Notes: a model not told the origin generated them from the letters alone. Shown: positions 1 through 64,000, counted from the stretch's first letter. The stretch is 64,000 nucleotides of DNA from a virus (IMGVR_UViG_3300028073_000014:1-64000); one strand, 5' to 3'. Translations and numbers: made by a program.

Positions 1-741
1 CATCATCGCAGCTAGGCCGAGACACACTTTTTTGACCGGCATCTCTCGGCTGAACAGGAGCACGTTGCCGTACTTCGTTGCCCAATGGCGGCAGATGTCG
101 CGGGCCATTGAGCTTTTGCCCACACCGGGACGGGCGGCGATGATGATTAGTTCCCCTCCCGTAGCTGCGCCCAATTCGCGGGTCATATCGCCCCACGGCC
201 AGGTCATTCCCGGCTGCTCCACCTCTCCGCTGAGGAGTTTGGCTAGGTCTGCCATTACCAAGCCGGCGGCGTCCTTGAGGCTCACCTGTGTCGCGGTTTG
301 ATTGCGTAGGGCTAACAGCTTTGAGATCTTGGCGACAAACTCATCGACCTGCGGCTTGCCCGCTAAGGCCAATTCCTGCGTTTCTGCGGCCACTACGGCC
401 AGTTCCCGGGCTTGGTACAGCTCGCGGAGTCTGTCGAGGCTGTAGGCATAGCTGATTCCGGTCTGCGAGGCACCGCTGATGTCCGCGAAGCTCGCTAGGC
501 CCCCGACCTTGCGTAGATCGGGATCAACCCTGCGTAGCTCTTCGCAAATAACGTGGGCATCGAGGCCCTTGCCCTTAACGTGGCATTCGTTGATTTGCTT
601 CCAGATGGCCTTGCAGAACGGGCTGTAGAACCATTGTTCGCTTACCCGGTAGTCGAGGGCCTTCAGCAAAGCTGAGGAGCCCTCCTGAATGATGCTGGAG
701 ATGACGATCCTCTCAGCCTGTTCGTTGTGGGGGAGTTTCAT
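1..741 (-). CDS. DnaB-type replicative helicase, N-terminal part (cut by window edge)
   Basis: This reads as a hexameric replicative helicase that unwinds DNA at the fork using ATP. It starts with ATG at 741 and is open to base 1, giving 247 codons with no stop, so the C-terminal half lies outside the window. The first ~100 residues resemble the DnaB N-terminal helical domain (PHNEQAE... opening). The RecA-like ATPase domain begins near residue 195 with Walker A ARPGVGKSS at about 202-210 and an H4-like FSREMP that matches the FSLEMS motif of DnaB. The start overlaps the upstream small gene by 29 bases. A second DnaB-type helicase is encoded at 55918-57435, so either the two have different jobs or the left end has a different origin. 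Sampled lines here are G+C-richer than most of the window. Confidence 0.88.
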   Translation of the reverse strand, partial: MKLPHNEQAERIVISSIIQEGSSALLKALDYRVSEQWFYSPFCKAIWKQINECHVKGKGLDAHVICEELRRVDPDLRKVGGLASFADISGASQTGISYAYSLDRLRELYQARELAVVAAETQELALAGKPQVDEFVAKISKLLALRNQTATQVSLKDAAGLVMADLAKLLSGEVEQPGMTWPWGDMTRELGAATGGELIIIAARPGVGKSSMARDICRHWATKYGNVLLFSREMPVKKVCLGLAAMM

Positions 742-928
742 TTTCGACTCGTCTCCTTTTCAGTATGTGTGTCCATTCTTCGTTGGTTAAATAGTATTTC
801 TTGTAGCCTAGATTGGTGATGCGGGAACGGATGGCCGAGGTGTTGAGCCGTGAGAACTCCGACAGCAACTCCTTCAGGCTAGCTCCGCGCCGCATCGCCA
901 ACTCAAACTGGATGCGCTCGGTTAGCAT
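713..928 (-). CDS. Small basic protein, possible helix-turn-helix
   Basis: The 71-residue product is not recognised by name. Its middle (SLKELLSEFSRLNTSAIRSR) reads like a helix-turn-helix, followed by a basic tail with several Arg and Lys residues, so DNA binding is plausible. The ATG lies inside the last codons of the upstream gene (7-base overlap), and the stop lies 29 bases inside the helicase gene, typical of this coupled operon. Function is inferred only from shape and position. Confidence 0.55.
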   Translation of the reverse strand: MLTERIQFELAMRRGASLKELLSEFSRLNTSAIRSRITNLGYKKYYLTNEEWTHILKRRRVENETPPQRTG

Positions 929-1143
929 TCCAAACGGCTGATGATGTCAGCAAGATAGGTGCGACGGATGTGGGCGGCGAGGGCTTCCGTGGTCTTCCAT
1001 TCCTCACCCTCCCTGCCGTATTTGATTCCACCACGCAGGTAGGCGTCGAGGTCCCAGAGGACGCCGGACATCTCGGAGGCGAGGTTGGCCGATTTGTAAG
1101 CGTGTTGCTCGTCTGGCAGGCTGAACTCAAGTGTGGCTTTCAA
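922..1143 (-). CDS. Conserved small phage protein of unknown function
   Basis: The 73-residue acidic protein opens MKATLEFSLPDEQ and contains WDLDAYLRGGIKYG. This pattern (an MKATLEF-LPEEQ start, then a W-x-x-D-x-x-LR-x-x-IKY core) recurs in small phage early proteins of unknown function, often next to replication genes. It overlaps its neighbours on both sides by a few bases, so it is probably translated by coupling within the early operon that ends in the helicase. No catalytic residues are apparent. Confidence 0.6.
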   Translation of the reverse strand: MKATLEFSLPDEQHAYKSANLASEMSGVLWDLDAYLRGGIKYGREGEEWKTTEALAAHIRRTYLADIISRLEC

Positions 1144-1352
1144 GGTATGTATTTGGTGGTTACTCCTCTGCGTTTGGCGAGGAAGAGGCGTTCTTCGTAG
1201 GTGCAGGGGATGCGGATCATTTCGATCCGGCGAGCCTGGCGGCGCACCACTCTTTCCCCAACCCCTAGCTCTGCTTGTATGTGTTTAGAGTCCCGCATTT
1301 CGAGGAGCATCCGCTCCACCTCTGCGGCTTTCGCGTGCATTGGGTAGCTCAC
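1140..1352 (-). CDS. Small putative helix-turn-helix protein
   Basis: The GTG at 1352 is preferred as start because an AAAGGAGG ribosome site lies seven bases upstream and GTGA overlaps the stop of the previous gene. The product is about 70 residues. Residues ~20-45 (HIQAELGVGERVVRRQARRI) look like a winged or simple helix-turn-helix with a strongly basic recognition helix. It sits in the coupled operon upstream of the helicase and could regulate it or assist DNA handling. The function is inferred from this pattern alone. Confidence 0.55.
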   Translation of the reverse strand: MSYPMHAKAAEVERMLLEMRDSKHIQAELGVGERVVRRQARRIEMIRIPCTYEERLFLAKRRGVTTKYIP

Positions 1353-1570
1353 GGCTGCTCCTCCTTTGGTTGGTGCCAAGGGTCGCGGCAAAGCGCCATC
1401 TCACCATTGAAGTTGGTGATGATGTAGCCCTCCTTGATGATCAGGCTTTCGAGAGCGGCGTACTCACGCTCCAGTTCGCGGGCAAAATCAGCCTGCACGA
1501 ATTCTTCGCCCTCGTCTGGATTGAATCCGAAAAATTGTGCTTTAGCGTCGGTTTTAGGTGTGTCGCTCAC
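1349..1570 (-). CDS. Mosaic early protein, SDTPKTDA family
   Basis: The GTG at 1570 follows AAAGGAGCAGCC, a clear ribosome site, and overlaps the previous stop as GTGA. The product begins VSDTPKTDAKAQFFGF and continues with EEFVQADFARELEREYAALE, a predicted helix. The first ~40 residues are nearly the same as those of the gene at 2617-2880, and the start module is shared with 2877-3155, while the C-terminal part differs. The last residues (KEEQP) are encoded by the ribosome site of the next gene. The function is unknown; the family is a small soluble helical protein in a phage early operon. Confidence 0.6.
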   Translation of the reverse strand: MSDTPKTDAKAQFFGFNPDEGEEFVQADFARELEREYAALESLIIKEGYIITNFNGEMALCRDPWHQPKEEQP

Positions 1571-1599
1571 GGCTGCTCCTTTCGTGCGGCGTCGATGGC
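1551..1599. repeat. Direct repeat copy 1, gene-junction cassette
   Basis: These 49 bases are identical to 2861-2909. The repeat covers a gene junction: the ribosome site AAAGGAGCAGCC, the GTG start and first codons of the SDTPKTDA gene, and the last codons of the gene upstream. It marks recent duplication or recombination among the small early genes. Confidence 0.9.
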
Positions 1600-1947
1600 G
1601 GCGCGCACGTCTGCAATGTCTCCATCGTTGACCCAAAGATCGTGAACCCTAGACAAGCGTTTGTCTGGCAATTGCGCGAGCCAATCCAGCCGCTCCTTAT
1701 CCGCCCGCAGCCGAGCAATTTCCCTCTCGTAAAAACCGGTCTTAACTTTGAGGTCATTGATTTCCTCGCACGCAATCCGCAGGTGATTGCGTTTTGCCTC
1801 AATCTCGTACTCCAGTTGCCTTCTGAGATCGATGCACTCTGCGATATACCAGTCGATGTCGCGCTGGTTTGGTTTTGTCGTTGGGGGTGTCATTTGATGT
1901 AATGCTTTGGCGTGTCGATTAGCCTCGGCGATCAGGTGGTCGCTCAC
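1567..1947 (-). CDS. Mosaic early protein with RLDWLAQLPDKRL C-terminal module
   Basis: The product is 126 residues and starts with GTG at 1947, just behind an AGGA ribosome site and overlapping the previous stop. The centre is a likely coiled coil. The C-terminal ~45 residues (from RLDWL to AIDAARKEQP) closely match the C-terminus of the gene at 2877-3155, although the N-terminal parts of the two proteins are unrelated. That pattern indicates module exchange between neighbours. The terminal EQP arises from the downstream ribosome site. Function unknown. Confidence 0.6.
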   Translation of the reverse strand: MSDHLIAEANRHAKALHQMTPPTTKPNQRDIDWYIAECIDLRRQLEYEIEAKRNHLRIACEEINDLKVKTGFYEREIARLRADKERLDWLAQLPDKRLSRVHDLWVNDGDIADVRAAIDAARKEQP

Positions 1948-2360
1948 GTTGGCGTTCCTCCTTGGTTGAGATGCTGACGCATAATAGCGTCGTCTCCCGA
2001 TTCTTTTTTTGTCGCGTTAATGACATCTCGTAGTTTGCTAACACCCTCGTAAAGCATCTCTCCATTTGCTTGACCTACTTGATGGAACGCTTCACCATCA
2101 ATCTCGTTTAGAAGAAACAGTGCAGCCTCCCGCAACGCGGCATTTTCTCGCAATAGTTCTGGCAATCTAACTTGTGCCATATCGAAATAATTTTTAGCCT
2201 CATCGGATAAAGTTTCTCGTAACCACTGCTTTTCTTCATGCAGTTTTGCGTTTTCATTCTCCATTTCCAACACTTTATCAATAACTTGATGGATTGCCCA
2301 ATCTTCGGCTCCAGCCAAAAGATCGTTATAATGTTGCTGTATCATTTCGTCGTAGTTCAT
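1944..2360 (-). CDS. Coiled-coil early protein with GDDAIMRQHL tail
   Basis: The 138-residue product is largely helical, with heptad-like stretches (residues ~25-85). It ends GDDAIMRQHLNQGGTPT, a tail shared with the protein at 2617-2880, where GGTPT is encoded by the ribosome site for the next gene. It overlaps both neighbours by four bases. Nothing identifies a biochemical role; it belongs to the same set of shuffled small early proteins. Confidence 0.58.
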   Translation of the reverse strand: MNYDEMIQQHYNDLLAGAEDWAIHQVIDKVLEMENENAKLHEEKQWLRETLSDEAKNYFDMAQVRLPELLRENAALREAALFLLNEIDGEAFHQVGQANGEMLYEGVSKLRDVINATKKESGDDAIMRQHLNQGGTPT

Positions 2361-2620
2361 TTTGATAATGCTTTAGTTGCCATAGCATCTATTGCCATAA
2401 ACTTACCCCAAGCATCTTGTAATGTTGGTGTATTCAATGGACCTGCTTTGGCAATACAATGAGCTTCGGTGCTGATTTCTTTCAATGCTTCACGCAGTTT
2501 GGCGATTTCCTTTTCCTGCTCACAAGCGTGAGAATATAACTCTTTATAAGCGTGATGCCAAGGCTTGCCAAGATTAACTACTTGTACTTTTTGAGTGTGT
2601 GGTGTATCAGTCGTATTCAT
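2357..2620 (-). CDS. Small helical early protein
   Basis: The 87-residue product opens MNTTDTPHTQ and contains a helical centre (EQEKEIAKLREALKEIS). It has a loose resemblance to the SDTPxTDA starts of its neighbours. The ATG overlaps the previous stop as ATGA, with GGAGG upstream, so it is coupled. No known domain is recognised. Confidence 0.52.
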   Translation of the reverse strand: MNTTDTPHTQKVQVVNLGKPWHHAYKELYSHACEQEKEIAKLREALKEISTEAHCIAKAGPLNTPTLQDAWGKFMAIDAMATKALSK

Positions 2621-2880
2621 GTCGGTGTTCCTCCTTCAGTTAGGTGCTGACGCATAATAGCGTCGTCTCCTGTTTGCTTACTCGTAACGGCGCGTGCGAT
2701 ATCACGCAATTCATTTGCGTCTAACGCATAAGCATCGGCAATCATTTGAAGTCTTTCCCGTAGGGCGGCGTTCTCGCGCTCCAACTCGCGGGCAAAATCA
2801 GCCTGCACGAACTCTTCTCCCTCTTCTGGATTCCAGCCAAAGAAGATGGCTTTAGCGTCAGTTTTAGGTGTGTCGCTCAC
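2617..2880 (-). CDS. Mosaic early protein, SDTPKTDA start and GDDAIMRQHL end
   Basis: The GTG at 2880 follows AAAGGAGCAGCC. The 87-residue product joins the same N-terminal module as the gene at 1349-1570 (VSDTPKTDAKA, then EEGEEFVQADFAREL) to the same C-terminal module as the gene at 1944-2360 (GDDAIMRQHL...GGTPT). It is the clearest hybrid in this cluster. The start region lies in a 49-base stretch identical to one at 1551-1599. Function unknown. Confidence 0.62.
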   Translation of the reverse strand: MSDTPKTDAKAIFFGWNPEEGEEFVQADFARELERENAALRERLQMIADAYALDANELRDIARAVTSKQTGDDAIMRQHLTEGGTPT

Positions 2881-2909
2881 GGCTGCTCCTTTCGTGCGGC
2901 GTCGATGGC
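2861..2909. repeat. Direct repeat copy 2, gene-junction cassette
   Basis: This copy is identical to 1551-1599. A further shared stretch of 26 bases lies at 1972-1997 and 2645-2670; it encodes the GDDAIMRQH tail. Together they show that the mini-genes share short blocks at their ends rather than over their full length. Confidence 0.9.
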
Positions 2910-3155
2910 TTGGCGAACATTACTGATGTCTCCGTTATTGCACCACAGGTCGTGCACGGCGTTTAGCCTTTTATCGGGAGAGAGCTCCAGCCAATCAATG
3001 CGCAGTTGGTCGGCTCGCAGTCTAGCGATCTCGCGCTCGAGTTGGCGAGCAAAATTGGCAGTAACCCAACCGAAGATTGGATCACCGAAACTATCGTCAT
3101 AACGGTGCTGACTAGTTAGGGCAACCGCAGCATCCGTTCTCGGTGTATCGCTCAC
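2877..3155 (-). CDS. Mosaic early protein, SDTPRTDA start and ARKEQP end
   Basis: The start chosen is GTG at 3155 (VSDTPRTDAAV), which has GGGGAGG upstream and forms a GTGA overlap with the previous stop. An upstream start at 3266 is possible but would run inside the preceding gene. The ~92-residue product combines an SDTP-type N-terminus and a FARQLEREIARL helix with the C-terminal module of 1567-1947. It is part of the coupled early operon; its function is unknown. Confidence 0.6.
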   Translation of the reverse strand: MSDTPRTDAAVALTSQHRYDDSFGDPIFGWVTANFARQLEREIARLRADQLRIDWLELSPDKRLNAVHDLWCNNGDISNVRQAIDAARKEQP

Positions 3156-3640
3156 GGCTGTTCCTCCCCAATCAGAGTCTTCACAATCTTTTCGGCACTT
3201 TCTTGTATCGAAGGATAAGATAGAGTGTTGAAAGACTGCCCGTGCTTCTTCATAAAAGCCTCCCAATCTTTCTTTTCTTGGGGAGAAAGCTCTGTCTGGT
3301 TAGGGCGAGCTTCACAAGCCTTACAAATAATCTGTACCAGCTTGTCCTCCATCAAACGAGCAGCGGCGTGGAGCGAAGCCTTGTCGGGATAGATCTCTTG
3401 ACGGATGGAAGTGGAGCCATCTTTGACTTGGATTAGCCAGAAGCCATTGCGAAGACCATCGTAAGCATAGGGGTCATTCACGGGGACGAACTTCTTGCCA
3501 ACCTTACGATACAAACGCTGGTCTTCCTTTGCGGCTGCGCGAGCAGCGACTGCATATTCGCCATTGAAACGCCAGCCAAAAAGGTAACGATAGCGTTCAG
3601 CTTCGTCTTTGTAGTGTTGGATATCTTTCTTGGTTTTCAT
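3152..3640 (-). CDS. Hypothetical protein, 162 aa
   Basis: The product is 162 residues, charged and probably soluble, with no signal peptide and no recognised domain. It contains two Cys (IICKACEAR, residues ~106-111) that could form half of a metal site, and a long Lys/Glu-rich helical C-terminus. ATG at 3640 overlaps the upstream stop by four bases, and the stop overlaps the next GTG, so it is translated with the early mini-gene chain. Function unknown. Confidence 0.6.
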   Translation of the reverse strand: MKTKKDIQHYKDEAERYRYLFGWRFNGEYAVAARAAAKEDQRLYRKVGKKFVPVNDPYAYDGLRNGFWLIQVKDGSTSIRQEIYPDKASLHAAARLMEDKLVQIICKACEARPNQTELSPQEKKDWEAFMKKHGQSFNTLSYPSIQESAEKIVKTLIGEEQP

Positions 3641-3819
3641 TGGAAGCCTTGGTAATCGGGATAATTGAAATACTTTTCCATCACTGCGGTTAATTGGTTG
3701 AACAAAGCATCGTGCTTCGGATCGTTACTGTCAAGCACTTTTAGCTGTTCAAGGCAAGAAATTGCAGCAACAGCAGCAGCGTTGACATCTTCCATCGACG
3801 CCTCTTTGAACTGGTTCAT
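3637..3819 (-). CDS. Hypothetical small helical protein, 60 aa
   Basis: The acidic, alanine-rich product is predicted to form two or three helices (MEDVNAAAVAAISCLEQLK near residues 9-27). It lies two bases downstream of the phosphoesterase gene and overlaps the next gene as ATGA. There is no recognisable motif, so only its coding status, from context and spacing, is supported. Confidence 0.5.
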   Translation of the reverse strand: MNQFKEASMEDVNAAAVAAISCLEQLKVLDSNDPKHDALFNQLTAVMEKYFNYPDYQGFQ

Positions 3820-3821
3820 TT

Positions 3822-4466
3822 TTAAATAATAAAAACTTGCGGCTGATTGGTGACGCTGTAGTCCTCGCTCACGATGGAAGCGTTACAGAAAATTGTGTTC
3901 ATTCCGCTCACAAAGCTTTTACCTCCATCAGCGTGGATGTGCCCAAACAAATGAAGTTTCGGACTCAGTAGAACTATCTTGTCGAGCAAGTCTCTGCACC
4001 CAACGTGATCGTAAGAGTTTCCCCTTGGAGCACGATCAAGAATTTGATAAGGTGGACCGTGCGTGATCAAAACGTCTGTATCCGCAGGGATCATATCCCA
4101 ATGGCGGCGGATCTCCGCGCCGCGAGTCCGGTTAAACGCCCAGTTGAAGAAACGTGGGGAAACTGGCGAGCCCCAAAACTTTACTCCTTCGATTTCGCAC
4201 CCACTGTCTTCAAGGTAAGTTAACTGCGGATAATCGTGCTTTAGTAAGTTTTTGATGAAGCTTTCTTTCTCAAAGGCAAGGTCGTGATTGCCAGCAATAA
4301 AAATTTTATTCTTGTGCGGTAAGCAGTTAAACCAATTCAAGAACGACATTGCGTCTTTGATTTGCCCGAAATCACAAAAGTCTCCGCAGTGAATAACCGT
4401 GTCGGCGTCTGGCACTTGGATGCCAAAGTGTTTGCCGTGAGTGTCAGACAGGACAGCGATTTTCAT
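3822..4466 (-). CDS. Calcineurin-like metallophosphoesterase
   Basis: The protein should hydrolyse a phosphoester with a two-metal centre. All motif blocks of the family are visible in order: SDTHG (Asp8, His10), GDFCDF (Asp29), GNHD near residue 60, a THGPP block and a C-terminal GHIHADGG. At 214 residues it is the size of a single-domain member of the family. The substrate cannot be read from sequence; phage relatives act on nucleotides or protein phosphates. The ATG at 4466 overlaps the stop of the lipoprotein gene upstream. Confidence 0.9.
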   Translation of the reverse strand: MKIAVLSDTHGKHFGIQVPDADTVIHCGDFCDFGQIKDAMSFLNWFNCLPHKNKIFIAGNHDLAFEKESFIKNLLKHDYPQLTYLEDSGCEIEGVKFWGSPVSPRFFNWAFNRTRGAEIRRHWDMIPADTDVLITHGPPYQILDRAPRGNSYDHVGCRDLLDKIVLLSPKLHLFGHIHADGGKSFVSGMNTIFCNASIVSEDYSVTNQPQVFII

Positions 4467-5005
4467 TAGTCGAATTTTGAGAAGTAAGTTGACAGTCTTT
4501 GACCCTCTGTCAACTGGATAAACTTGCCGGTTTGTGGCTCAAAGTATTCCATCCCATTCTGCGTGATGATCTGATTGACTGCGTGACCTTCCAACATTCC
4601 TTGCTGCATAGGAGTGAACGTGAAATACCATACAGTTCCAACTGCAATTCCCTGCGCTTGAATGTCGCTGTGAAAGCCTTGGCGGAAGAACGCAAGCTGG
4701 CAGTAAACTTCAAAAGCGGTTGCAAACAGGGTGCATTGGGATCGGTCGTCCCACTTTGTTACTCCATAAGCTCCGCTGCCTAACCATTTGCGGTAATCGT
4801 CGTAGGCCCACAGCACCCAGTCCCGATTGACGACAGCATAAGAAGCTTTGCCGGTTGTCGGGATGTTGTAAGCAACCATCAAGCTTAACTTGTTGATGGT
4901 TTGCCCATTGAACATCGGAGGCTCATCCGATTTTCGTGAGCAGGCTGGCGCGGAGAAGCAAAAAAAAACTGCGAGAATAAAAATGATAAAAAATGATTTC
5001 TTCAC
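4466..5005 (-). CDS. Lipoprotein with MOA C-terminal-like cysteine peptidase fold
   Basis: Residues 1-21 form a signal peptide that ends in a lipobox (SAPAC, Cys22), so the mature protein is predicted to be lipid-anchored in an envelope membrane. The rest resembles the domain named Agglutinin_C after the fungal lectin MOA, a papain-like cysteine peptidase often found in phage proteins labelled lectin. The likely triad is Cys91 (RSQCTLF), His141 (EGHAVN) and Glu156 (YFEPQTG). The assignment to the family is from memory of these motifs and was not tested. It is transcribed with an Ig-domain protein and other small exported proteins. Lipoproteins of phages often act in superinfection exclusion, which is one possible role; peptidase activity is inferred. 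Confidence 0.6.
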   Translation of the reverse strand: MKKSFFIIFILAVFFCFSAPACSRKSDEPPMFNGQTINKLSLMVAYNIPTTGKASYAVVNRDWVLWAYDDYRKWLGSGAYGVTKWDDRSQCTLFATAFEVYCQLAFFRQGFHSDIQAQGIAVGTVWYFTFTPMQQGMLEGHAVNQIITQNGMEYFEPQTGKFIQLTEGQRLSTYFSKFD

Positions 5006-5424
5006 GATGATGTTGGGCGAATGTCGTCGCGGGCTTCGATGTAAATGAATGACGGCGGGTTTGTGATTGTGGGGGCGGGAGAGACGTTAAGCGTTACGAT
5101 GTTACTTTGGGCAACTCCAATAGAATTTGTTGCAGATACGTAGTAGGTGCCGGTATCAGAAACTCTGGCGTTTTGGATGGTGTATGTCGGACCGACGCCA
5201 ACCAAAATATCCGTTAACCCTTTCTTGTACCACTGAAAGGTCAGTGGAGTGTCCCCTTCAGCAGTCGCACTCATTTCTACCACTTGTCCTTCAACAGCAG
5301 AGTAAGTGTCCGGCGATACTACTGCTGCGGTTGTTGGCGTTGGCTTCTCCTGTGAAAAGATTAGTGAGAACAGAATTGCTACGCAGAAGAATAGCGCGAA
5401 GGATATTTTGGCAGTATCTCTCAT
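5002..5424 (-). CDS. Exported protein with one Ig-like domain
   Basis: The 140-residue product has an N-terminal hydrophobic signal (residues ~8-25, ending near IFSQEK). One Ig-like (I-set type) domain spans about 35-115, with the strand pattern FQWYKKG and the characteristic VSDTGTYYVSATNSIG block. Similar repeats are common in secreted Verrucomicrobiota proteins and in phage decoration proteins. The signal sequence suggests export to the envelope rather than assembly on the virion. It overlaps the lipoprotein gene as ATGA, so the two are co-translated and may act together at the surface. Confidence 0.75.
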   Translation of the reverse strand: MRDTAKISFALFFCVAILFSLIFSQEKPTPTTAAVVSPDTYSAVEGQVVEMSATAEGDTPLTFQWYKKGLTDILVGVGPTYTIQNARVSDTGTYYVSATNSIGVAQSNIVTLNVSPAPTITNPPSFIYIEARDDIRPTSS

Positions 5425-5425
5425 T

Positions 5426-5764
5426 TTATTTCTTTAAATAGTACGGTGGCTCGAAAGTCTTTCCAGAGGAAGCTGCAAGATAACTCATAAGTTCCGCAGC
5501 AGCATCGATATAGTTCTGTCGCAAGTAGTGGAAGTGCGGGTCGGAGATGTCGCGGTAGTTGGAGTAATGAGTAAACGCCGCATCAAAGCCTTCTGTCTGA
5601 ATGATGGAAATGATGCTTTCGGCGTGCTCCTCGGAGAGCAGCATCTGCGGCGAAGGCTCGTCATAGACCTCGCTAGCCGCATTCGTTCTCGTCTCTAGCG
5701 AGAAGATAGTAATGATCGCCAAGATGGCGATTGCCCCAATGAGGGTGTTAGTCGTGTTTTTCAT
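5426..5764 (-). CDS. Small exported or membrane-anchored protein
   Basis: ATG at 5764 is chosen because it gives a clean N-terminal signal or anchor (TLIGAIAILAIITIFSL, residues ~6-22) and leaves no long overlap with the gene upstream; an in-frame start at 5854 exists. The mature part is ~85 residues, acidic and helical, with no recognised domain. It is the third of four consecutive genes encoding exported or membrane proteins. Confidence 0.6.
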   Translation of the reverse strand: MKNTTNTLIGAIAILAIITIFSLETRTNAASEVYDEPSPQMLLSEEHAESIISIIQTEGFDAAFTHYSNYRDISDPHFHYLRQNYIDAAAELMSYLAASSGKTFEPPYYLKK

Positions 5765-5765
5765 T

Positions 5766-5942
5766 TTAGTCCCAGTAAGCTTCGTTTGAACCGTGAATAA
5801 CAAAATTAAAAACGTCTTTCCATAATTCTGAACTGATGATCGAGTGATCGACAATCAGCGCGATCAAAAGAACAGGAGAAAATGCGATGACAACAGCAGC
5901 AGCCAAAGCTGCGCGAAAAGGCATCAGAATAATTTTAATCAT
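5766..5942 (-). CDS. Small membrane protein, 58 aa
   Basis: Reading the minus strand from ATG at 5942 gives 58 codons and a TAA at 5766-5768. Residues ~11-31 form one strong transmembrane helix (ALAAAVVIAFSPVLLIALIV) after a short basic N-terminus. The C-terminal ~25 residues are polar and end NEAYWD. The gene ends one base before the next ATG. The single helix, size and location fit an accessory envelope protein such as a spanin-like or exclusion factor, but no family is recognised. Confidence 0.55.
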   Translation of the reverse strand: MIKIILMPFRAALAAAVVIAFSPVLLIALIVDHSIISSELWKDVFNFVIHGSNEAYWD

Positions 5943-5949
5943 TTTAAAT

Positions 5950-6026
5950 TGGTAGCCGCAGAGGGATTCGAACCCACACTACAGTCATTTTAAGTGACTT
6001 GACTCTGCCGGTTGGTCTATACGGCC
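5950..6026 (-). tRNA. tRNA-Leu(UAA), with a short variable loop
   Basis: A full cloverleaf of 77 nt with encoded CCA is visible. The acceptor GGCCGTA pairs with TGCGGCT (two wobble pairs), the anticodon stem AGTCA/TGACT encloses loop CTTAAAA (anticodon UAA), and the T loop is TTCGAAT. The T stem has one mismatch. The variable region is only five bases, unlike the long arm normal for leucine tRNAs, so charging is uncertain. It would decode UUA. Confidence 0.75.
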
Positions 6027-6032
6027 ATTTAC

Positions 6033-6371
6033 CTACACTCTATTTTTTCCGTTCAAATAGTCAATAGCTTTTCTCAACAATTTTTCGTCGTCGTTGAATC
6101 TGCCAAGCGCGAGATTGCAGTTGTTGCAGATGTAGCCCCGAAACTCATTCGTGAAGTGACAGTGATCCAGTATCCAGATTTCGGTGTGAGTGCTGCAAAT
6201 AGGGCATTCGCCCGCTGCTGGTGGAGGATTCTCGGTCTTGAGCTTTGCTCTTAACCGAGACAACTCTTTCGTGCATTCCGTACAGGTGTTTTTGCGCCCC
6301 GTCTGCTGACCAGAAAAGAATGGGAACTGTTCGATTTCTTTTATGGTCCCGCAGCGGCGGCATTGCTTCAT
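6033..6371 (-). CDS. Endonuclease VII-like recombination endonuclease
   Basis: The 112-residue protein matches the T4 gp49-type family, which resolves branched DNA before packaging. An N-terminal zinc ribbon (CRRC near residue 4 and CTEC near 31) is followed by the catalytic part with CPIC, then DHCH near residue 69 and GYICNNCNLALG near 79-90; this is the His-Me motif with structural Cys pairs. It lacks the C-terminal dimerisation extension of T4 gp49. The gene stands between tRNA-Leu and a small hypothetical, with a TTGACT box upstream. Confidence 0.82.
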   Translation of the reverse strand: MKQCRRCGTIKEIEQFPFFSGQQTGRKNTCTECTKELSRLRAKLKTENPPPAAGECPICSTHTEIWILDHCHFTNEFRGYICNNCNLALGRFNDDEKLLRKAIDYLNGKNRV

Positions 6372-6374
6372 TAA

Positions 6375-6404
6375 TTAATAGTAAAAATTCACGGCGAAAG
6401 TCAA
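6375..6404 (-). promoter_or_regulatory. Candidate sigma70-like promoter before endonuclease VII gene
   Basis: TTGACT at 6399-6404 and TATTAA at 6375-6380 are separated by 18 bases. The -10 element is almost at the ATG (6371), so a transcript would be close to leaderless, or the -10 assignment is wrong. It belongs to a set of TTGAC boxes about 30 bases before start codons. Confidence 0.35.
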
Positions 6405-6415
6405 CATTAAAAGCG

Positions 6416-6613
6416 TTAAGAGTTAACGGGCTCTGTAATGCACAGGGTCAGTTCAGTGACACGTTCGTGACGGTCAAATGCTGAAGTGTCAATGTATTCG
6501 TGATAGCACGCATTGTTGTTCATCTTGCGGCTGATTTCGGTCAGCAGGCAACGGTCTTCGTAGCTTTCGGCAACAAGTCGGACAGACTTGGACTTTTTGG
6601 TTGTGATTTTCAT
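6416..6613 (-). CDS. Hypothetical protein, 65 aa
   Basis: The 65-residue product is basic at the N-terminus (MKITTKKSKSVRL) and polar throughout, with Cys at residues 22, 36 and 58. No family is recognised. It stands alone, with a TTGACT/TACACT promoter-like pair just upstream, which supports it being a real gene. Confidence 0.5.
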   Translation of the reverse strand: MKITTKKSKSVRLVAESYEDRCLLTEISRKMNNNACYHEYIDTSAFDRHERVTELTLCITEPVNS

Positions 6614-6622
6614 TGTGCGATC

Positions 6623-6651
6623 AGTGTATTTGAAGGATTGAAGGAAGTCAA
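6623..6651 (-). promoter_or_regulatory. Candidate sigma70-like promoter
   Basis: TTGACT at 6646-6651 and TACACT at 6623-6628 have a 17-base spacer and point to the gene starting at 6613. The distance from the -10 to the ATG is nine bases, so the leader would be extremely short. Confidence 0.42.
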
Positions 6652-6688
6652 GTAAAAGGTTGTCTAACCAATGAAGGCTCCATTTTAT

Positions 6689-6713
6689 GCCGCTATCATC
6701 TAACGGTTAAGAC
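6689..6713 (+). pseudogene. Probable 5' fragment of a tRNA gene
   Basis: On the plus strand, 6689-6713 reads like the first 25 bases of a tRNA: a seven-base acceptor strand GCCGCTA, then TC, then a D arm with AACGGTTA loop. No anticodon arm or matching 3' acceptor follows, and it lies opposite to the other tRNAs. The end of the gene at 6707-6895 overlaps it. It is best read as a remnant. Confidence 0.4.
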
Positions 6714-6895
6714 CAATCTGATGTGGCAGCATCAATGTTATTGTAAAGAGTAACCAGTTCAGCGTGATTGAAAATTTTCATAAACTCAATCTCCTTTTTT
6801 TCAGCATAAAGACAAGCAAGATGGTAGTTGTCAAAATAGCCCAACTTGATCACATTAAGATCATAATCAATGGCATAATATAGAGGGTGTTCCAT
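6707..6895 (-). CDS. Hypothetical protein, 62 aa
   Basis: ATG at 6895 is preferred (MEHPLYYAIDYDLNVIKLG), since an upstream start at 6973 would place the first residues inside a tRNA-like sequence. The ~62-residue product has a beta-rich start and helical centre with no recognised motif. Its last codons fall in a tRNA fragment on the opposite strand, which suggests the gene end was formed by recombination at a tRNA. Confidence 0.45.
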   Translation of the reverse strand: MEHPLYYAIDYDLNVIKLGYFDNYHLACLYAEKKEIEFMKIFNHAELVTLYNNIDAATSDWS

Positions 6896-6924
6896 ATGAT
6901 TTATTTCTTGATTAAGAGAATTGA

Positions 6925-6994
6925 TGGCGCGCAAGGAATCGAACCTTGATGGCAGATGCATTGCCTTGTCCATATCGGCTATTAAACATCGGCC
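6925..6994 (-). pseudogene. Degenerate tRNA-Cys-like sequence (GCA)
   Basis: A perfect T arm (CAAGG TTCGATT CCTTG) and an anticodon-like arm (GGCA ATGCATC TGCC, anticodon GCA) are visible. However the acceptor strands GGCCGAT and GCGCGCC pair at only three or four positions, the variable region has about two bases and the 3' end is ATCA, not CCA. It is probably a decayed tRNA-Cys; a functional but unusual tRNA cannot be excluded. Confidence 0.4.
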
Positions 6995-7002
6995 AAGATG
7001 AC

Positions 7003-7019
7003 GACGGAATCGAACCGTC
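7003..7019 (-). pseudogene. Isolated tRNA T-arm remnant
   Basis: GACGG TTCGATT CCGTC forms a perfect five-pair T arm, but the sequence before it is too short to hold a D arm and anticodon arm before tRNA-Lys begins. It is a 3' fragment of another tRNA lying between tRNA-Lys and the tRNA-Cys-like remnant. Confidence 0.45.
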
Positions 7020-7037
7020 TTAGCCCTACGCCAAAAT

Positions 7038-7112
7038 TGGTGGTGCCACTGGGATTTGAACCCAGAACCAACGACTTAAAAGGACGCTGCTCTACCATTG
7101 AGCTATAGCACC
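7038..7112 (-). tRNA. tRNA-Lys(UUU)
   Basis: The 75-nt cloverleaf has encoded CCA. The acceptor GGTGCTA pairs with TGGCACC, the D arm is GCTC/GAGC, the anticodon loop is CTTTTAA (UUU), and the T arm is CTGGG TTCAAAT CCCAG. The anticodon stem holds one T-T mismatch. It reads AAA and AAG, the common lysine codons of the A+T-richer phage genes. Confidence 0.9.
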
Positions 7113-7118
7113 GAAATT

Positions 7119-7343
7119 TTAAAACTCAGGTCTAAACTTTTGCAATTCGACAGAATCGGACTTCAAATACTTTTGTACCGTCTTCATTTTCATTCCCATC
7201 CTCTTCGCAATATCACGAACATTCATATCGTGTTCGTGACGAAGATGCAGGATATGAAGCCTCAGAATATTCCTGTCGTCATACGGTAAACCGCGACTTC
7301 CAAGGTCATAGAGTTGGGCTTCAGTTAATTGAACGTAAGACAT
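7119..7343 (-). CDS. Small helix-turn-helix protein
   Basis: The 74-residue product has a helix-turn-helix at about residues 40-62 (MNVRDIAKRMGMKMKTVQKY), resembling the sigma region 4 / HTH_23 type. It is probably a DNA-binding regulator. It is placed between tRNA-Lys and tRNA-Ile with only a few bases on either side. The target is unknown. Confidence 0.65.
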   Translation of the reverse strand: MSYVQLTEAQLYDLGSRGLPYDDRNILRLHILHLRHEHDMNVRDIAKRMGMKMKTVQKYLKSDSVELQKFRPEF

Positions 7344-7351
7344 TGTGAAAT

Positions 7352-7428
7352 TGGTGGTCCCACTGGGGCTTGAACCCAGAACCTAGCCCTTATAAAGAGC
7401 TTGCTCTAACCAATTGAGCTATGGGACG
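7352..7428 (-). tRNA. tRNA-Ile(UAU)
   Basis: The cloverleaf has 77 nt with encoded CCA. The anticodon loop is TTTATAA (anticodon UAU, codon AUA), the D arm GCTC/GAGC and the T arm CTGGG TTCAAGC CCCAG. The first acceptor position is a C-C mismatch and the remaining six positions pair. Most bacteria read AUA with a modified CAU tRNA, so the direct UAU anticodon is a phage-type solution. Confidence 0.85.
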
Positions 7429-7434
7429 ATAAAA

Positions 7435-7659
7435 TTAATTTAAAATAACGAATGCGCGGTCGTATTTGACAGGGGTGTTGAAGCCAACGATGCCTTCAAT
7501 ATCTCTGTCTGTAGATACACTACCAGCTTGCTCGCCTTCTGTCAAGTCATTGAACACTTCTGTGCCAAATTCTTCGCTCGTCATCACGGAGTTTGGATAC
7601 TTTTTCCCATTGTCGCCCCGCACGTTGAACTCGATTACAAAACCTTTTTTGATATTCAT
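7435..7659 (-). CDS. Hypothetical protein, 74 aa
   Basis: The product is 74 residues, acidic, and predicted to be mostly beta (GFVIEFNVRGDNGKKYPNS at 6-24, ending DRAFVILN). No domain is recognised. The start ATG overlaps the stop of the upstream gene by four bases, so the two are coupled; no role can be assigned. Confidence 0.5.
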   Translation of the reverse strand: MNIKKGFVIEFNVRGDNGKKYPNSVMTSEEFGTEVFNDLTEGEQAGSVSTDRDIEGIVGFNTPVKYDRAFVILN

Positions 7660-7838
7660 TTGATGTCGTAGTCTGAAAAGTCGTTAAGGATGCCGTCGTA
7701 GCGTCTATCTTGCTTGTAGATTTCTAAAATTCGTTGGTGCTCGTAGTCAGTTGTTGGAATCCACTTTGGCTCTTCGCCCCTTAACATTATCACAGTGTAG
7801 GATCGTCTGTCAAGCGTTGCTCTGCGAATTACCAACAT
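7656..7838 (-). CDS. Hypothetical protein, 60 aa
   Basis: The product is 60 residues with a basic N-terminus (RRATLDRRSYTVIMLRG) and an acidic C-terminus. ATG at 7838 lies 29 bases inside the HNH gene; an internal ATG at 7784 would avoid the overlap but has no better ribosome site. No family is recognised. Confidence 0.45.
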   Translation of the reverse strand: MLVIRRATLDRRSYTVIMLRGEEPKWIPTTDYEHQRILEIYKQDRRYDGILNDFSDYDIK

Positions 7839-8349
7839 TTTTTAGGGTCAAAAGTCCATTGTCAAACTCCCAGTGGCAGTTGGGGCATAGGAGAACGAGA
7901 TTCTCCTTTGAGTTAATGTCTTTTATTTTTGTTTTTAAATCGAAGTCCCTTATGGCTTTTATGTGGCAAACTTCAACGTGCTTGTCGTAACCGCACTGGC
8001 AGGCGCGTTTTTCGTCTTTCATTACACGCTGGGCGTGCTGTCTGATGTGGTCGTATCTGTTAGCGCCTCTGTGCTTTTTTAAGAAAACTTCTTCTTCAAG
8101 AGTTCTGTCCTCGATCAATCCATTTTTAATCATTCCGTTTTTACAAAAATGGATTTTTTTAGAAACACAGGTCTCGCAATAAGTTCGGCCAGATTTGACA
8201 AGGTTATCACAATTCTTGCATTTACGCAGCCTTTTCCTTTTTGGAAAAAGCTTGTTGTTGTAAACCGCAGCGCAGGATTGCTTACAAAACTTACTTCGTT
8301 TGTCAGAGTTAACAAACTCTGTCTTGCAATTTAAACAGATGTGCTGCAC
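7810..8349 (-). CDS. HNH endonuclease with N-terminal zinc ribbons
   Basis: The 179-residue protein has a series of Cys pairs in its first ~70 residues (CLNC, FCKQSC, CKNC, YCETC), likely zinc fingers for DNA binding. A C-terminal HNH domain runs at ~118-170: CQCG, then EVCHIKAI, the asparagine in SKENLVLLCPNCH and the final His. Such free-standing HNH proteins are typically homing endonucleases in phages and often sit beside tRNA genes, as here next to tRNA-Arg. It could drive the tRNA-region rearrangements seen nearby. The exact target is unknown. Confidence 0.82.
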   Translation of the reverse strand: MQHICLNCKTEFVNSDKRSKFCKQSCAAVYNNKLFPKRKRLRKCKNCDNLVKSGRTYCETCVSKKIHFCKNGMIKNGLIEDRTLEEEVFLKKHRGANRYDHIRQHAQRVMKDEKRACQCGYDKHVEVCHIKAIRDFDLKTKIKDINSKENLVLLCPNCHWEFDNGLLTLKNVGNSQSNA

Positions 8350-8356
8350 TGAAATT

Positions 8357-8431
8357 TGGCGTCTCCACAGGGAATCGAACCCTGATTAGTGGATTAGAAA
8401 TCCACGGTTTTATCCGTTAAACTATAGAGAC
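8357..8431 (-). tRNA. tRNA-Arg(UCU)
   Basis: The 75-nt cloverleaf has the acceptor GTCTCTA/TGGAGAC, anticodon stem GTGGA/TCCAC, loop TTTCTAA (anticodon UCU) and T arm CAGGG TTCGATT CCCTG, with discriminator G and encoded CCA. It decodes AGA, the arginine codon used heavily in the tail genes at 21-33 kb. Confidence 0.92.
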
Positions 8432-8450
8432 GAAAAATAATTAATAAAAA

Positions 8451-8696
8451 CTAGCCGCGATCTTTTTCAATCTGATCGATCTCAGCTTGACGTTGCCTTT
8501 CTCTCGCAAGCTTTCGCATCTCCTTCTGGTACTTACGGTCCTTGGTCTCGTCGTAGGTCAACGACTCCTCAAATTCCCTGCGGTACTTCTGGAAGATGTA
8601 GTTGTAGGTTTGGATGACGGACGTTGCGGCGGCGGAAGGTGAACCGTCGCCGTAAGAGTCAGACGCCGCTTGGGCGATTGGCGCGTTCTCGTCCAT
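8451..8696 (-). CDS. Hypothetical protein with charged helical C-terminus
   Basis: The 81-residue product has a low-complexity Ala/Ser/Asp start and a long charged helix from about residue 33 (YRREFEESLTYDETKDRKYQ and on). No known family is seen. It could be a small scaffold-like or inhibitor protein. The coding assignment rests on the ATG, the absence of a competing frame and gene-to-gene spacing. Confidence 0.5.
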   Translation of the reverse strand: MDENAPIAQAASDSYGDGSPSAAATSVIQTYNYIFQKYRREFEESLTYDETKDRKYQKEMRKLARERQRQAEIDQIEKDRG

Positions 8697-8714
8697 TTTA
8701 GGTGAGGCTCTAGG

Positions 8715-9083
8715 TTAGCAAATAACCGTTTTATTCTTGTAATACTTCTTCACGCGATGGAGGAAAGCCTCGTAGCGGGGAAGAATGGACATCGGGAGCG
8801 GCGCGATGGAGTGCTTGGCAGAACGCTCGTAGGCGATCTTCAGACCAAGCTCAGTGTCGAAGCGGTCGCCTGCGGTGAAGTTGCAGAGAGACCAGCCAAT
8901 CACAACGTTCTTGTCGTCATAGTAGCCATCAGTGACGGCAAGGACGCCGATTCTCTGATCCTTGTTATCCAAGATGTAAACGTGGATACCCTTGTGCCGT
9001 CGAGTTGCGGAGAACGTAGTGGAAAAGTAGTCGTTTGGAACCGTCGTGACTACCGGATCTTCGTTTGCGATTGTGTAGAACAT
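8715..9083 (-). CDS. Hypothetical protein, 122 aa
   Basis: The product is a mixed alpha/beta protein of 122 residues with a beta-rich centre (GIHVYILDNKDQRIGVLAVT at ~32-51) and a basic C-terminus (VKKYYKNKTVIC). No named domain is recognised. It is one of a run of five unrelated small genes (8.45-10.0 kb) on the minus strand with short gaps, typical of phage early genes that modify the host. Confidence 0.52.
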   Translation of the reverse strand: MFYTIANEDPVVTTVPNDYFSTTFSATRRHKGIHVYILDNKDQRIGVLAVTDGYYDDKNVVIGWSLCNFTAGDRFDTELGLKIAYERSAKHSIAPLPMSILPRYEAFLHRVKKYYKNKTVIC

Positions 9084-9121
9084 AGTTAGTAGGTGAGACT
9101 AGGTTGATTTGACGCTGAGAG

Positions 9122-9424
9122 TTAATCAGAAAGCTTGCTCTTAGTCAAGAGGCTTTTTTGCAATTCGGAGAACTTTTCTTCCGCCATTTCGCGGCCATTC
9201 GGACCAGAGAAGAACCAGCCCTTTGTCCCAAAGTCTTCGTCCTTGGGGAGATATTCGGCAGGCTCGACCTTGACGCCCTTGATCTCATAGCCGTTGTGGC
9301 GTTGAACAGCAACGACCTCAAAGCCGCCGCACTTGGAATACATTGCGACCAGATCAGTGCGCTTTACCATCTTCATCTTGTACCCGTGATTGGTCAGTTC
9401 CTCGGGGAGTGGTTTAAAATTCAT
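9122..9424 (-). CDS. Hypothetical protein, 100 aa
   Basis: The product is 100 residues, Lys/Glu-rich, with a likely beta hairpin around GGFEVVAVQRHNGYEIKGVK (33-52) and a helical tail. There is no recognised motif. A single base separates its start from the stop of the zinc-finger-like gene upstream, so it is probably co-transcribed with it. Confidence 0.52.
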   Translation of the reverse strand: MNFKPLPEELTNHGYKMKMVKRTDLVAMYSKCGGFEVVAVQRHNGYEIKGVKVEPAEYLPKDEDFGTKGWFFSGPNGREMAEEKFSELQKSLLTKSKLSD

Positions 9425-9425
9425 T

Positions 9426-9644
9426 TTAAATGTTGTTGCCCCTGCTGTTGTGAGCCTTGGTGCAGCGGTTCATTGTCGCGACCTTGAGGCGCGCTCCAGC
9501 CCATCTGAGTTGGATGAAGCAGTCCGAGCAGACGTAACCTAAGTCAACGTCTTGACGAACTTGCTCAACTTGGGGACTGAACTGTGATTCGCAGCATTGG
9601 CAAATCACGATTGTCATCTGGTCTGAATGGGCGTCTTCGGACAT
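9426..9644 (-). CDS. Small zinc-finger-like protein
   Basis: ATG at 9644 is preferred because it follows the upstream stop (9646) directly; a longer version from 9734 would lie inside the previous gene. The ~72-residue product has CQCC at about residues 15-18 and CSDC at about 39-42, a CxxC...CxxC zinc ribbon. Such proteins usually bind nucleic acid or modify a host polymerase; this is inference. Confidence 0.55.
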   Translation of the reverse strand: MSEDAHSDQMTIVICQCCESQFSPQVEQVRQDVDLGYVCSDCFIQLRWAGARLKVATMNRCTKAHNSRGNNI

Positions 9645-9645
9645 A

Positions 9646-9999
9646 TTAGCTCCACTTGCGCTTTTTTTCGTGAATCTCCTCGACGCCGTCATACTCAAAA
9701 ATCTCCCACTCAACGTCAAGGGGAATCTCCACAATCTTCAGCGAGGCAAACACGCCAGCAGACTTCTCCAAGCCAAGCTCTTCGACAACTTCGATTAGGA
9801 CTGGATCATCGCGCTGAACTTTGTAGGCAGACCAGTAGTCGCCTCCAACTTGGAACGAACACTTGTTGCCAAACAGAGGGTTTTCTCTTGGAATCTTGGA
9901 AAACGCAAGGTTTTTCTTACTAAGGTAAAGCTCGCAAGCTTGCTCCGAGAGATCGAACCCTCCGTAGTCCGCATTTATGAGAATCTTTCTGGTGTTCAT
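9646..9999 (-). CDS. Hypothetical protein, 117 aa
   Basis: The 117-residue product opens MNTRKILINADYGGFDLS and contains LFGNKCSFQVGGDYWSAY and VLIEVVEELG. The pattern (INxDYGGFxLS... DP.LIxVVEELG) is one I have seen in conserved phage proteins of unknown function. There is no catalytic signature. It begins a run of minus-strand genes, with the plus-strand gene at 10094 diverging from it across a 94-base gap. Confidence 0.6.
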   Translation of the reverse strand: MNTRKILINADYGGFDLSEQACELYLSKKNLAFSKIPRENPLFGNKCSFQVGGDYWSAYKVQRDDPVLIEVVEELGLEKSAGVFASLKIVEIPLDVEWEIFEYDGVEEIHEKKRKWS

Positions 10000-10076
10000 T
10001 TGTTGATGAAGTGATTAGGTTTTTGTAGCAAGTATATGGTAAAAACAATAAATAAAAGAATACTGAAAACTGACAT

Positions 10077-10093
10077 TAAGTGTAATAAAATAT
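10077..10093 (+). promoter_or_regulatory. AGTGTAATA motif before the isolated plus-strand gene
   Basis: AGTGTAATAAAATAT stands immediately before the ATG at 10094, and no Shine-Dalgarno-like purine run is present. The same core (CAGTGTAATATAAT) precedes the plus-strand tail operon at 21451. It is close to AGTGTAAATA on the minus strand near virion genes. Confidence 0.38.
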
Positions 10094-10357
10094 ATGGACA
10101 GCCCGCGCCTTCTTCAAGCAGAGATTCATAACGATTATACCGTAACGTCCGGTGCTTGGGTAGCTTATCGGGCCGAAATTACTGGTTTGTACTCCGCAAC
10201 TGGCTATAACGCAACTGGATCTAGCACCTATCAGGATTTCAACGATCACCTGATCAGGGAATACAACAGCAAGATCATAAAGCTGAACCTACCCACAGGT
10301 TTACTAGTTCAGCCTTATGATGCTGGTTATCGATTCGTTGGTTCAGCTATCGTTTGA
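10094..10357 (+). CDS. Small protein, possibly virion-associated (isolated plus-strand gene)
   Basis: The 87-residue product is beta-rich and rich in Tyr, Ser, Thr and Gly (ITGLYSATGYNATGSSTYQ at ~29-47), a composition typical of phage structural or fibre-tip proteins. It is the only plus-strand gene between 1 and 21.4 kb and lies head-to-tail against minus-strand genes. Its 3' end overlaps the end of the gene at 10343-10678 by 15 bases. The upstream motif is shared with the tail operon, which suggests expression with late genes. Role unknown. Confidence 0.55.
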   Translation: MDSPRLLQAEIHNDYTVTSGAWVAYRAEITGLYSATGYNATGSSTYQDFNDHLIREYNSKIIKLNLPTGLLVQPYDAGYRFVGSAIV

Positions 10358-10678
10358 TAGCTTGGTCTTCTTGTCCTTGACGTAAGCTGACATCAGAACG
10401 CAGTAGTTCATAATGTCGAGGATCGCGTCCTCATAGCTCTCATTAGGAACCATCAGCTTGCCATCTGCTGCGAACGTGGACAGGCGCGAGACCTTATCCA
10501 CAATTCGCACCAGAAAGCCCTGCTCTACCGAGCAGACGCCCATAGACTCGCAGCGTTGGAAGTTGGCGAATGGGTTGTCTCCCTTACTGCCAGCATAATC
10601 ATTGTTCTTCGCTTGCATTATGCTGAACGCTTTCTTGCAAAGCTCGGCGTGATGGGCGAATAGCTCGGTGCGGTTCAT
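10343..10678 (-). CDS. DUF1599 / nucleotide-modification-associated domain protein
   Basis: The 111-residue protein fits the DUF1599 family, described as a nucleotide modification associated domain. Key blocks are CKKAFSIMQAKNNDYAG (~14-30), NPFANFQ, GFLVRIVDKVSRLSTF and YEDAILDIMNYCVLMSAY (~82-99). In other phages such proteins lie with genes for DNA base hypermodification; the biochemical activity is not settled, and a nucleotide-pyrophosphohydrolase-like fold is one view. In this genome it could relate to ThyX, the deaminase-like protein and the glycosyltransferases. Confidence 0.72.
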   Translation of the reverse strand: MNRTELFAHHAELCKKAFSIMQAKNNDYAGSKGDNPFANFQRCESMGVCSVEQGFLVRIVDKVSRLSTFAADGKLMVPNESYEDAILDIMNYCVLMSAYVKDKKTKLSNDS

Positions 10679-10683
10679 TTTAA

Positions 10684-10992
10684 TTAATTCTTAATGAGGG
10701 TGGCGCGGAACTTTTTGACGCTCTGGAAGACCGGAGTCTCAGGGTTGATCGGGATGATCTCCCTGACCATCTCGTTCTTTTCGTCCTTGTAGGCGTGAAC
10801 AACCACAAGGTCTTCGTCAGTCCGGTCAGACTCTAGGCGGAAGCAGTTGGCGACCCAAGCTGCGACGTTCTCGAAAGCCATATCGTAAAAATTTACGCAA
10901 GTCTTCAGAGAGCCGTCAGCTTCAATCGACCAGACCTCAAGCCAGTTCTTGTTGGTCTCAACATCCTTGGTGAGATAAGTTACGGTATCCAT
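10684..10992 (-). CDS. Hypothetical protein, 102 aa
   Basis: The product is 102 residues, acidic, with alternating beta strands and a long charged middle. No motif is recognised. Its ATG shares a base with the stop of the upstream gene (TAATG overlap at 10992), so it is translated by coupling. Only its coding status is supported. Confidence 0.52.
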   Translation of the reverse strand: MDTVTYLTKDVETNKNWLEVWSIEADGSLKTCVNFYDMAFENVAAWVANCFRLESDRTDEDLVVVHAYKDEKNEMVREIIPINPETPVFQSVKKFRATLIKN

Positions 10993-11249
10993 TAGTTCTT
11001 TGTGTGAAACTCCTTTGCGCGTGCCAGCATAAAGTCGTGGATGTAATGGCGTGTTTCTCTGTCGAGAAGTCGGCCATTCTCCTGCGGAAGAATCTTGATA
11101 ACCTCCTCAAAATTCAGACCGAATGCGAGGCAGAGCCCCTTGATTTTGCGGTAGATACCAATTTCCTTGTACTTGAGGAGCGCAAAGGCAACATCAAGTT
11201 CGGTTTCGCTGGCGTTAGACAGCTTTTGTACGAGTGGATTGTTGAGCAT
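10992..11249 (-). CDS. Hypothetical helical protein, 85 aa
   Basis: The 85-residue product is predicted to be almost all helix (ETELDVAFALLKYKEIGIYR at ~15-34; HYIHDFMLARAKEF near the end). It lies five bases downstream of rIIB and is probably in its operon. No domain is recognised. Confidence 0.52.
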   Translation of the reverse strand: MLNNPLVQKLSNASETELDVAFALLKYKEIGIYRKIKGLCLAFGLNFEEVIKILPQENGRLLDRETRHYIHDFMLARAKEFHTKN

Positions 11250-11254
11250 ATTTA

Positions 11255-12346
11255 TCAGAAGTTATGGTAAACGAGCAGGCTGCTGTAGCTATCGGAACCG
11301 TCATCGCTGGTGACTCGGTAGCCGAGTTCCTCGGTGACGATCTCCTCGATCACTTCGCAGGACAGAGAGTAATTCTTCATCCGGCTCTGGATCTGCTTGA
11401 TGCTGGGGTGAGTGCCAGCCTCGATGGAGTTCTCGATGTAGTTGCGAATCTTGAGGTTGATGAAGTCTTCGTCGTGTTCGGCGTTGAGTTCATTGAACAT
11501 CTTGTCGTAGCTGGTCTCAGACTCGCAGCCTTCGCAAGTCTCGTCGCAGCCATCGCAGTCATCGCTGTAGTTGTAGACCGCATCGGGAATCTCCTTGCGC
11601 TCGGGAGTGATGTCGGCAACGACCTTGTAGCGAGCGGTGCGGAGCTTCTGGAAGTTGGCGTCAGTCGGCACGCTGACAGCATCAGCGGGATCGACCTCCA
11701 CCAGCAACAGACGACCGTCATTGCCAGCCCAGTTGTTCGCGTAATCGTAGCTGCCTACGTGCAGGCCAAAGGAGCAGTGATTGTCCTTAACGTCATCGAC
11801 CGAGCGGCGAGCAACCTCGATGGTCTCACCGACACCATTGAAGATGGCGCCAGTGGAGTCCGTCTTGCCCTGCACAACGATAGTGTCCTTGTTGGCCTGA
11901 CGGGAATAAAAATCATTTTTAACCCCCTTGTAGGCCAAGAAAGTTCCAGCGGGAGTGATCGGCAAGTTCTTGTAAGACAGGAACGTGTAAAGCTCGTTGA
12001 CAGAGTTGGCGGAAGGATTCGCCATCAGACGCTCGATGAAGAGCAGGAGAGGGTCAGCGTCAGTCGCGCCAGCCTTCAGCATCTCGATCAGCTTGTTCAC
12101 AACGACGCCGTGAAGCTGATGGTTCTTGTAGAACACTTTCTCGTTCTCGATACGGATCGAGCCGCGAGTCATATTCTTGATAACGTGCGGCACCGAAACG
12201 AGGTTCGGAATGTCGCTGTAGTCTCCATTCAGCAAAGCCTTACGGAGAGGAAGGAAGTTCGGGTGCGTCTTCTCGACCGTGTAAGGACGATTCTCCACGA
12301 TGACCGTGATAGACTCGTCGCGCATAATGTAGGCGGGCTTATTCAT
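11255..12346 (-). CDS. rIIB: RIIB-like protein
   Basis: The protein matches the conserved C-terminal core of T4 rIIB-type membrane-associated proteins, which with rIIA help T4 withstand exclusion by a lambda lysogen. The recognisable block lies at ~100-250: LFIERLMANPSANS, LYTFLSYKNLPITPAGTFLAYKGV, CSFGLHVGSYDYAN and VEVDPADAVSVPTD, followed by RYKV. A Cys/Asp-rich stretch (CDGCDETCEGCESE, ~267-280) could bind metal and is not something I associate with T4 rIIB. The N-terminal helix-turn-helix of T4 rIIB is replaced by another segment. It lies 39 bases downstream of rIIA. Confidence 0.85.
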   Translation of the reverse strand: MNKPAYIMRDESITVIVENRPYTVEKTHPNFLPLRKALLNGDYSDIPNLVSVPHVIKNMTRGSIRIENEKVFYKNHQLHGVVVNKLIEMLKAGATDADPLLLFIERLMANPSANSVNELYTFLSYKNLPITPAGTFLAYKGVKNDFYSRQANKDTIVVQGKTDSTGAIFNGVGETIEVARRSVDDVKDNHCSFGLHVGSYDYANNWAGNDGRLLLVEVDPADAVSVPTDANFQKLRTARYKVVADITPERKEIPDAVYNYSDDCDGCDETCEGCESETSYDKMFNELNAEHDEDFINLKIRNYIENSIEAGTHPSIKQIQSRMKNYSLSCEVIEEIVTEELGYRVTSDDGSDSYSSLLVYHNF

Positions 12347-12385
12347 AATACTAGGTATTGTATGTTATGGGTTGATGGGAAAATA

Positions 12386-14551
12386 TCAAGAGTGCTGATC
12401 GATAAACTTGATGTAGTTGATGATGTCGGTTGAGGCTTCTGCACCGTGACTCCAGCCAAGATGCTTCAGCATCGGGTACTTGTTGACCACAAACATAACT
12501 TCATTCTCGATCTTCTTCTGATCGACGGGAAGGTCTTCCATCTCGAAAGTGCCCTTGCTGGTGATACTGGAGATCAAATCGATTTCCTTCTCTTGAAGGT
12601 CATCGCTGTAGGAAACCCTGTCGAAAGCCTTAGCCCCGATCTTGGAGAGGGGATGGTCTTTGCCCAACGAGGCGGACAAGTCAAGCCGGAACACAGTGTT
12701 GCTAGTGTTCGACATTGAACGCTCAAGCAGCGACCTGTAGTGCAGAGCCCCAGCTTTCTTGGCGAGAATATCCTCGTTCTTCTTCGCCAGAGCCTTGAAC
12801 TTATCCGAAAACTCAGTGAAGAGGTTCTTGGCGTTAGGCGGGAGATTTAATTCGTTATAAATCCCGTAGAGAGCATCGATTTTGATGCCAAGCTTATTTG
12901 AGGTTTCAATGATAAAGTGATAGAGGCTGCTGCTCTTCAGATGAAGGCGGGAACGACCGAAAGTAATTTCGTGATTGCTAGGGTGCTTGCTGTTGTTCCT
13001 GTCAATCAGAACATAATGGAAATCCTCGCTCGGCGCTGTGGTTTTAACGTAATGATTGCCGTAGAGAGAATCGCCAGTCTTCCAAAGCCTCAAGACATCT
13101 GTCGCTCCAGCCTTGGGACGAACGATCTTGGAGGTCTTAGAAACGAACAGGATATTCTTGCTCTTGGTGTGGTTGATGAGAAGGGTCTTCTCAGCGTTTT
13201 CCTTGGAGACAACGAAGATGTTATTGAACTCAAAAGGCTTTTCGGCAAAGATCCAATTGATGCAGTTCATATAACTGCGCTCGTCGGCTACCAAGAGATA
13301 GTTGTTTGCCTTGGAGTCAAAAATGTCCTCGATGTAAATGTTCTCCTTGGTAAGGTTGATCCGCTTGAAAGCAGAGGAGCTAGAACGACGCCTGCGGATG
13401 TTTTGGGAGAAGGCTGCAATCAGAATGTCATTGACCTTCTGCAAGCAGTTCGACTTGAAGGTCTGACCGGAAGCTGAAGTGAAAACGAACTCCCGATTAG
13501 CAATCGTCCGAAAGATGGGGTTGGCGCAGATTTTAGATTGCGCGTCAACGAAGTCTGAGAAGTCGTTAAACTTGCTGAGATTGCTCTGGAAGTCCTCCAG
13601 CATCTCGGACTGAACCTTGTTAAAAAAATTAATTAAAAAGGACTTGGTGCGCGGGTTGTATTCCAGACTCTCGCGAGAGTGGTGCAGGGACACAGAGCCA
13701 ACGGGAACGAAGAAAACGAAATTGCGAGCAGAGTAGCCGCGATTATTAATCACGGAGATGAACTCGGCAATCTTGCCCTGAGTCCCGACAGTGATCAAGG
13801 TTCCAAGGTCAACAGGGTAAGGAACGCCGCCCATAACAAGCAAGGCATTCGCGCCGTGATGGCAAGGATGATTGCCATCTGCATCATTTTCTGCTTCACT
13901 GAAGTGCCCCCAAGAATCGGTCTTAACGGTCCAGTTCGTGACGATCTTCTGCATACCGTGCAGAACGAAATCCTTGTCGAGGAAACAAGTGCAGTAAGCA
14001 ATAGCCTCCTTGAATTCGGACAGGTTGTCCATCTTCACTGCAACGATGATCTCCAAGCCGCTCTCGCCAGTGCAAGCCTGCTCGCCAAGCTTGGTGAAGC
14101 GAGTGTTACCCTCCTCGTCAACGTAGACGGAGATGATCACTTCCTTGCCGTTGTTACGGGAAACGACGTTGAAAGTGTCGGTGTAGGACAGAGGAGCAAA
14201 GCGACCGATACCGAATCCACCAATGCAAGTGTTGTCGTCGCGCTTGGTGGAGCGACCGTACTTGGTGTAAAGACCAAAGAGGTCTTCCTCAGACAAGCCA
14301 GCGCCGAAATCGCGGACCTTGAAAACAGGGTCTTGGAAGCTCGGGCAAGTGATCTCGATGGGCCGATTCGCGCCAGAGTTGGCGTCAAGGGCGTTGGCAA
14401 CGGTCTCGCGAACCGTAGCCAAAATCGGCTCGGAGTAATTGTTGCGGAGGAGCGAGGAGATGTAGCGCATCTCCTGCGGATCGATAGTAGCGATTTCAGA
14501 CTTGAAGTCGCTGGATTCAACAACGTTGCGCTGGATGGTTTGAACAATCAT
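12386..14551 (-). CDS. rIIA: RIIA-like GHKL ATPase
   Basis: The 721-residue protein has the GHKL ATPase fold of T4 rIIA: N box ETVANALDAN (Glu49, Asn53), G1 motif VRDFGAGLS (Asp81) and G2 motif GGFGIGRF (~111-118). The length is like T4 rIIA (725 residues). In T4, rIIA and rIIB act together at the membrane during replication and prevent RexAB exclusion. The gene pair keeps the rIIA-rIIB order. A TTGACG/GATACT pair with 17-base spacing lies upstream and may be its promoter. The ATP-binding residues look intact. Confidence 0.9.
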   Translation of the reverse strand: MIVQTIQRNVVESSDFKSEIATIDPQEMRYISSLLRNNYSEPILATVRETVANALDANSGANRPIEITCPSFQDPVFKVRDFGAGLSEEDLFGLYTKYGRSTKRDDNTCIGGFGIGRFAPLSYTDTFNVVSRNNGKEVIISVYVDEEGNTRFTKLGEQACTGESGLEIIVAVKMDNLSEFKEAIAYCTCFLDKDFVLHGMQKIVTNWTVKTDSWGHFSEAENDADGNHPCHHGANALLVMGGVPYPVDLGTLITVGTQGKIAEFISVINNRGYSARNFVFFVPVGSVSLHHSRESLEYNPRTKSFLINFFNKVQSEMLEDFQSNLSKFNDFSDFVDAQSKICANPIFRTIANREFVFTSASGQTFKSNCLQKVNDILIAAFSQNIRRRRSSSSAFKRINLTKENIYIEDIFDSKANNYLLVADERSYMNCINWIFAEKPFEFNNIFVVSKENAEKTLLINHTKSKNILFVSKTSKIVRPKAGATDVLRLWKTGDSLYGNHYVKTTAPSEDFHYVLIDRNNSKHPSNHEITFGRSRLHLKSSSLYHFIIETSNKLGIKIDALYGIYNELNLPPNAKNLFTEFSDKFKALAKKNEDILAKKAGALHYRSLLERSMSNTSNTVFRLDLSASLGKDHPLSKIGAKAFDRVSYSDDLQEKEIDLISSITSKGTFEMEDLPVDQKKIENEVMFVVNKYPMLKHLGWSHGAEASTDIINYIKFIDQHS

Positions 14552-14571
14552 TGGAGCAATTTGGTGAGCAG

Positions 14572-14600
14572 AGTATCGTTGATTCCCTGCCTGCCGTCAA
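14572..14600 (-). promoter_or_regulatory. Candidate sigma70-like promoter of rIIA
   Basis: TTGACG at 14595-14600 and GATACT at 14572-14577 are separated by 17 bases. The -10 ends 20 bases before the rIIA start, the most conventional geometry among the TTGAC boxes found here. The -35 overlaps the end of the upstream gene. Confidence 0.5.
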
Positions 14601-14833
14601 GCGGTTTGTTTAACTTTTTCTGAGAGAATTTCTAAAACTTTGTCAGTGAGCCACTTAAACTCGTTTTCTGAAGGGTCTTCAACCGCCAAAGAGAAGAGCG
14701 GATCTTTGCTGGTGAACGAAATCGCGAAGTCTCCTTGGTGCTTGAAGTGCTTGAGGAAAGCAGAATTTGCCTGCTGGTAGACCCAGTATACGTCGTTAAC
14801 GTTCTTGGAAGAATAGATGATTGGGCGATTCAT
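14597..14833 (-). CDS. Hypothetical protein, 78 aa
   Basis: ATG at 14833 (MNRPIIYSSKNVNDVYWVYQ) is preferred to an upstream start at 14914, which would lie inside the preceding gene. The product is 78 residues, mixed alpha/beta, acidic at the C-terminus (WLTDKVLEILSEKVKQ). No family is recognised. Its end overlaps the -35 box of the rIIA promoter candidate. Confidence 0.52.
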   Translation of the reverse strand: MNRPIIYSSKNVNDVYWVYQQANSAFLKHFKHQGDFAISFTSKDPLFSLAVEDPSENEFKWLTDKVLEILSEKVKQTA

Positions 14834-14844
14834 TTTAATTAGTT

Positions 14845-15186
14845 TTAATTCGCTGGCTCGACGCACAGCGTCAGAAACTTCTTGTAGGAGGCGAAGGTCT
14901 TGATGTGAATCCACACCTTACCCTGCTCCATAATCTGCTCGTCGGACATTCCCTCCGACACAAGGTGCTGGATGAGGTTCTCGTTCAGCGCAAGGAACTC
15001 GACCTTGCGTGACTTGAAGTTCCACGCGATTACGCTGGAGAGCGCGGCGATCACTACCTTGTAGCCGGTGACGGACTTCTTCTCGCTTTCGTGCTCTAGG
15101 TTGATCGGCGCAATTTCAAATGGGATATTTTTATCAATTAAAAAGGCGGCGACCTTATCTTTTGTACTGTCTATTTTGCTTTGCAT
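14845..15186 (-). CDS. Hypothetical protein, 113 aa
   Basis: ATG at 15186 (MQSKIDSTKDKVAAFLID) is chosen; the longer frame from 15345 is an arginine-rich shadow of the uvsE gene. The ~113-residue product is alpha/beta (YKVVIAALSSVIAWNFKSRK at ~41-60) with no named domain. It overlaps the end of uvsE by 16 bases, so it is likely translated with it. Confidence 0.55.
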   Translation of the reverse strand: MQSKIDSTKDKVAAFLIDKNIPFEIAPINLEHESEKKSVTGYKVVIAALSSVIAWNFKSRKVEFLALNENLIQHLVSEGMSDEQIMEQGKVWIHIKTFASYKKFLTLCVEPAN

Positions 15187-16073
15187 TGTTGGAGGATGTG
15201 AAAAATGGCGTGATCTTTGGACTTGAGTTCTACGTCGAAGAACACGGGTTTGCCGTAGGAATTGGGAATGCCTGTGGGCATATCGGCGTGTTTGCGCGTG
15301 CCATCGACACCCTCGGAGTAATGAAACAGAGGGGTAGTAGGCCAAGTAGAATGAGCGAGATGGAAATCAGCAGAGTCATCGTTGCCGTGATTGCAGAACT
15401 GGCGATGGAGCGAATCGTAGGTGACAGGAATGCCTGCTGTCAAGTAGAAGTACTGAAAAAGGTTACGGATAGACCAAGTGCCGCTAACGTTGTCGTTGAC
15501 CTCGATGACAAGACGATTGCGAACGTTGGCAGGCAGGGTACGGAAGACGGACAGGAAACGTTGTGAAATCTCTACAGGGTCGCCGTCTTGACGGCAATGG
15601 ATGTTGAGAGGTGAACGGTAGTCTTGTGGCAAGCCGATAAGGTCGAAGATGTCAGCGTGCTGAGTGAGATCGTCAACGCTGTTGCGGATGGCGGTAGGAT
15701 CGAGACTGGTGAGCGTGATGTACTCGGAGGGGTGAGCGGAAACGCGAACGCCGGTACGAACGATAGTGGCTGCAATCTGGTCGAGCGCAGCGCGAATGTC
15801 GGACCAGTTGGGCAAGTCCTGCAAGCGCAAGTTGACGATGGGGTGAGAGATGACGGGAACGAGCGCAGAGGAGAGGCGATAGCCTGCGATGCCAGAGTCA
15901 GCGCAGTGCTGGATGACGCGATTGGTAACAAGGAAGTTGTTGAGGATACGCTCGCTTACGGTGTTGATAGCTTCTGCGCGGGGAAGCTTGAGAAAGCGAG
16001 TAAGGGTCATAGTCTGGAACTTATGACCTTGGTCAGCAAGGACGTTGGAGATGCAGCAAAGTGCGAGTTGCAT
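15171..16073 (-). CDS. uvsE: UV-damage endonuclease (UvdE/UvsE)
   Basis: The 300-residue protein matches the UVDE family, a TIM-barrel metal-dependent endonuclease that nicks DNA 5' to UV photoproducts. Typical blocks are visible: LALCCISNVL at the start, IAGYRLSSALVPVISH, VRVSAHPSEYITL (~108-120), LVIEVNDN (~188-195) and YDSLHRQFCNHG near 220. The length is like the bacterial enzyme. It gives the phage its own repair of UV lesions, plausible for sunlit water. A TTGACA box lies about 30 bases upstream of the ATG. Confidence 0.9.
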   Translation of the reverse strand: MQLALCCISNVLADQGHKFQTMTLTRFLKLPRAEAINTVSERILNNFLVTNRVIQHCADSGIAGYRLSSALVPVISHPIVNLRLQDLPNWSDIRAALDQIAATIVRTGVRVSAHPSEYITLTSLDPTAIRNSVDDLTQHADIFDLIGLPQDYRSPLNIHCRQDGDPVEISQRFLSVFRTLPANVRNRLVIEVNDNVSGTWSIRNLFQYFYLTAGIPVTYDSLHRQFCNHGNDDSADFHLAHSTWPTTPLFHYSEGVDGTRKHADMPTGIPNSYGKPVFFDVELKSKDHAIFHILQQCKAK

Positions 16074-16104
16074 AGGGTGAGCGAGTCAGATCAATGGCAG
16101 CTTG

Positions 16105-16590
16105 TCAACAGTGCAACTGCTCGATTTTCAAATTAAAACAATTAGACGGGAACTTGTATCGGTCTCCTCTTGGATCGGGATCAAAGTCGCCGCCCTTGAA
16201 GAATGTAGCTTGCTCAAAGAAATCGCTTTTCTTGATGTAGCCAAGAATCCAGCCTCTGCTGTAGTCCCCAAAGATGCTGGTGAACAGGTAGTAGTCGCAT
16301 TTCTGTTTGGTATTGTACTCCTTTACTGTGCAGTTGTGCCAAGGCTGTGGTACAACATTGCGCTCCTTGGATTTAATTTCAAATAAAAATAGCTTGGGTG
16401 AGATCCAATCGAAATCGAAGCTCATATCGGATACGATTCGCCCGCCCCAAGTCTTCTGAACCATCAGATCAGAGAGAGCAGCTATCTTGGTTCCGTGATT
16501 ATTTGTGTCCGAATTGTTCAAAATTGGAACTTGCGCGGCTCTTTCCAAAGCCTCGCTAATCATATCATTACTTATTTGAACTTCGATCAT
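16105..16590 (-). CDS. PD-(D/E)XK nuclease-like protein
   Basis: The 161-residue protein has the pattern of a PD-(D/E)XK nuclease: DFDWISPKLFLFEIKSKER at ~60-78 supplies Asp and E-x-K, and Glu8/Glu14 can give the first acid. The C-terminal block GWILGYIKKSDFFEQATFF with GDFDP is often found in a family of phage and mobile-element proteins of this fold with no proven function. It may process DNA ends or attack host DNA. It overlaps the next upstream gene by four bases. Confidence 0.6.
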   Translation of the reverse strand: MIEVQISNDMISEALERAAQVPILNNSDTNNHGTKIAALSDLMVQKTWGGRIVSDMSFDFDWISPKLFLFEIKSKERNVVPQPWHNCTVKEYNTKQKCDYYLFTSIFGDYSRGWILGYIKKSDFFEQATFFKGGDFDPDPRGDRYKFPSNCFNLKIEQLHC

Positions 16591-17243
16591 TCGTTATTTT
16601 TAAATTGATAAAAGTAGTCGTAGTTGTCTTCAGCGACCCACTTGCCTTTGCCTTCGCAAGTGAACTCTCCTTCAAATACCTTCCAATCGGGCTTCTTGTC
16701 AAGCTTTTTGGAAATAAAAGCGCCGCCATCTTTCCAAATCAGTCGGTTATTTGGCTGTAGGAATAACTGATTAACCGGATCGCCTTTCTTGTTCTGTAAT
16801 CCCCAGATAAGATGTCCGCACTTGTGGCCTCCAGCCATTTCAGAATAACCGTAAGCTGCGTCGGGGTTATCGTGCCAGTCTATTGTGAATAGATATTTGC
16901 CCTCAATCCATTCACGATTCTTCAACTGCACTTCAACAGAAGCGTTCTTGTGGTACTCGTATCTGGTAACTGAAAGGGAATTTGAGTAGCAGTCCCAAAG
17001 CTGCAACCAATCGAGATCAAGCTTGGAATGCTTTGGGTCTCTGACCAGATAATGAATTGGCACTCTATCGTGTCTTGACCCAAACTCGGTCATAATCTGA
17101 AACAATAAACACCGTCTGGTTAGAGAGGTAACGCCAAACACTTCGCAAGGGATATATTCCGTATTTTTATTAGTATTATTATACAGGAAGTCGCTCTTGA
17201 GGTAAGCGAAGAATGTCGGGATATTAGAATTAAGATACGGCAT
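16587..17243 (-). CDS. Conserved phage protein of unknown function
   Basis: The 218-residue protein belongs to a group I recognise from aquatic T4-like and other phages, with the start MPYLNSNIPTFFAYLKSDFLY and the blocks CEVFGVTSLTRRCLLFQIMT (33-52), LFTIDWHDN (~118) and GGHKCGHLIWGLQN. No catalytic activity has been assigned as far as I know. It overlaps the preceding glycosyltransferase gene by 14 bases, so the two are co-expressed. Confidence 0.62.
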   Translation of the reverse strand: MPYLNSNIPTFFAYLKSDFLYNNTNKNTEYIPCEVFGVTSLTRRCLLFQIMTEFGSRHDRVPIHYLVRDPKHSKLDLDWLQLWDCYSNSLSVTRYEYHKNASVEVQLKNREWIEGKYLFTIDWHDNPDAAYGYSEMAGGHKCGHLIWGLQNKKGDPVNQLFLQPNNRLIWKDGGAFISKKLDKKPDWKVFEGEFTCEGKGKWVAEDNYDYFYQFKNNE

Positions 17244-18126
17244 TGTAATGATTTACAACTTCTTTGGCGACCTTTTCAACGCTTGGGATACACTTGAAAG
17301 AATCGTACTTTAACTGGCACTGCTGTACCTTGAACTGATGCAGGCCAGATTCGCGAACATAGTATTTCAAATTACCCAAACATTTTTCGGCGCAATCTCC
17401 CTCAATTACTTTTAATTTATAATCGAGACTGCCTTTTCTGAATGGCTTGTGCCAGCGATTCTCAAAGTAAGAATCTATTAAGAATATTTGCGTTCCTGTT
17501 GAGCCTGCTAGGATGTACATCCCAGTATCAAAGGTGACGTAAGAGTGGGCTTTGTTCATCAAGTGCCAAGTCTGGCTCAATGAATTTATTTGCCCGCAAA
17601 GGTTTAATCCTAGCTCAACGTCCAGTTCGTGATACTCGCCAGCCCCTTCAAGAACAACAGGAATCTTATTTGCGTTTAACTCATTCACTATTTTCTGCCA
17701 GCCATCTTTGCCAAAGTCTCTGTCGACGCCGCGTTTTGCTGGAGTGATTAATACATACTTATTTGGCAAATCGACATTCACAAATGGTTCTGGATAAAAC
17801 TCCAGAACCCTCTCGTCATCAAGCAGTTCAAATCCAAGCGAGTGAGCAATATACTGTTTAATATCAATATTAAACCAGAACGGATTCTTGTTTCTTAACG
17901 GCGCGAAGAAGTAGGGGTTCCCTTCTTGTATCTTGAAATTATAATCTTGCAGATTAAAGATAGCAGCAACATAAGGATTATTTCGGAAGACTTGAGGATG
18001 CTGGGTGATGATGTCGATTTTAGAGTTCAGCGTCTTGCTTAATTTCTTTACAACTGGTAAGAAATGCATTGTATCGCCCAAACCAAACCATAACGGTTCA
18101 GTGCAAACTGTCGGCCTTTCGTACAC
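17230..18126 (-). CDS. GT9-like glycosyltransferase (heptosyltransferase fold)
   Basis: GTG at 18126 is preferred as start: it lies one base after the upstream stop and follows AGAAGG; a start at 18177 would overlap 50 bases. The ~298-residue protein has a GT-B layout like ADP-heptose:LPS transferases (GT9): the N-terminal acceptor half with LWFGLGDTMHFLPVVKKLSK, and a C-terminal donor half with LCGQINSLSQTWHLMNKA and VTFDTGMYILAGSTG. It would move a sugar from a nucleotide donor to an unknown acceptor. A Cys-rich C-terminus (CAEKC, CQLKYDSFKC) could be a metal site. Confidence 0.75.
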   Translation of the reverse strand: MYERPTVCTEPLWFGLGDTMHFLPVVKKLSKTLNSKIDIITQHPQVFRNNPYVAAIFNLQDYNFKIQEGNPYFFAPLRNKNPFWFNIDIKQYIAHSLGFELLDDERVLEFYPEPFVNVDLPNKYVLITPAKRGVDRDFGKDGWQKIVNELNANKIPVVLEGAGEYHELDVELGLNLCGQINSLSQTWHLMNKAHSYVTFDTGMYILAGSTGTQIFLIDSYFENRWHKPFRKGSLDYKLKVIEGDCAEKCLGNLKYYVRESGLHQFKVQQCQLKYDSFKCIPSVEKVAKEVVNHYNAVS

Positions 18127-18127
18127 G

Positions 18128-18772
18128 TTAAGCCTTCTTTGAGCCACGCACCTTTTTACCGTTCTTATTTTTAACAAACGCTTCCATCTGCTCTACGGTC
18201 ATAATGTCAAGCTCTGTTGTGATGTACTTGTAAAAGTCTGGGAAGCATTCCTTCAGCATCTTGAGGTTGACTACGCTGGAATCCATTGAGGGGCGATTAA
18301 ACGAATTGTAAAGAATTCTAATCGCTGACTCGTCCCCTTTGATCACGGACTGACGAAGTTCTGGAGAAAGGAAGAACGAAATAAAGCACTCCTGTAAACT
18401 GTTGGTGATCATCTTCACCCCAACTTCGTACTGCTCCTGCTGAGAAAAGAACATATCGATTGGAATGTTCCAAGCTAGCATTGGAGTGTCCTCGTAGTGG
18501 ATGAAAATTTTAATATTCTTTTCCTTGATCTCGGCCCAGACAACTTCTCCAAGATAACTGTGGCAAACCTTAAAGAACTCCGCGATATTGTCTCGGACTC
18601 CATCATCCGCTTCAAGCTTTGACATCTCGCTGGCGGCAATTCTTGTCGTGTCGATTATCGCCTTCTTGAAGTTCTTTCGCGTGATCTTGCGATCAAGAAG
18701 TGTCTCAAAGTCACCTTTGACTTTCAAAAACTCTTCGTAAACTTTGTCTTCCTGCTCCTTTAGTGTCATCAT
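18128..18772 (-). CDS. Hypothetical protein, 214 aa
   Basis: The 214-residue protein is charged and mostly helical and ends in a very basic tail (KNKNGKKVRGSKKA). No domain is recognised. It overlaps the upstream gene by four bases and its stop is one base before the glycosyltransferase start, so it belongs to the operon at 16.1-20.3 kb. Role unknown. Confidence 0.58.
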   Translation of the reverse strand: MMTLKEQEDKVYEEFLKVKGDFETLLDRKITRKNFKKAIIDTTRIAASEMSKLEADDGVRDNIAEFFKVCHSYLGEVVWAEIKEKNIKIFIHYEDTPMLAWNIPIDMFFSQQEQYEVGVKMITNSLQECFISFFLSPELRQSVIKGDESAIRILYNSFNRPSMDSSVVNLKMLKECFPDFYKYITTELDIMTVEQMEAFVKNKNGKKVRGSKKA

Positions 18773-18996
18773 TGTTGATCTTCGTCCTTGTCAAAATATG
18801 GTAAAATATCTTGTGTGATTTTTAAGAGCCATCCGCAGGAAGTTTGCCAATGCTCGATATCATTGCTCCACATATCTTTCATACGACTAACAATTCGAAT
18901 GCAGTCGTCCTTGTAAAGGGTGACTTGCTGTCCAGAGGCGCCATAAACTAATTGATCGCCAAAGACGTTGACGGTGGTGTTTATTTTATATCTCAT
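18769..18996 (-). CDS. Hypothetical protein, 75 aa
   Basis: ATG at 18996 (MRYKINTTVNVFGDQ) is chosen since it gives an ATGA overlap with the upstream stop; a longer frame from 19020 is less likely. The ~75-residue product has a beta-rich first half that reads like a small barrel (VTLYKDDCIRIVSRM), then an acidic end. No family is recognised. Confidence 0.52.
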   Translation of the reverse strand: MRYKINTTVNVFGDQLVYGASGQQVTLYKDDCIRIVSRMKDMWSNDIEHWQTSCGWLLKITQDILPYFDKDEDQQ

Positions 18997-19262
18997 TGTA
19001 AAATCAACCTGACTTGGCAAAGGTAGGCTTCTGGATTAACAGAGAACCATCCTTTAATTTCAAGTTCTTGGGTGAAGAAATTAGTTTCGTTGACTTGGAT
19101 TTCGCCTTCAATACCGATTTCCGGTACTGAAATTAAAATATAATTATTATTTGAGATGACTTTCGCCTTTGACAGGAGATCGATCTCATATTGTCTTTTG
19201 ACATCGACTCCGAGATGCTTTGCTGACTTTGGCGTCAGTTCAATTCGTCCTTTGTATTTCAT
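18993..19262 (-). CDS. Hypothetical beta-rich protein, 89 aa
   Basis: The 89-residue product alternates short beta strands (YEIDLLSKAKVISNNNYILI; IEGEIQVNETNFF), which suggests a small beta barrel. No motif is recognised. It overlaps both neighbours as ATGA, which supports translation within the operon. Confidence 0.52.
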   Translation of the reverse strand: MKYKGRIELTPKSAKHLGVDVKRQYEIDLLSKAKVISNNNYILISVPEIGIEGEIQVNETNFFTQELEIKGWFSVNPEAYLCQVRLILQ

Positions 19263-20251
19263 ACGAGAAAATCTTTTATTTGCTTAATTGCGGTTCGTTT
19301 TTCGTCTATCGCTTGATCAAAGAATGTCTGTTGATACATCAGGTTTGCTTGAAAAGCAAGAGATTCTGCGTACTTAACTACGCCACTCTTCAGTTTTTCG
19401 TTATCGATGATTAGGCGCTCGGGAATGGTGTAGCCGCACTTTTGAATAGTATTGGCGCAGTCAGCATCAAACAGCATAACCACATCTGCCATCAAAGCCT
19501 CGTAGAAGCGATTGGCAAGAAACGCATAGTTCTTATGAGTGTGCTCGTCCTCCATATAAATGGAGTACTTGAACTTGCGAAGATCCTCATTGTTCTTCTG
19601 CCATTCAAGCTTGGGCATATAGTTGCAATTGCAGCCAAGAGCTTGGAATTTTTTCCAATTCTTATTTGAAGCAGAAAGAAACACTCCTTCAGTTAGGAAC
19701 TTCTTGAACGACTCGGCGCGCCATTTGCGGTAGGTGCCGTAATAAATGACACCATTCTTCTGTGAGTGGTCAACAGGAGTTCTGTTCTCGTCCATAATCA
19801 GCGAGTTTAAATTAACTGTGAGCCACTTGTTAATAAAATCATTAAGTTTCTTATTTGCAATGTTTTTATTCAAAATCCAGTGACGATAGCCTTCTCTGGG
19901 ATTGTTGCAGATCATATCATAGGTCAGCCCCATATTAATGATACCCCAGCGGAGAAGCTGGTTATCCTCGATATCGTGATCGTTTACAAGCCAGATATAC
20001 CTTGCCTTGGGGTTCTTCTCAAGAACCTGACGGTAAGGTACGTGCGGCATATACGGCGAAGCGTAGCAGCAGATGATGATGTCGTACTGCTTCTTCAGTA
20101 CTTCTGGTAGGAAGTACTCGCCGTCAAGAAGATCGGCGCCAAGAGCTTTCTTTAAAATAAGACTATTACGGCAATGAACAATGGAAGTGTCACTGTAATC
20201 TTCAGCCAGCGGCTTCCGCTTGCTGGTAGCTTCAATAATTAAAATATTCAT
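19259..20251 (-). CDS. Glycosyltransferase-like protein (GT-B fold)
   Basis: The 330-residue protein resembles GT-B glycosyltransferases found in phages. It begins with a Rossmann-like strand (MNILIIEATSKRKPL), has KARYIWLVNDHDIEDNQLL in the middle and the C-terminal block KYSIYMEDEHTHKNYAFLAN followed by FYEALMADVVMLFD, like the donor-binding region of glucosyltransferases that modify phage DNA. Specificity cannot be read. Together with the GT9-like gene 1 kb away it marks a glycosylation function in this operon. It overlaps the upstream gene by one base (TAATG). Confidence 0.6.
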   Translation of the reverse strand: MNILIIEATSKRKPLAEDYSDTSIVHCRNSLILKKALGADLLDGEYFLPEVLKKQYDIIICCYASPYMPHVPYRQVLEKNPKARYIWLVNDHDIEDNQLLRWGIINMGLTYDMICNNPREGYRHWILNKNIANKKLNDFINKWLTVNLNSLIMDENRTPVDHSQKNGVIYYGTYRKWRAESFKKFLTEGVFLSASNKNWKKFQALGCNCNYMPKLEWQKNNEDLRKFKYSIYMEDEHTHKNYAFLANRFYEALMADVVMLFDADCANTIQKCGYTIPERLIIDNEKLKSGVVKYAESLAFQANLMYQQTFFDQAIDEKRTAIKQIKDFLV

Positions 20252-20562
20252 TAAATTGAGTTTAAGTATCTTAGAAAGTCCCGCTTAGTTTCCAATTCAG
20301 TTTTGTAGGGTCCGTAGCAGGACACATCATCTTCCCCCCAAAAATACCAGCCATCTCCAGCCCAACCAGCAAGCCGAGCCTTATCTTTTGACTCAAAGCT
20401 GTCCTCGTACAGGAAAGCTGTTTTAGAGTCGCACCAGCACTGAGACTTGCCGGGGCGAACAACGTGCAAACCACACGCCTCGCCCATCTTGCACTTTACC
20501 CAGCTACTGCCGAATCCATCAGAAATGATATCTTCAGGCTTTTTGGAATTGTCCTTGTTCAT
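20251..20562 (-). CDS. Hypothetical protein with Cys pairs
   Basis: ATG at 20562 is chosen (MNKDNSKKPEDIISDGFGS); longer frames lie inside the deaminase gene. The ~103-residue product holds VKCKMGEACGLHVV and SQCWCDSK, four Cys that could bind zinc, and an aromatic segment (GWAGDGWYFWGEDD). No family is recognised. It overlaps the deaminase-type gene by 29 bases. Confidence 0.5.
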   Translation of the reverse strand: MNKDNSKKPEDIISDGFGSSWVKCKMGEACGLHVVRPGKSQCWCDSKTAFLYEDSFESKDKARLAGWAGDGWYFWGEDDVSCYGPYKTELETKRDFLRYLNSI

Positions 20563-20908
20563 CAGAATAATAAATCTCCTTAAAGTTAACGTCGTTGAGA
20601 AGCTTTTGGCAGTGTCTGCACGGCTTACCCATAGCAACTTTATTGTTCCTGTCAATACGAAACGTGACTAAAGTATGCCTTGAATGGTCGATATTTCCAG
20701 ACTTAATTACCGCGCAAGCCTCTGCGTGTAAACCACTTCCGTCAAAATAACCATACTTTTGGTTAATTGGGTGAGACTTCTTGGAGTTTCGCCCGATAGA
20801 AACTATTTTGCTTTTGTTTAAAATGAATGCGAAGTGCCGACACCGCAACTCGATGTCGTCGTAGATGATTAAGTTTCTGGCAAGGCTTACGAGCCTGTTT
20901 AAATTCAT
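20534..20908 (-). CDS. Cytidine/deoxycytidylate deaminase-fold protein
   Basis: ATG at 20908 is preferred to one at 20944 because it leaves room for the TTGACA promoter-like box. The ~124-residue protein has the zinc-binding signature of cytidine deaminases: SGLHAEACAVIK (His-Ala-Glu, ~57-68) and GKPCRHCQKLL (PCxxC, ~95-105), followed by YYSDEQGQ. It could make dUMP or uridine compounds for thymidylate synthesis with ThyX, or act on modified bases. The specificity is not determined by what I can see. Confidence 0.78.
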   Translation of the reverse strand: MNLNRLVSLARNLIIYDDIELRCRHFAFILNKSKIVSIGRNSKKSHPINQKYGYFDGSGLHAEACAVIKSGNIDHSRHTLVTFRIDRNNKVAMGKPCRHCQKLLNDVNFKEIYYSDEQGQFQKA

Positions 20909-20915
20909 TGCTATG

Positions 20916-20944
20916 AATTTAAGCGACCAATGATCCTTTGTCAA
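20916..20944 (-). promoter_or_regulatory. Candidate sigma70-like promoter before deaminase gene
   Basis: TTGACA at 20939-20944 and TAAATT at 20916-20921 have a 17-base spacer. The -10 ends seven bases before the ATG, so a transcript would be nearly leaderless. The box overlaps the stop of the gene upstream. Confidence 0.45.
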
Positions 20945-21420
20945 GCTTTTTCGTTCGAAATCACCAGATAAACATCATTTTCATTAAAAATCTTTTTAAA
21001 TCCAATAGATTTTAAAAATCTGACGTAAACTTCAAATCTTTTTCTCTTCTTCAAGACATAAGCATAAATAACATCAAAAGGCATCTCCTTTAGTTTATTT
21101 GAGAACGCCTCGTACATTTCTTCTGTTTGAATAATTCTAGGATTTGAGAAAGCATAAAGGAAATCGGCGCTTTTAGTTGTTTTCGCGCTAAAGATGAAAG
21201 CTGCAAATATTTTATTATTTGAACGGAAAACAAACGAAAATCTAGTATTCGCCTGCAATACCCTGCTCATTTCTTGGATAAAGGCTGTGGGAGACGATAT
21301 TGGGTTAACTCCGAAAGAGGATTGGGCCTCAATGGCCATTTTTAATACCTCTGGAATGTCTGTCAGGTACATCCTACTGACCTCAAAAGAATCTATTTTT
21401 ATCTTGCTTTTAGGGTCCAT
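20941..21420 (-). CDS. GNAT-family acetyltransferase-like protein
   Basis: ATG at 21420 is chosen (MDPKSKIKIDSFEVSRM); an upstream frame crosses into the divergent tail operon. The ~160-residue protein has GNAT features: an N-terminal beta-helix (RMYLTDIPEVLKMAIEAQ), a central strand pair (FSFVFRSNNKIFAAFIFSA) and a C-terminal VYVRFLKSIGFKKI, the usual GNAT end. The acetyl-CoA-binding loop is not clear. Substrate unknown. It is divergent from the tail gene L with a 30-base gap. Confidence 0.62.
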   Translation of the reverse strand: MDPKSKIKIDSFEVSRMYLTDIPEVLKMAIEAQSSFGVNPISSPTAFIQEMSRVLQANTRFSFVFRSNNKIFAAFIFSAKTTKSADFLYAFSNPRIIQTEEMYEAFSNKLKEMPFDVIYAYVLKKRKRFEVYVRFLKSIGFKKIFNENDVYLVISNEKA

Positions 21421-21421
21421 C

Positions 21422-21450
21422 AGTGTAATATAATCTAAAGGTAAAAGGAA
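21422..21450 (+). promoter_or_regulatory. AGTGTAATATAAT motif and ribosome site of the tail-tip operon
   Basis: In the 30-base divergent gap the plus strand shows AGTGTAATATAAT, then AAAGGTAAAAGGAA before ATG at 21451. The motif core is shared with that before the plus-strand gene at 10094 and resembles AGTGTAAATA on the minus strand. A late promoter is likely, but unproven. Confidence 0.45.
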
Positions 21451-22947
21451 ATGTCTAGGGAATCTAGTCAAAAGGTAAATTCTGAACTATTTTCATTAGA
21501 GCCAACCGCTCTTCTGGAGTTTTTCGTTATTTATTATGATTACGTTAATACTCCTGATGATAAACTTTACATTCACGGCGGAACTAATGGAATAAATGGT
21601 TCGATATACTGGCAGGGCGTTGAGTATCTGCCATTTCCAATTCAGAGTTCTGGATTTGAAAGCAAAGGTGACGGCAGCTTACCAAGACCAAAGCTGGCGG
21701 TTTCCAATCAAGATTTCTTCGTATCTAATTTAATTAGACGTTACAATAACCTTGTTGGCGCTAAGGTGGTCAGAAAAAGAACATTTTTAAAGTTTCTTGA
21801 CAACGCTAACTTTGCCGAAGGTCGGAATCCCTACGGGTCAGCTGACGCTACGGCTGGGTTAGAAGATCAAGTGTTTTTTGTTCTCAGAAGGGCGAGCGAA
21901 AACAGGGCAGCGATTGAACTTGAATTAGCTTCGCCGCTGGAAATTGAAAACGTTACTTTTCCAAGAAGAACTGTAATGGCGCGCTACTGCTCTTTTCATT
22001 ATAGAGGTAATGGATGCAGATATATGGGTCCACCAGTTGCAGATGAAAACGATCTGAGACTAAGCCTCCCAACAGATTTAAATCAAGGATCTTTGATTAG
22101 AAGGAGGTACAATGGTACAACAATGCCTACAAGCAACGCTTCTTTTACTAGCGCCATAGCTGCCGCCTCTTATTTAGCAAGTTCAGAAACATTAGTCTCT
22201 GCGACTACTCCAGAGGTGGCAGATAATTATTATTACGAGTTTCTAGGATACTTTAAAGTTGATTATGGGCAGGGCGGGACTTATTCTTTTCAAGTTCAAG
22301 TGAATGATTGTGTAGAGTTATTTATCAATAATACGCTCATTTGTTCTCGTTATTCTTCTAACGGGTCAACTGTAAATGTCTCTGGCAGCATAACATTACC
22401 AGAAGGGTATCATAGACTTGTGATAAGATTTTTTGAAGCTAATGGATTGGGAGGAGACCAATACTTAACCTTAACTTACAAAGTTCCAAATTCATCATCC
22501 TTCATTTCTCTCCCATCAACTAGGTTTTATTATGATCCAACCGAGTATGGATCTTTGACATCTAGCCAAAGATTTTATACTACGCTTTCGATTAGCAAAT
22601 CGATTTCTTTGGATAAGGATAGTGTGATGGGAGAAACCTTTGCAGGCCGCTGGCAAAACAACACGAACTATCGAGTTGGCGATTATGTTTACATTGAAAA
22701 TCACAATGTCAAGGTCACTAAGCGCGATGTTAATTCCATTCCAAATTGGGAGCCGCTGCAAAGATTTTATTTTTGTTTAAAAAACCACACGGCAACTCCT
22801 GCCAAAAGCCCATTATTTAATAAAGAATACTGGGTTGCTGATCAGTGCTCAAGAACGATAGAGGGCTGCAAAATGAGATTTGGAAACAAGTCTTACTTGC
22901 CGTTTGGCGGATTCCCCGGAACAGAGGAGTATTCAATTTCGTCGTAA
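21451..22947 (+). CDS. Tail tip protein L-like, with PA14-like insertion
   Basis: The N-terminal ~200 residues and the C-terminal ~40 match the lambda minor tail protein L family. Four Cys, at 180, 189, 466 and 473 (YCSFHYRGNGC and DQCSRTIEGC), correspond to the set that holds a 4Fe-4S cluster in lambda gpL. About 270 residues are inserted between the two Cys pairs: a PA14-like carbohydrate-binding domain (~215-345) and a carbohydrate-binding-like W...YxxGDxV segment (~400-460). The end LPFGGFPGTEEY is typical of L. It starts the plus-strand tail operon and has the usual gene order with K, I and J downstream. Confidence 0.85.
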   Translation: MSRESSQKVNSELFSLEPTALLEFFVIYYDYVNTPDDKLYIHGGTNGINGSIYWQGVEYLPFPIQSSGFESKGDGSLPRPKLAVSNQDFFVSNLIRRYNNLVGAKVVRKRTFLKFLDNANFAEGRNPYGSADATAGLEDQVFFVLRRASENRAAIELELASPLEIENVTFPRRTVMARYCSFHYRGNGCRYMGPPVADENDLRLSLPTDLNQGSLIRRRYNGTTMPTSNASFTSAIAAASYLASSETLVSATTPEVADNYYYEFLGYFKVDYGQGGTYSFQVQVNDCVELFINNTLICSRYSSNGSTVNVSGSITLPEGYHRLVIRFFEANGLGGDQYLTLTYKVPNSSSFISLPSTRFYYDPTEYGSLTSSQRFYTTLSISKSISLDKDSVMGETFAGRWQNNTNYRVGDYVYIENHNVKVTKRDVNSIPNWEPLQRFYFCLKNHTATPAKSPLFNKEYWVADQCSRTIEGCKMRFGNKSYLPFGGFPGTEEYSISS

Positions 22948-22948
22948 T

Positions 22949-23311
22949 ATGAAATCCATCATTGAGCACGCTAACACATCCGACGCCGAAGTCTGCGGCT
23001 TTGTTTTGGTTGAAGACGGTCAATTGGTAAGTGAGCCAGCCAAGAATGTGGCAGTTTATCAAAATGATATATTTGAAATTCACCCGCTCGAAATTTTAAA
23101 GAAGATTAAAACAGGCAAATTGGCGGCAATTTATCATACTCATCCAGATTCTGGCGAGCTTGAGTCAAAGTTTGACCAATTTAATTGTGAGAATTCGTGC
23201 ATTCCTTTTGTGATCTATAGTAAAAAGTCCGAAAAGTTTAATCTTATTTTGCCAAAATCAATTCACGTTAACAAGGATTTTGTGCAAATTTTAAAGAAAC
23301 AATATGACTAA
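22949..23311 (+). CDS. Tail protein K-like, JAB/MPN peptidase domain only
   Basis: ATG at 22949 follows the L stop by one base. The ~120-residue protein has the JAMM metal site: Glu near residue 14 (DAEVCGF) and HTHPDSGELESKFDQ (~68-82; His-x-His, Ser, Asp). In lambda, K has this domain plus a C-terminal NlpC/P60 domain; here the NlpC/P60 part is missing. The JAMM residues look intact, so isopeptidase or protease activity is possible during tip maturation or infection. It overlaps gene I by eight bases. Confidence 0.82.
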   Translation: MKSIIEHANTSDAEVCGFVLVEDGQLVSEPAKNVAVYQNDIFEIHPLEILKKIKTGKLAAIYHTHPDSGELESKFDQFNCENSCIPFVIYSKKSEKFNLILPKSIHVNKDFVQILKKQYD

Positions 23312-25892
23312 AGTTTTTCTTTACGGTGAACTGCGAAACAAGTTTGGGCACGAATTCAATTTTCACATTGAGTCTCCAAAGGAGGCTTTTCTTGCAATCA
23401 AGGCAAACAAAAGAAACTTTGACTTAGAAATTAAAAGGCTTGCTGCAAAGGGAGTTCATTATCGTGTCGTTGTTGACGAAGAAGTCATAAAAACTAAAGA
23501 GGAGCTTGAGATTAAAAAAGCTCCAAAGGAAGTTCACATTGTGCCGATTGTATGGGGAGCAGGAAAAAATGGGGTTTTAATTGCTGTCGGAGTTTTGGCA
23601 ATAGTTCTTACTGCTGGTGCAGCAGGAGCTTTTGGCGCGGCTTGGTTTGGAACGGCGGGCGCATTAACAACAACTGGTGCGGCTGTTTCTGCTGGGGGCT
23701 CGCTTTCGCTTCTTGGTTCAACTTTGATAGGTCTTGGTGCCAGCCTAGTCTTGCAAGGTGTGATGGGTCTTTTGTTCCCACCGCCAAAACCAGACTTCAA
23801 CCAAGAAGTTCAAGCTGGCGGAAAATCTTATCTTTTTGGTAATAAACCCAATAATGCATCTCAGGGACAAGCTATACCAGTTGGCTACGGTAGATTAAAA
23901 ATTGGCGGCTCTCAGATCAGCGCTGGCGCCACTCACCATTCTTTGAATATGGACATCAAGCAGTTGATGGCTCCAGTAGATAAGCCGGTTGATGACTATA
24001 CCAGCCTTGAATTTGTAAATGAAGCGCCAGATTCCACAGATGGAGTAATTCAAGATTCATTCTCCACAAATCAAGCTGTGGATATGAATGATACTGTCTC
24101 ATTTGCCTCTGCGACAATTGTAAACTCGTACATTGATATTTTATCCAAGAACGCTTACAAGGTCACTTCAAGTCCTGTAGAAGTCGTCGTCAAAAGAAAC
24201 GGAGAGATTGTCTCAAATATTGATCTAGACACATATGATGAAGATATCGAATACGAGTGGTCTTTACTGAATCAGGATTCAACCAAGAATCAAATTTATA
24301 TTGAGTATCCATACTCGTTCCAGAGCGGACTTGTTTACCGATCCTATCATCCAGCGGATTACAAGCTTCTGTCAGAATACAGAAATACAACAAGTTCAGA
24401 TCCGAATTATTTTGCAGAATATGTGTCTGGAGATTTGGTCAAGTATGGCCCAACTCAATTTGCAAAATTATCAATTTCTGATTGGGATTCTACTTATTTG
24501 TATAATAGTGGAGAGCTTGTAAACTTCCCAACAGGGAGTGAAAAGAGTACTTATTTTCAAGCTGTCAGTGGATTTAGCGGAACCGGAGGTATCCCAACTG
24601 GCGCAGGAAACACTGTAAGAACAACTCACTGGAGAAAAATTTTAGAGCCAAGTCAAGAAAGAATTTATAAAGCCCTATCAACATTTTCTGGTCATCTACC
24701 ATCTACAGGAACAAATACTGGCAATGCTCCATTCTGGACTGGCCTTTCCTCACCAACTGGCAAGGTAGAGTTTGACCAGCTTATCAGCGGGATGCCCGCC
24801 TTCAAATACGAAGGCGTGTATGAGGGAATCGTTGAGGCCACAAATGAGCAAAGTGTTCGCGGCAACACGACCAGCGTTGATAATTATGCTATGGAAATGA
24901 TGGGTTACTTGTATATCCCATTGGTGAGCAACTTGAAGAGGCAGGTTCCAGATACCACTGCTGGAGTAATGTATGAAATTATTAAAGTTGGCGACACAGG
25001 GCAGTGGGCGGCGATTGGTTTAACTGGCGCGGGCGGGGCCGCTATTCCTCCAAAGCTTGGGCTCACGTTTGTTAAAAATTCTTATCAAAGCACTGGTGAT
25101 GGTCTTTGTTATCCAGTTGTTAAATACAATTTCAAGATAGACTCTGATGATGCGGCTGATCTGTACATTGATGGTCAAGCTGCTAGCGTTTGGTATAGCG
25201 GTCACGGTTTCGCAAGTCCAACTGACAGCGCTTCGATTGCAGCAATGCCGTCCAGCAGCGGAGAAATCTTGCTAACTGCCGGATATCATCATTTATACGC
25301 AAGATTCCAAGATGGTCTGGGCTCAGAAGGTATTAGTTTTTATTACCAGTATGATACTAATTGGGATGGGGGCTATTCTGATTTTAAAGTTATTCCAGCA
25401 GATAAATTAAAATATAGACAAATTTCCGATATTAATCTACCTGAAAGTGGCAAATTTATGCCAAGATCTTGGGGAGTTCCGCTAGATCAGATGGTAAGCG
25501 GAAGACAGTATAAAATTCTTAATCTCGGCAACACTACTAATTGGGGAAGCATTGGAGCAAGCTCACCAAGAATTGGAACAGTCTTTACAAAAACAAATGG
25601 TACGGCAGCTAACGGAACTGGTCTTGTGTTCGAAGATGTATACAACTATGCCGAGTCAAGATCATCAGAGGGCAACAGAGTCGTACAGTTTTCGGCTAAA
25701 AGACCTTCAAAGAACGGAGAGATCGATAACGGCTATTCATATTATGAATCAAAGTTTAATTGCAAAGTAAGTTTGGATGGCGTAACACTGACTACTTCGC
25801 CAGTTAGAGTAAAAGTTAGATTCTTGGATTCAAAACTTTCGCTTAAAGGGGTAAAAGAAACATCTATTCCTGTAAATAACTATAGTGCATAA
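23304..25892 (+). CDS. Tail assembly protein I-like, with PA14-like extension
   Basis: The first ~85 residues form a ubiquitin-like domain (MTKVFLYGELRNKFG...VHIVPIV), followed by a long Gly/Ala-rich hydrophobic stretch (~95-155) as in lambda gpI. The remaining ~650 residues are an extension absent from lambda: repeats of a YxI-GxTxW-xIG module (at ~556 and ~735), a PA14-like domain (~595-695) and a W...Y-SGELV carbohydrate-binding-like stretch near 395. It is about four times longer than lambda gpI. It probably adds host-surface binding to the tip. The stop overlaps the next ATG (TAATG). Confidence 0.78.
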   Translation: MTKVFLYGELRNKFGHEFNFHIESPKEAFLAIKANKRNFDLEIKRLAAKGVHYRVVVDEEVIKTKEELEIKKAPKEVHIVPIVWGAGKNGVLIAVGVLAIVLTAGAAGAFGAAWFGTAGALTTTGAAVSAGGSLSLLGSTLIGLGASLVLQGVMGLLFPPPKPDFNQEVQAGGKSYLFGNKPNNASQGQAIPVGYGRLKIGGSQISAGATHHSLNMDIKQLMAPVDKPVDDYTSLEFVNEAPDSTDGVIQDSFSTNQAVDMNDTVSFASATIVNSYIDILSKNAYKVTSSPVEVVVKRNGEIVSNIDLDTYDEDIEYEWSLLNQDSTKNQIYIEYPYSFQSGLVYRSYHPADYKLLSEYRNTTSSDPNYFAEYVSGDLVKYGPTQFAKLSISDWDSTYLYNSGELVNFPTGSEKSTYFQAVSGFSGTGGIPTGAGNTVRTTHWRKILEPSQERIYKALSTFSGHLPSTGTNTGNAPFWTGLSSPTGKVEFDQLISGMPAFKYEGVYEGIVEATNEQSVRGNTTSVDNYAMEMMGYLYIPLVSNLKRQVPDTTAGVMYEIIKVGDTGQWAAIGLTGAGGAAIPPKLGLTFVKNSYQSTGDGLCYPVVKYNFKIDSDDAADLYIDGQAASVWYSGHGFASPTDSASIAAMPSSSGEILLTAGYHHLYARFQDGLGSEGISFYYQYDTNWDGGYSDFKVIPADKLKYRQISDINLPESGKFMPRSWGVPLDQMVSGRQYKILNLGNTTNWGSIGASSPRIGTVFTKTNGTAANGTGLVFEDVYNYAESRSSEGNRVVQFSAKRPSKNGEIDNGYSYYESKFNCKVSLDGVTLTTSPVRVKVRFLDSKLSLKGVKETSIPVNNYSA

Positions 25893-26809
25893 TGAAAATA
25901 TTAAATAAATATAGGTTCATTAAGGGCGCCAAAGGAGACAAGGCACCAGTGCCAAGACTGGTTCCACCTGATCGTAACCAAAACTTAATGAAGTCTATGT
26001 CTATTTCTCATAGCGTAGACGCTCTTTGCGAAGGTCCGATTTATGGACTTGTGGATCAATTTGGTAGAAAAGTTTATGGCTTAGATATGCTGAAAGGTAT
26101 TTATTTAAATAAGCTTCCCGCTATGAACTCCGCTGGAGAATATAATTTCAGAAACATTTTGATGGAAATCAATCTTGGCACAGAAAATCAAAAGCCTTTA
26201 GCTAATTTTAATAAGGTCTATATTTATAAGCCCGCTAATTTTAAATTACTTGGTAAAATAAACCCAAATGAAGAAGATGTTAGACCTGTCGGCAGAAACT
26301 ATACCGGACCAGAGTTACCAAAAGAAAATTTTACCAGCTGGGCAAAGGGTCAGAATGGCTGGCCTGACTTACCGCAAGATCCATTTATTTATGTTCATCA
26401 TATCAGAAACAAGGATGTCAAAAAAATACAAATTGCTTTTATAATTGAACAGTTGTCAGACACGGTCTCTGAGGGCAAAGCACCAGGAGAAGCTGGTAAG
26501 ATGGGAATGAATAAGAGAAGCTCAGTAGAGCTTATGGTAAGATATGGGCTAGAAGGATCAAAGGTATTTACGCCCAAAAGAGTCGTTATTGATGGCTTAG
26601 TTCTTAGCCCGTGCGCTTATATGGTGGGAGAAGAAGCGTCCACTCTTGATGGCGCTGCTGGTCCTTACGCCAACCCAAGCACTTTTGGAGGCTCAGTATT
26701 TAATACTGCTGGCATACCTAGCATTAACACATCTAAAGATTCTAGAATTCTCAACGCTGTCTCCAGTGAGGAAGCTCTCAGGAGAATGGTCTATCAGGAG
26801 CCTCTATAA
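25892..26809 (+). CDS. Tail tip protein J, N-terminal domain as separate gene
   Basis: The 305-residue protein corresponds to the N-terminal domain of lambda gpJ: a GAKGD start, then SVDALCEGPIYGLVDQ (~47-62) and IYLNKLP, followed by the FRNILMEINLGTENQKPL block. In lambda this domain is fused to the rest of J; here it ends with a stop at 26809, with the next two genes continuing the J order. It should sit in the hub ring of the tail tip. Confidence 0.75.
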   Translation: MKILNKYRFIKGAKGDKAPVPRLVPPDRNQNLMKSMSISHSVDALCEGPIYGLVDQFGRKVYGLDMLKGIYLNKLPAMNSAGEYNFRNILMEINLGTENQKPLANFNKVYIYKPANFKLLGKINPNEEDVRPVGRNYTGPELPKENFTSWAKGQNGWPDLPQDPFIYVHHIRNKDVKKIQIAFIIEQLSDTVSEGKAPGEAGKMGMNKRSSVELMVRYGLEGSKVFTPKRVVIDGLVLSPCAYMVGEEASTLDGAAGPYANPSTFGGSVFNTAGIPSINTSKDSRILNAVSSEEALRRMVYQEPL

Positions 26810-27360
26810 TGCCACTACCAAAAACAAGAGAAGAAGATTTAGCTTCAAAACTAAACCCAAGAAATTACTCAAATATTCTTCCTATCATATACCAATTAAA
26901 AAGAAGACAAGATGACGAATATGTTCCAACCGCTTTTGATAGAATAGTTTACGCATCTTTGGCTGTGGGAGAAAATTCAGCTTCTGCTGTTTTTGATACT
27001 CTATCAGGCTCTAGCTTCTCTAGGGGATCGACAATAACATTATCAGGAACTGCAACATATAAATTAATGAATGGCGCGACTCTTTTAGAGTTGAAGCCAG
27101 CTATCAAAGTTACTGCTCAAATTGATATCGGTCGCAGTGGCCCGCCCGATAGCTTGCCAGCTTATCAAGTAGAATGTAAAGCTACAGAAATAAATAGTAG
27201 CGGAGTATTTAGCTTTGTTATACCAGCAGAAATAACTCAAAAACTTGGATTGGGAATCCATTACGTTCACATAGACGCTCATTCTCCAAATAATCCTCCT
27301 GTTAGACTAACAGCTTCTGGAACTACCGATAATAGAAGAAGCTTTACAATTACAGCTTAA
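26809..27360 (+). CDS. Tail tip protein, middle segment in J locus
   Basis: The 183-residue protein overlaps the stop of the J N-terminal gene by one base and ends 16 bases before the large J gene. It has an extended N-terminus and a beta-sandwich-like remainder (ITLSGTATYKLMNGATLLEL at ~81-100). No family is certain. Position makes it an additional hub component or an inserted domain of J. Confidence 0.6.
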   Translation: MPLPKTREEDLASKLNPRNYSNILPIIYQLKRRQDDEYVPTAFDRIVYASLAVGENSASAVFDTLSGSSFSRGSTITLSGTATYKLMNGATLLELKPAIKVTAQIDIGRSGPPDSLPAYQVECKATEINSSGVFSFVIPAEITQKLGLGIHYVHIDAHSPNNPPVRLTASGTTDNRRSFTITA

Positions 27361-27376
27361 ATTTTAATATAATAAA
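27361..27376 (+). promoter_or_regulatory. A+T-rich leader of the large J gene
   Basis: The 16 bases TTTTAATATAATAAA precede ATG at 27377 and contain no Shine-Dalgarno-like purines. The TAATATAATA core resembles the motif at 21422, but without the AGTG part. It may be a weak promoter or a leader. Confidence 0.25.
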
Positions 27377-30300
27377 ATGGACGATCAAGGCACTAATGGA
27401 GATGATGGCCAATCGCTAAATGGCACGCTTGAAAATAATCTTGTTTATCTGTCAGAAATGGCAAATAACAAGGCTGAGATAATTTTGCCGCCATCCATTG
27501 ACGGGAAAGACAGGTATGTAACAATTGAAAAAATAAGTTCTGAAACAGTAAGTCCTCTGGTCAAAAAGGATATCAGTGTCGATGGAATTTACGAAGTAAT
27601 TGATCGCAATTTTTCTTACCCACTTACAGCGCACGTTGGTCTAAAGTTTGATTCAAGAACATTCTCTAGCATTCCAAATAGAGAGTACGATGTGAAAATG
27701 AAGAAGGTTAAAGTGCCTTCTAACTACTTTCCTCTTGGTGGTAATGGATTAGACCGCAGATATGTCTATTCAAATCCAAATTACCCTGCGAACCCAACTA
27801 CTCTTGATGTCATCTTTATGGTTGACCAGAATATGGGCGCTGGGACAAGAAGCTTACTCAGAAGAAATTTAGCGCAGTTTTTAAGCAAATTAATTTCTGG
27901 CTACACTAACGTAAGGGCTTCTATCTGGCAAACGAAAAATGGCGTTAACACTGTAATTAATGAGTCAACCGGCGATGTTATCAACGGCTTTACATATTAT
28001 CAGACTGATTTGTTTTTTGAATTAGAGGTTCCAGATTCGGCTGGCAATAATCAAACTAATCTTTACAAGCGACTGTTCGATGCGCTGGCAGACAATTTAC
28101 AAAATAGCCCAATCACAGACCCAGCAGAAACAACGATTGCCAATTTCTTTTTAAGAAAAAGCCAGTTCAGTATCACTGATCAAGTTGGTAAAAGCTCAGA
28201 AGACTCTGTATTAGAGTCTGTTTGGTCCAATACAGTTAGAAAAGTGATTTATTTCTCAGGTTCTACTCCTGAAATAATGTCGCCTTCCACTTACCAAATC
28301 TTGCTTAATCACGCTAGAGAAAATTGCATACAGCTATATTATTTTTATGTAGATGCACAATTTTCTGGAACAAGAACACTTAGAGAGCTTGGTAATGATA
28401 GTGGTGGTGGCGCTTTTAATATGCAGCACGACTCTGATAGTAAGCTGCAACAGTTCTGTGATAACAACTTTTACGACAGCAATAAGGTCTATTATGGAGA
28501 CTGGGATGGCACTTTTAAAATCGCGTGGACTGATAATCCTGCTTGGGTGCTGTATGATATTATTACTGATCCTAATTACGGCTTAGGCAACTTCATCGAT
28601 TCAAGCTCGGTAGACAAGTGGACGCTGTACGACATTGCAAGATACTGCGACGCTGTTGATGATGATGGTAAATTCAGAGGTGTCCCAGATGGCAAGGGTG
28701 GTCTAGAACCAAGATACACTTGTAATATAATCTTTTTTAATAAGGACGAAGCTTACAAAGTTATTCAGGATATTGCGGCAATTTTCAAGGGAATCGTCTA
28801 TTGGAATACTGAAGGATTCTCTTTCTTTGCTGACCGTCCCAAAGAGCCAGTGCTTTATTTTGGCAATGCCAATGTAAAAGATGGCCTGTTTAATTATACA
28901 GAAACTGTCAGAAATAAAAGATACACCAGTGTAGAGATTGTATATAATGATAAATATGATAACTTCAAAACTAAAATGGAGTTGGTTGAAGATATCGAAG
29001 GAATTAGAAAGTATGGAATTAACCCGTTTAAAGTAAATGCGGCAGGCTGCACTTCAAGATCTGAAGCAAGAAGAATTGGCCGCTATATTCTTTGCAGTTC
29101 AATGTTTGAGGCCGATACTGTTTCTTTTATCGGTGGGTTGGAGGCTGTTTACTTACAGCCTGGTGACATCTTTGCAGTCAGCGATGAAGTTAGAAATGTT
29201 GGCAGAACATTCGGCAGAATCCTAGATGTCGATGCTTCAGCGAATACAATTAAAATTGATGGCGAATTTCAAACTGGGCTGGCATCAGGTATTTATATTC
29301 ACGTTCCATCAGGCAACTATGCGGTTTCTGATTTAAACTATATGACTGGCAGTGATGGCGGATTTACTGGAACGCTTGAGCAAATCCGCGCTAGAAGGCA
29401 GAAGCAAATAAGAAAGTTTAACATCCATACTGTTCAAGATGATTCTTATGGCGCGACAATCACTGTCACGGGAGATTTTCTCTTAAAGTCGGCAAAAACT
29501 GAAGTTTATCCAATAGAGGGTAGAATTTCTGGCGGTGGGGTAATTACTGGAGAGACCGTTCTCACTGGTGTTGTTTACGCATTGCCAGATCATACTGTAT
29601 TAAACGGCAATCCAAAATGGGATACTGTGACTTATGCAGATGTGACAGGGGTATTCTCTCAAAACAATATAGACATTACAATTTCTGGATCTGGTGGCAC
29701 TGGTCAGTTAGTTTCTGGGCTAGCTGCTGTTCCAAACTGGACTGGTGAAATTAATTTTAATGCTTCGACTAGCAGTACTTTGTCAATCAACGGAGTCGTA
29801 ACTGGCACCTCAAGCTCCAATGAAATCAGAATGTTCAGAATTTCCGCAGCGGGTGCAGTTGAAGCATCTGGGGCTATTAGTGACTTAAATGATTTTTGGA
29901 CAAATTCTGTCTATACCGCCGCAGATGCCGATGAAGTTGTTCTGGTTTATACCAGAGGTAATCAATTAAGCAATACTTTTAGTCCAAGCGTTACTTGGGC
30001 TACCGGCGCAGCTGCGACAGAAGTATTTAGAATAGGCGACGATATTGCATCTAGCTCATCTACCTTTGGTTACGCTGGAGTATTTGTTAAAAATGGATAC
30101 AGAATTCTTGAGAGAGCTTCGAAGGGTAATTCTGAAACTGGTAAGATAAAATTTACTTACAGAGATTTGTTGGCATTTTCAAGACTCCGTCCGTTTTATA
30201 CTATTGTTCAGGCTGACGTAGGAAATAGGCAAGAGTCTGTGTTTCCCGAATGGGAGGCGGGCAGAGCATACTCGGTCGGCAATAAAGTAAAGGTGACAAA

Positions 30301-33040
30301 CGCAGGCGTATCCGTTCCATATGTCTGCACAAGATCTCACGAAAGATCTTCCCAATTGTTTACTAGCGATTATGACGCTGGCAGCACAGCAAGATCGAAA
30401 TGGGCAATTGGCAATAATTTAGGATATTCCACCATTGGCTTTCCTAAAGATTTTTATGGATCTTCTAAAGTTTATTTAAATACCACCCTAACTTCATCTC
30501 ACATTTCTTCTGCGTTTGCTGCCCTTGATATCGATGTTTATGTCGGAGGTGGAACATTAGGTCAGTCTGACATCGCAAACCTTGCAGAAAGCAACGGACT
30601 TGGGTACAGCGGCTTAGTGATCGGAACTGGATATCCAAGAGGATTTTATGATCTTGATGTGGACACCTTGCCTAAAAATCTTACTAGCGTTCAGGAAGGA
30701 AGTCTGTATGTTTTAAGCGGCTCTGGTGTTGAGCCCAAGCTATACAAAACTATCGGAGTAAAAGAAGAAGAGGCTAATCTATATTCAGTAGTTGGAATTG
30801 AGTATTTAAAAGAAAAACAGGATTTTGTCGAAAGGGATATTCTTGACACATCTCCTTCTGTTTATGTGCAGTCTCCATACGATATCGTCATTAAGCCAGA
30901 AGCGCCAGCAAGAATAACTTCAACCGGCGTTACTCTAAGTGGCTCAGTGCCAACAGGTTTAAATATATCTTGGCAGGCTAGCGCCAGCCCAATAAGTGGT
31001 TATAAAATATATGTTAGCAGACCAGACTATTCAACTACTTCCATAGAAAATGATGCCATAGTTGAACCTTATTTTGCCCCATCTGGCACAACCTCATTGA
31101 CAATCCCGATCCGTGAAACTTGGGGCCAATTTGACGTTGACGTATATTCAATAAGTTCATCCATTTATAAATTTTTGTCAAACGGCGCGGCTTCGACCGG
31201 AGTAATGGTTCTGCCTCAAGCGACCATTACTGGTGCTGGCGGTTATACAATAACCTCGACTATTCCAAGCGGTTTTACAATTGATACGGCAGATACAAGC
31301 AGCTTGGATTATTCTATTTATCACGTTGGTGGCGGCGTTATGGCTGGCTTGGGGAAAGGCAATTTCACATCTAAAGACTTAACTTTTAGATGGAAATACA
31401 TAGATCCAACAGGCGGGATTATAGATTCAGTCGAAAAAATGCTAGCAAATCCGTTTGTCGATTTGCCGCCAAATATCTCAGTTCAAGTCCTTGATGAGGC
31501 CGGTCAGGCTTTAACTGCTCCAATCAAAGCATATGATAGATTTTCTTACACAATTACACAAGAAGAGAATAAGAGACTGACAAGCAGAGAAACAACTGAT
31601 TATCAAAATATCTATGGAGATAGGAATCTGGGACTGAGAGTCGTTGTAACTGACAATACCAATCTTTCAAAAACAGGAAACTTTTATGCTTACAATGTAA
31701 AGCCGCACTATTCAAGAATAGATGTTATTGATTCCTATCAGAATTCTCCGTATTATATCCTGTCTGGATTCTTTGGCAACAAAAATTTCACTGGGTTAGC
31801 TTTCTGGGGAAGCGGCGCCCAAGGTATTCTTGGATCTGGTCTTAGAAACTATGCAACAAATGCGCTTCTAAGAAGCGAGGATGAAGAGCGTGAGATTTTA
31901 TTCCAAGATATTTCTGGGGCATTCAAAAGTGCAACTGGCTTAAATGGTACAGGTACAACCTCCGTTCCGACATATAACGGTATTAATATTAATTATCAAG
32001 GTTCTGGAGAAAAAGACTTCAAGGCTTATGTCTATGCCTACGATGACCTAGATAAATATTATAATGCAAATGTAGACAGATCGATCCCAAGAGAAGTTTG
32101 GGGATCTGGACACTATGTCGAATATGGATCTGGAGAAGGGCGCGAAATTCCAAGAACACTTGGTAATCCACTAGGTCTTTCAAATCTGTCAGAAATAACT
32201 GGGACAAATCAAACAGGATTTTCAGGCATAAGCTTTACGGTTCTGACTGAAGAAATTTCAAAGGGTGAAATTATTTTTAATTGCTACTCGTCAATTTCAA
32301 ATAAAGACGTTTGGTCAGTTGATGTTTATACTGGCGACACTTCTGATTTTCAGCCAGATATTCTTGGTAATAGCAATCTGTACAAGCATCCAAGTCTTTA
32401 TAGAACAAGATCTTATCTCAATGAAATAAGGCTTTCAAATGGATTACAAACAGGAGTTTGGTACTATTTTAAATTTGTACCTTGGGATGACTTCGGGGCG
32501 GGAGAAATCTCTGATGTAGTCAGTGGATATCTTGAATCCTTGCCTATAGAGAGGGTTTCTGGGCCAATACAAACAGTTTCTGTAAATGGAGGAAGAAACG
32601 AAACAGTTGAATTTGCGCCAACATCTTCCTCATTAATTAGAGGATTTAGATATCAAATTCTTACAGTTGGAAATATAAACTGGACTGCGATTGGCGTAAC
32701 TACAAATCCAGCAGTAGGCGTAGAATTTGATTATAATGGCGTACTTGTTACTGGCACTGGCGGTTTAGTAAAAAGAGTTGAAGTCCCAGTTCCTATCGTA
32801 GAAAATCAACTAAACCAAGTTCTTGTTGTAGATCCTGCAACAGACTCTACATTTGTCCTTCCTGCCGATATCACGGAAGGAGCTTCTGTCTCCATTCTTA
32901 ATAGAGGAGATAAGGATATTTATGTTACAAACTCAGACGGACAAGAAATTTCAGTTATCCGCCCCGGTGAGAGAGGTGACATCATCAGGGCGGATAGTGA
33001 ATGGTACGACCCAAGAGGTAGTAGCCTCTATGTTGAGTAA
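27377..33040 (+). CDS. Tail tip attachment protein J-like, 1887 aa, with VWA-like insertion
   Basis: This is the central and C-terminal part of a lambda J-type receptor-binding hub. The J core is visible at ~75-115 (AHVGLKFDSRTFSSIPNREY, KVKVPSNY) and from ~373 (YGDWDGTFKIAWTDNPAWVL, DPNYGLG). Between them, at ~145-365, a von Willebrand A-like domain is inserted (LDVIFMVDQNMGAG; later VRKVIYFSG and LYYFYVDA). Its metal site is degenerate (DQNMG instead of DxSxS). C-terminal parts include fibronectin III-like repeats (~1160-1300), a W...Y-VGNKV carbohydrate-binding-like piece near 960, and a GTG-module near 1757. It would bind the host receptor. Confidence 0.85.
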   Translation: MDDQGTNGDDGQSLNGTLENNLVYLSEMANNKAEIILPPSIDGKDRYVTIEKISSETVSPLVKKDISVDGIYEVIDRNFSYPLTAHVGLKFDSRTFSSIPNREYDVKMKKVKVPSNYFPLGGNGLDRRYVYSNPNYPANPTTLDVIFMVDQNMGAGTRSLLRRNLAQFLSKLISGYTNVRASIWQTKNGVNTVINESTGDVINGFTYYQTDLFFELEVPDSAGNNQTNLYKRLFDALADNLQNSPITDPAETTIANFFLRKSQFSITDQVGKSSEDSVLESVWSNTVRKVIYFSGSTPEIMSPSTYQILLNHARENCIQLYYFYVDAQFSGTRTLRELGNDSGGGAFNMQHDSDSKLQQFCDNNFYDSNKVYYGDWDGTFKIAWTDNPAWVLYDIITDPNYGLGNFIDSSSVDKWTLYDIARYCDAVDDDGKFRGVPDGKGGLEPRYTCNIIFFNKDEAYKVIQDIAAIFKGIVYWNTEGFSFFADRPKEPVLYFGNANVKDGLFNYTETVRNKRYTSVEIVYNDKYDNFKTKMELVEDIEGIRKYGINPFKVNAAGCTSRSEARRIGRYILCSSMFEADTVSFIGGLEAVYLQPGDIFAVSDEVRNVGRTFGRILDVDASANTIKIDGEFQTGLASGIYIHVPSGNYAVSDLNYMTGSDGGFTGTLEQIRARRQKQIRKFNIHTVQDDSYGATITVTGDFLLKSAKTEVYPIEGRISGGGVITGETVLTGVVYALPDHTVLNGNPKWDTVTYADVTGVFSQNNIDITISGSGGTGQLVSGLAAVPNWTGEINFNASTSSTLSINGVVTGTSSSNEIRMFRISAAGAVEASGAISDLNDFWTNSVYTAADADEVVLVYTRGNQLSNTFSPSVTWATGAAATEVFRIGDDIASSSSTFGYAGVFVKNGYRILERASKGNSETGKIKFTYRDLLAFSRLRPFYTIVQADVGNRQESVFPEWEAGRAYSVGNKVKVTNAGVSVPYVCTRSHERSSQLFTSDYDAGSTARSKWAIGNNLGYSTIGFPKDFYGSSKVYLNTTLTSSHISSAFAALDIDVYVGGGTLGQSDIANLAESNGLGYSGLVIGTGYPRGFYDLDVDTLPKNLTSVQEGSLYVLSGSGVEPKLYKTIGVKEEEANLYSVVGIEYLKEKQDFVERDILDTSPSVYVQSPYDIVIKPEAPARITSTGVTLSGSVPTGLNISWQASASPISGYKIYVSRPDYSTTSIENDAIVEPYFAPSGTTSLTIPIRETWGQFDVDVYSISSSIYKFLSNGAASTGVMVLPQATITGAGGYTITSTIPSGFTIDTADTSSLDYSIYHVGGGVMAGLGKGNFTSKDLTFRWKYIDPTGGIIDSVEKMLANPFVDLPPNISVQVLDEAGQALTAPIKAYDRFSYTITQEENKRLTSRETTDYQNIYGDRNLGLRVVVTDNTNLSKTGNFYAYNVKPHYSRIDVIDSYQNSPYYILSGFFGNKNFTGLAFWGSGAQGILGSGLRNYATNALLRSEDEEREILFQDISGAFKSATGLNGTGTTSVPTYNGININYQGSGEKDFKAYVYAYDDLDKYYNANVDRSIPREVWGSGHYVEYGSGEGREIPRTLGNPLGLSNLSEITGTNQTGFSGISFTVLTEEISKGEIIFNCYSSISNKDVWSVDVYTGDTSDFQPDILGNSNLYKHPSLYRTRSYLNEIRLSNGLQTGVWYYFKFVPWDDFGAGEISDVVSGYLESLPIERVSGPIQTVSVNGGRNETVEFAPTSSSLIRGFRYQILTVGNINWTAIGVTTNPAVGVEFDYNGVLVTGTGGLVKRVEVPVPIVENQLNQVLVVDPATDSTFVLPADITEGASVSILNRGDKDIYVTNSDGQEISVIRPGERGDIIRADSEWYDPRGSSLYVE

Positions 33041-34096
33041 TTAGAACTTGATATCAAACACTGACTCATCGATCTTGCTGTCTACTCCCTTGACGTAAGA
33101 AGAGATCTCGGTCTCCTGTGGGGCAACCTGAATCTTCTTACTGTCATAGAAGCTGTCAAGCCAGCCAGCAAGTGGATTAGACTTGGTATTATAAATTCTT
33201 TTATAACCCATCGATGTCAGTCTATTGTCCGCCAGCCACTCAACATAGTGCTTGAGCGAATCAGAGGTAAGGCCCACAAGGTTGCCCTTGGAGAATAGAT
33301 AGTCGGCCCAATCCTTTTCTGACTCAACTGCCATCTTGTAAGCCTCGTAGATACGATCTTCATTCTTCTTGACAATATCTTGAAAGCCTTCCTTGGGTTG
33401 ATCGCGCAGAATCTTCAAGATATTGTGGCTAATGGCTACGTGCAGATTCTCGTCTCGGGAGATAAGATTGATGATCTTGGCGTTACCTTCCATCTTACCG
33501 CGATAACCAAAGTAGAATGAGCAGGCAAATGAAACATAGAAGGTGACACCTTCTGTGATTTGGGTAGCCAGCAGAGCCTCAAAGATCTGCTGACGAGGAT
33601 CGTCGCTCTTGGTATTCAGCAGGGCGTCATAGCGATTAGAGATCGCCTGTGCGCGTTTAACGATCTCCTTGTCCTCTAAGATAGAATCAAAGAACTTGGT
33701 GGCATCTGGGTGAACGTTTTGCAGGATGTATGTATAGCTGTTGCTATGAACAGTCTCAAAGAATGACCAGACATTCATACAAATCTCAAGCTCTGGGTTA
33801 CTTACGTACTTAGAGAGAGAGTTGATGCTGCGACTCAGCATAGAGTCAGTCATTGTCTGAAAGCGCAGATTGCTATCGAAGACAAACTTCTCTTCGGGAG
33901 AGAGCGTCTTGTAATCTGCCGCATCCTTAGTTAGATTTACTTCCTGTGGACGCCAGAAGAAGTTAATCTGCTGGTCGTATAGTTCGTAAAACTTGGGATA
34001 CTTCAGTCGATCATACCGCTGAATTGCCAAGTCTTCGCCAAGAAATAGAGGCTGTTTAAGTGAATCGAGATTAACTGTGTTAAGTACGGTTTTCAT
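33041..34096 (-). CDS. nrdB: Ribonucleotide reductase class Ia, small subunit
   Basis: The 351-residue protein is the radical-generating subunit of class Ia ribonucleotide reductase. Iron ligands are visible: Glu in ICMNVWSFFETVHSNSY (also holding His and the radical Tyr, ~106-122), then the ITEGVTF Glu and RDENLHV (Glu/His). It provides deoxynucleotides for replication with NrdA, four bases upstream. It ends back-to-back with the J gene, the stop codons touching at 33040/33041, with no terminator visible between the convergent genes. Confidence 0.95.
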   Translation of the reverse strand: MKTVLNTVNLDSLKQPLFLGEDLAIQRYDRLKYPKFYELYDQQINFFWRPQEVNLTKDAADYKTLSPEEKFVFDSNLRFQTMTDSMLSRSINSLSKYVSNPELEICMNVWSFFETVHSNSYTYILQNVHPDATKFFDSILEDKEIVKRAQAISNRYDALLNTKSDDPRQQIFEALLATQITEGVTFYVSFACSFYFGYRGKMEGNAKIINLISRDENLHVAISHNILKILRDQPKEGFQDIVKKNEDRIYEAYKMAVESEKDWADYLFSKGNLVGLTSDSLKHYVEWLADNRLTSMGYKRIYNTKSNPLAGWLDSFYDSKKIQVAPQETEISSYVKGVDSKIDESVFDIKF

Positions 34097-34100
34097 ATTT

Positions 34101-36404
34101 TTATAGAGTGCAAGCTCCGCCAGCGCAGCCCTGAGTATCGTCTTGAGCTTCTTCTGGTTGGCTTACTTGTTTTGGTTCTTGTTTAACTGTATTTAATGCA
34201 GTCTGAGTGTCGCCATCAAAGCTGTTTGTATAATAAAGATTTTTAATTCCATACTTGTAGGCGAGCATTAAATCGCCAACGAGTTCGCCTTGACTTGGAA
34301 TTTTATTAGTGTAGCGAGTGGTATTGTAGTAAAGATTAGTCGAGATGCTCATATCGACGAACTTCTGAAGAGCCGCAACAACCTTGAGGTAACCAGAGTT
34401 GTTGGGCATTTCAAATGCAAGGGTATACTTGTCCTTGTTCTTCTTCATATGAGGAACAACAACCGGAATAACACCAGCCTTTGACCGCTTGTATGAGATC
34501 AGTGAACGAGGGGGCTCGATACCATTGGTAGACGACTGGATTACAGAACTGCTTTCGACAGGCATCAGCGCGGTCAGAGTGCTGTGACGCATCCCGTGCT
34601 TCTTGATGTCCTTACGCAAACCTTCCCAATCGCAATGCAGCTTCTCGGTCACGAACTCATCAATATTCTTGCAGTAAGTATCGATTGGCAGGATTCCATC
34701 AGCGAACTTAGTTTCGGAGAACAGTTTGCAGGCGCCAAACTCCTCTGCCATCTTTACTGAAGCCTTAATCAGATTAAAACTGACAAGCTCCATAATCTTG
34801 GCGGCTTCGTTAGCAGCTTCCTTGTCGGTATACTTTACGCCAAGATCAGCGAGGTAACCAGCAAGGTTAGTGACGCCAACACCAAGACTACGGCGATTCT
34901 TGGCAAAGTTTGCGGCAGCGGGAACAAAGTAGTTTTGGTGATCAATCAAAGAGTCGAGCATTCGGACAATGATCTCGCACACAGAGTCCATCTCGTTCTT
35001 ATCGACCTCAAGGAGGTTAACGGCAGACAGGATACACACGCCAATTTCACCGTTTGGATCGTTAAGATCCTTAATCGCCTTCAGAGGATGGTTTACCTCA
35101 AGGCAAAGGTTGCTAGTATCGACCTGTGCCTTCCAAGAGCCGTGAGTGTTGGCGTGGTCAACATTCATCAGATAAATACGGCCAGTCTCAACTCTCTCTT
35201 TGGAGAACAGATAGAAAAGCTCGCGAGCATTTACTGTCTTTTTAAACTTAATACTCTTCGTCTTTTCTGCCGCCTCATAAATATCCTTGAACTCTGGCAT
35301 TCCGAAATAGTTCCAAAGCTCGGGAACTTCGTGATAAGAGAATAGCGTAACTGGTTCATTCTTGATTAGGCGATCATAGAAAACACGATCAAAACCAATG
35401 CAGTAGTCGAGCTTACGAACGCGATTATCATCTGTACCAGCATTGTTCTTGAGGACGAGAATTTCTTCGATGTCGTGATGGAACCAAGCAACATTGACTG
35501 TTGCAGAGCCTCCGCGAATGCCGTTCTGATGGCAGGACTTTACGGTAGACTCAAACATCTTCAAGAAAGGAATGGGGCCAGTGTGGCTGACCATTCCGCC
35601 CTTGACGGGCGAGTTTACGGCACGAATACGACTTGCATTGATGCCAATGCCATAACGGTTGCCAGTCGCAAAACCGATAGCGCTATTGTTTGCGAAGATG
35701 GACTCAAGAGTATCGTCTACAGTAAACAGGGCGCAAGAAGCATAAGACTTCAGAGTGGTTCTGACGCCTGCCATAATTGGAGTCGGCAGATTGATCTTGT
35801 GAAGACTGAAGTAATTATAAGCCTTTTTAATATAATTAATTCGCTCGCCTTTGTAATCCTTGAACAAAGTCATCGCAATCAGCATATAAGCGAACTGCGG
35901 AGTCTCATAAAGTTTCTTTGTGGTTCTGTTCTGAACAAGATACTTTTCACAAAGCTGCTTGATGCCAGCATATGTGAAATTAAAATCGCGGTCGTGCTTC
36001 AGAGCCTCATCCAGCTTATGCCACTCACGCTCATCGTACCAATTTAAAATCTCTGGATCGTAGACTTTATTTTTAATATTGTCTTTTACAAAGTCGATGA
36101 GCTTTGGAGCATTCTTGCCGCCCCAAACTTCCTTGCGAAGATGGTAATTTAAAAGGCGCGACGCAACATATTGATACTGAGGCTTTTCCTCAGAAATCAA
36201 ATTAGCTGCGGTCTCGATCATTGTATTGTGAATATCCTTCGACGAGATTCCGTCAAAAAAAGACAGGTTGGCGTTCATACCAACCTCCTCAAAGGAAGTG
36301 TCTGGAATACCCTGACAGGCCCAAGCTAAAACTCTATTGATTTTGTCAGCGTCAAACTTTTCCATTTCGCCGCTTCTCTTCTTAACAGTCATTTGCTTTT
36401 TCAT
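34101..36404 (-). CDS. nrdA: Ribonucleotide reductase class Ia, large subunit
   Basis: The 767-residue protein has an N-terminal ATP-cone (~5-95, starting VKKRSGEMEKFD), which implies regulation by ATP/dATP, followed by the catalytic barrel. Catalytic Cys are seen in SYASCALFTVDD, NLCLEV (with Glu) and GVCILSAVN, and the C-terminal Cys pair in GCAGGACTL, which is re-reduced by a thioredoxin or glutaredoxin. It is full-length and should be active with NrdB. An inverted repeat lies upstream at 36469-36494. Confidence 0.95.
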   Translation of the reverse strand: MKKQMTVKKRSGEMEKFDADKINRVLAWACQGIPDTSFEEVGMNANLSFFDGISSKDIHNTMIETAANLISEEKPQYQYVASRLLNYHLRKEVWGGKNAPKLIDFVKDNIKNKVYDPEILNWYDEREWHKLDEALKHDRDFNFTYAGIKQLCEKYLVQNRTTKKLYETPQFAYMLIAMTLFKDYKGERINYIKKAYNYFSLHKINLPTPIMAGVRTTLKSYASCALFTVDDTLESIFANNSAIGFATGNRYGIGINASRIRAVNSPVKGGMVSHTGPIPFLKMFESTVKSCHQNGIRGGSATVNVAWFHHDIEEILVLKNNAGTDDNRVRKLDYCIGFDRVFYDRLIKNEPVTLFSYHEVPELWNYFGMPEFKDIYEAAEKTKSIKFKKTVNARELFYLFSKERVETGRIYLMNVDHANTHGSWKAQVDTSNLCLEVNHPLKAIKDLNDPNGEIGVCILSAVNLLEVDKNEMDSVCEIIVRMLDSLIDHQNYFVPAAANFAKNRRSLGVGVTNLAGYLADLGVKYTDKEAANEAAKIMELVSFNLIKASVKMAEEFGACKLFSETKFADGILPIDTYCKNIDEFVTEKLHCDWEGLRKDIKKHGMRHSTLTALMPVESSSVIQSSTNGIEPPRSLISYKRSKAGVIPVVVPHMKKNKDKYTLAFEMPNNSGYLKVVAALQKFVDMSISTNLYYNTTRYTNKIPSQGELVGDLMLAYKYGIKNLYYTNSFDGDTQTALNTVKQEPKQVSQPEEAQDDTQGCAGGACTL

Positions 36405-36468
36405 AGAAAGTAAAAATAGGTAAGATATTTTACATATCAGACATTAGGGTTTGGAACTAAAAACCTTT

Positions 36469-36494
36469 GTCAAGAACTATTTATAGTTCTTGAC
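36469..36494 (-). terminator. Perfect inverted repeat at end of GNAT gene, upstream of nrdA
   Basis: GTCAAGAACTAT at 36469-36480 and its exact complement at 36483-36494 are separated by two bases. On the minus strand it encloses the GNAT stop codon and is followed by AAAGGTTTTT, so it can act as a terminator or attenuator before nrdA. The palindromic centre also resembles an NrdR-type operator, but only one copy is seen. Confidence 0.55.
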
Positions 36495-36947
36495 GAAAGA
36501 AAGTGTATCCAAGCGAAATCCGTTATTCATCAAAAACTGCTGAATTCTCGGATCTCCACCATTACACATATAGTTCATCGACAAGAAGTCAATCTTTTGA
36601 TGGACAATAATTTTCTCGACCTCTTGTAAAATTCTAAAACCGCCAAACATTGACGGCTCGACTGAAACCCAAATGATTTCAGTCAAGCCTAATTTTCCAC
36701 ACGCCCAATCTTCTGAGATCAAGCCAGCGAACAGAGAGGTTGGCTTGTCGCCATCAAAGTGGCAAACTACAACCGCATTCTGTTTAAAGACAAGAACAAG
36801 CTGAACAAGCTGCTCGATCAAATGGTCAATATCCCATTTGCCAGCAACGTGACTCTGCTTATTTAAAATCTTTTCTAAATGCTGACTATCCTTCATTTTC
36901 AGAAGGATCTTCCGCAGTTCGCTAGCGTTGATTATTCTCTTGGTCAT
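36477..36947 (-). CDS. GNAT acetyltransferase-like protein
   Basis: The 156-residue protein has GNAT traits: a central beta strand pair (NAVVVCHFDGDKPTSLFAGL at ~57-76), then LGLTEIIWVSVEP, FGGFRILQEVEKII (helix after the acetyl-CoA site) and a C-terminal FLMNNGFRLDTLSF, the usual end of the fold. It overlaps the upstream gene by four bases. Substrate unknown; phage GNATs often modify host proteins or sugars. Confidence 0.62.
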   Translation of the reverse strand: MTKRIINASELRKILLKMKDSQHLEKILNKQSHVAGKWDIDHLIEQLVQLVLVFKQNAVVVCHFDGDKPTSLFAGLISEDWACGKLGLTEIIWVSVEPSMFGGFRILQEVEKIIVHQKIDFLSMNYMCNGGDPRIQQFLMNNGFRLDTLSFVKNYK

Positions 36948-37714
36948 TCTGACTTTGCAAGCTGCTTGATAAGGGTACGGGCTTCCTTTGCAGGAACATC
37001 AGACCAACTCTTCCAGTTCTTTGCGTCTTCGTTGCGATAAGTCTCGTCAACCCAAAGCTGACGCAGCCAATTCTTGAAGTCTGAGAACTCAGAGCCTTCA
37101 TTACTGGCGGCGAACTTCTTTTCAAGAATAGCTTGAGGAGAAACATCGCTGTTGCTAGAAGATGCGGCGGCGGTGATTGGCTTCTTAGAGATTTCATCCT
37201 CGCCAACGATATGAATACCAAGGAAGTTGCGGACTGTGCGAACAAAGGCGCGATTTGCGGCGATTGTCTCAAGAAACTTCTGGCCAAAGCCATCGGTATT
37301 ATCGTAAGTAGCATTAGCTACATCCATCGTGCTTAGAGATTCCCAAGCGTCTTCTCCAGCAATTGGATTCGTGGATTCTTGATTAGTCATCCAATCGATT
37401 GTGCAAGTGGCGACGACATAATCTTTTTCAAGCTTTGGGAAAGCAAAGGTGATTCTATTATATCCGCGAAGCTTTGCAACTTCCTTGATGCCGCCAAGCT
37501 TGATAAGAAGCTGCTCATCTCTGAGATCTGGAGTATAAGCCTCTGGCACAGGGCGGTTTCTACGCTCAAACCAGTCCTTGTTGGGATACAGGTGCGCCGG
37601 ATTCACCATTGCGCGCCAGTTGACTGTGCCATCCTTATTTAGAATGTAGTTAACGTTGGAAAGAAAACCGCGACTATCGCGGAGAGTTGGTTTATTAAAG
37701 GTTTGGTCGCTCAT
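36944..37714 (-). CDS. Conserved phage protein, possibly a DNA-annealing/recombination factor
   Basis: ATG at 37714 (MSDQTFNKPTLRDSRGF) is chosen; an earlier start would lie in the previous gene. The ~256-residue protein belongs to a set common in aquatic phages: GFLSNVNYILNKDGTVNWRA (~16-35), LGGIKEVAKLRGY, then FLETIAANRAFVRTVRNFLG (~146-165), VGEDEIS and an Ala/Ser linker. The last helix resembles the AxKRAxRxFG helix of Rad52-type annealing proteins, so a role in recombination is possible but is inference. It overlaps the glycosyltransferase by 20 bases. Confidence 0.55.
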   Translation of the reverse strand: MSDQTFNKPTLRDSRGFLSNVNYILNKDGTVNWRAMVNPAHLYPNKDWFERRNRPVPEAYTPDLRDEQLLIKLGGIKEVAKLRGYNRITFAFPKLEKDYVVATCTIDWMTNQESTNPIAGEDAWESLSTMDVANATYDNTDGFGQKFLETIAANRAFVRTVRNFLGIHIVGEDEISKKPITAAASSSNSDVSPQAILEKKFAASNEGSEFSDFKNWLRQLWVDETYRNEDAKNWKSWSDVPAKEARTLIKQLAKSE

Positions 37715-38870
37715 CTTTGTAAATGTAGAAGTAATCTGACTCCTGCCAGAATGCCTGATCATCTACGACTTTCGCTGACCTGTCAAGCTTTGGCTGCTTC
37801 TTTTCCCAAAAAAGTTTGCACGAATACACTTTTCCTTCCGAAAAGATGATTTTTTCAGAATTAAAATTGCAAGATTCGTCGATTTCTGATGCATTTTTAA
37901 TTCTGGACTTGGTGATAACCTCGTCCTTATCTAATTTAAAATCAAAGAATTTTTCACAAAGCGCGGACCACTCGTCATTAAATGGTGCCGAAAGATTCAA
38001 TTTGATACCTAACGACTTCACTTTGGTCAGGTATTCTTCTGAGATATCATTGCTGGCGATGACGTTTAGACCACAAATTTTTGCTTTGATCGAATTTAAA
38101 ATATTAATATTGATCTCTTTTGCAGTAACAATATTAACTTTGCAGATACTAGCTAGCCGCATTAGGTTCTGCTCATCAAAATGATAATCCATTCTGACGT
38201 TGCAGATTTTATCTTTGATAAAGATTGGATAGCTGGTTGAGTCGGGGACAACTTCTATGGTTGGGTTGTGATACTCCGCGCCAATAAAAAGAGTTTTTAC
38301 CAGATCTAGGTTGTTAGTTACTCCAAGATGATCCAAAGCTGCCTTAGCGATGATCTCGGGCTTAACTGTATTAATATTCTTTTTCTTTTCGGTTAGGGAG
38401 AAGGAAGGTTTACCTTGTTCCGCCCAATTAACCTCAATCAATGAGCGGTTATGGCGCTTGCCCCAGATTGGAAAGCAGTTCTGAGCATAGCAATAAGAAT
38501 ACAGGGCGACGATCTTCTTGTCGTAGTGTCCTGCCAAATGGGTCGATAAACTGTCAATTCCAAGGTATAAGCAACTGTTTTTAATAAGATATGCTAGCTG
38601 TCTGATACTGGTCTTACCCCTGAGATCAAGATCGACTCCTGCAACACTTTGGTCGCTTTCTACCCCTACGTGAACGATTTTATAATCTTTGGTATATTCT
38701 CTGATGTATTGGAAAACCTTTAGCCAGTAATCGTATTGTCTGGAGTTACCCTTGCCGCTAGTTTGAAAAACAATGTATTTGTCCAAGGCTATTGGATAAT
38801 ACTGCTCCAAAATAAATGGCTTATCTATTTTAACTCCACAAGAAAGGGCGTAACGCTCAAGAATGTGCAT
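37695..38870 (-). CDS. GT9-like glycosyltransferase, C-terminal half
   Basis: The 391-residue product opens MHILERYALSCGVKI, which in GT9 proteins is the linker between halves, and continues with the donor-binding half: YIVFQTSGKGNSRQYDYWLK, LRGKTSIRQLAYLIKNS and LGIDSLSTHLAGHYDKK. It therefore lacks the N-terminal acceptor half, which is found in frame-shifted form at the end of the gene upstream (38857-40773); the two overlap by 14 bases. The C-terminal ~180 residues are an extra domain of unknown type. The pair may work as one enzyme made by frameshifting or as a split enzyme. Confidence 0.68.
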   Translation of the reverse strand: MHILERYALSCGVKIDKPFILEQYYPIALDKYIVFQTSGKGNSRQYDYWLKVFQYIREYTKDYKIVHVGVESDQSVAGVDLDLRGKTSIRQLAYLIKNSCLYLGIDSLSTHLAGHYDKKIVALYSYCYAQNCFPIWGKRHNRSLIEVNWAEQGKPSFSLTEKKKNINTVKPEIIAKAALDHLGVTNNLDLVKTLFIGAEYHNPTIEVVPDSTSYPIFIKDKICNVRMDYHFDEQNLMRLASICKVNIVTAKEININILNSIKAKICGLNVIASNDISEEYLTKVKSLGIKLNLSAPFNDEWSALCEKFFDFKLDKDEVITKSRIKNASEIDESCNFNSEKIIFSEGKVYSCKLFWEKKQPKLDRSAKVVDDQAFWQESDYFYIYKDERPNL

Positions 38871-40773
38871 TTTCGGAATAGAGATTTAATTCGATAAGAT
38901 CGGCACCATTGTGCTGATAGTCAAAAAGCTTTTGGGTGCCAAAGTGAGGTAGGTAAGCAAGATTAAAGTAGCCTTCATAAGCGCCGTGACCTTCCATTGT
39001 TAAGAGGTTTTCCATAAAAGGACTAAACACAATGGTTTTGTGGATTAGTGGATTACCCTCTAGGATATTTAAATATTCAGGTTTAGTTGCAAAATAAATA
39101 TTAAAATCTGGATAAAGCTTCTTGATCGAGGGTAGTAAAGAAGTGGATAGGAATACATCTCCCGCACTTTCTGGCATTACAAATAAGATTCTTCGACCTT
39201 TATCATTCTTATCCAGTACATCAGAGAACTCAATTTTGATGTTTTCTTGATTCTCTTTCGCGCCAACGTTTTTAAAGTAGTTTAGAATTTGCTCGCGGGG
39301 GATTCCATTGTTTAGCTGGCTCATCCAGCTTTTTACGCCGTCGTCATTTGGGTCCACCTTGACCTTTAAAATGTTGGCGTACAGGTCAATGACCCAGTCT
39401 AAGTTCTGAAGTTCTTCTTTGCCATTGTAGCTTGGGTCGCGGGGCACAAAAGAAGTATTAAAATCCCACTCAACTTGAGGAGCTTCATCGATGATTTTTT
39501 CCAACTGTTTGCCAATAATTTCGGCAGACAAGTTGTCGATTACGAATCGTCGTCCAACCTTACCCATCTCGGCGCGCTTGGAAGGACTCATCTTATATAC
39601 CCTCTCAAGCTTTTCGGCAATTGATTCTGGAAGAGTGGTAGCTTTAATAAAATTACTACCTGGTTCGTAATAAGGTTTCCAATTCAATGGGATACCGCCG
39701 CTCTCTTCCGTGGAGAAGTCTTCGCCACAAGAATAGTTTGTTACTAAGGTGACAAGCTCTGTTAGTTTAGCTTCTGTGATTGGAATCTCCTGCCCACCAC
39801 TAGTGAACGGATGGCAGTAAACATCCATTAAGTTATATATTTCGTTAAGCTGTGCTTCTGATACTCCGTCTGATATATTTGTGGTTTCGACAGTTCCTTT
39901 GGCGCCACAGTATCTGCACTGAATCTTTTGGCCGATAAACGGCTTCACTTCAAACTGCTTGCAGCTTTTGCAGAAGTAGGTGGTGAGAACGTCCGAGTTT
40001 TCAATACCGGCATCCTTGATCAAGCGAGGAATGTCCCAGCCTTCTGACCAGTGGGTGTGAAGCAAAAGCTTGGCTTTTACCTTGGGGTTCTTATCCTTGA
40101 AGATCTTGAAGCCTTGCAGGAGGTTTGGCACGCTTTTGCGAAGCTGATTTCGGAACACGAAGCCAATGATGAACTCATCAGACAGATTAAACTCTTTTCT
40201 CAGAGCGGCGCGATTCTCGTCGCTAAGTCTGTAAAAGGCAGAAGTCTCGCCCGCTCCTCTAAGTGTTTTGATTGCGCCTTCATCATAACCAAGACGTTTG
40301 ACCTCCTTGGAAACAAAGGAGGCCCAAGCATAATAATGATTTACCTTGGGAATCATTTTGAGCGCATCTGGATAAATGGGCAGGGAGTCCAAGGTTGTCC
40401 AAATCATACAGTTTTGGTTCCACCACTTCTTTTCGACTAACGGAGCCAAGGCCCAGATATCCTCAATGCCGATATAGAAATCAGGCTTGACCTCTTTCAT
40501 TAAACCGTCAATCTCATACAGACCATAAGCCGCAGTTCTGATCTTGGTTTGATCGCCGCCAAACGATTGCAGTTTACTGTTTTCTGGCAGTGTACCGTAA
40601 GCTCTCCACGGTAATGTTTTTAGCTCTTCAGAGTCTTTAGTTTTTGCATTGGCAAACTCAACAAGATTGTACTTACCAGTCTTATGCAAATAGCGAAGAA
40701 CATTTCGCATATTCTTGCCAAAACCTGTAAAAGCTCTGCTGTGATTACTGTGGAGAACTACGGTCTTTTTCAT
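38857..40773 (-). CDS. GT4 glycosyltransferase fused to GT9 N-terminal half
   Basis: ATG at 40773 forms an ATGA overlap with the previous gene. The 638-residue protein has a GT4-type GT-B body (~1-430): a VVLHSNHSRAFTGFGKNMRN start, FIIGFVFRNQLRKSVPNLLQ and DVYCHPFTSGGQEIPITEAK. A zinc ribbon (CKSC...CRYC, ~266-290) is inserted in it. The C-terminal ~115 residues (RILFVMPESAGDVFLSTSLL and on) are the N-terminal half of a GT9 domain and stop where the next gene takes over. It should transfer a sugar from a nucleotide donor; the acceptor is unknown. Confidence 0.75.
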   Translation of the reverse strand: MKKTVVLHSNHSRAFTGFGKNMRNVLRYLHKTGKYNLVEFANAKTKDSEELKTLPWRAYGTLPENSKLQSFGGDQTKIRTAAYGLYEIDGLMKEVKPDFYIGIEDIWALAPLVEKKWWNQNCMIWTTLDSLPIYPDALKMIPKVNHYYAWASFVSKEVKRLGYDEGAIKTLRGAGETSAFYRLSDENRAALRKEFNLSDEFIIGFVFRNQLRKSVPNLLQGFKIFKDKNPKVKAKLLLHTHWSEGWDIPRLIKDAGIENSDVLTTYFCKSCKQFEVKPFIGQKIQCRYCGAKGTVETTNISDGVSEAQLNEIYNLMDVYCHPFTSGGQEIPITEAKLTELVTLVTNYSCGEDFSTEESGGIPLNWKPYYEPGSNFIKATTLPESIAEKLERVYKMSPSKRAEMGKVGRRFVIDNLSAEIIGKQLEKIIDEAPQVEWDFNTSFVPRDPSYNGKEELQNLDWVIDLYANILKVKVDPNDDGVKSWMSQLNNGIPREQILNYFKNVGAKENQENIKIEFSDVLDKNDKGRRILFVMPESAGDVFLSTSLLPSIKKLYPDFNIYFATKPEYLNILEGNPLIHKTIVFSPFMENLLTMEGHGAYEGYFNLAYLPHFGTQKLFDYQHNGADLIELNLYSENAHS

Positions 40774-41234
40774 ACTGAACACTCAAAGAAAACGCGAAGA
40801 TAGTTTTCCATATACTGAGCAATAAGCTCGGCCTCACCAAGCTCAAAGCCGATCAGGAAGGATTGCTCACCCTTCTTGATACTAAATGAGAAAGCGTCTT
40901 CGCCACTCTTCTTTTGATACGGCCCAAACATAATTGATGTTGTTGAGCCCTGATAAGCGTGAACAGTAGAGAACTTAGACGAGCACCTTACTGCACGAAT
41001 AATCGATGCCGCCTCTGTCTCGTTAAGCTTTAGCGCCGCAGTCTTCTCTGGGTTTTTGGCGTTTTCTGAGAATGAGCCCTTGCGGGTCTGCTCGTTCCAT
41101 CCTGCCTGCTTGACGAAGCTTACGTAAAGATCTGGAGCTTCGCCTTTTGTCTGATCCTTGTCCTTATAAGATGTGTTAAAAGATACCGCTGTACCTGTAT
41201 TCGACTTGTTGGGTTTATAAAAATTAAGGCGCAT
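40770..41234 (-). CDS. Conserved phage protein, possibly nucleic-acid-binding
   Basis: The 154-residue protein is of a type found widely in aquatic phages: MRLNFYKPNKSNTGTAVSF, then DLYVSFVKQAGWNEQTRKGS (~35-54), LKLNETEAASIIRAV and FSFSIKKGEQSFLIGFELGE. The arrangement (beta strands, then a final helix) is like PC4-type single-strand-binding coactivators, but this is a structural guess. The start codon is inside a long hairpin (41228-41265), which could give autoregulation of translation. Confidence 0.5.
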   Translation of the reverse strand: MRLNFYKPNKSNTGTAVSFNTSYKDKDQTKGEAPDLYVSFVKQAGWNEQTRKGSFSENAKNPEKTAALKLNETEAASIIRAVRCSSKFSTVHAYQGSTTSIMFGPYQKKSGEDAFSFSIKKGEQSFLIGFELGEAELIAQYMENYLRVFFECSV

Positions 41235-41265
41235 AAATCATCAGTTTAACGATGATAAATGCGCC
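41228..41265 (-). promoter_or_regulatory. Long hairpin covering a start codon
   Basis: Arms at 41228-41242 and 41251-41265 are complementary over 15 positions apart from a symmetric two-base internal mismatch, with an eight-base loop. The ATG of the next gene (41232-41234) lies in the 3' arm on the minus strand, and the RNA then runs into TTAATTTTTA. It could sequester the start codon or stop transcription after the gene at 41286. Confidence 0.6.
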
Positions 41266-41285
41266 CGTTCTGATTTAAAGAACTT

Positions 41286-41498
41286 TTATTCGATAATAAC
41301 GCGAGAAACGTCACCCTCGTCCCACTTGGTTTCGTCCATTGAACCTTGCGCCTTTTTCTTCTTACGGCGGTATTGGGAGTAGCAAATCGCAGCGCGCTGC
41401 TTTTGATTTGGGTACTCTTTGTTCATTGTCTCGGAACCCATACAGGACGAGATGAAATCGTCTTCTTCTTGATTTTTCTTAGGAGTTGGTAGTGGCAT
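41286..41498 (-). CDS. Conserved small phage protein (PxxKQRxAICYSQ family)
   Basis: The 70-residue protein contains DDFISSCMGSETMNKEYPNQ (~14-33) and then KQRAAICYSQYRR. This DFI-x-x-CM ... KxxYPxxKQRxAxCYSxW pattern is common in phage proteins near head and packaging genes, often as part of a larger protein. Its function is unknown to me. It follows the AGTGTAAATT motif and lacks a purine-rich ribosome site. Confidence 0.62.
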   Translation of the reverse strand: MPLPTPKKNQEEDDFISSCMGSETMNKEYPNQKQRAAICYSQYRRKKKKAQGSMDETKWDEGDVSRVIIE

Positions 41499-41505
41499 AT
41501 ATTAA

Positions 41506-41513
41506 ATTTACAC
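41506..41513 (-). promoter_or_regulatory. GTGTAAAT motif
   Basis: The minus strand reads AGTGTAAATTTAATAT before the ATG at 41498. The motif overlaps the stop codon of the gene upstream and is one of five copies at minus-strand gene junctions. Confidence 0.4.
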
Positions 41514-41873
41514 TGGAACTTCTATCCATTGAAGAGTTGGTTCGTTCCATACATAAACCTTGCCATCGTTTGGATATGGAATCGGTGCCTGCCAGTCTAA
41601 TGTTGTTTCATTAAAAGTCCAAGATAAATAAGGTTGAGGGGCGATGAAAGCGTCGCGAACTTCGTCGTAGCGGTAACCAATTCCAGCATAGCGCACACGA
41701 ATATTATTGTTATAAGAAGTTTGGACCCAGCGACCGCCGCCAAAAAGATTTTGGCAAAAAGCTATGCCAATAGCTTCACTTTCTTGCCCGTTGGAATCAA
41801 GACAATCGCTGTTAGATACAACAATTACTTGTTGAACAATATTATCGTCGTCGATTTTTGCGAAATGAGCCAT
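41508..41873 (-). CDS. Virion-associated protein (MAHFAKI family)
   Basis: The 121-residue protein matches a family that I know from cyanophage and other aquatic phage structural regions: MAHFAKIDDDNIVQQVIVV, ESEAIGIAFCQNLFGGGRWV (~32-51), then RYAGIGYRYDEVRDAFIAPQ, SWTFNETTLDWQAP and WNEPTLQWIE. It is thought to be a virion or fibre accessory protein. It immediately follows the Gly-rich fibre gene (stop and start adjoining). Confidence 0.68.
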   Translation of the reverse strand: MAHFAKIDDDNIVQQVIVVSNSDCLDSNGQESEAIGIAFCQNLFGGGRWVQTSYNNNIRVRYAGIGYRYDEVRDAFIAPQPYLSWTFNETTLDWQAPIPYPNDGKVYVWNEPTLQWIEVPV

Positions 41874-42773
41874 TTAAAAAGTTATACTCCCGCTAGAATT
41901 AAATGTGTAAATGTAATATCCTTCACTAGTAGTCAAGCTAGGGGAACCAGTGGTAGAGGTTGCCTGAAATGAACTTTTTAAAATCACTACTCCAGAGCCG
42001 CCGTTACCTCCGTTTCCGCCTGCAACGCCGCCCGCTCCGCCACCACCGCCACCTAAGTTTTGCGTTCCGTTAATGCCAGAGCCGCTTCTTGTTCCATTTC
42101 CACCGCCACCAAATCCGCCACTTCCAGCAGAAGCTCCTTCGTTACCTCCACCACCGCCACCAGCGTAATATACCGCTGCGCCAGTTATAGAAGAAATCGA
42201 GCCATTGCCGCCTCCTCCACCGTGACCAGATGCTCCAACAGCGCCCGCACCACCGCCACCACCACCGCCATAGGGTGAGCCTGCTGGCCCGCCGCCGCCG
42301 CCATTATTGCCCTGACTTGGAGTAGTTGGAGGCGTATTGCCTGCTCCACCAGTAGATCCTCCGTTATATCCAGTTCCGCCACCAGAGCCTCCCGATTTAC
42401 CGAGACGAGTACCACTGTCGCCTGATCCACCGCCTCCCCCGCCATTAGTTGATACAGATGAAAAAATTGAGTCAGTTCCATTGGTGCCTCTAAAATCTCC
42501 TGTTTTCGTATTTCCAGCCCCTCCTGCACCAACTGTAATAGAGTAAGATTGATTTAAATTTAAAGTTAAAGCTCCAATTAATAAGCCTCCTCCACCTCCT
42601 CCACCAGCACTTCCATTAGAAGAATTGACGGCGCCGCCACCGCCGCCGCCAGAGACAACCAAGTACTCAACTTGAAAACTCTGTCTTCTAGAAGGCGTCG
42701 ATATTGAACTCGATGAAGAAAACCAGTCTGACACTTGACTGGAAGAAACCGCTCTTTTTAACGGATTAGCCAT
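41874..42773 (-). CDS. Glycine-rich tail fibre/adhesin-like protein
   Basis: The 299-residue protein has a Ser-rich N-terminus, an EYLVVSGGGGGG segment and then long Gly-rich stretches (GGGGG, SGGGTGYNGG and similar) to about residue 270, closing with a short beta-rich end (GYYIYTFNSSGSITF). This Gly-rich domain with a YLVVxGGGGGG start is typical of phage tail fibre adhesins and distal tip proteins. It probably mediates host or surface binding. Start and stop overlap its neighbours closely. Confidence 0.78.
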   Translation of the reverse strand: MANPLKRAVSSSQVSDWFSSSSSISTPSRRQSFQVEYLVVSGGGGGGAVNSSNGSAGGGGGGGLLIGALTLNLNQSYSITVGAGGAGNTKTGDFRGTNGTDSIFSSVSTNGGGGGGSGDSGTRLGKSGGSGGGTGYNGGSTGGAGNTPPTTPSQGNNGGGGGPAGSPYGGGGGGGAGAVGASGHGGGGGNGSISSITGAAVYYAGGGGGGNEGASAGSGGFGGGGNGTRSGSGINGTQNLGGGGGGAGGVAGGNGGNGGSGVVILKSSFQATSTTGSPSLTTSEGYYIYTFNSSGSITF

Positions 42774-43135
42774 TATGAAATTCTATTAACGTAACCAGAA
42801 ATTGTAATAACATTTGTTGTTCCAGCATAAGCATAAACTGTATTTGCGGCAGAACCTGTACCAGTTAATATTAAACCGGGCACAACTAGCGTCAATCCAG
42901 AAGTTGCGGGAATAGTTAATTTAATATCATTGTCAACCGCAGTGGTTCCACCGTATTGAATCGTGAGTACAACTGCGCTAGCTGATGAATTATATGCATA
43001 CAGCCACACCTCATCAATAACTGAGGACGATGTGCCAGTCGCGTGAATTGTGGTGCCGGTTGATGTTGTGGCTGCAACTTTAATGGCTTTGCCTTGGGTT
43101 GAGCCCGATAAGAGTACTTTTGAGAATGTTGCCAT
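42773..43135 (-). CDS. Beta-rich virion-associated protein
   Basis: The 120-residue Thr/Ser/Gly-rich protein is beta throughout (KVAATTSTGTTIHATGTSSS; EVWLYAYNSSASAVVLTIQY; PGLILTGTGSAANTVYAYA), with the composition of a small jelly-roll or fibre-head protein. Similar products occur in cyanophage structural modules. It overlaps the Gly-rich gene by one base. Role probably in fibre or capsid decoration. Confidence 0.6.
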   Translation of the reverse strand: MATFSKVLLSGSTQGKAIKVAATTSTGTTIHATGTSSSVIDEVWLYAYNSSASAVVLTIQYGGTTAVDNDIKLTIPATSGLTLVVPGLILTGTGSAANTVYAYAGTTNVITISGYVNRIS

Positions 43136-43143
43136 TTTTTAAA

Positions 43144-43278
43144 TTAGCTAAAGACTTGGTTTGCGATGACGTTTTGGTCATCGTCTGGTGCGGTGCCGCT
43201 CGTTCCACTGGTGCCTGATGTGCCAGCGGCACCTTGAGGGCCAACTAATCCAGCAGGAATTGCAGTAGAAAGATTCAT
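43144..43278 (-). CDS. Tiny collagen-like protein, 44 aa
   Basis: Minus-strand ATG at 43278 to TAA at 43144-43146 gives 44 residues. It opens MNLSTAIPAGLVGPQG and continues AAGTSGTSGTSGTAP, a collagen-like G-x-x run, ending IANQVFS. The opening resembles the protein at 45828-46232 (MNLTSLAPAGLV). The gene has a GTGTAAATA motif just upstream. It may be a peptide component of a fibre or a remnant of one. Confidence 0.55.
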   Translation of the reverse strand: MNLSTAIPAGLVGPQGAAGTSGTSGTSGTAPDDDQNVIANQVFS

Positions 43279-43285
43279 ACTTTAT

Positions 43286-43293
43286 ATTTACAC
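43286..43293 (-). promoter_or_regulatory. GTGTAAATA motif
   Basis: The minus strand reads GGTGTAAATATAAAGT, ending at the ATG of the collagen-like gene (43278). It lies in the 19-base gap after the gene at 43298. Confidence 0.42.
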
Positions 43294-43297
43294 CGAA

Positions 43298-43780
43298 TTA
43301 AAGATAAGGATCTGGCGCCAAAACAACTTCTGGGTCCAGCCCAATCTGGGTCGCCATACCGCGAACTGTTTGATTATTATTCCAAAACCAAGAGAAACCT
43401 TCCCAAAGAAACTTCTGCTCTGCGGGTAGCGAAGCTATCAGCGCCATCAAGTCAGGTAGTTTATTGGCTTCCAAAACTCTGCTAGTAATGGTATCCTTAG
43501 TGACTCTGTAAGGTGGGACAATGTCGCGCTCCGCGATCTCTTCTGGCGTCAAAGCTTGAACCGTTACTGTATAAACCCAACCGTTCTCAATGTAAGGCTC
43601 ACAGCTGACAAGTTTTTCAGTGGCTGGATTATACTCCTTCCAGAGATTAACCTTCATTGCATTATTCTCAGAAAGGAAAAGGTCGTTGGGGCCGCTAGGC
43701 GGAAAGCTGGTGTTGGGAAATAAAGCTCTGTAGTCACCAACTTGAGTGACTTGACCATTGTTGATGATGGCGATATTCAT
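43298..43780 (-). CDS. Probable tail fibre/assembly-associated protein
   Basis: The 160-residue protein opens MNIAIINNGQVTQVGDYRAL and contains FPPSGPNDLFLSENNAMKVN, then VYTVTVQALTPEEIAERD, features seen in proteins next to tail fibre genes (fibre assembly or DUF4376-like). The C-terminus is helical (SRVLEANKLPDLMALIASLP). It lies two bases after the LamG gene. A fibre-assembly role is inferred from position. Confidence 0.55.
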   Translation of the reverse strand: MNIAIINNGQVTQVGDYRALFPNTSFPPSGPNDLFLSENNAMKVNLWKEYNPATEKLVSCEPYIENGWVYTVTVQALTPEEIAERDIVPPYRVTKDTITSRVLEANKLPDLMALIASLPAEQKFLWEGFSWFWNNNQTVRGMATQIGLDPEVVLAPDPYL

Positions 43781-43782
43781 AA

Positions 43783-45831
43783 TTAAAAGTCAGGAAGTGG
43801 GGCTGTGGGTGGGGCGAAATCCGAAGTGTATCTGGCTATGCCAGATGTTATTCTTATATCATCAAAATAGCCGTTAAATTGCCAAGAAGCACCATCTCCA
43901 TATAAACTGCCAATAGATAATTGCCCAGCAGCAGTAAAATTGGTCGAGTTAGCAGCAGATGCCACAACAATTCCATTTCTAAAAAGTCTCATCGTTCCAG
44001 AAGCTCTGCTAACTGCAATATGAGTCCATTGGTTTAGTGTTATATTTGTAGGATCTTTTACAAAAACTTGATATCCAGCAGCCGGCCCAGAAAATGTTAT
44101 TTGCTGGCCTTCAAATAAGAAAGCCCAGTTGCCGGGTCCAGTCCAATTTGATATTGGAGTTCCAAATTGAGTGCCAAGTGGATAAAGCCAAAATTCAACA
44201 GTAAAGTCGCCCGTGCCAAAAGCATTTGGAGCAATTGAGTTTACTCTTAAAGATGAGCCTGCTGGATTATATATAGATCCAGTTCCGTATTTTTTAATAC
44301 TTGTGCTAATTTGTGTACTGTTTACAGTCTCCCAATTATTCATCATCGCATTATCCACAATAGATCCGTTAGCGAATCTGCCCAAGAATGTTGTTTCTGG
44401 AATAGCTGTCAAAGGTTCAGTTGGCGGGGTGAAATTGGCAGTATATAAACATTTGCCATTTATTACTCTTACATCAGAAATAATTCCAATAAATCCGCCA
44501 TATATACTAACAGTATCATGTACTCTAGCGCCTACCATACTTTGATGATTTCCAGCGCCACCGCTAGAAAGTTGTAGGGAAGTTCTAGCGATTGGTGTTG
44601 TAGTTGATACTCCGTTTATGTATATATTTATTAAGTCTCCCGCGCCTCTAACAATTGCAATATGATTCCATTGTCCATGAGTTATAGAATTGTTTGAAGC
44701 TAAAATATTAGAGGACTGTGTGTTGAAAGTTCCAGAAGAGGCAAATAAATTAACTTTGCCATTATTCCCGATAGTAACAAAATACCCTCCAGTGTTACCG
44801 CCGCTCCAATAATAATCAGAAAATATTGTATATCCAGAAAAATCACTTGCTGGAGAACTACTTAAGTAAACCCAGCATTCTGCTGTAAAAAATCCAGATG
44901 CAAGTCTTAGCGCTCTGTTTGCCGCAAGTAAGTAATCACTCCCATCAAAATATGCACTGCCTGCAATTCTATCTGTTCTGTATTCTGCGTCTGGAGAGAG
45001 TGGGGAAAAACGTTGAACAGAAACATCGCCATTGCGGGTGATGGTAAAGTTGTTAGAGCTAGCGTCGCGAAAGCGATTGGATTGACAAGTTAATATGGAT
45101 GTATTCGCAATAGCAGAAAGTGGAGAGGTTGGAACATTAATATTTGTCCCAGAATAAAGCGCCACTCCTTTAACTAAACGAAAGTTTGAAATGTAACCAA
45201 GCCAATGTTCCTGACTTAAATTAGTATAAGGGCGCCCAATTGTTAATATATTGTACGAAGCATTGGTTGTAAAACTGGCATTAGCTACACGAACACCATT
45301 TAAATAAATAGAAACTACTCCAGAGGCTCTAGAAATTGCAACATGATTCCAAGTATTTGGGATATAAGCGGTATTTGTAACTACAAGTGTGCCACCAGCA
45401 GATGAATTTAATGCTAGTGTATTTGCTGGATTACCTCCAAAGGGCCACCAATTAAAAAGTTGAATATCTCCAGTTTGCCCATTATTCCCTATACCAAAAA
45501 TAGCGCGAGTTCCAATACTGGCTGTGCTGCCAATTTGATAAAACCAAAGATCAACTGAAAAATCTCCAGTTCCTAGCTGGAAAGCAGTATTAGCGGCAGT
45601 AACTAAATAATCGCCTGTTCCATCAAAATAATTACTCCACCTATCTCCGTATGGGCTAAATGATCCCTGTGTTACATTTCCAGTTCTGGTAATAGCGTTA
45701 TTGCTCGCGCTACTGTCTAAAAATGTATTATTCTGTCCCCCGTTTGTTCCATCTCCGTGCAACAACAAGGTTACATTTTTAAAATTTGGATCTCTTGACC
45801 CAGCTAAACTTCTTACGAAGTGGTGCCTCAT
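43783..45831 (-). CDS. LamG/concanavalin-like virion protein, three domains
   Basis: The 682-residue protein contains three LamG-like (laminin G/ConA fold) domains, at about 20-240, 255-465 and 480-680. Each has an FDGTGDYL/YFDGSDYL-type start, a TAECWVY or VDLWFY block, WNHVAIxR and an IYxNG strand, followed by a YISNFRLVKG or ISDVRVINGKCLY end. Such proteins are typical of phage baseplate wedge or fibre-like carbohydrate-binding proteins. It probably binds glycans on the host. It is Asn/Ser/Thr-rich and overlaps its upstream neighbour by four bases. Confidence 0.85.
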   Translation of the reverse strand: MRHHFVRSLAGSRDPNFKNVTLLLHGDGTNGGQNNTFLDSSASNNAITRTGNVTQGSFSPYGDRWSNYFDGTGDYLVTAANTAFQLGTGDFSVDLWFYQIGSTASIGTRAIFGIGNNGQTGDIQLFNWWPFGGNPANTLALNSSAGGTLVVTNTAYIPNTWNHVAISRASGVVSIYLNGVRVANASFTTNASYNILTIGRPYTNLSQEHWLGYISNFRLVKGVALYSGTNINVPTSPLSAIANTSILTCQSNRFRDASSNNFTITRNGDVSVQRFSPLSPDAEYRTDRIAGSAYFDGSDYLLAANRALRLASGFFTAECWVYLSSSPASDFSGYTIFSDYYWSGGNTGGYFVTIGNNGKVNLFASSGTFNTQSSNILASNNSITHGQWNHIAIVRGAGDLINIYINGVSTTTPIARTSLQLSSGGAGNHQSMVGARVHDTVSIYGGFIGIISDVRVINGKCLYTANFTPPTEPLTAIPETTFLGRFANGSIVDNAMMNNWETVNSTQISTSIKKYGTGSIYNPAGSSLRVNSIAPNAFGTGDFTVEFWLYPLGTQFGTPISNWTGPGNWAFLFEGQQITFSGPAAGYQVFVKDPTNITLNQWTHIAVSRASGTMRLFRNGIVVASAANSTNFTAAGQLSIGSLYGDGASWQFNGYFDDIRITSGIARYTSDFAPPTAPLPDF

Positions 45832-46232
45832 AAAACATTACCAACTAAAGCGCCGTAAATTCTAGTGTCGATCTTCCAAAACTGCAATACAGTGTACCCA
45901 GTCGCCGCTAAAACTGGCGCGTTGCCACCAACCCAGCTAACACCGCTAATTGAGCCCGTGCCCCAAGTTGCTCCTGTCCAAGTCAAAGCGTAGCCGCTGC
46001 CATCATCTACCATCAAAGTAACACTTTCGCCCGCAAGAAAGTTAGTAGCTTGTGGACTGCGGTTGGCAGCAAGAGCAACCAATTGAATCGACCCGTTGCC
46101 CGGATCAACTTCAAACCCAACGCCGTCATTGATTGTGTAGATGTCTTCCTTTATTGTCCCAATAATAACTGGGTCTGTAAGTGGGCTTTGGGCGCTTACC
46201 AATCCTGCGGGCGCTAATGAGGTGAGATTCAT
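45828..46232 (-). CDS. Virion protein, possibly fibre component
   Basis: The 134-residue beta-rich protein opens MNLTSLAPAGLVSAQSP, as in the tiny gene at 43144-43278, and ends FWKIDTRIYGALVGNVL. Central blocks (VTLMVDDGSGYALTWTGATW, ~87-106) resemble a phage head- or fibre-type beta domain. It is the first gene after a strong terminator and a GTGTAAATA motif, so it probably opens the late fibre operon. Confidence 0.65.
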   Translation of the reverse strand: MNLTSLAPAGLVSAQSPLTDPVIIGTIKEDIYTINDGVGFEVDPGNGSIQLVALAANRSPQATNFLAGESVTLMVDDGSGYALTWTGATWGTGSISGVSWVGGNAPVLAATGYTVLQFWKIDTRIYGALVGNVL

Positions 46233-46240
46233 ACCTTAGT

Positions 46241-46248
46241 ATTTACAC
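46241..46248 (-). promoter_or_regulatory. AGTGTAAATA motif before fibre operon
   Basis: The minus strand reads AGTGTAAATACTAAGGTATG: the motif, a short AAGG ribosome site, and the ATG at 46232. It comes two bases after the poly-T of the terminator, which is where a new promoter is expected. Confidence 0.55.
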
Positions 46249-46249
46249 T

Positions 46250-46278
46250 AAAAAAAGAGCCGAATTTGCATTCGGCTC
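46250..46278 (-). terminator. Intrinsic terminator
   Basis: GAGCCGAA at 46257-46264 and TTCGGCTC at 46271-46278 form an eight-pair stem with a six-base loop. On the minus strand seven T follow the stem directly. It ends transcription from the gene at 46303-46539. Confidence 0.88.
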
Positions 46279-46302
46279 AGTGGTTTTAGGGGTTAATTTT
46301 AA

Positions 46303-46539
46303 TTAAGCTCGGGGCTTATTAGGAACAGCAGTGATTCTTCGTCCCTTAAAAGTTACAGCTGTGATTTGATTCTTAGCGAAGCGTCGATTGGTTCCAGAGT
46401 TACGGTCCTCCACGGTGATAAGCGAGGGGCCAAACTCGACAAGGCGAGCGTTAATAATTTCAGTAGCAGTCTCAAGGCCAAAAAAGCGGCCTGCGGTATT
46501 TTGAATCGTAGTGATTGCGCGATTGTTCTTATTGTTCAT
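46303..46539 (-). CDS. Small basic protein, 78 aa
   Basis: The 78-residue protein is basic and beta-rich (MNNKNNRAITTIQNTAGRFF; LVEFGPSLITVEDRNSGTNR, ~33-52), ending FKGRRITAVPNKPRA. The composition and fold pattern suggest a small barrel or RNA/DNA-binding protein, but no family is recognised. It is followed by the terminator. Confidence 0.55.
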   Translation of the reverse strand: MNNKNNRAITTIQNTAGRFFGLETATEIINARLVEFGPSLITVEDRNSGTNRRFAKNQITAVTFKGRRITAVPNKPRA

Positions 46540-46540
46540 A

Positions 46541-47461
46541 TTATTGTTTCCACAAATTATAGAACTGACGTATCTTATTGTCTAGTTTTTTTTCGATAAA
46601 AAGTTTATGCGCGACAGGAGAATAGCAGGCTTCAGATTTGTTTATCCAGTATCTTAATTTAATATGATTCCTAACGCCAAATGTCATATACTCGGCAATA
46701 ATCTTTGAATTAAAATAAGCAAAAGAGAATAAGTCAGCCGCTTCCCTGTATGAATGCAGCTTTGTTTTGTTAAGTTCGTAGTGATCAATAAAATTCAGAA
46801 AGTTTTGATCCGAAGCGTTCATTGTCTGCTGCATCATCCAGATATCAATGTAAATGTTTGCATTGCCAGCGTATTCAAAATTTAAGAATTTAAATTCTTT
46901 ATTTGACTGGATAACATTTTCTGGACAAATGTCAAAGTGTGCAAGCCCGCAATCTTGCAAGTCTGATTTGTAAAGTCCTTTGAATACGGACCTCATTGTC
47001 CCAACTAACTGGGCCAAAGGAAATGTGTCATAAATCATCGATGCTTCAAATGGACACATTGCATTAAAAATGCGAAGCGTATCATCCTCATCCTTTATCT
47101 TCGTCTGGTGCATTTTCTTAACGTCTCTCGCAAAATCTGACACCAAATTTAATCTTGAACTTAACGGATAGTTCGAAATGTCAGAAAGAAAAATCCCCCT
47201 TGGAAGCTCGAAACAAATAAATTTATTGATCGAATATTCATCCGAGGCGCAAACTATCTTTGGATGAAAAGGAAAATTATATTGGACCAACTCTTTCCAA
47301 AAATTGGGCATTTCTGGCGACAGGTTAACTTTAATCAATAGCGGCTTTTTATCGCTGATTGCAAAGTAAGAGTCGTAAAGAACCTCAGTAGATCTTTTTT
47401 CTATTGAAGTAATTTCGGCGCCAAGCTTACCTTCAATAACTAACCTGATCTCATTAACCAT
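46541..47461 (-). CDS. Aminoglycoside phosphotransferase/choline-kinase-like protein
   Basis: ATG at 47461 is chosen because GAGGAGGAG lies immediately upstream and the ClpA-like gene ends seven bases before; a start at 47530 would overlap it by 62 bases. The ~306-residue protein has the kinase-like signature LAHFDICPENVI (Asp and Asn of the catalytic loop) and FLNFEYAGNANIYIDIW, in which the canonical DFG-type Asp is replaced by Glu or lies in the following IDIW. Related families phosphorylate choline, aminoglycosides or sugars. The small-molecule substrate is unknown. Confidence 0.62.
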   Translation of the reverse strand: MVNEIRLVIEGKLGAEITSIEKRSTEVLYDSYFAISDKKPLLIKVNLSPEMPNFWKELVQYNFPFHPKIVCASDEYSINKFICFELPRGIFLSDISNYPLSSRLNLVSDFARDVKKMHQTKIKDEDDTLRIFNAMCPFEASMIYDTFPLAQLVGTMRSVFKGLYKSDLQDCGLAHFDICPENVIQSNKEFKFLNFEYAGNANIYIDIWMMQQTMNASDQNFLNFIDHYELNKTKLHSYREAADLFSFAYFNSKIIAEYMTFGVRNHIKLRYWINKSEACYSPVAHKLFIEKKLDNKIRQFYNLWKQ

Positions 47462-47468
47462 CTCCTCC

Positions 47469-49889
47469 TCAATTGGGAGAATGTCGTTGCTCTGAATTAC
47501 GTGCTGAACGAAGTTTTTTTGATTTTCCATCCACTTTTATTGCCCCGTTTTCCAAAGACACGGCAATATCATTATATGATCCAGACGCCAAAACGTCAAC
47601 GATCTTTGTCTTTAATTCATTCTCAACGAAGAAGATGATCTTTCTTGCGCCGTCGTTTGAGCTTTTTGTTTCATTAAGAATGAAAGCATAAACTTCTTCT
47701 GAGACACGAAATGCTATCTGTTTATCTTTAAGACTGTCCTTGATCTTGGAGATTTCTTTCTCAGCAATCTTTCGTAAAGCTTCTTCTGTCAACGAGTTAA
47801 ATACAACAATATCATTAAGGCGAGCCAAGAACTCTGGGCGGAAAAATTTTTGCAAGTTTTCCTTAACAACGTCCTTGGTCAAAGCTTGTGCGGCTGCTTG
47901 GAAGAATCCCATTTTCTTGTTATCGGCAAACTGAAAGCCAACATTCCCAGTCAAGATAATAATAGAATTTTTAAAGTCAAGTTTGCGTCCAACTGAAGTT
48001 GTCAGTTGGCCATTGTCCATAATTTGCAATAGAATGTTAATAACATCTGGATGCGCCTTTTCGACTTCATCAAACAAGAAGATGCTGGATGGAAACTTCT
48101 GAAGCTGCTCGGAAAGAATATTGGATTCGCCAAATCCAATGTAACCGGGAGGCGAGCCGATAAGCTTTGATACCGAAGCCTGCTCCATAAACTCTGACAT
48201 ATCGAGCCTAACTAAGCTTGACTCACTGCCAAAAGCTTCCATAGCTAGTGTCTTGGCAAGATATGTTTTGCCAGACCCCGTTGGCCCCAAAAACATAAAA
48301 CTGCCAAGGGGTCTGTTAGACGATGAGAGTCCAAACGAAGATCTGACAACGCAGTTGGAGATCTTTCTTAAAGCCTCGTCCTGTCCGAATACGTGCTTTT
48401 GCAGATTTGTAAAAATGTTTTTAAACTTTGAATCAGAAACGTTGGCGTCTATGAATACGCCAATCTTGTCGGAGAGGGCAGCATAAAGATCCTGCTTGCT
48501 CACTTCCTTTTTAGAGTCCTTGAGCGACGAAAACCATTGGTTATACCTATCTTCGTACTCTTTTACTATAAAAGAGATTTCGTCCTCCTCCGTTGTGCCA
48601 GCAAGCTTTTTCTCCAAGTCTTTGAATAGCTCTGGTCTGGCATAGATTTTAATCTTTGACTTTGAGCCTACGTGATCCATCAAGTCTATCGCCTTGTCTG
48701 GGAATCTTCTATTGGTAATATACTTTTCGCAAAGATCAACGACGCCTTCCAAGATTTTATCTGGATAGTGTACCGCGTGAAACAACTCGTAGTGATTCTT
48801 TATGTTTTTAAGTATTTTTAACGTATCCTTCTTTGAGGGTTCTTTGATGAACAAAGGCTCAAAGCGGCGATTCATTGCCGAGTCGTTCTGGAAGTACTTC
48901 TCATATTCTTTCTGGGTTGTTGCACCAATGCAACTGATCTCGTCACCAGCAAGATAAGGCTTTAAGATATTTGATGCGTCAAGAGACCCCTCGTCATTGC
49001 CCATTCCAGTAATTGTATGAATCTCATCAATAAACAGAATGATGTTCTTTTGCGCCTTAACTTCATTTAGGATCTTATGGAGACGCTCCTCAAACTGGCC
49101 GCGAAGGTTTGTGCCAGCGACAAGGGCAGTCATATCAAGCTGCAAAATAACCTTGCCAAGAAGAAATTCGGTGCAGTCTCCAGCGACAATATGTTTCGCC
49201 AATAGTCCTACGATAGCGCTTTTGCCTACGCCAGCTTCTCCAACAATAATTGGATTCTTCTTTTGTTTGCGGCAAAGGATTTCTGACATCTGCTCAACTT
49301 CCTTTTCTCTAAAGCAAATAAGATCAAAATCTCCCTTAGCCGCTTTCTCATTGTAATTAATGCAATAGCTTTTGATTGCGGCGGATTTTAAATTAGGCTC
49401 AGATCCTTGAGTTGGCGTGGAAACCTTTTTCTTTGGGTTAGAAATATTTTTACACCCAGAATCAATCCTTTCGGCAATATATCCGATATCAATGCCATTC
49501 TTTTTAAAGAATTTTTTAATAAACGGAGAGTGGGTTAGCGCCGATCTGAAGATGTGCTCTACTCCGGTATAGTTTTGACTGTACTGCTTTGAATACGTAA
49601 GAGACTCAGAGATAATCTTATTAGAAATCTGATTAAACTCTGCGTTTTCTTTTGCAGATCCTTTGACAGTTGATGGAAGCGCTTTCCATACAACATCCGC
49701 AAGTTCTTGTGGAGAAATCTTAATGCCGCTAAAGGCAGAGTTTACGATCATCGAGTCCGATTTTAGCAGGGCATAAAACAGGAAGCCATCGCTTATTTCA
49801 GCGATTTTTTTCTCTATGCAAGCTTGTTTGGCAACGTCTAAGACTCTTTTGGCCTTTGGCGTGAAATTGATTTCTTGCACTGTATTCAT
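47469..49889 (-). CDS. ClpA/ClpC-like AAA+ unfoldase
   Basis: The 806-residue protein has the layout of ClpA: a Clp N-terminal repeat domain (~1-145), a first AAA+ module (Walker A GEAGVGKSA ~217-225; LFIDEIHT) and a second module (Walker A GPTGSGKTY; FLFDEVEKAHPDV), then the C-terminal D2 domain. In D2 the loop that binds ClpP has MGF (660-662) where ClpA has IGL and ClpX IGF. No ClpP is encoded in the window. It could direct host ClpP to new substrates or act alone as a remodeller. The ATG is right behind a GTGTAAATG motif. Confidence 0.85.
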   Translation of the reverse strand: MNTVQEINFTPKAKRVLDVAKQACIEKKIAEISDGFLFYALLKSDSMIVNSAFSGIKISPQELADVVWKALPSTVKGSAKENAEFNQISNKIISESLTYSKQYSQNYTGVEHIFRSALTHSPFIKKFFKKNGIDIGYIAERIDSGCKNISNPKKKVSTPTQGSEPNLKSAAIKSYCINYNEKAAKGDFDLICFREKEVEQMSEILCRKQKKNPIIVGEAGVGKSAIVGLLAKHIVAGDCTEFLLGKVILQLDMTALVAGTNLRGQFEERLHKILNEVKAQKNIILFIDEIHTITGMGNDEGSLDASNILKPYLAGDEISCIGATTQKEYEKYFQNDSAMNRRFEPLFIKEPSKKDTLKILKNIKNHYELFHAVHYPDKILEGVVDLCEKYITNRRFPDKAIDLMDHVGSKSKIKIYARPELFKDLEKKLAGTTEEDEISFIVKEYEDRYNQWFSSLKDSKKEVSKQDLYAALSDKIGVFIDANVSDSKFKNIFTNLQKHVFGQDEALRKISNCVVRSSFGLSSSNRPLGSFMFLGPTGSGKTYLAKTLAMEAFGSESSLVRLDMSEFMEQASVSKLIGSPPGYIGFGESNILSEQLQKFPSSIFLFDEVEKAHPDVINILLQIMDNGQLTTSVGRKLDFKNSIIILTGNVGFQFADNKKMGFFQAAAQALTKDVVKENLQKFFRPEFLARLNDIVVFNSLTEEALRKIAEKEISKIKDSLKDKQIAFRVSEEVYAFILNETKSSNDGARKIIFFVENELKTKIVDVLASGSYNDIAVSLENGAIKVDGKSKKLRSARNSEQRHSPN

Positions 49890-49895
49890 TTACAC
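49888..49895 (-). promoter_or_regulatory. GTGTAAAT motif overlapping start codon
   Basis: The minus strand reads CAGTGTAAATG, with the last ATG being the start (49889) of the ClpA-like gene. The overlap with a start codon leaves no room for a leader, so the function may be translational or coincidental. Confidence 0.3.
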
Positions 49896-49898
49896 TGT

Positions 49899-52463
49899 TT
49901 AAGATTCTAAATCAGAAAGCTTTGTATAAATTTTCTCGTTCAAGATTGACAGTGTATTTAAAAATATAGAATCGTCAGATTTATTTCCATACACAATTAC
50001 AATCTCATCTTCCTTGGGCGTGCGACCTTCGCCTTCATAATATCTTGTCATATTATCTTGGCGACCGTCCATTAACCGGCAAGAGATCTGGCCGTACTCA
50101 TCGGATAGTTTGATAAACAAATAGTTGTTGCCGTTTCTGCTAGTTTTTTTGCGAGCTTCCTTAACAATACCAACCATCTTCACCGCTTGCCTTGGTTCTG
50201 ATTGCAGAACTTCATAGCTGGTTAGCAAAGCGTCAGAGTCAGTATCTTGGAACACTTCCTTCAGCTTGTAAGTATAGCTGTATCCAAGAAGCCGCTTCTC
50301 AAAAAACCAATTAGCAAACTTCTCGTATTTCTTATTCATCTCATAAATACGCTTGAATGGTTCGTACTTGGCTTTGAAAGTATTGTAGCGTTTTTCGGAC
50401 ATCAGAGCTTTGCCGTCATCTGCAACTTGCTTATTCTTCATCGCTTCCGAGATGGTTGTCAAGACATCGTAGCCATATTTTGGCGCCAGAAGTTTTACAT
50501 TTCTCTTCTCGCGATCAGTAAGAACATTATAAGTCTGGGCTTCAAGCACAAGTCTGCAACGCTTTTCCGAAAAGCTGGATAAGGTTCCGGCTTGAATCAG
50601 TGCGGAAAGAACTCCGATATTCAGACTGGCTTCCTTGGCTCCATCGAAACAATCAATTTTATTTGAGAACTCTCCTTGGCGAAACTCAAGCAACTTGGAA
50701 AGAATCTTATCTGAAACTCCCTTGATGGCGTTTAAGCCAAAGCGAATATTATTATCTTCGATTTCAAAATCAGGCTTAGACTTAACCAAGTCTGGGGCAA
50801 GCAATCTGATTCCAAAAAATGGTAGTTCTTGAGAGATTGTTTCGATCTCTTCGTGCGGATCTGGTTCGTGTCTAGAAGACTTGAGTAGAGCCAAGAAGAA
50901 CTCTTTGGGATAATTGAACTTTAAATAAGTCGTTAGCGCAGAAAGTGTGGCGTAACTTGCTGCGTGAGAAAGATTAAACGAATAGTTTGCACTATCCTCG
51001 GCTACCTTCCAAAGGACATCTGCGATTTGCGAATCAAGATTATTCTCCCTTACCTTGTTTACAATCTTCTCTTTCCAAGCTGGCATCTCGCTAACCTTCT
51101 TCTTACCAATGATGCGCCGGACAGTTTCAGCTTCGTCAAGGGTAAATCCAACCTTGACAATCATCTTCATTAGCTGCTCTTGGAAGATTGGGATGCCGCC
51201 AGTAATGCTAAGGATATCGTCAAAGAACGGGTGAACGGATTGGAAATCTCCAGTCTCAACGTATCTAGCGTACTGATCTAGAAAGTCCAATGCTCCGGGT
51301 CGCGCAAGAGATAGTACGCAGGCAAGCTCAAGCATATTTCGCGGCTTGACTTTCTTGCAAACGTGGAAGTTTGTATTGGCTTCAATTTGGAACAAGCCCT
51401 TTGGATTCTTTAGGTCTTGCAGAAATCCATAAGTTGAAGGCTGGTCAAAATTAACTGTTTTAAAATCAAGCCCAAGTCTCTGACAAGTGTCAAACACAAC
51501 AGAGAGTGTTCTAAGCCCAAGGATATCAAACTTAACTGTGATTTCTGATACGTTATTCATATCGTATCCAGAAACAACCTCGCCATCTCCAGTCTTCTGA
51601 AGCGGCATAATGTCCTCGTTATTATAATAAGAGATTGATATGCCGGATGGATGAACGCCAGTATTCTTGTTTAAACCCTCGATCTTCTTGGCGATCTTGA
51701 ATACTTTAGGATTCTTATCGCAGAATGCTCTGAAGATTTCGCTTTCATCGTAAGCGTCCTTCAGGGCAAAGACTTTACCGAATTGCTTTGGGATAGAGTC
51801 GCTTACCGCATTAACATCATCCTCCGTCATCTCTCCGACGATCTTGCCACACTCTTTAATGCAAAGTTTTCCTGTCAAAGTATTCATAGTCAAGATCTTA
51901 CAAGTCTTGCCTGAATACTTAGTCTTGATGTAATTGATTACATCCTGACGGCGAGAGAACTCAATGTCATTATCTACGTCAGGCATCAGTGAGCCATCGA
52001 GATAAGTGACTCCGTCCACCACAATCTTCTTTGCGCGGCTCTTTGAGACGAAGCGTTCAAAGAACAGCCCATTCTTGATCGGGTCTACATTGGTAACCCC
52101 AATAAGAAAGAGAATAAGAGAACCAGCAGCAGAGCCACGCCCATAGCCAGTAGGAATGCTATGCTCATGAGCGTAATTAAGAATGTCCCAATTAAGCAGG
52201 ATATAGTCAGTGAAGCCCAGTTCTTCAAAAACTGAAAGCTCGTATTTTGCTCGTTCATAATATTCTTTTTTATTGTTAAGTTTGTCGATGCCTTTTTCCT
52301 TGACTGCCTTGAGGCAGAGTTGACGGAGGAACTCATAGTTTGAAACAGAAGGTGAGATGCCAAGATTCTCATAGTGGCGGGCATCTATCTTGATCTCTGG
52401 AAGACGTACGCCCGGAGGAACGGGATGCTCGTACTTTTGAAAGCAGGCGTTAAAATCGATCAT
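49899..52463 (-). CDS. DNA polymerase III alpha-like (DnaE) polymerase without PHP domain
   Basis: The 854-residue protein covers the palm, fingers, thumb-type and OB parts of a DnaE-type C-family polymerase. Diagnostic pieces are GYGRGSAAGSLILFLIGVTN (~106-125), the catalytic MPDVDND (Asp162, Asp164), KFDILGLRTL (third Asp, ~313), IGKKKVSEMPAWKEK and the OB fold at ~735-800. The N-terminal PHP domain that is normally fused is absent; a separate gene (53083) encodes it, and an exonuclease gene (52460) lies between. It should synthesise phage DNA. GGAGGT ribosome site precedes the ATG. Confidence 0.92.
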   Translation of the reverse strand: MIDFNACFQKYEHPVPPGVRLPEIKIDARHYENLGISPSVSNYEFLRQLCLKAVKEKGIDKLNNKKEYYERAKYELSVFEELGFTDYILLNWDILNYAHEHSIPTGYGRGSAAGSLILFLIGVTNVDPIKNGLFFERFVSKSRAKKIVVDGVTYLDGSLMPDVDNDIEFSRRQDVINYIKTKYSGKTCKILTMNTLTGKLCIKECGKIVGEMTEDDVNAVSDSIPKQFGKVFALKDAYDESEIFRAFCDKNPKVFKIAKKIEGLNKNTGVHPSGISISYYNNEDIMPLQKTGDGEVVSGYDMNNVSEITVKFDILGLRTLSVVFDTCQRLGLDFKTVNFDQPSTYGFLQDLKNPKGLFQIEANTNFHVCKKVKPRNMLELACVLSLARPGALDFLDQYARYVETGDFQSVHPFFDDILSITGGIPIFQEQLMKMIVKVGFTLDEAETVRRIIGKKKVSEMPAWKEKIVNKVRENNLDSQIADVLWKVAEDSANYSFNLSHAASYATLSALTTYLKFNYPKEFFLALLKSSRHEPDPHEEIETISQELPFFGIRLLAPDLVKSKPDFEIEDNNIRFGLNAIKGVSDKILSKLLEFRQGEFSNKIDCFDGAKEASLNIGVLSALIQAGTLSSFSEKRCRLVLEAQTYNVLTDREKRNVKLLAPKYGYDVLTTISEAMKNKQVADDGKALMSEKRYNTFKAKYEPFKRIYEMNKKYEKFANWFFEKRLLGYSYTYKLKEVFQDTDSDALLTSYEVLQSEPRQAVKMVGIVKEARKKTSRNGNNYLFIKLSDEYGQISCRLMDGRQDNMTRYYEGEGRTPKEDEIVIVYGNKSDDSIFLNTLSILNEKIYTKLSDLES

Positions 52464-53086
52464 ACGTTTACCTCCATAATAAGCTTACGGAAAATCTTAT
52501 AATTCATTGTGATATCGTATAGCGCATTGTGTAGCTTACTGGGGTCGTGATCAATTGCAAAGTGCTTTAGCATAAAAGCTTGACTGGTCTTTAAACCCTT
52601 TTCGTGAAAGTTCATCAACTTCATCTGCCAAGGCAGCAAGTCGCCAGATGGCTGAATGCCTTTGAACATTGCCGTTGATAGCGCGCGTGTGTCAATGCAG
52701 CGATTCAGAAAGCTCCAGTTATTCTGAATTCCAATTGTGCCCATCATTGTGTTCAGAATATAAATGTCATAATTTAAAATATTCTGACCAACAAGAAGGT
52801 TGTTGGAGTCATAAAGATACGGTGCAAATTTCTGCCACACATCGATTGGTGGCTTGGCCTTTGAAAGATAAGATGACTTGTCAAACCCAGTTATTCTCGC
52901 TGCTTCATCTGAAACATTCAGATCAGGGTATAAAACAAATTCGTCGTGTGACTCAAGGATCTTTTCTCCTTGACAAACAATCCAAGAAAGCTGCCAAGGG
53001 CGAGAAGAGGTAAGAGACAAGCCTTCGGTCTCTGTATCAAATACTACAAACTTCTGATTAAGATTTTGTTTTAAAAGCGTATTCAC
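52460..53086 (-). CDS. DnaQ-like 3'-5' exonuclease (proofreading subunit type)
   Basis: GTG at 53086 is chosen: AAGGAGG is just upstream and it forms a GTGA overlap with the PHP gene; a longer start at 53101 is possible. The ~208-residue protein shows the DEDDh set: VFDTETEGL (Asp, Glu), NYDIYIL (Asp) and LHNALYDITMNY (His and Asp). It should remove misincorporated bases. It lies between the PHP and polymerase genes and overlaps the polymerase start by four bases. Confidence 0.88.
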   Translation of the reverse strand: MNTLLKQNLNQKFVVFDTETEGLSLTSSRPWQLSWIVCQGEKILESHDEFVLYPDLNVSDEAARITGFDKSSYLSKAKPPIDVWQKFAPYLYDSNNLLVGQNILNYDIYILNTMMGTIGIQNNWSFLNRCIDTRALSTAMFKGIQPSGDLLPWQMKLMNFHEKGLKTSQAFMLKHFAIDHDPSKLHNALYDITMNYKIFRKLIMEVNV

Positions 53087-53817
53087 GATGCCTCCTTCCA
53101 AGATTGGAAACAGAACTCCTTACTCGCGCAGCCATTAACTTCTGGAGCCGAAAGCGTTTGATGCTTTCCCATTCTTCTGTTGCAGGCAATTTTATAAGTT
53201 AACCAAGCCTCATAGTCATCTCTGTTTTTATAATAGATGGACTTCACCATTACTGGGGCAGCGGTCATTGATTTTACAGCCTCTCCAATTACAGAGTCAA
53301 AAGGGAGTTTATTATTTTCCGTAAAGAATACGTGATCGAAATCTTTTAAAAATGTAGGCATACAGTTTCTAAAGTACTGCCAGTTCTGCCAAACGAAACT
53401 ATCGTAAAATGGAATAGCCAACAGGATGTCGTCAGTTAAGCGTGACGCTAGGTCGTCATTAGAGATGATGCCATCTTTCTCTGTATTCGCATAAGTGAAT
53501 ATCTTACTGACGCTTTTAAAGCCAGAATCATTCTTGGCAAAAAGAATCACTTTGCTTTTGGAGGTATCGATAGACTCGTAAGAGTTGCAAATATCCATCC
53601 TCAATCCGAATCTAAGATGAATGTCGTGCTTTGCACAGGTCTTGAATGCCGTCAAGAACCCTGTCAGAGAATCTTCTACCAAATGCAGTGTCTTCAGATT
53701 ATTCTCTAGTGCAATCTGGACAATGCTGTCTGGACCGTCTTTCTTCTGCTTCTCTGGCTCGGCCAGAGTCAGAATGCTTTTCCCTACAGAAAAGCTAGAC
53801 TTGAATAGTGGGATCAT
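53083..53817 (-). CDS. Stand-alone PHP-domain-like N-terminal part of DnaE, degenerate
   Basis: The 244-residue protein follows the fold order of a DnaE PHP domain: a short N-terminal strand (IPLFKSSFSVGKSIL), an IVQIALENNLKTLHLVEDSL block (~33-52) matching the usual AxxxGxxAlaxTDHg, then FKTCAKHDIHLRFGLRMDI (~58-76) and KVILFAKNDSGFKSVSKIFT. The metal-binding His/Asp residues of active PHP domains (HxH, TDH) are replaced. It is encoded upstream of the exonuclease and polymerase genes and may bind the polymerase as a structural piece. Confidence 0.7.
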   Translation of the reverse strand: MIPLFKSSFSVGKSILTLAEPEKQKKDGPDSIVQIALENNLKTLHLVEDSLTGFLTAFKTCAKHDIHLRFGLRMDICNSYESIDTSKSKVILFAKNDSGFKSVSKIFTYANTEKDGIISNDDLASRLTDDILLAIPFYDSFVWQNWQYFRNCMPTFLKDFDHVFFTENNKLPFDSVIGEAVKSMTAAPVMVKSIYYKNRDDYEAWLTYKIACNRRMGKHQTLSAPEVNGCASKEFCFQSWKEAS

Positions 53818-53823
53818 ACCACT

Positions 53824-53851
53824 ATCTTACAGACTTTCAATCCCGTGTCAA
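53824..53851 (-). promoter_or_regulatory. Candidate sigma70-like promoter before polymerase operon
   Basis: TTGACA at 53846-53851 and TAAGAT at 53824-53829 have a 16-base spacer. The -10 ends about six bases before the ATG at 53817, so the transcript would start near the first codon. The -35 lies inside the end of the gene upstream. Confidence 0.45.
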
Positions 53852-54865
53852 GTGTTTTGGGCACCCAGCATAGTATTCTTTTGTGACCTTGTGTCCATCT
53901 TTGGCCATTTTAAAAGCCTCTTCCTTATCGTCCTCAAAAAAGCTTTTTATAATTTTATTATCCTTATCTCTGAGAGCGTAATAATTAAAACTAAATTTAT
54001 ATGGGCAATGCCACTTTGGCTTGCCATCCTTCTTTAATTCACCCTTCTTTTTCGCAAACCCGCACGCGAGCTTGCCAGAAAAAGATCCGTCTGATGGAAT
54101 CGGCTTATCTGCGGCAAAATTAGAATAGGCATCAGCTTCAGAGAACTTATCTACAACTTTTTGAATTTCGGTAAGCTGATACTCAAAGCTTACCAAGTCC
54201 TCATCTGACAAATGCTCCATTTTCAAAAGACCATCGCCGCCTTTTGAAACGTCAAACTTTAAGAATAAAAATTCAACACGCGCCGTAAGCTCGGGGTCAA
54301 GCTTCTTAGACGCTAAGGTATACATCAGATGCTGCATATTGTCTTCGGCGTCTTTGCCAGCAAATACCGCTTTGCTGGTCTTATAGTCACGGATTACAGA
54401 CGTTTTGTCCTTATAAGCGAAGAAGCGGTCGATAAATCCCTTGATCCTGTATTTCTTGTTCTCTTCGTCTACAACAATATCAAACTCTCTTTCGCTGCAA
54501 TCTTGGACCGGTTTCTTTTTGGCGCTGCCAAAAAAGTCGTAGCTTAGCCCAACCAAAGTCATTTCTTTGATTAAGTCAATATTCTCTGGATCAGATACCT
54601 TATTCTTTCTCGCCCTCTTTAGGGTTAAGGACTTGATTGATTTAATGCAAAAAATATCACCAGCCTCCAAGATCTTTTCAACATACTTCTTTCTTCTTGG
54701 ATGCGACAAAACTTCAAGAACAAGGTGGACAACGTCACCCCTGCTTGATCCATCATTTGGTGTGTCTGGCAGCTTTAAAATATAATTGCACCAGTAAGAC
54801 CAGCTGCATTTTTCCAGCGTCTTAATCCTACTAGCAGACAATGCTACGTGTTTTGAGTCACTCAA
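53837..54865 (-). CDS. RecB-family PD-(D/E)XK nuclease
   Basis: The 342-residue protein resembles RecB/Cas4-type exonucleases of phages. ALSASRIKTLEKCSWSYWCN opens it (the S-x-S-x-L-x-x-[FY]-x-x-C start of the family), then GDVVHLVLE (His), IKGFIDRFF (Asp) and VIRDYKTSKA (Asp-x-Lys, ~180), then NMQHLMYTL (motif QxxxY-like). A C-terminal Cys/Lys-rich end could hold an Fe-S cluster with the N-terminal Cys. It may process ends in recombination or degrade host DNA. It overlaps the primase by eight bases. Confidence 0.82.
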   Translation of the reverse strand: MSDSKHVALSASRIKTLEKCSWSYWCNYILKLPDTPNDGSSRGDVVHLVLEVLSHPRRKKYVEKILEAGDIFCIKSIKSLTLKRARKNKVSDPENIDLIKEMTLVGLSYDFFGSAKKKPVQDCSEREFDIVVDEENKKYRIKGFIDRFFAYKDKTSVIRDYKTSKAVFAGKDAEDNMQHLMYTLASKKLDPELTARVEFLFLKFDVSKGGDGLLKMEHLSDEDLVSFEYQLTEIQKVVDKFSEADAYSNFAADKPIPSDGSFSGKLACGFAKKKGELKKDGKPKWHCPYKFSFNYYALRDKDNKIIKSFFEDDKEEAFKMAKDGHKVTKEYYAGCPKHLTRD

Positions 54866-55937
54866 TTTGATCTAGAAGTTTGCTTGCTCGGCTAATTAAA
54901 AGCTGAGAAAAGTTATTTGCAACTGCAATTTCGTGAATCTTCTTGATTTGAAGATCCTTATTTATGCTTTTGTTTTCCCAATCAGAAAATATATTAGACT
55001 CCCCCTCATTGCTTGCCACAAGCATATCGAAAAAGTCGTTTTTAAGCGGAAGGCGAATCTCAATCTTTGAAGGATCGAAGATCGAGCAAAGTTGAAGGAA
55101 AGATTTGCACGCAGAGATTAAGCCGTGATTAGTGTCGCCGTTAGAATCATTGTTTGACGAAATGATTATCTTTTCTGGAGAAAGGGCGACTAATGTCGAA
55201 CAGATTTTTGAAGAGACGCCAAGACCAAAGGTCACAAGATTGTTCTTGTAGCCTTTTTCAAACAGCGCCATACTATCGCCAATACTCTCGACAATAATTA
55301 CATATCCTTTGGACTCAATAGTTTCTTTAACTTCATACGAAGAGTTACGCTCCACGTTAAGAGGGTAAACCCAATCAGCGCGCTTACCCAGATGTTTCCA
55401 TTTTGGAAACTCTGAATCCTTTTGCCAGAAGATCGCCCTGCCAGAAAAGCCGTGGATCTGCCCAGAAGAATTATAAATCGGAAATACAATTCTACGAAAA
55501 AGCTGACCAGCCGTTGCATAGCCGCATTTATAAAAATTAAGAGTATCTTTACTGATCCCTTTCTTTTCATAAAAATCAAGGTGGGGCAGAAGATTTGAAA
55601 GCAGAGACTCTGGATAGATCTTTTCCATTTCTAGTTTCTGTTTAGGCTCTGATTGAATGATAATTTCAGCAGAAGTATTTACATACTTATTTATCACCTC
55701 TGGATCATTTGTATTCAGTGTAAGCTGGATAAGCTTCTGAATGGGATAGCTCTTGGAGCCATTAGCGGCATAGTCGGTCCATACGCCGCTGTTCTTGTAT
55801 ATCTTAACAGCAGTGCCATTATCCCCGCCGCGATATAGCGCTCTCGTTCTCCAATAGCTTCCATAATCTTTTAGGTTATAACCTAAAGACTCAAGAGAAG
55901 CCTTCAGCTGAAACGAATCAATTGAAGTTCGGGACAT
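54858..55937 (-). CDS. Toprim-domain primase (DnaG-like)
   Basis: ATG at 55937 gives MSRTSIDSFQLK; another at 55949 is equally possible; both overlap the helicase gene. The ~359-residue protein has an N-terminal SLGYNLKDYGSYWRTRALYR block, as in phage primases, without a full zinc-binding set. A catalytic core begins after LDFYEKKGISKDTLNFYKCG, and the Toprim part is VIIVESIGDSMALFEKG (Glu, ~235-250) and IIISSNNDSNGD (Asp-x-Asp-like). It should make primers with the DnaB-type helicase encoded upstream. Confidence 0.8.
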   Translation of the reverse strand: MSRTSIDSFQLKASLESLGYNLKDYGSYWRTRALYRGGDNGTAVKIYKNSGVWTDYAANGSKSYPIQKLIQLTLNTNDPEVINKYVNTSAEIIIQSEPKQKLEMEKIYPESLLSNLLPHLDFYEKKGISKDTLNFYKCGYATAGQLFRRIVFPIYNSSGQIHGFSGRAIFWQKDSEFPKWKHLGKRADWVYPLNVERNSSYEVKETIESKGYVIIVESIGDSMALFEKGYKNNLVTFGLGVSSKICSTLVALSPEKIIISSNNDSNGDTNHGLISACKSFLQLCSIFDPSKIEIRLPLKNDFFDMLVASNEGESNIFSDWENKSINKDLQIKKIHEIAVANNFSQLLISRASKLLDQIE

Positions 55938-57435
55938 CGTTCTGGTCATTGTTTTGCTCAAGTGGACTGATTCCAGTATCCATTGCTCGGACAATATCGC
56001 GGAGGTCTCCGCGCTCTTCAACATCAAAGTTGTTAAAACGAAGATTGATAAAATTACGCTTCAGAGTGCCATCTGGCATTCTGACGGGTTCAACGGCGCC
56101 AGCAATATCGGAGCCCAAGAATCTATTTTTAACAAAAATTAATTTATGCGTACCAAAGTCCTGACCTTCCTCGGCCCGCTCATCAAGAGTCTTTTGGCGC
56201 AGGATTGCCATATGTGAACAATAATGAGTAATTCGGTCAGACATCGAAACAATGCTTTCGTCATCATTGATTGCGTCTGCTGCACGGTTGGTAGTAACAC
56301 CGCTACGGTTAGACTGAACAGATGTGAACATCGTAATACAGGGCTTTTGATCTTGCACGATATCTCTCTGGATAGTCTTCTTAAACTTATTCAACATATC
56401 TCCGATCACTTGCCATTCCGGCTTATTGCTGTCCGAATCGGCAGAAGGCTTGATGTAGTCAAAGCTAAAGATGAGCGGATTGCCTCGGCCAATTCTTGAG
56501 TAATAAAACCTCTTCAGATTATTGATCATCTGGTCGGTTGTCATTCCACCTACGTTGTAGTAGTAGAACTTTAGATTCTTGATTTGATTCCAAGTTGCCC
56601 TGACCTTATCGACAGTCTCTGCACCAGCCTTGCGCCAGAGTCCGCTCTCAAGCAAGTGAACTGGAACGTGACTAAGCGCAGCGCATTGGCGCATAATCAC
56701 TTCTTCTTTACTCATTTCTCCATTATCAAAATGAAGAACGGGCACATCGTACTTTGCTGAAACCTTGGTAGAATAGTTTAAGGCAAGCAGGGTCTTGCCT
56801 ACGCCAGAGCGAGCAACGATAACTGAGATGTTGCCCGGTCTCAGAAGAGAGCCGTAAATCTTGTTAACAGTTGGGAATGGCCCCATGAAGCCAAATTCAG
56901 TAATAGGGTTGTTCCCGCGCTCTTCAATAACATTCTCCATTTCCTCAAAGATGTTAACGGGCTTTTCATCATTGTTTTCATAAAGATTGATTGTCTTATT
57001 AAATGCGGAATCGGCTTCTTCGATGATCTTCTGATAAGAAGAATCGGGAGCGATTTTCTTCATCTTGTCCGCTACGTCCAAAGCTGACCTGTGGATTGTG
57101 CGGCGAATAGAGTATTTTTTAATCTCTTTCGCCGCAGAAACTGCGGTGGATTTGTTCGTCTTGCGAAGAGCGAGAGAGCGAAGATAGTCGAAGATGTCGA
57201 TATTATCCTCAAAGGATATACCGATTTCCTTGATTCTTTGAGCAATGATGATCTCGTCAATCTTCTCATTGCTCTCCATACACTTTCGGAGAATGTGGTA
57301 GATCGTCTTGTGAACGACCGTTTCTTCAGAATAAAAATCAGCTTCAGATATGAAGTCGCAGATCTCTGCGTAGGCATCTGGGTGCTGGATAAGTCCAGCC
57401 AAAAGCTGCTTCTCTACTTCTAGGGAATAAAGCAT
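55918..57435 (-). CDS. DnaB-type replicative helicase
   Basis: The 505-residue protein has a DnaB N-terminal domain (SLEVEKQLLAGLIQHPDAYA) and a RecA-like ATPase with Walker A VARSGVGKTLLAL (GVGKT 211-215), the H4-like FDNGEMSKEEV motif and a Walker-B-type IFSFDYIKPS (~309-318). It is the helicase of the main replication operon, adjacent to the primase. It is full length. The second DnaB-type gene at 1-741 is a different protein (its ATPase start reads AARPGVGKSS). Confidence 0.9.
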   Translation of the reverse strand: MLYSLEVEKQLLAGLIQHPDAYAEICDFISEADFYSEETVVHKTIYHILRKCMESNEKIDEIIIAQRIKEIGISFEDNIDIFDYLRSLALRKTNKSTAVSAAKEIKKYSIRRTIHRSALDVADKMKKIAPDSSYQKIIEEADSAFNKTINLYENNDEKPVNIFEEMENVIEERGNNPITEFGFMGPFPTVNKIYGSLLRPGNISVIVARSGVGKTLLALNYSTKVSAKYDVPVLHFDNGEMSKEEVIMRQCAALSHVPVHLLESGLWRKAGAETVDKVRATWNQIKNLKFYYYNVGGMTTDQMINNLKRFYYSRIGRGNPLIFSFDYIKPSADSDSNKPEWQVIGDMLNKFKKTIQRDIVQDQKPCITMFTSVQSNRSGVTTNRAADAINDDESIVSMSDRITHYCSHMAILRQKTLDERAEEGQDFGTHKLIFVKNRFLGSDIAGAVEPVRMPDGTLKRNFINLRFNNFDVEERGDLRDIVRAMDTGISPLEQNNDQNDVPNFN

Positions 57436-57674
57436 TAGATTTCGTCGTCTCTAACATCCATCTCTTCAGAGTTGAGATATTCCTCAAGCGCCTTTTTAAG
57501 ACCAAGGGAAGTTACTACGGAATCAAATCTAGTAAAGATTTGAGGCACTCCATTCTGGGTGCATACACATAGGATTAAGCCTTTATAACTCTCTGCGCCT
57601 CCAGAGAGTTCGTAAATTTGCTCAACCATCTCTGGTGGGAACAAAAATTCCTTATCTTTTGATTCTTGGCTCAT
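57435..57674 (-). CDS. Hypothetical protein, 79 aa
   Basis: ATG at 57674 (MSQESKDKEFLFPPEMV) is preferred; a longer frame from 57764 is in the nuclease gene. The ~79-residue acidic protein shows a helical start and YKGLILCVCTQNGVPQIFTR (30-50). It overlaps the helicase start by one base and the nuclease stop by one. No family is recognised. Confidence 0.55.
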   Translation of the reverse strand: MSQESKDKEFLFPPEMVEQIYELSGGAESYKGLILCVCTQNGVPQIFTRFDSVVTSLGLKKALEEYLNSEEMDVRDDEI

Positions 57675-58084
57675 TATAAAATGATTCCTTGCTTTTCGAA
57701 CGTTTCTTTGCAGATGAGATCGGTCTCGTAGATTTCTACCAGCTTTATGCCGTTTGTCAAGCAAAATTGCAACTTTAAATCGTCACGTTTAAGCTGGGAC
57801 AACCACTTACGCCGATCATTGCCGTGGAAATAAGGGTTGTAGGTTTGATGCTGCTTGCCCTGAACCTCTATCGCTATCTTTTTATTTGCATTATAAATGT
57901 CAAGAGATAGGCGGGTTCCTACAACCCTTATCTCCTCAAACACAACGTCGTACTTCCAGTAGGGTAATAAAAACTGCTTTACCCTCCATTGGATGTTGCT
58001 TTTGGATTTCGCTTCCCAATTAATTATGTATTTTTTAGCATTTTTAAGAAAGCGCTCTTTGCCATTTAGGGTCTTAAACTTCAT
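57674..58084 (-). CDS. Vsr/DUF559-like PD-(D/E)XK nuclease
   Basis: The 136-residue basic protein fits the very-short-patch-repair-like nuclease fold: RLSLDIYNANKKIAIEVQGK (Asp and E-x-Q, ~58-77) and a C-terminal LKLQFCLTNGIKLVEIYE strand. Related phage proteins act as free-standing homing nucleases or nick DNA at mismatches. It lies between the helicase and RecA genes and overlaps RecA by 11 bases. Confidence 0.72.
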   Translation of the reverse strand: MKFKTLNGKERFLKNAKKYIINWEAKSKSNIQWRVKQFLLPYWKYDVVFEEIRVVGTRLSLDIYNANKKIAIEVQGKQHQTYNPYFHGNDRRKWLSQLKRDDLKLQFCLTNGIKLVEIYETDLICKETFEKQGIIL

Positions 58085-59231
58085 TTGCTGAGTTCTCAGC
58101 GATAATATTAATGAAGTACTTGTGCAGGGTCTTAGTCAGCTTTTCGTTGGCTTCAATAAATTCAAAGACCGCGTTTTCCCCTTGAAATTTTTCAGGCATA
58201 TCTATGCCGATATCCTTGGCAATTTTGGCAAGATCTTCCGATACGGCATACCAAGCTCCAGCACGACTTACGAGTTCCCAAGTAAGCAGCATATCAACAA
58301 TCTCCTTCTCAACCCATACGGATCTGCCATTGCTGCGTCCATACTTGATTGGATATGTAACTCTATTCTTGCTCTTCTCATTTGGACTTTTTTTGATATA
58401 AATCTTACAGTTGTGTCCGATGATTGGGTTTTTTATCGGGTCTGACTTCTTTATGCTTGGGTCTTTAAGGATAATATCTCCCTCAAAGCGAGGCTCAAAT
58501 TCAAAGATAAAATTAGCAAAGTGAAGCAGGGCATTGCCACCAGTGGCGGATGTTTGGCGGATTGGTGCTGAACTGTAAGGGTCCAGTTTGATATCGCTTC
58601 TGACCTGAGAGATAAAGATCGCCATATGCCCGCGCTTGGTAAGCGCGATAGAAATCTTTTTCATAAGGTTTGCTGCGATAACGGCGCCACCAGCGACCTT
58701 TACAGACTCTTCAAAAGTCTTATCAAGATCGTTCTTCGCAATGAGTCCGTCAACAGAATCAACGATGAACATATACTTGTTCTTTTCGTCGTTGTACATT
58801 ACCAGCTTTCGCATTGCGTCTACGACGGTCTCATAGATGTTCGATTCAAAAACAAAACAGGTGCCAGCCTCCCATTCGGACGGGTCAAACACGAACTTTA
58901 CTCCGCTTCTCTTTTGCATCTCTGGGGAAAGGCGACCCTCGGCTTTAATATAAAAGCCCTTTGAGCTTGGAACGGTATTGAGGAAGTTCCGCATAACCTC
59001 AAGTGACGCAGAGGTCTTGCCGCCCTCGGTAAAGCCTACGAAGCGATGTAGACCTGGTCCAAGACCGCCGCCTGTTTGCATATCCATATTCAAAGAGCCT
59101 GTAGAAACCTTGTAGTTTACAGACTCTTCGAAATTGTAATGGTCGTCCTTGTTGGACTTTAAAAAATCGCCAAGAATACTCTTGGATGAAATGCCATCTT
59201 CTTTCTGTTCTTCTTTTGCCTTCTTGCTCAT
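58074..59231 (-). CDS. RecA-family recombinase
   Basis: The 385-residue protein is a RecA/UvsX-type strand-exchange protein. Walker A GFTEGGKTS (66-74), Walker B YMFIVDSVDGL (~152-162), and FISQVRSDIKLDPYSSAPIR (~201-220) with SATGGNAL, as in loop L2 regions. It should form filaments for recombination-dependent replication and repair. It overlaps the upstream small gene as ATGA, so they are co-translated. Confidence 0.9.
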   Translation of the reverse strand: MSKKAKEEQKEDGISSKSILGDFLKSNKDDHYNFEESVNYKVSTGSLNMDMQTGGGLGPGLHRFVGFTEGGKTSASLEVMRNFLNTVPSSKGFYIKAEGRLSPEMQKRSGVKFVFDPSEWEAGTCFVFESNIYETVVDAMRKLVMYNDEKNKYMFIVDSVDGLIAKNDLDKTFEESVKVAGGAVIAANLMKKISIALTKRGHMAIFISQVRSDIKLDPYSSAPIRQTSATGGNALLHFANFIFEFEPRFEGDIILKDPSIKKSDPIKNPIIGHNCKIYIKKSPNEKSKNRVTYPIKYGRSNGRSVWVEKEIVDMLLTWELVSRAGAWYAVSEDLAKIAKDIGIDMPEKFQGENAVFEFIEANEKLTKTLHKYFINIIAENSANEV

Positions 59232-59557
59232 TGTAGAAAATCTCTAAGTGTTTTTTTGGTTTTAATTTGAACGTCATCTCCAACTTTTTCGGAGATAACC
59301 GGACGTTCGATAACTTGTGGACGATAGTAAAATTGGTTCTTGTAGCTTTCAAGCCTTTTCTTGCCATAATCAGAAAAGAACATCGCAAGTGATGCAATCT
59401 TTTCTGGTGGAACAAATTGCGAAAGAAACTCGATCCCATAAGTGGCTTCAAGTCTCTTGAATAATACCATCTCCTTGATCCAGAATTCTTTGCCAGCATT
59501 CTTAGGAATGTTGACAAAATTATTAATATAATTTCGCCTATTAATCCTTTGCTTCAT
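59228..59557 (-). CDS. Hypothetical basic protein, 109 aa
   Basis: The 109-residue protein is basic at the N-terminus (MKQRINRRNYINNFV) with a helical middle (PPEKIASLAMFFSDYGKKRL, ~50-69). No family is recognised. It overlaps recA by four bases and has a TTGACA box ~30 bases upstream. It could be a recombination accessory factor; this is only position-based. Confidence 0.55.
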   Translation of the reverse strand: MKQRINRRNYINNFVNIPKNAGKEFWIKEMVLFKRLEATYGIEFLSQFVPPEKIASLAMFFSDYGKKRLESYKNQFYYRPQVIERPVISEKVGDDVQIKTKKTLRDFLQ

Positions 59558-59596
59558 AACCCAGCTTCAGCGATCTCCCTAACCTTGTCAAGCCTT

Positions 59597-60028
59597 TCAG
59601 GACTTATTTGCTGCGGCGGCAGAACCAAAATAAAATCCAGTAATGGCGATTAGGCACTGTCTTATCTCGGTGGTAATTAAATTGCCAGAAATTTCAACAA
59701 AGGCGGTCTTGGTTTTATCGGCTAAAAAGCCAAACAGCCCGCCGCCATCCTGATAACTAACTTCTAAATAAGTTGGGATTCCAAGAATTGCCATCACAAA
59801 CGGAGATATAACGATAGAGAATATGACCGACATCACTATCATTCGTCTAATTACCTTGCCAAAATCTGGGTCTCTGTTTGCTGCTTTGTCAGCAGATTCG
59901 TCCTGCTTATCAATTGCGTTCATCATCCGATCAAAGCGATTCTTGCTTTCTTCTGCCTTTAATGCAATTATTCTAAAAATAAAGCCTGTTATGGCGCCGC
60001 CAAACAGGCTTATGAGTTCAGTGGTCAC
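59597..60028 (-). CDS. Membrane protein, possible holin-like
   Basis: GTG at 60028 is taken as start, after AGTGTAAATAGTG. The 143-residue protein has three likely transmembrane helices, at ~7-22 (FGGAITGFIFRIIAL), ~64-86 (MIVMSVIFSIVISPFVMAI) and ~122-140 (CLIAITGFYFGSAAAA), separated by a charged loop (KAEESKNRFDRMMNAIDKQD). The size and topology fit a holin. No lysin is found in the window, so the role is uncertain. Confidence 0.55.
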   Translation of the reverse strand: MTTELISLFGGAITGFIFRIIALKAEESKNRFDRMMNAIDKQDESADKAANRDPDFGKVIRRMIVMSVIFSIVISPFVMAILGIPTYLEVSYQDGGGLFGFLADKTKTAFVEISGNLITTEIRQCLIAITGFYFGSAAAANKS

Positions 60029-60034
60029 ACCACT

Positions 60035-60042
60035 ATTTACAC
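60035..60042 (-). promoter_or_regulatory. AGTGTAAATA motif before membrane protein gene
   Basis: The minus strand reads AAGTGTAAATAGTGGTGTG, with the GTG at 60028 as start. It lies in the 14-base gap after thyX and is one of five minus-strand copies of the motif. Confidence 0.42.
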
Positions 60043-60666
60043 TTAAAGCTTAAAAGCTTGTATTGTAAGTGGGAACTTGTTGGTTTCTTTTACAAGTTCA
60101 AGCATCTCTGATGCAATATTGCGAATCTCTACTTGTGCATCTTGCTTATTACGAAGGTTTAAGAAGTGATAAAACGAGCGCCAATTAAACATTACATCGC
60201 TTGTAATCTGGGTATTATACCCACGGAAGAATCTAGCTGACTCCTTTGCGCGCTTTCTGGTGAAGCCATAGTTCTTAACTAGGTCTTCGATACACTTGTG
60301 ATACAGATCCATTCCTCTTTCGGTATGGGTAGAGAGGATCTCCTTCCAAGTATCTGGCCAATCTTGCGGAACAAGATAGTCATCCTCTTTGATCTCCTTG
60401 TATCTTGCAGATTCTCCGTTTACCGATACGCCAACTCTATGCTTGATTAGATGAATATGAGAGGCTATGTCTGTCTTTATTAGAAAATGCAGGGAGGATT
60501 TTTCAAAGGGAGTGTGGTGTCCATTTTCAGCCAGCATCTTGAGTAGATCGCCCACTCTGCCCTTCTTTTCTTCATTGATGTCACGACTGGTTGAAGTCCA
60601 AGCAGAACAAGCGTGAGTAAGATCGTCGCCATAGATACCGATTAAGTTAACTGAGTTTTTGAACAT
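60043..60666 (-). CDS. thyX: Flavin-dependent thymidylate synthase ThyX
   Basis: ATG at 60666 is preferred because GGAGG lies just upstream; an ATG at 60678 lacks this. The ~207-residue protein has the ThyX motif KHRVGVSVNGESARY (~79-93; first position Lys in place of Arg), with the flavin-binding FFRGYNTQI region and the C-terminal RSFYHFLNLRN. It converts dUMP to dTMP with methylene-tetrahydrofolate and NADPH. With NrdAB it supplies nucleotides. Confidence 0.92.
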   Translation of the reverse strand: MFKNSVNLIGIYGDDLTHACSAWTSTSRDINEEKKGRVGDLLKMLAENGHHTPFEKSSLHFLIKTDIASHIHLIKHRVGVSVNGESARYKEIKEDDYLVPQDWPDTWKEILSTHTERGMDLYHKCIEDLVKNYGFTRKRAKESARFFRGYNTQITSDVMFNWRSFYHFLNLRNKQDAQVEIRNIASEMLELVKETNKFPLTIQAFKL

Positions 60667-61597
60667 CGCCGCCTCCATTGTAATAACTGTTATAAGCTTT
60701 TAGGATTGCGGAGAAGTATGCGGCATGAACGTCTGGTTTGTCAAGAGCATTTGCTAGATATTTTTGACAATTTTTAATTGATTGAATGTAATTTTTATCA
60801 TTTCCCATCTGTGCCATAAAGTGTTCGATACAGTCTTGATCAACATAAATTACGCCCTGAATGACATCAAACATATGATAGTACCAAGAAATCTCATCTT
60901 GATACGACGGAGGGCGAACATAAATACAAATAGAATTTGATTTCATTGCCCAGATTAGCCTCTCCCAAGATGTGGTGTTGCCATTGACATTTAAAATATA
61001 TTTATATTTTAATTGATCAGCAATACTGATATAAGCTCCAGCGATGCCATCCTCAAAGGGAAATTCGACAAAGTTTGTAATCTTAGCGTCTACTAGTTGG
61101 CTGTATCTGTACTTTCTGCAAAGATCAATTCTTTGCACTGAACCATTGTGCTTTGCGCCAGTATCTGACCCGCAAAAAATCGCTTTATCCATTTTTTCTT
61201 CAAATGGAATATCCACGCTCTCTATTTGGCTACAGATGCTAGCTGTTCGCGACAAATGAGAATCTGGAATGCAGATGTGTGGACTGTTTCTTGGACGCGC
61301 AAAGCACAGCCTTGTTTCCTTTGAGTCGTTCTGCGGACCATCGTTAAAGTTTACAATGGCTTCAAAATCAAGATCGCACAAATTATAGCTTCTAATGGTT
61401 GCGTCTGTAAATTGGATAAAGAAATTAAGTCGTATCTCGTCGATCCAATTTGACTTTCTTAAAACACGAACTCCATCCCTAGAGATGGAGCAGTGAGCTT
61501 CGTTTCTAAAAAGATTTACGCTGTTTAAATCTCTTGAGATATTTAATCTTGATGGATGAAATTCATTCAGTACGCAATAAGCTAGGATATGGTTCAT
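60647..61597 (-). CDS. GT90 (CAP10/LpsA-like) glycosyltransferase
   Basis: The 316-residue protein fits the GT90 family (CAP10, LpsA): KAIFCGSDTGAK (~140-151), DLCRKYRYSQLVDAKITNFV (159-178) and, as the diagnostic core, YKYILNVNGNTTSWERLIWA (203-222) followed by MKSNSICIYVRPP and WYY. It transfers a pentose or hexose (xylose in known members) to a glycan. It overlaps gmd by four bases and thyX by 20, so these genes are translated together. The acceptor is unknown. Confidence 0.82.
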   Translation of the reverse strand: MNHILAYCVLNEFHPSRLNISRDLNSVNLFRNEAHCSISRDGVRVLRKSNWIDEIRLNFFIQFTDATIRSYNLCDLDFEAIVNFNDGPQNDSKETRLCFARPRNSPHICIPDSHLSRTASICSQIESVDIPFEEKMDKAIFCGSDTGAKHNGSVQRIDLCRKYRYSQLVDAKITNFVEFPFEDGIAGAYISIADQLKYKYILNVNGNTTSWERLIWAMKSNSICIYVRPPSYQDEISWYYHMFDVIQGVIYVDQDCIEHFMAQMGNDKNYIQSIKNCQKYLANALDKPDVHAAYFSAILKAYNSYYNGGGDVQKLS

Positions 61598-62622
61598 TGA
61601 GCAAGGTCGTTGAGCGTCATCTTTTTAACAAGCTGGAAGAAGCTTGTCTTGGGTCGCCAGCCAAGCTCACTTCTGGCCATTGTAGAATCGCCAAGAAGCA
61701 GTTCGACTTCAGCTGGGCGGAAGAACTTTGGATCGATCATTACCATAGGAAGTCTGCTTTCCTTATTTATAAAGACTTCTTCGATGGTTCCTCGGTTGCC
61801 GAGCCATTGACCTTCGATACCAGCCGCAGCAAAAGACAGTTCTACAAATTCTCTAACAGTATGAGTTTCGTCAGAAGAAAGCACATAGTCCTTTGGCTTT
61901 TCCTGATTAAGCATCAGCCAAATACCATGAACAAAGTCTTCAGCATCACTCCAATCGCGCTTTGACTCAAGATTGCCTAGCTTTATAGCCTCAATAAAGT
62001 TATTTGAGTCTATTGCCTTTTTAATTTTTGCAACTCCCTTGGTGATCTTTCTAGTGACAAACTCTGAGCCTCTGCGAGTTCCTTCGTGATTAAAAAGCCA
62101 GCCTTGAACTGCATAAAGATTGTAAGAGTCTCTCCATACTTTTACAACTTGTCTTGCGGCAGCTTTTGATGCTCCGTATGGACTTCTGGGTCTAAGTGGA
62201 TGAAATTCTGTTTGGGGGCTAAAGGTAACATCTCCAAATTCCTCTGAGGAGCCTGCGTTGTAGTAGCGACAGTTTGGAACAAACTTTCTAATTGCCTCAA
62301 GTTGATAAAGCACTCCCATACAGTTGGTTTGCATATGGTTGACTGGCATTTCCCAACTTGTCCCTACAAAGGAGTTTGCCGCTAAATTAATAAAATAATC
62401 CGGCTTGTATTTGAATATCGCGTTATTTACGCTTTCTGGGTCACCAATATCAAGGTCGATAAGCTTGAATCTTGGATCGGAAATATGGCTAATATTTTTA
62501 TGGTTGGAAACACTAAGACGACGAACTGCACCAAAAATTTGAACATCAGTGTTAGTTAAAAGGTAATCTGCCATATGACTACCATCCTGACCAGTAACTC
62601 CTGTAATGATTACTTTTTTCAT
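61594..62622 (-). CDS. gmd: GDP-mannose 4,6-dehydratase
   Basis: The 342-residue protein is a short-chain dehydrogenase-type sugar enzyme with the NADP site GVTGQDG (8-14), catalytic Tyr-x-x-x-Lys in SPYGASKAAA, and NHEGTRRGSEFVTRKITKGV, close to the Gmd motif NHESPRRGExFVTRKI. It makes GDP-4-keto-6-deoxymannose, which leads to fucose, rhamnose, perosamine or colitose. Its neighbour (62980) is the enzyme type that takes this intermediate to the 3,6-dideoxy branch. Overlap with both neighbours suggests an operon. Confidence 0.92.
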   Translation of the reverse strand: MKKVIITGVTGQDGSHMADYLLTNTDVQIFGAVRRLSVSNHKNISHISDPRFKLIDLDIGDPESVNNAIFKYKPDYFINLAANSFVGTSWEMPVNHMQTNCMGVLYQLEAIRKFVPNCRYYNAGSSEEFGDVTFSPQTEFHPLRPRSPYGASKAAARQVVKVWRDSYNLYAVQGWLFNHEGTRRGSEFVTRKITKGVAKIKKAIDSNNFIEAIKLGNLESKRDWSDAEDFVHGIWLMLNQEKPKDYVLSSDETHTVREFVELSFAAAGIEGQWLGNRGTIEEVFINKESRLPMVMIDPKFFRPAEVELLLGDSTMARSELGWRPKTSFFQLVKKMTLNDLAQ

Positions 62623-62978
62623 TAATTTTTAAATCCTTTATAAAGTTTAACGTTTTCTTCTGAAAACTTTTTGACGTTATTCTTGTTAACATAAACGTCA
62701 AGATATGAATTAATTGCCTTTGTTAACTTCGGGCGGCGATCTTTGAAACAGTAATCGACTTTCCTTTTCAAGTCTGCGACTTCGGCGTCCGTCTTTGCAT
62801 CGGCAATCGCATCTTCCAGCTTCCACATTCTAATGTGCAGAACAATAAAGCGATCCATGATTTCAGCGAAGCTTTCACTAAACTCGATATCAGAAGAGTG
62901 GATCGGCTCTTTGTCAAACCGTTCCGAGATCTCCTCTAGAAGAAGCTCGCTAATTTTATTTATTCTTTCGGTTGACAT
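62622..62978 (-). CDS. DUF4254-like protein
   Basis: The 118-residue protein is helical, with DRFIVLHIRMWKLEDAIADA (42-61) and KVDYCFKDRRPKLTKAINSY (73-92). The pattern L-H-x-x-x-W-x-x-E-D followed by I/V-D-x-x-N/F-x-x-R-x-x-x-x-x-x-I-D resembles DUF4254, which is found in sugar-biosynthesis loci of bacteria and phages. Its activity is not known to me. It overlaps gmd by one base. Confidence 0.5.
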   Translation of the reverse strand: MSTERINKISELLLEEISERFDKEPIHSSDIEFSESFAEIMDRFIVLHIRMWKLEDAIADAKTDAEVADLKRKVDYCFKDRRPKLTKAINSYLDVYVNKNNVKKFSEENVKLYKGFKN

Positions 62979-62979
62979 T

Positions 62980-63999
62980 TTAAATAGTGTTGAGATCTTT
63001 GGCTAAATTTCTTACGTCAGAGTCTTTGAGTTTAGTATGGAGACCAACATAGAACCCATTGTGATGCAGGAACTCGCTATTTGGATAATCGGCGTAGTTG
63101 CCAAACTGCTTAAAACAAGTTTGTCTAAGCAGATTGCCAGAAATAATAGGTCTTGTTTCAATGCCCTTTGAATTGCAATAATTAATTGCGAGCTGCTTGC
63201 TTTCCTGCTTAAGCGGTATGATTGGCAGGGCAAAAGCCACATGTTCCTTCTTTTCATCAAATGGCGGCAGATAATAAAGATCAGAAAGATATGTGTCAAA
63301 TAAAGAGTAAAGCCTGCGTCTCGTTTCTATATGTTTGTCTGCTTTTTTGAGATCAAGAAGGCCAGTCATCGCATGGACTTCTGAGTTTCGAAAATTATTC
63401 CCTACGCAATAAAAATCAAATCTTGGATCAACATCTAAATTGGCGTACCGTGCATTATTTGTTACGGATCTTGTCATCCCGTGATTTCTAAGCATAAGGA
63501 AATATTCGTATTCATCTACATCATTTGTGAATACAAATCCGCCTTCTATGCTTTGAAGATGGTGGCCGAAATAAGTACTTGTAGTGGAGGTAACAAAAGA
63601 TGATACGTTTTTGCCATCATAAGTCCCAAATGTATTTTCGCAATTATCAAACATTAGCCTTACTCCATAAGTTTGAGCTATTTTCTTTAATCTAGGGATA
63701 TCTGGAACAAATCCTAGCAGGCTTGTCGGAAAGATTGCAGCAATATTATCTTTGTTTTTTGATACAAAGTCCTCAAGCAGATCATAGTTAAAGCAAAGAT
63801 CCTCAAGGGATACGTCAATAAATTTTGGTAAAAATCCTTCTCTAATAAATGGTCCAACTGATGTGGCCCAAGTTGTAGATGGAAAAACTACGATATTCTT
63901 ATCTTTCTCTTTGTCAGCAAGATACATCGCAATCATCGTGTTCGCAGTTGAGCCGCTTGAACAGTATACTGCGTACTTACTGTCAACAAAATCCGCCAT
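62980..63999 (-). CDS. ColD-like PLP-dependent GDP-sugar 3-dehydratase (N-terminus probably outside)
   Basis: The protein is of the DegT/DnrJ/EryC1 aminotransferase fold. The PLP-site Lys of this fold is replaced: STYFGHHLQSIEGGF has His146 where SFxxxK would be, as in ColD and related 3-dehydratases that use pyridoxamine phosphate. Other sites: SSGSTANTMIA (~14-24), FDNCENTFG (~117-125, Asp) and FRNSEVHAM. ColD turns GDP-4-keto-6-deoxymannose into the 3,6-dideoxy product on the way to GDP-colitose. The usual ~40 N-terminal residues are missing, so the gene likely extends beyond 64000. Confidence 0.82.
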   Translation of the reverse strand: MADFVDSKYAVYCSSGSTANTMIAMYLADKEKDKNIVVFPSTTWATSVGPFIREGFLPKFIDVSLEDLCFNYDLLEDFVSKNKDNIAAIFPTSLLGFVPDIPRLKKIAQTYGVRLMFDNCENTFGTYDGKNVSSFVTSTTSTYFGHHLQSIEGGFVFTNDVDEYEYFLMLRNHGMTRSVTNNARYANLDVDPRFDFYCVGNNFRNSEVHAMTGLLDLKKADKHIETRRRLYSLFDTYLSDLYYLPPFDEKKEHVAFALPIIPLKQESKQLAINYCNSKGIETRPIISGNLLRQTCFKQFGNYADYPNSEFLHHNGFYVGLHTKLKDSDVRNLAKDLNTI

Positions 64000-64000
64000 A

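Follow-up and report, generated by a model that had tools for sequence, protein, structure and literature searches.

A tailed phage of an uncultured lineage carries, beside the lineage's own GDP-mannose 4,6-dehydratase (Gmd), an accessory module predicted to produce a GDP-3,6-dideoxyhexose. A ColD-type dehydratase with His in place of Lys would generate GDP-4-keto-3,6-dideoxymannose, to be finished by a reductase of the host or by a reductase activity of Gmd. Judged from sequence and modelled structure, this reading is given a probability of about 0.7. A 3,6-dideoxyhexose route appears to be by far the best reading of a ColD-type His dehydratase and Gmd in a phage.

The window, that is the whole stretch of 64,000 nucleotides that was analyzed, corresponds to bases 1-64000 of a 67,240-bp IMG/VR viral contig. 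The presence of genes for RIIA/RIIB, tail fibre J, ribonucleotide reductase and DNA polymerase on the contig confirms a tailed phage. Using UvsX and the helicase in tblastn searches, the matches in cultured phages were distant only (~23-29% identity). A preliminary description of the window had listed ORFs for Gmd, a DUF4254-like protein, a ColD-like enzyme and a GT90 transferase near its right end. All four were located there, on the minus strand and tightly packed head to tail, within the following set of features.

58074..59231, minus strand: UvsX/RecA-like recombinase, which anchors the conserved block next to Gmd
60043-60678, minus strand: ThyX (NCBIfam thyX, 99.8 bits, cut-off 87.9)
60647-61597, minus strand: GT90-like glycosyltransferase (PF05686, 30.9 bits, cut-off 24)
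61594-62622, minus strand: Gmd, GDP-mannose 4,6-dehydratase with motif GSSEEFG, phage-only clade, core gene of the lineage
62622-62978, minus strand: DUF4254-like protein, 118 aa, predicted helical, marker of the ColD module
62980-64122 of the contig (62980..64000 inside the window), minus strand: ColD-like, predicted PMP-dependent 3-dehydratase, His187-type, 380 aa
63547..63582, minus strand: active-site segment TSTYFGHHLQSI of the ColD-like protein, residues 181-192, in which His187 replaces the PLP-binding Lys
64119-65198: glycosyltransferase-like ORF, head to tail with the ColD-like gene, 4-bp overlap
65059-65706: methyltransferase-like ORF, in the same head-to-tail run past the window edge

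The methyltransferase-like ORF is followed by two more head-to-tail ORFs of unassigned function. The true start of the preceding glycosyltransferase-like ORF is probably near 65066, as its relatives have about 313 residues. The ColD-like and DUF4254-like genes are separated by a 1-bp gap, whereas the DUF4254-like gene overlaps that of Gmd by 1 bp, Gmd overlaps GT90 by 4 bp, and GT90 overlaps ThyX by 32 bp. By its position, ThyX is in the same transcription unit as GT90; it is not a sugar gene. The gene order is repeated on independent contigs at 60-91% identity, and is therefore not due to chance. The rest of the ColD-like N-terminus, expected to the right of base 64000, was found there as 41 residues that extend the ORF to 64122, and the gene is intact.

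The ColD-like protein matches the Pfam profile PF01041 (DegT/DnrJ/EryC1/StrS, fold-type I) with 182.8 bits (E 1.5e-53). By sequence, the nearest solved structure is ColD (E 3e-46, versus 4e-25 for RfbH and 5e-21 for PerA), the top matches being E. coli ColD (2gms) and the variants H188N (3b8x) and S187N/H188K (3gr9). Built from aligned homologues of phage and cellular origin, an AlphaFold model reached a pLDDT of 95.4, and its 11 best Foldseek matches were all ColD, with a TM of 0.90 for 2gms. The His146 noticed earlier at the site of the PLP-binding Lys becomes His187 when the complete protein is counted; in E. coli ColD the aligned residue is His188. His187 is invariant across 31 aligned homologues. 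A search pattern that included YFGH favoured His in the second viral scan and in the genome scan, but the first viral scan was free of this bias, as was the set of ColD-like proteins gathered via the DUF4254-like gene and not via ColD, in which position 187 is His in 76 of 76 sequences. At the pocket positions typical of ColD, the protein shares Trp85, His214, Arg218, and Glu322 with 2gms but not with RfbH.

In a tree of 107 rows, all His-type 3-dehydratases form one clade with 100% support, outside of which lie PerA, WecE, and the Lys-type proteins. The window protein falls in a 40-row phage clade with 100% support, a stem of 1.15 and a single bacterial row; RfbH lies outside this clade, and so does E. 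coli ColD, which sits in another, mostly bacterial clade. A grouping with PerA-like aminotransferases, which would have spoken against the original proposal, was thus not observed. Sequence and AlphaFold/Foldseek point to a ColD-type His dehydratase beside Gmd, and the tree puts it among the His-type 3-dehydratases; its predicted activity is that of a 3-dehydratase. That the enzyme is instead a sugar aminotransferase resembling GDP-perosamine synthase is very improbable: it is of the same DegT/DnrJ/EryC1/StrS superfamily and its phage relatives are so labelled in PHROGs and RefSeq, but the required Lys is replaced by the invariant His, and the tree places it apart from PerA. Hardly more probable is an RfbH/E1-type CDP-4-keto-6-deoxyglucose 3-dehydrase. 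RfbH is the other His-type enzyme, and RfbH proper occurs in some related phages (locus L114, 471 bits, cut-off 423), but the window protein scores 128.7 bits with the NCBIfam RfbH model (NF011936), below the cut-off of 423, lacks the RfbH residues, and groups apart in the tree. RfbH/E1 requires an Fe-S/flavin reductase partner. No CDP-sugar gene was found beside the ColD-like gene.

The window Gmd matches Pfam GDP_Man_Dehyd (PF16363) with 351.8 bits (E 6e-105), and its best solved matches are of the Gmd type (E 8.5e-82). With the NCBIfam equivalog TIGR01472 it scores 327 bits, under the cut-off of 415, as a divergent relative. The catalytic Ser-Glu, Tyr, and Lys are kept in 60 of 60 phage rows. 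A phage-only Gmd clade (34 rows, 100% support, stem 1.16) parallels the phage ColD clade, and the phage motif is altered to GSSEEFG. This motif showed no correlation with the presence of Fcl.

When loci were collected with Gmd as the anchor, ColD was present in only 9 of 35. A set anchored on UvsX, and thus independent of both Gmd and ColD, comprised 32 non-redundant loci; Gmd lies upstream of UvsX in all 32 and ColD is present in 4, where a ColD gene farther than 6 kb would escape. Whether or not ColD is present, Gmd belongs to the core genes of this uncultured phage lineage, and ColD is an accessory plug-in of a hypervariable glycan-gene region. As Gmd is found by UvsX regardless of ColD, the adjacency of Gmd and ColD in this lineage is weak evidence of a shared pathway, and the proximity of Gmd as proof of pathway coupling was dropped after the UvsX-anchored control. 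The earlier proposal, in which Gmd makes the substrate of ColD, is to be amended in that Gmd is not specific to the pathway. The predicted pathway is based on the residues and fold of the ColD-like enzyme, on the contact between ColD and Fcl, and on independent cyanophage gene sets.

The Gmd of chlorovirus PBCV-1 can reduce C4, giving GDP-D-rhamnose (PMC4691112). By analogy with this precedent, the phage Gmd might itself reduce C4 and the product would be GDP-3,6-dideoxy-D-mannose, of the tyvelose type. This outcome is considered unlikely. It would make sense of the Gmd core being mostly without Fcl and ColD nearby, if Gmd alone gives a usable sugar, and it fits the long stem and altered motif of the phage Gmd clade. 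However, members of the same clade also occur with Fcl (loci L012 and L114), which would then be redundant.

The ColC epimerase was initially suspected to lie to the right of the window. No colC was found in the 3.2 kb from the window edge to the contig end; in the whole 67-kb contig, which is a partial genome, Gmd alone belongs to the Epimerase family and there is no ColC/Fcl. No ColC/Fcl lies in a 91%-identical relative either (incomplete contig), which extends ~45 kb past the shared flank, a part without homology to the window. Substitute reductases of the adh_short_C2 and GFO_IDH families were likewise not found in the contig or in near relatives other than L112. With no reductase or epimerase of these families besides Gmd found in the contig, the pathway is incomplete here and colitose is a possible final product.

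Related loci were examined in a set of 59 non-redundant viral ColD loci, each flanked by 3 kb or more in both directions. Gmd is within 3 kb in 40 of these and an Fcl/ColC-type reductase within 3 kb in 23, where Fcl abuts ColD in every case (23/23). The phage Fcl proteins are GDP-L-fucose-synthase-like, and the reductase and epimerase residues are retained (Tyr136, Lys140, and His179 in 37/37, Cys109 in 36/37). The cultured Synechococcus phages S-CAM7 and ACG-2014f encode Gmd, Fcl, ColD, and a glycosyltransferase consecutively, with ColD annotated as "aminotransferase" or "CDP-4-keto-6-deoxy-D-glucose-3-dehydrase". Given the Fcl genes beside ColD in relatives and in the cyanophage sets, complete GDP-colitose-type gene sets exist in phages. 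Close relatives of the window ColD (at least 58% identity, at least 3 kb of flank) have Gmd in 7 of 7 loci and Fcl in 0 of 7. The relative L112 (61% identity), with shorter flanks, holds Gmd-ColD-Fcl, its Gmd being different and of bacterial type.

That the final product is true GDP-colitose, with C5 epimerisation and C4 reduction carried out by the host's Fcl or by a ColC encoded beyond the sequenced contig, has slightly less than an even chance. It would be a refinement of the preferred reading, a ColD module beside Gmd, and is not exclusive with it. The Fcl/ColC-type partner in 23 of the 59 loci and in cultured cyanophages, and the arrangement in L112, argue for it; so do the 8 gains or losses of Fcl on the ColD tree, as if the host can supply Fcl. 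The lack of Fcl in the 67 kb of this phage and in near relatives, save L112, argues against it.

The label DUF4254-like proved apt as a name for the 118-residue protein, since its score with PF14063 (20.6 bits) is under the Pfam cut-off of 27. Searching with this protein alone yielded 30 non-redundant phage loci, not all phylogenetically independent, with ColD within 5 kb in 29, Gmd in 28, and Fcl in 23. The gene very often touches ColD, in the order Gmd-Fcl-ColD-DUF4254, and the link recurs across several ColD clades. Compared with the base rate of ColD in the UvsX-anchored set (4/32), this is the tightest link found. This small protein has no membrane segments, and among close relatives it is better conserved than ColD (85-95% versus 60-69%). 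Distant cousins occur in SAR11 glycan loci. Its AlphaFold model (pLDDT 57.7) was too poor for use. The linkage suggests that it may be a dedicated helper of the dideoxysugar module, which would give a starting point for studying a protein family to which no function is assigned.

In the proposed pathway, phage Gmd would convert GDP-mannose to GDP-4-keto-6-deoxymannose. As no NTP_transferase of the ManC type was found, GDP-mannose is taken to be host-derived. The ColD-like enzyme would then remove the hydroxyl group at C3, glutamate donating the amino group, to give GDP-4-keto-3,6-dideoxymannose; since Lys is replaced by His, it is proposed to hold PMP non-covalently. Reduction at C4, with or without epimerisation at C5, would be performed in relatives by the phage Fcl/ColC. 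In the present phage, it would most likely fall to a host Fcl-type enzyme, the simplest supplier, or to a reductase side activity of Gmd. The 3,6-dideoxyhexose would finally be attached to a surface glycan of the host or to a protein of the virion by soluble glycosyltransferases of the phage. These transferases have no membrane segments and no Wzx flippase was found, so that a glycan core already made by the host, or a virion protein, is a likelier acceptor than a new phage-encoded O-antigen. Phage DNA is an improbable acceptor: the cassette adjoins the replication genes for UvsX, helicase, and ThyX, but no gene of the thymidylate-synthase/dCMP-hydroxymethylase family is present in this or related contigs, all partial, and glycan genes as hypervariable as those nearby are more in keeping with a surface structure.

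Gmd lies at the border between the replication block and this hypervariable region, in which 230 upstream ORFs fall into 119 families. The region contains glycosyltransferases, methyltransferases, RfbB, RfbC, Glf, Fcl, and ColD. ColD is apparently a swappable add-on beside a lineage-wide Gmd, which suggests that the phages choose and tailor a surface sugar for themselves. There is perhaps an even chance that this large uncultured lineage has a phage "serotype" locus, with a core Gmd by the recombinase and exchanged tailoring cassettes, one being a GDP-3,6-dideoxyhexose module that includes the DUF4254-like protein as a dedicated component not recognised before. Such a core with a swappable neighbourhood, if true, would be the phage counterpart of bacterial O-antigen loci. 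The 3,6-dideoxyhexoses colitose, abequose, and tyvelose are known as exposed tips of bacterial O-antigens, to which both phages and antibodies attach. By making such sugars themselves, phages could hide or alter the surface of the host and so keep rivals off, or could cover their virions. One viral collection contains at least 566 candidate loci, counting His-type and Lys-type relatives jointly, which indicates that this is common, and the genes of cultured Synechococcus phages make the route testable now.

No phage ColD route was found in the literature on DUF4254 and on colitose or dideoxyhexoses with phages, covering mostly non-subscription papers. The Gmd/Fcl sets of cyanophages S-SCSM1 and P-SSM2 are described as GDP-L-fucose routes (PMC9602691, PMC10611076); they resemble the present case in combining phage-encoded GDP-6-deoxyhexose synthesis with neighbouring glycosyltransferases, but the accessible parts of these accounts treat the GDP-fucose part only and leave the ColD step unmentioned. 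PBCV-1, with its Gmd and GMER, likewise makes its own GDP-deoxysugars, but it is an algal virus for which no 3-dehydratase is described (PMC4691112). RfbH/E1 resembles the ColD-like enzyme in its dependence on PMP and in the replacement of Lys by His, but differs by its CDP substrate, greater length, and active-site residues. The GDP-colitose pathway of E. coli O55 and similar O-antigen clusters runs through ManB/ManC, Gmd, ColD, and ColC. It shares with the phage a Gmd and a His-type ColD with ColD active-site residues, and with many related phages an adjacent ColC/Fcl-like partner. The phage version differs in being phage-borne, in having an extra DUF4254-like gene and no ManC or ColC found in the contig, and in that the phage enzymes form their own clades apart from E. 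coli ColD. The predicted phage ColD route is a variant of this known pathway.

Directly upstream of the sugar cassette, the near relatives L006 and L021 carry an IMPDH/GMP-reductase-like gene, which could provide more GTP for GDP-mannose. Both loci also encode, between Gmd and GT90, a protein of about 500 residues with a TPS/beta-helix domain, which the window lacks.

L006:1407-2405, IMPDH/GMP-reductase-like gene
L021:5731-6750, IMPDH/GMP-reductase-like gene
L006:7343-8851, TPS/beta-helix protein
L021:10568-12070, TPS/beta-helix protein

The window contains another glycan block, in which the GT9-like protein scores 28.1 bits (cut-off 22).

Window 36944-41234, GT9-like protein and 641-aa GT1/DUF4214-like protein

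A ColD of the phage clade (51%) is found with a CAP59-like transferase on a chromosomal contig of the betaproteobacterium Hydromonas, flanked by rlmJ and mannitol dehydrogenase genes. It is possibly a phage-to-host transfer, and may hint at the phage host.

L028:5244-7294, phage-clade ColD and CAP59-like transferase

The 2.6-kb 'Salmonella phage' record OR851175.1 of the phages collection, with a ColD/RfbH-like gene, looks like host contamination. In some phages (L114, L015 and others) ColD is not the only His-type enzyme: the region that encodes it also encodes another, of the RfbH kind, whose gene adjoins one that resembles a dTDP-glucose-4,6-dehydratase gene.

L114:2051-4320, RfbH-kind enzyme and dTDP-glucose-4,6-dehydratase-like gene
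L015:2027-4302, the same pair

The L114 protein reaches a profile score of 471 bits, against the RfbH cut-off of 423.
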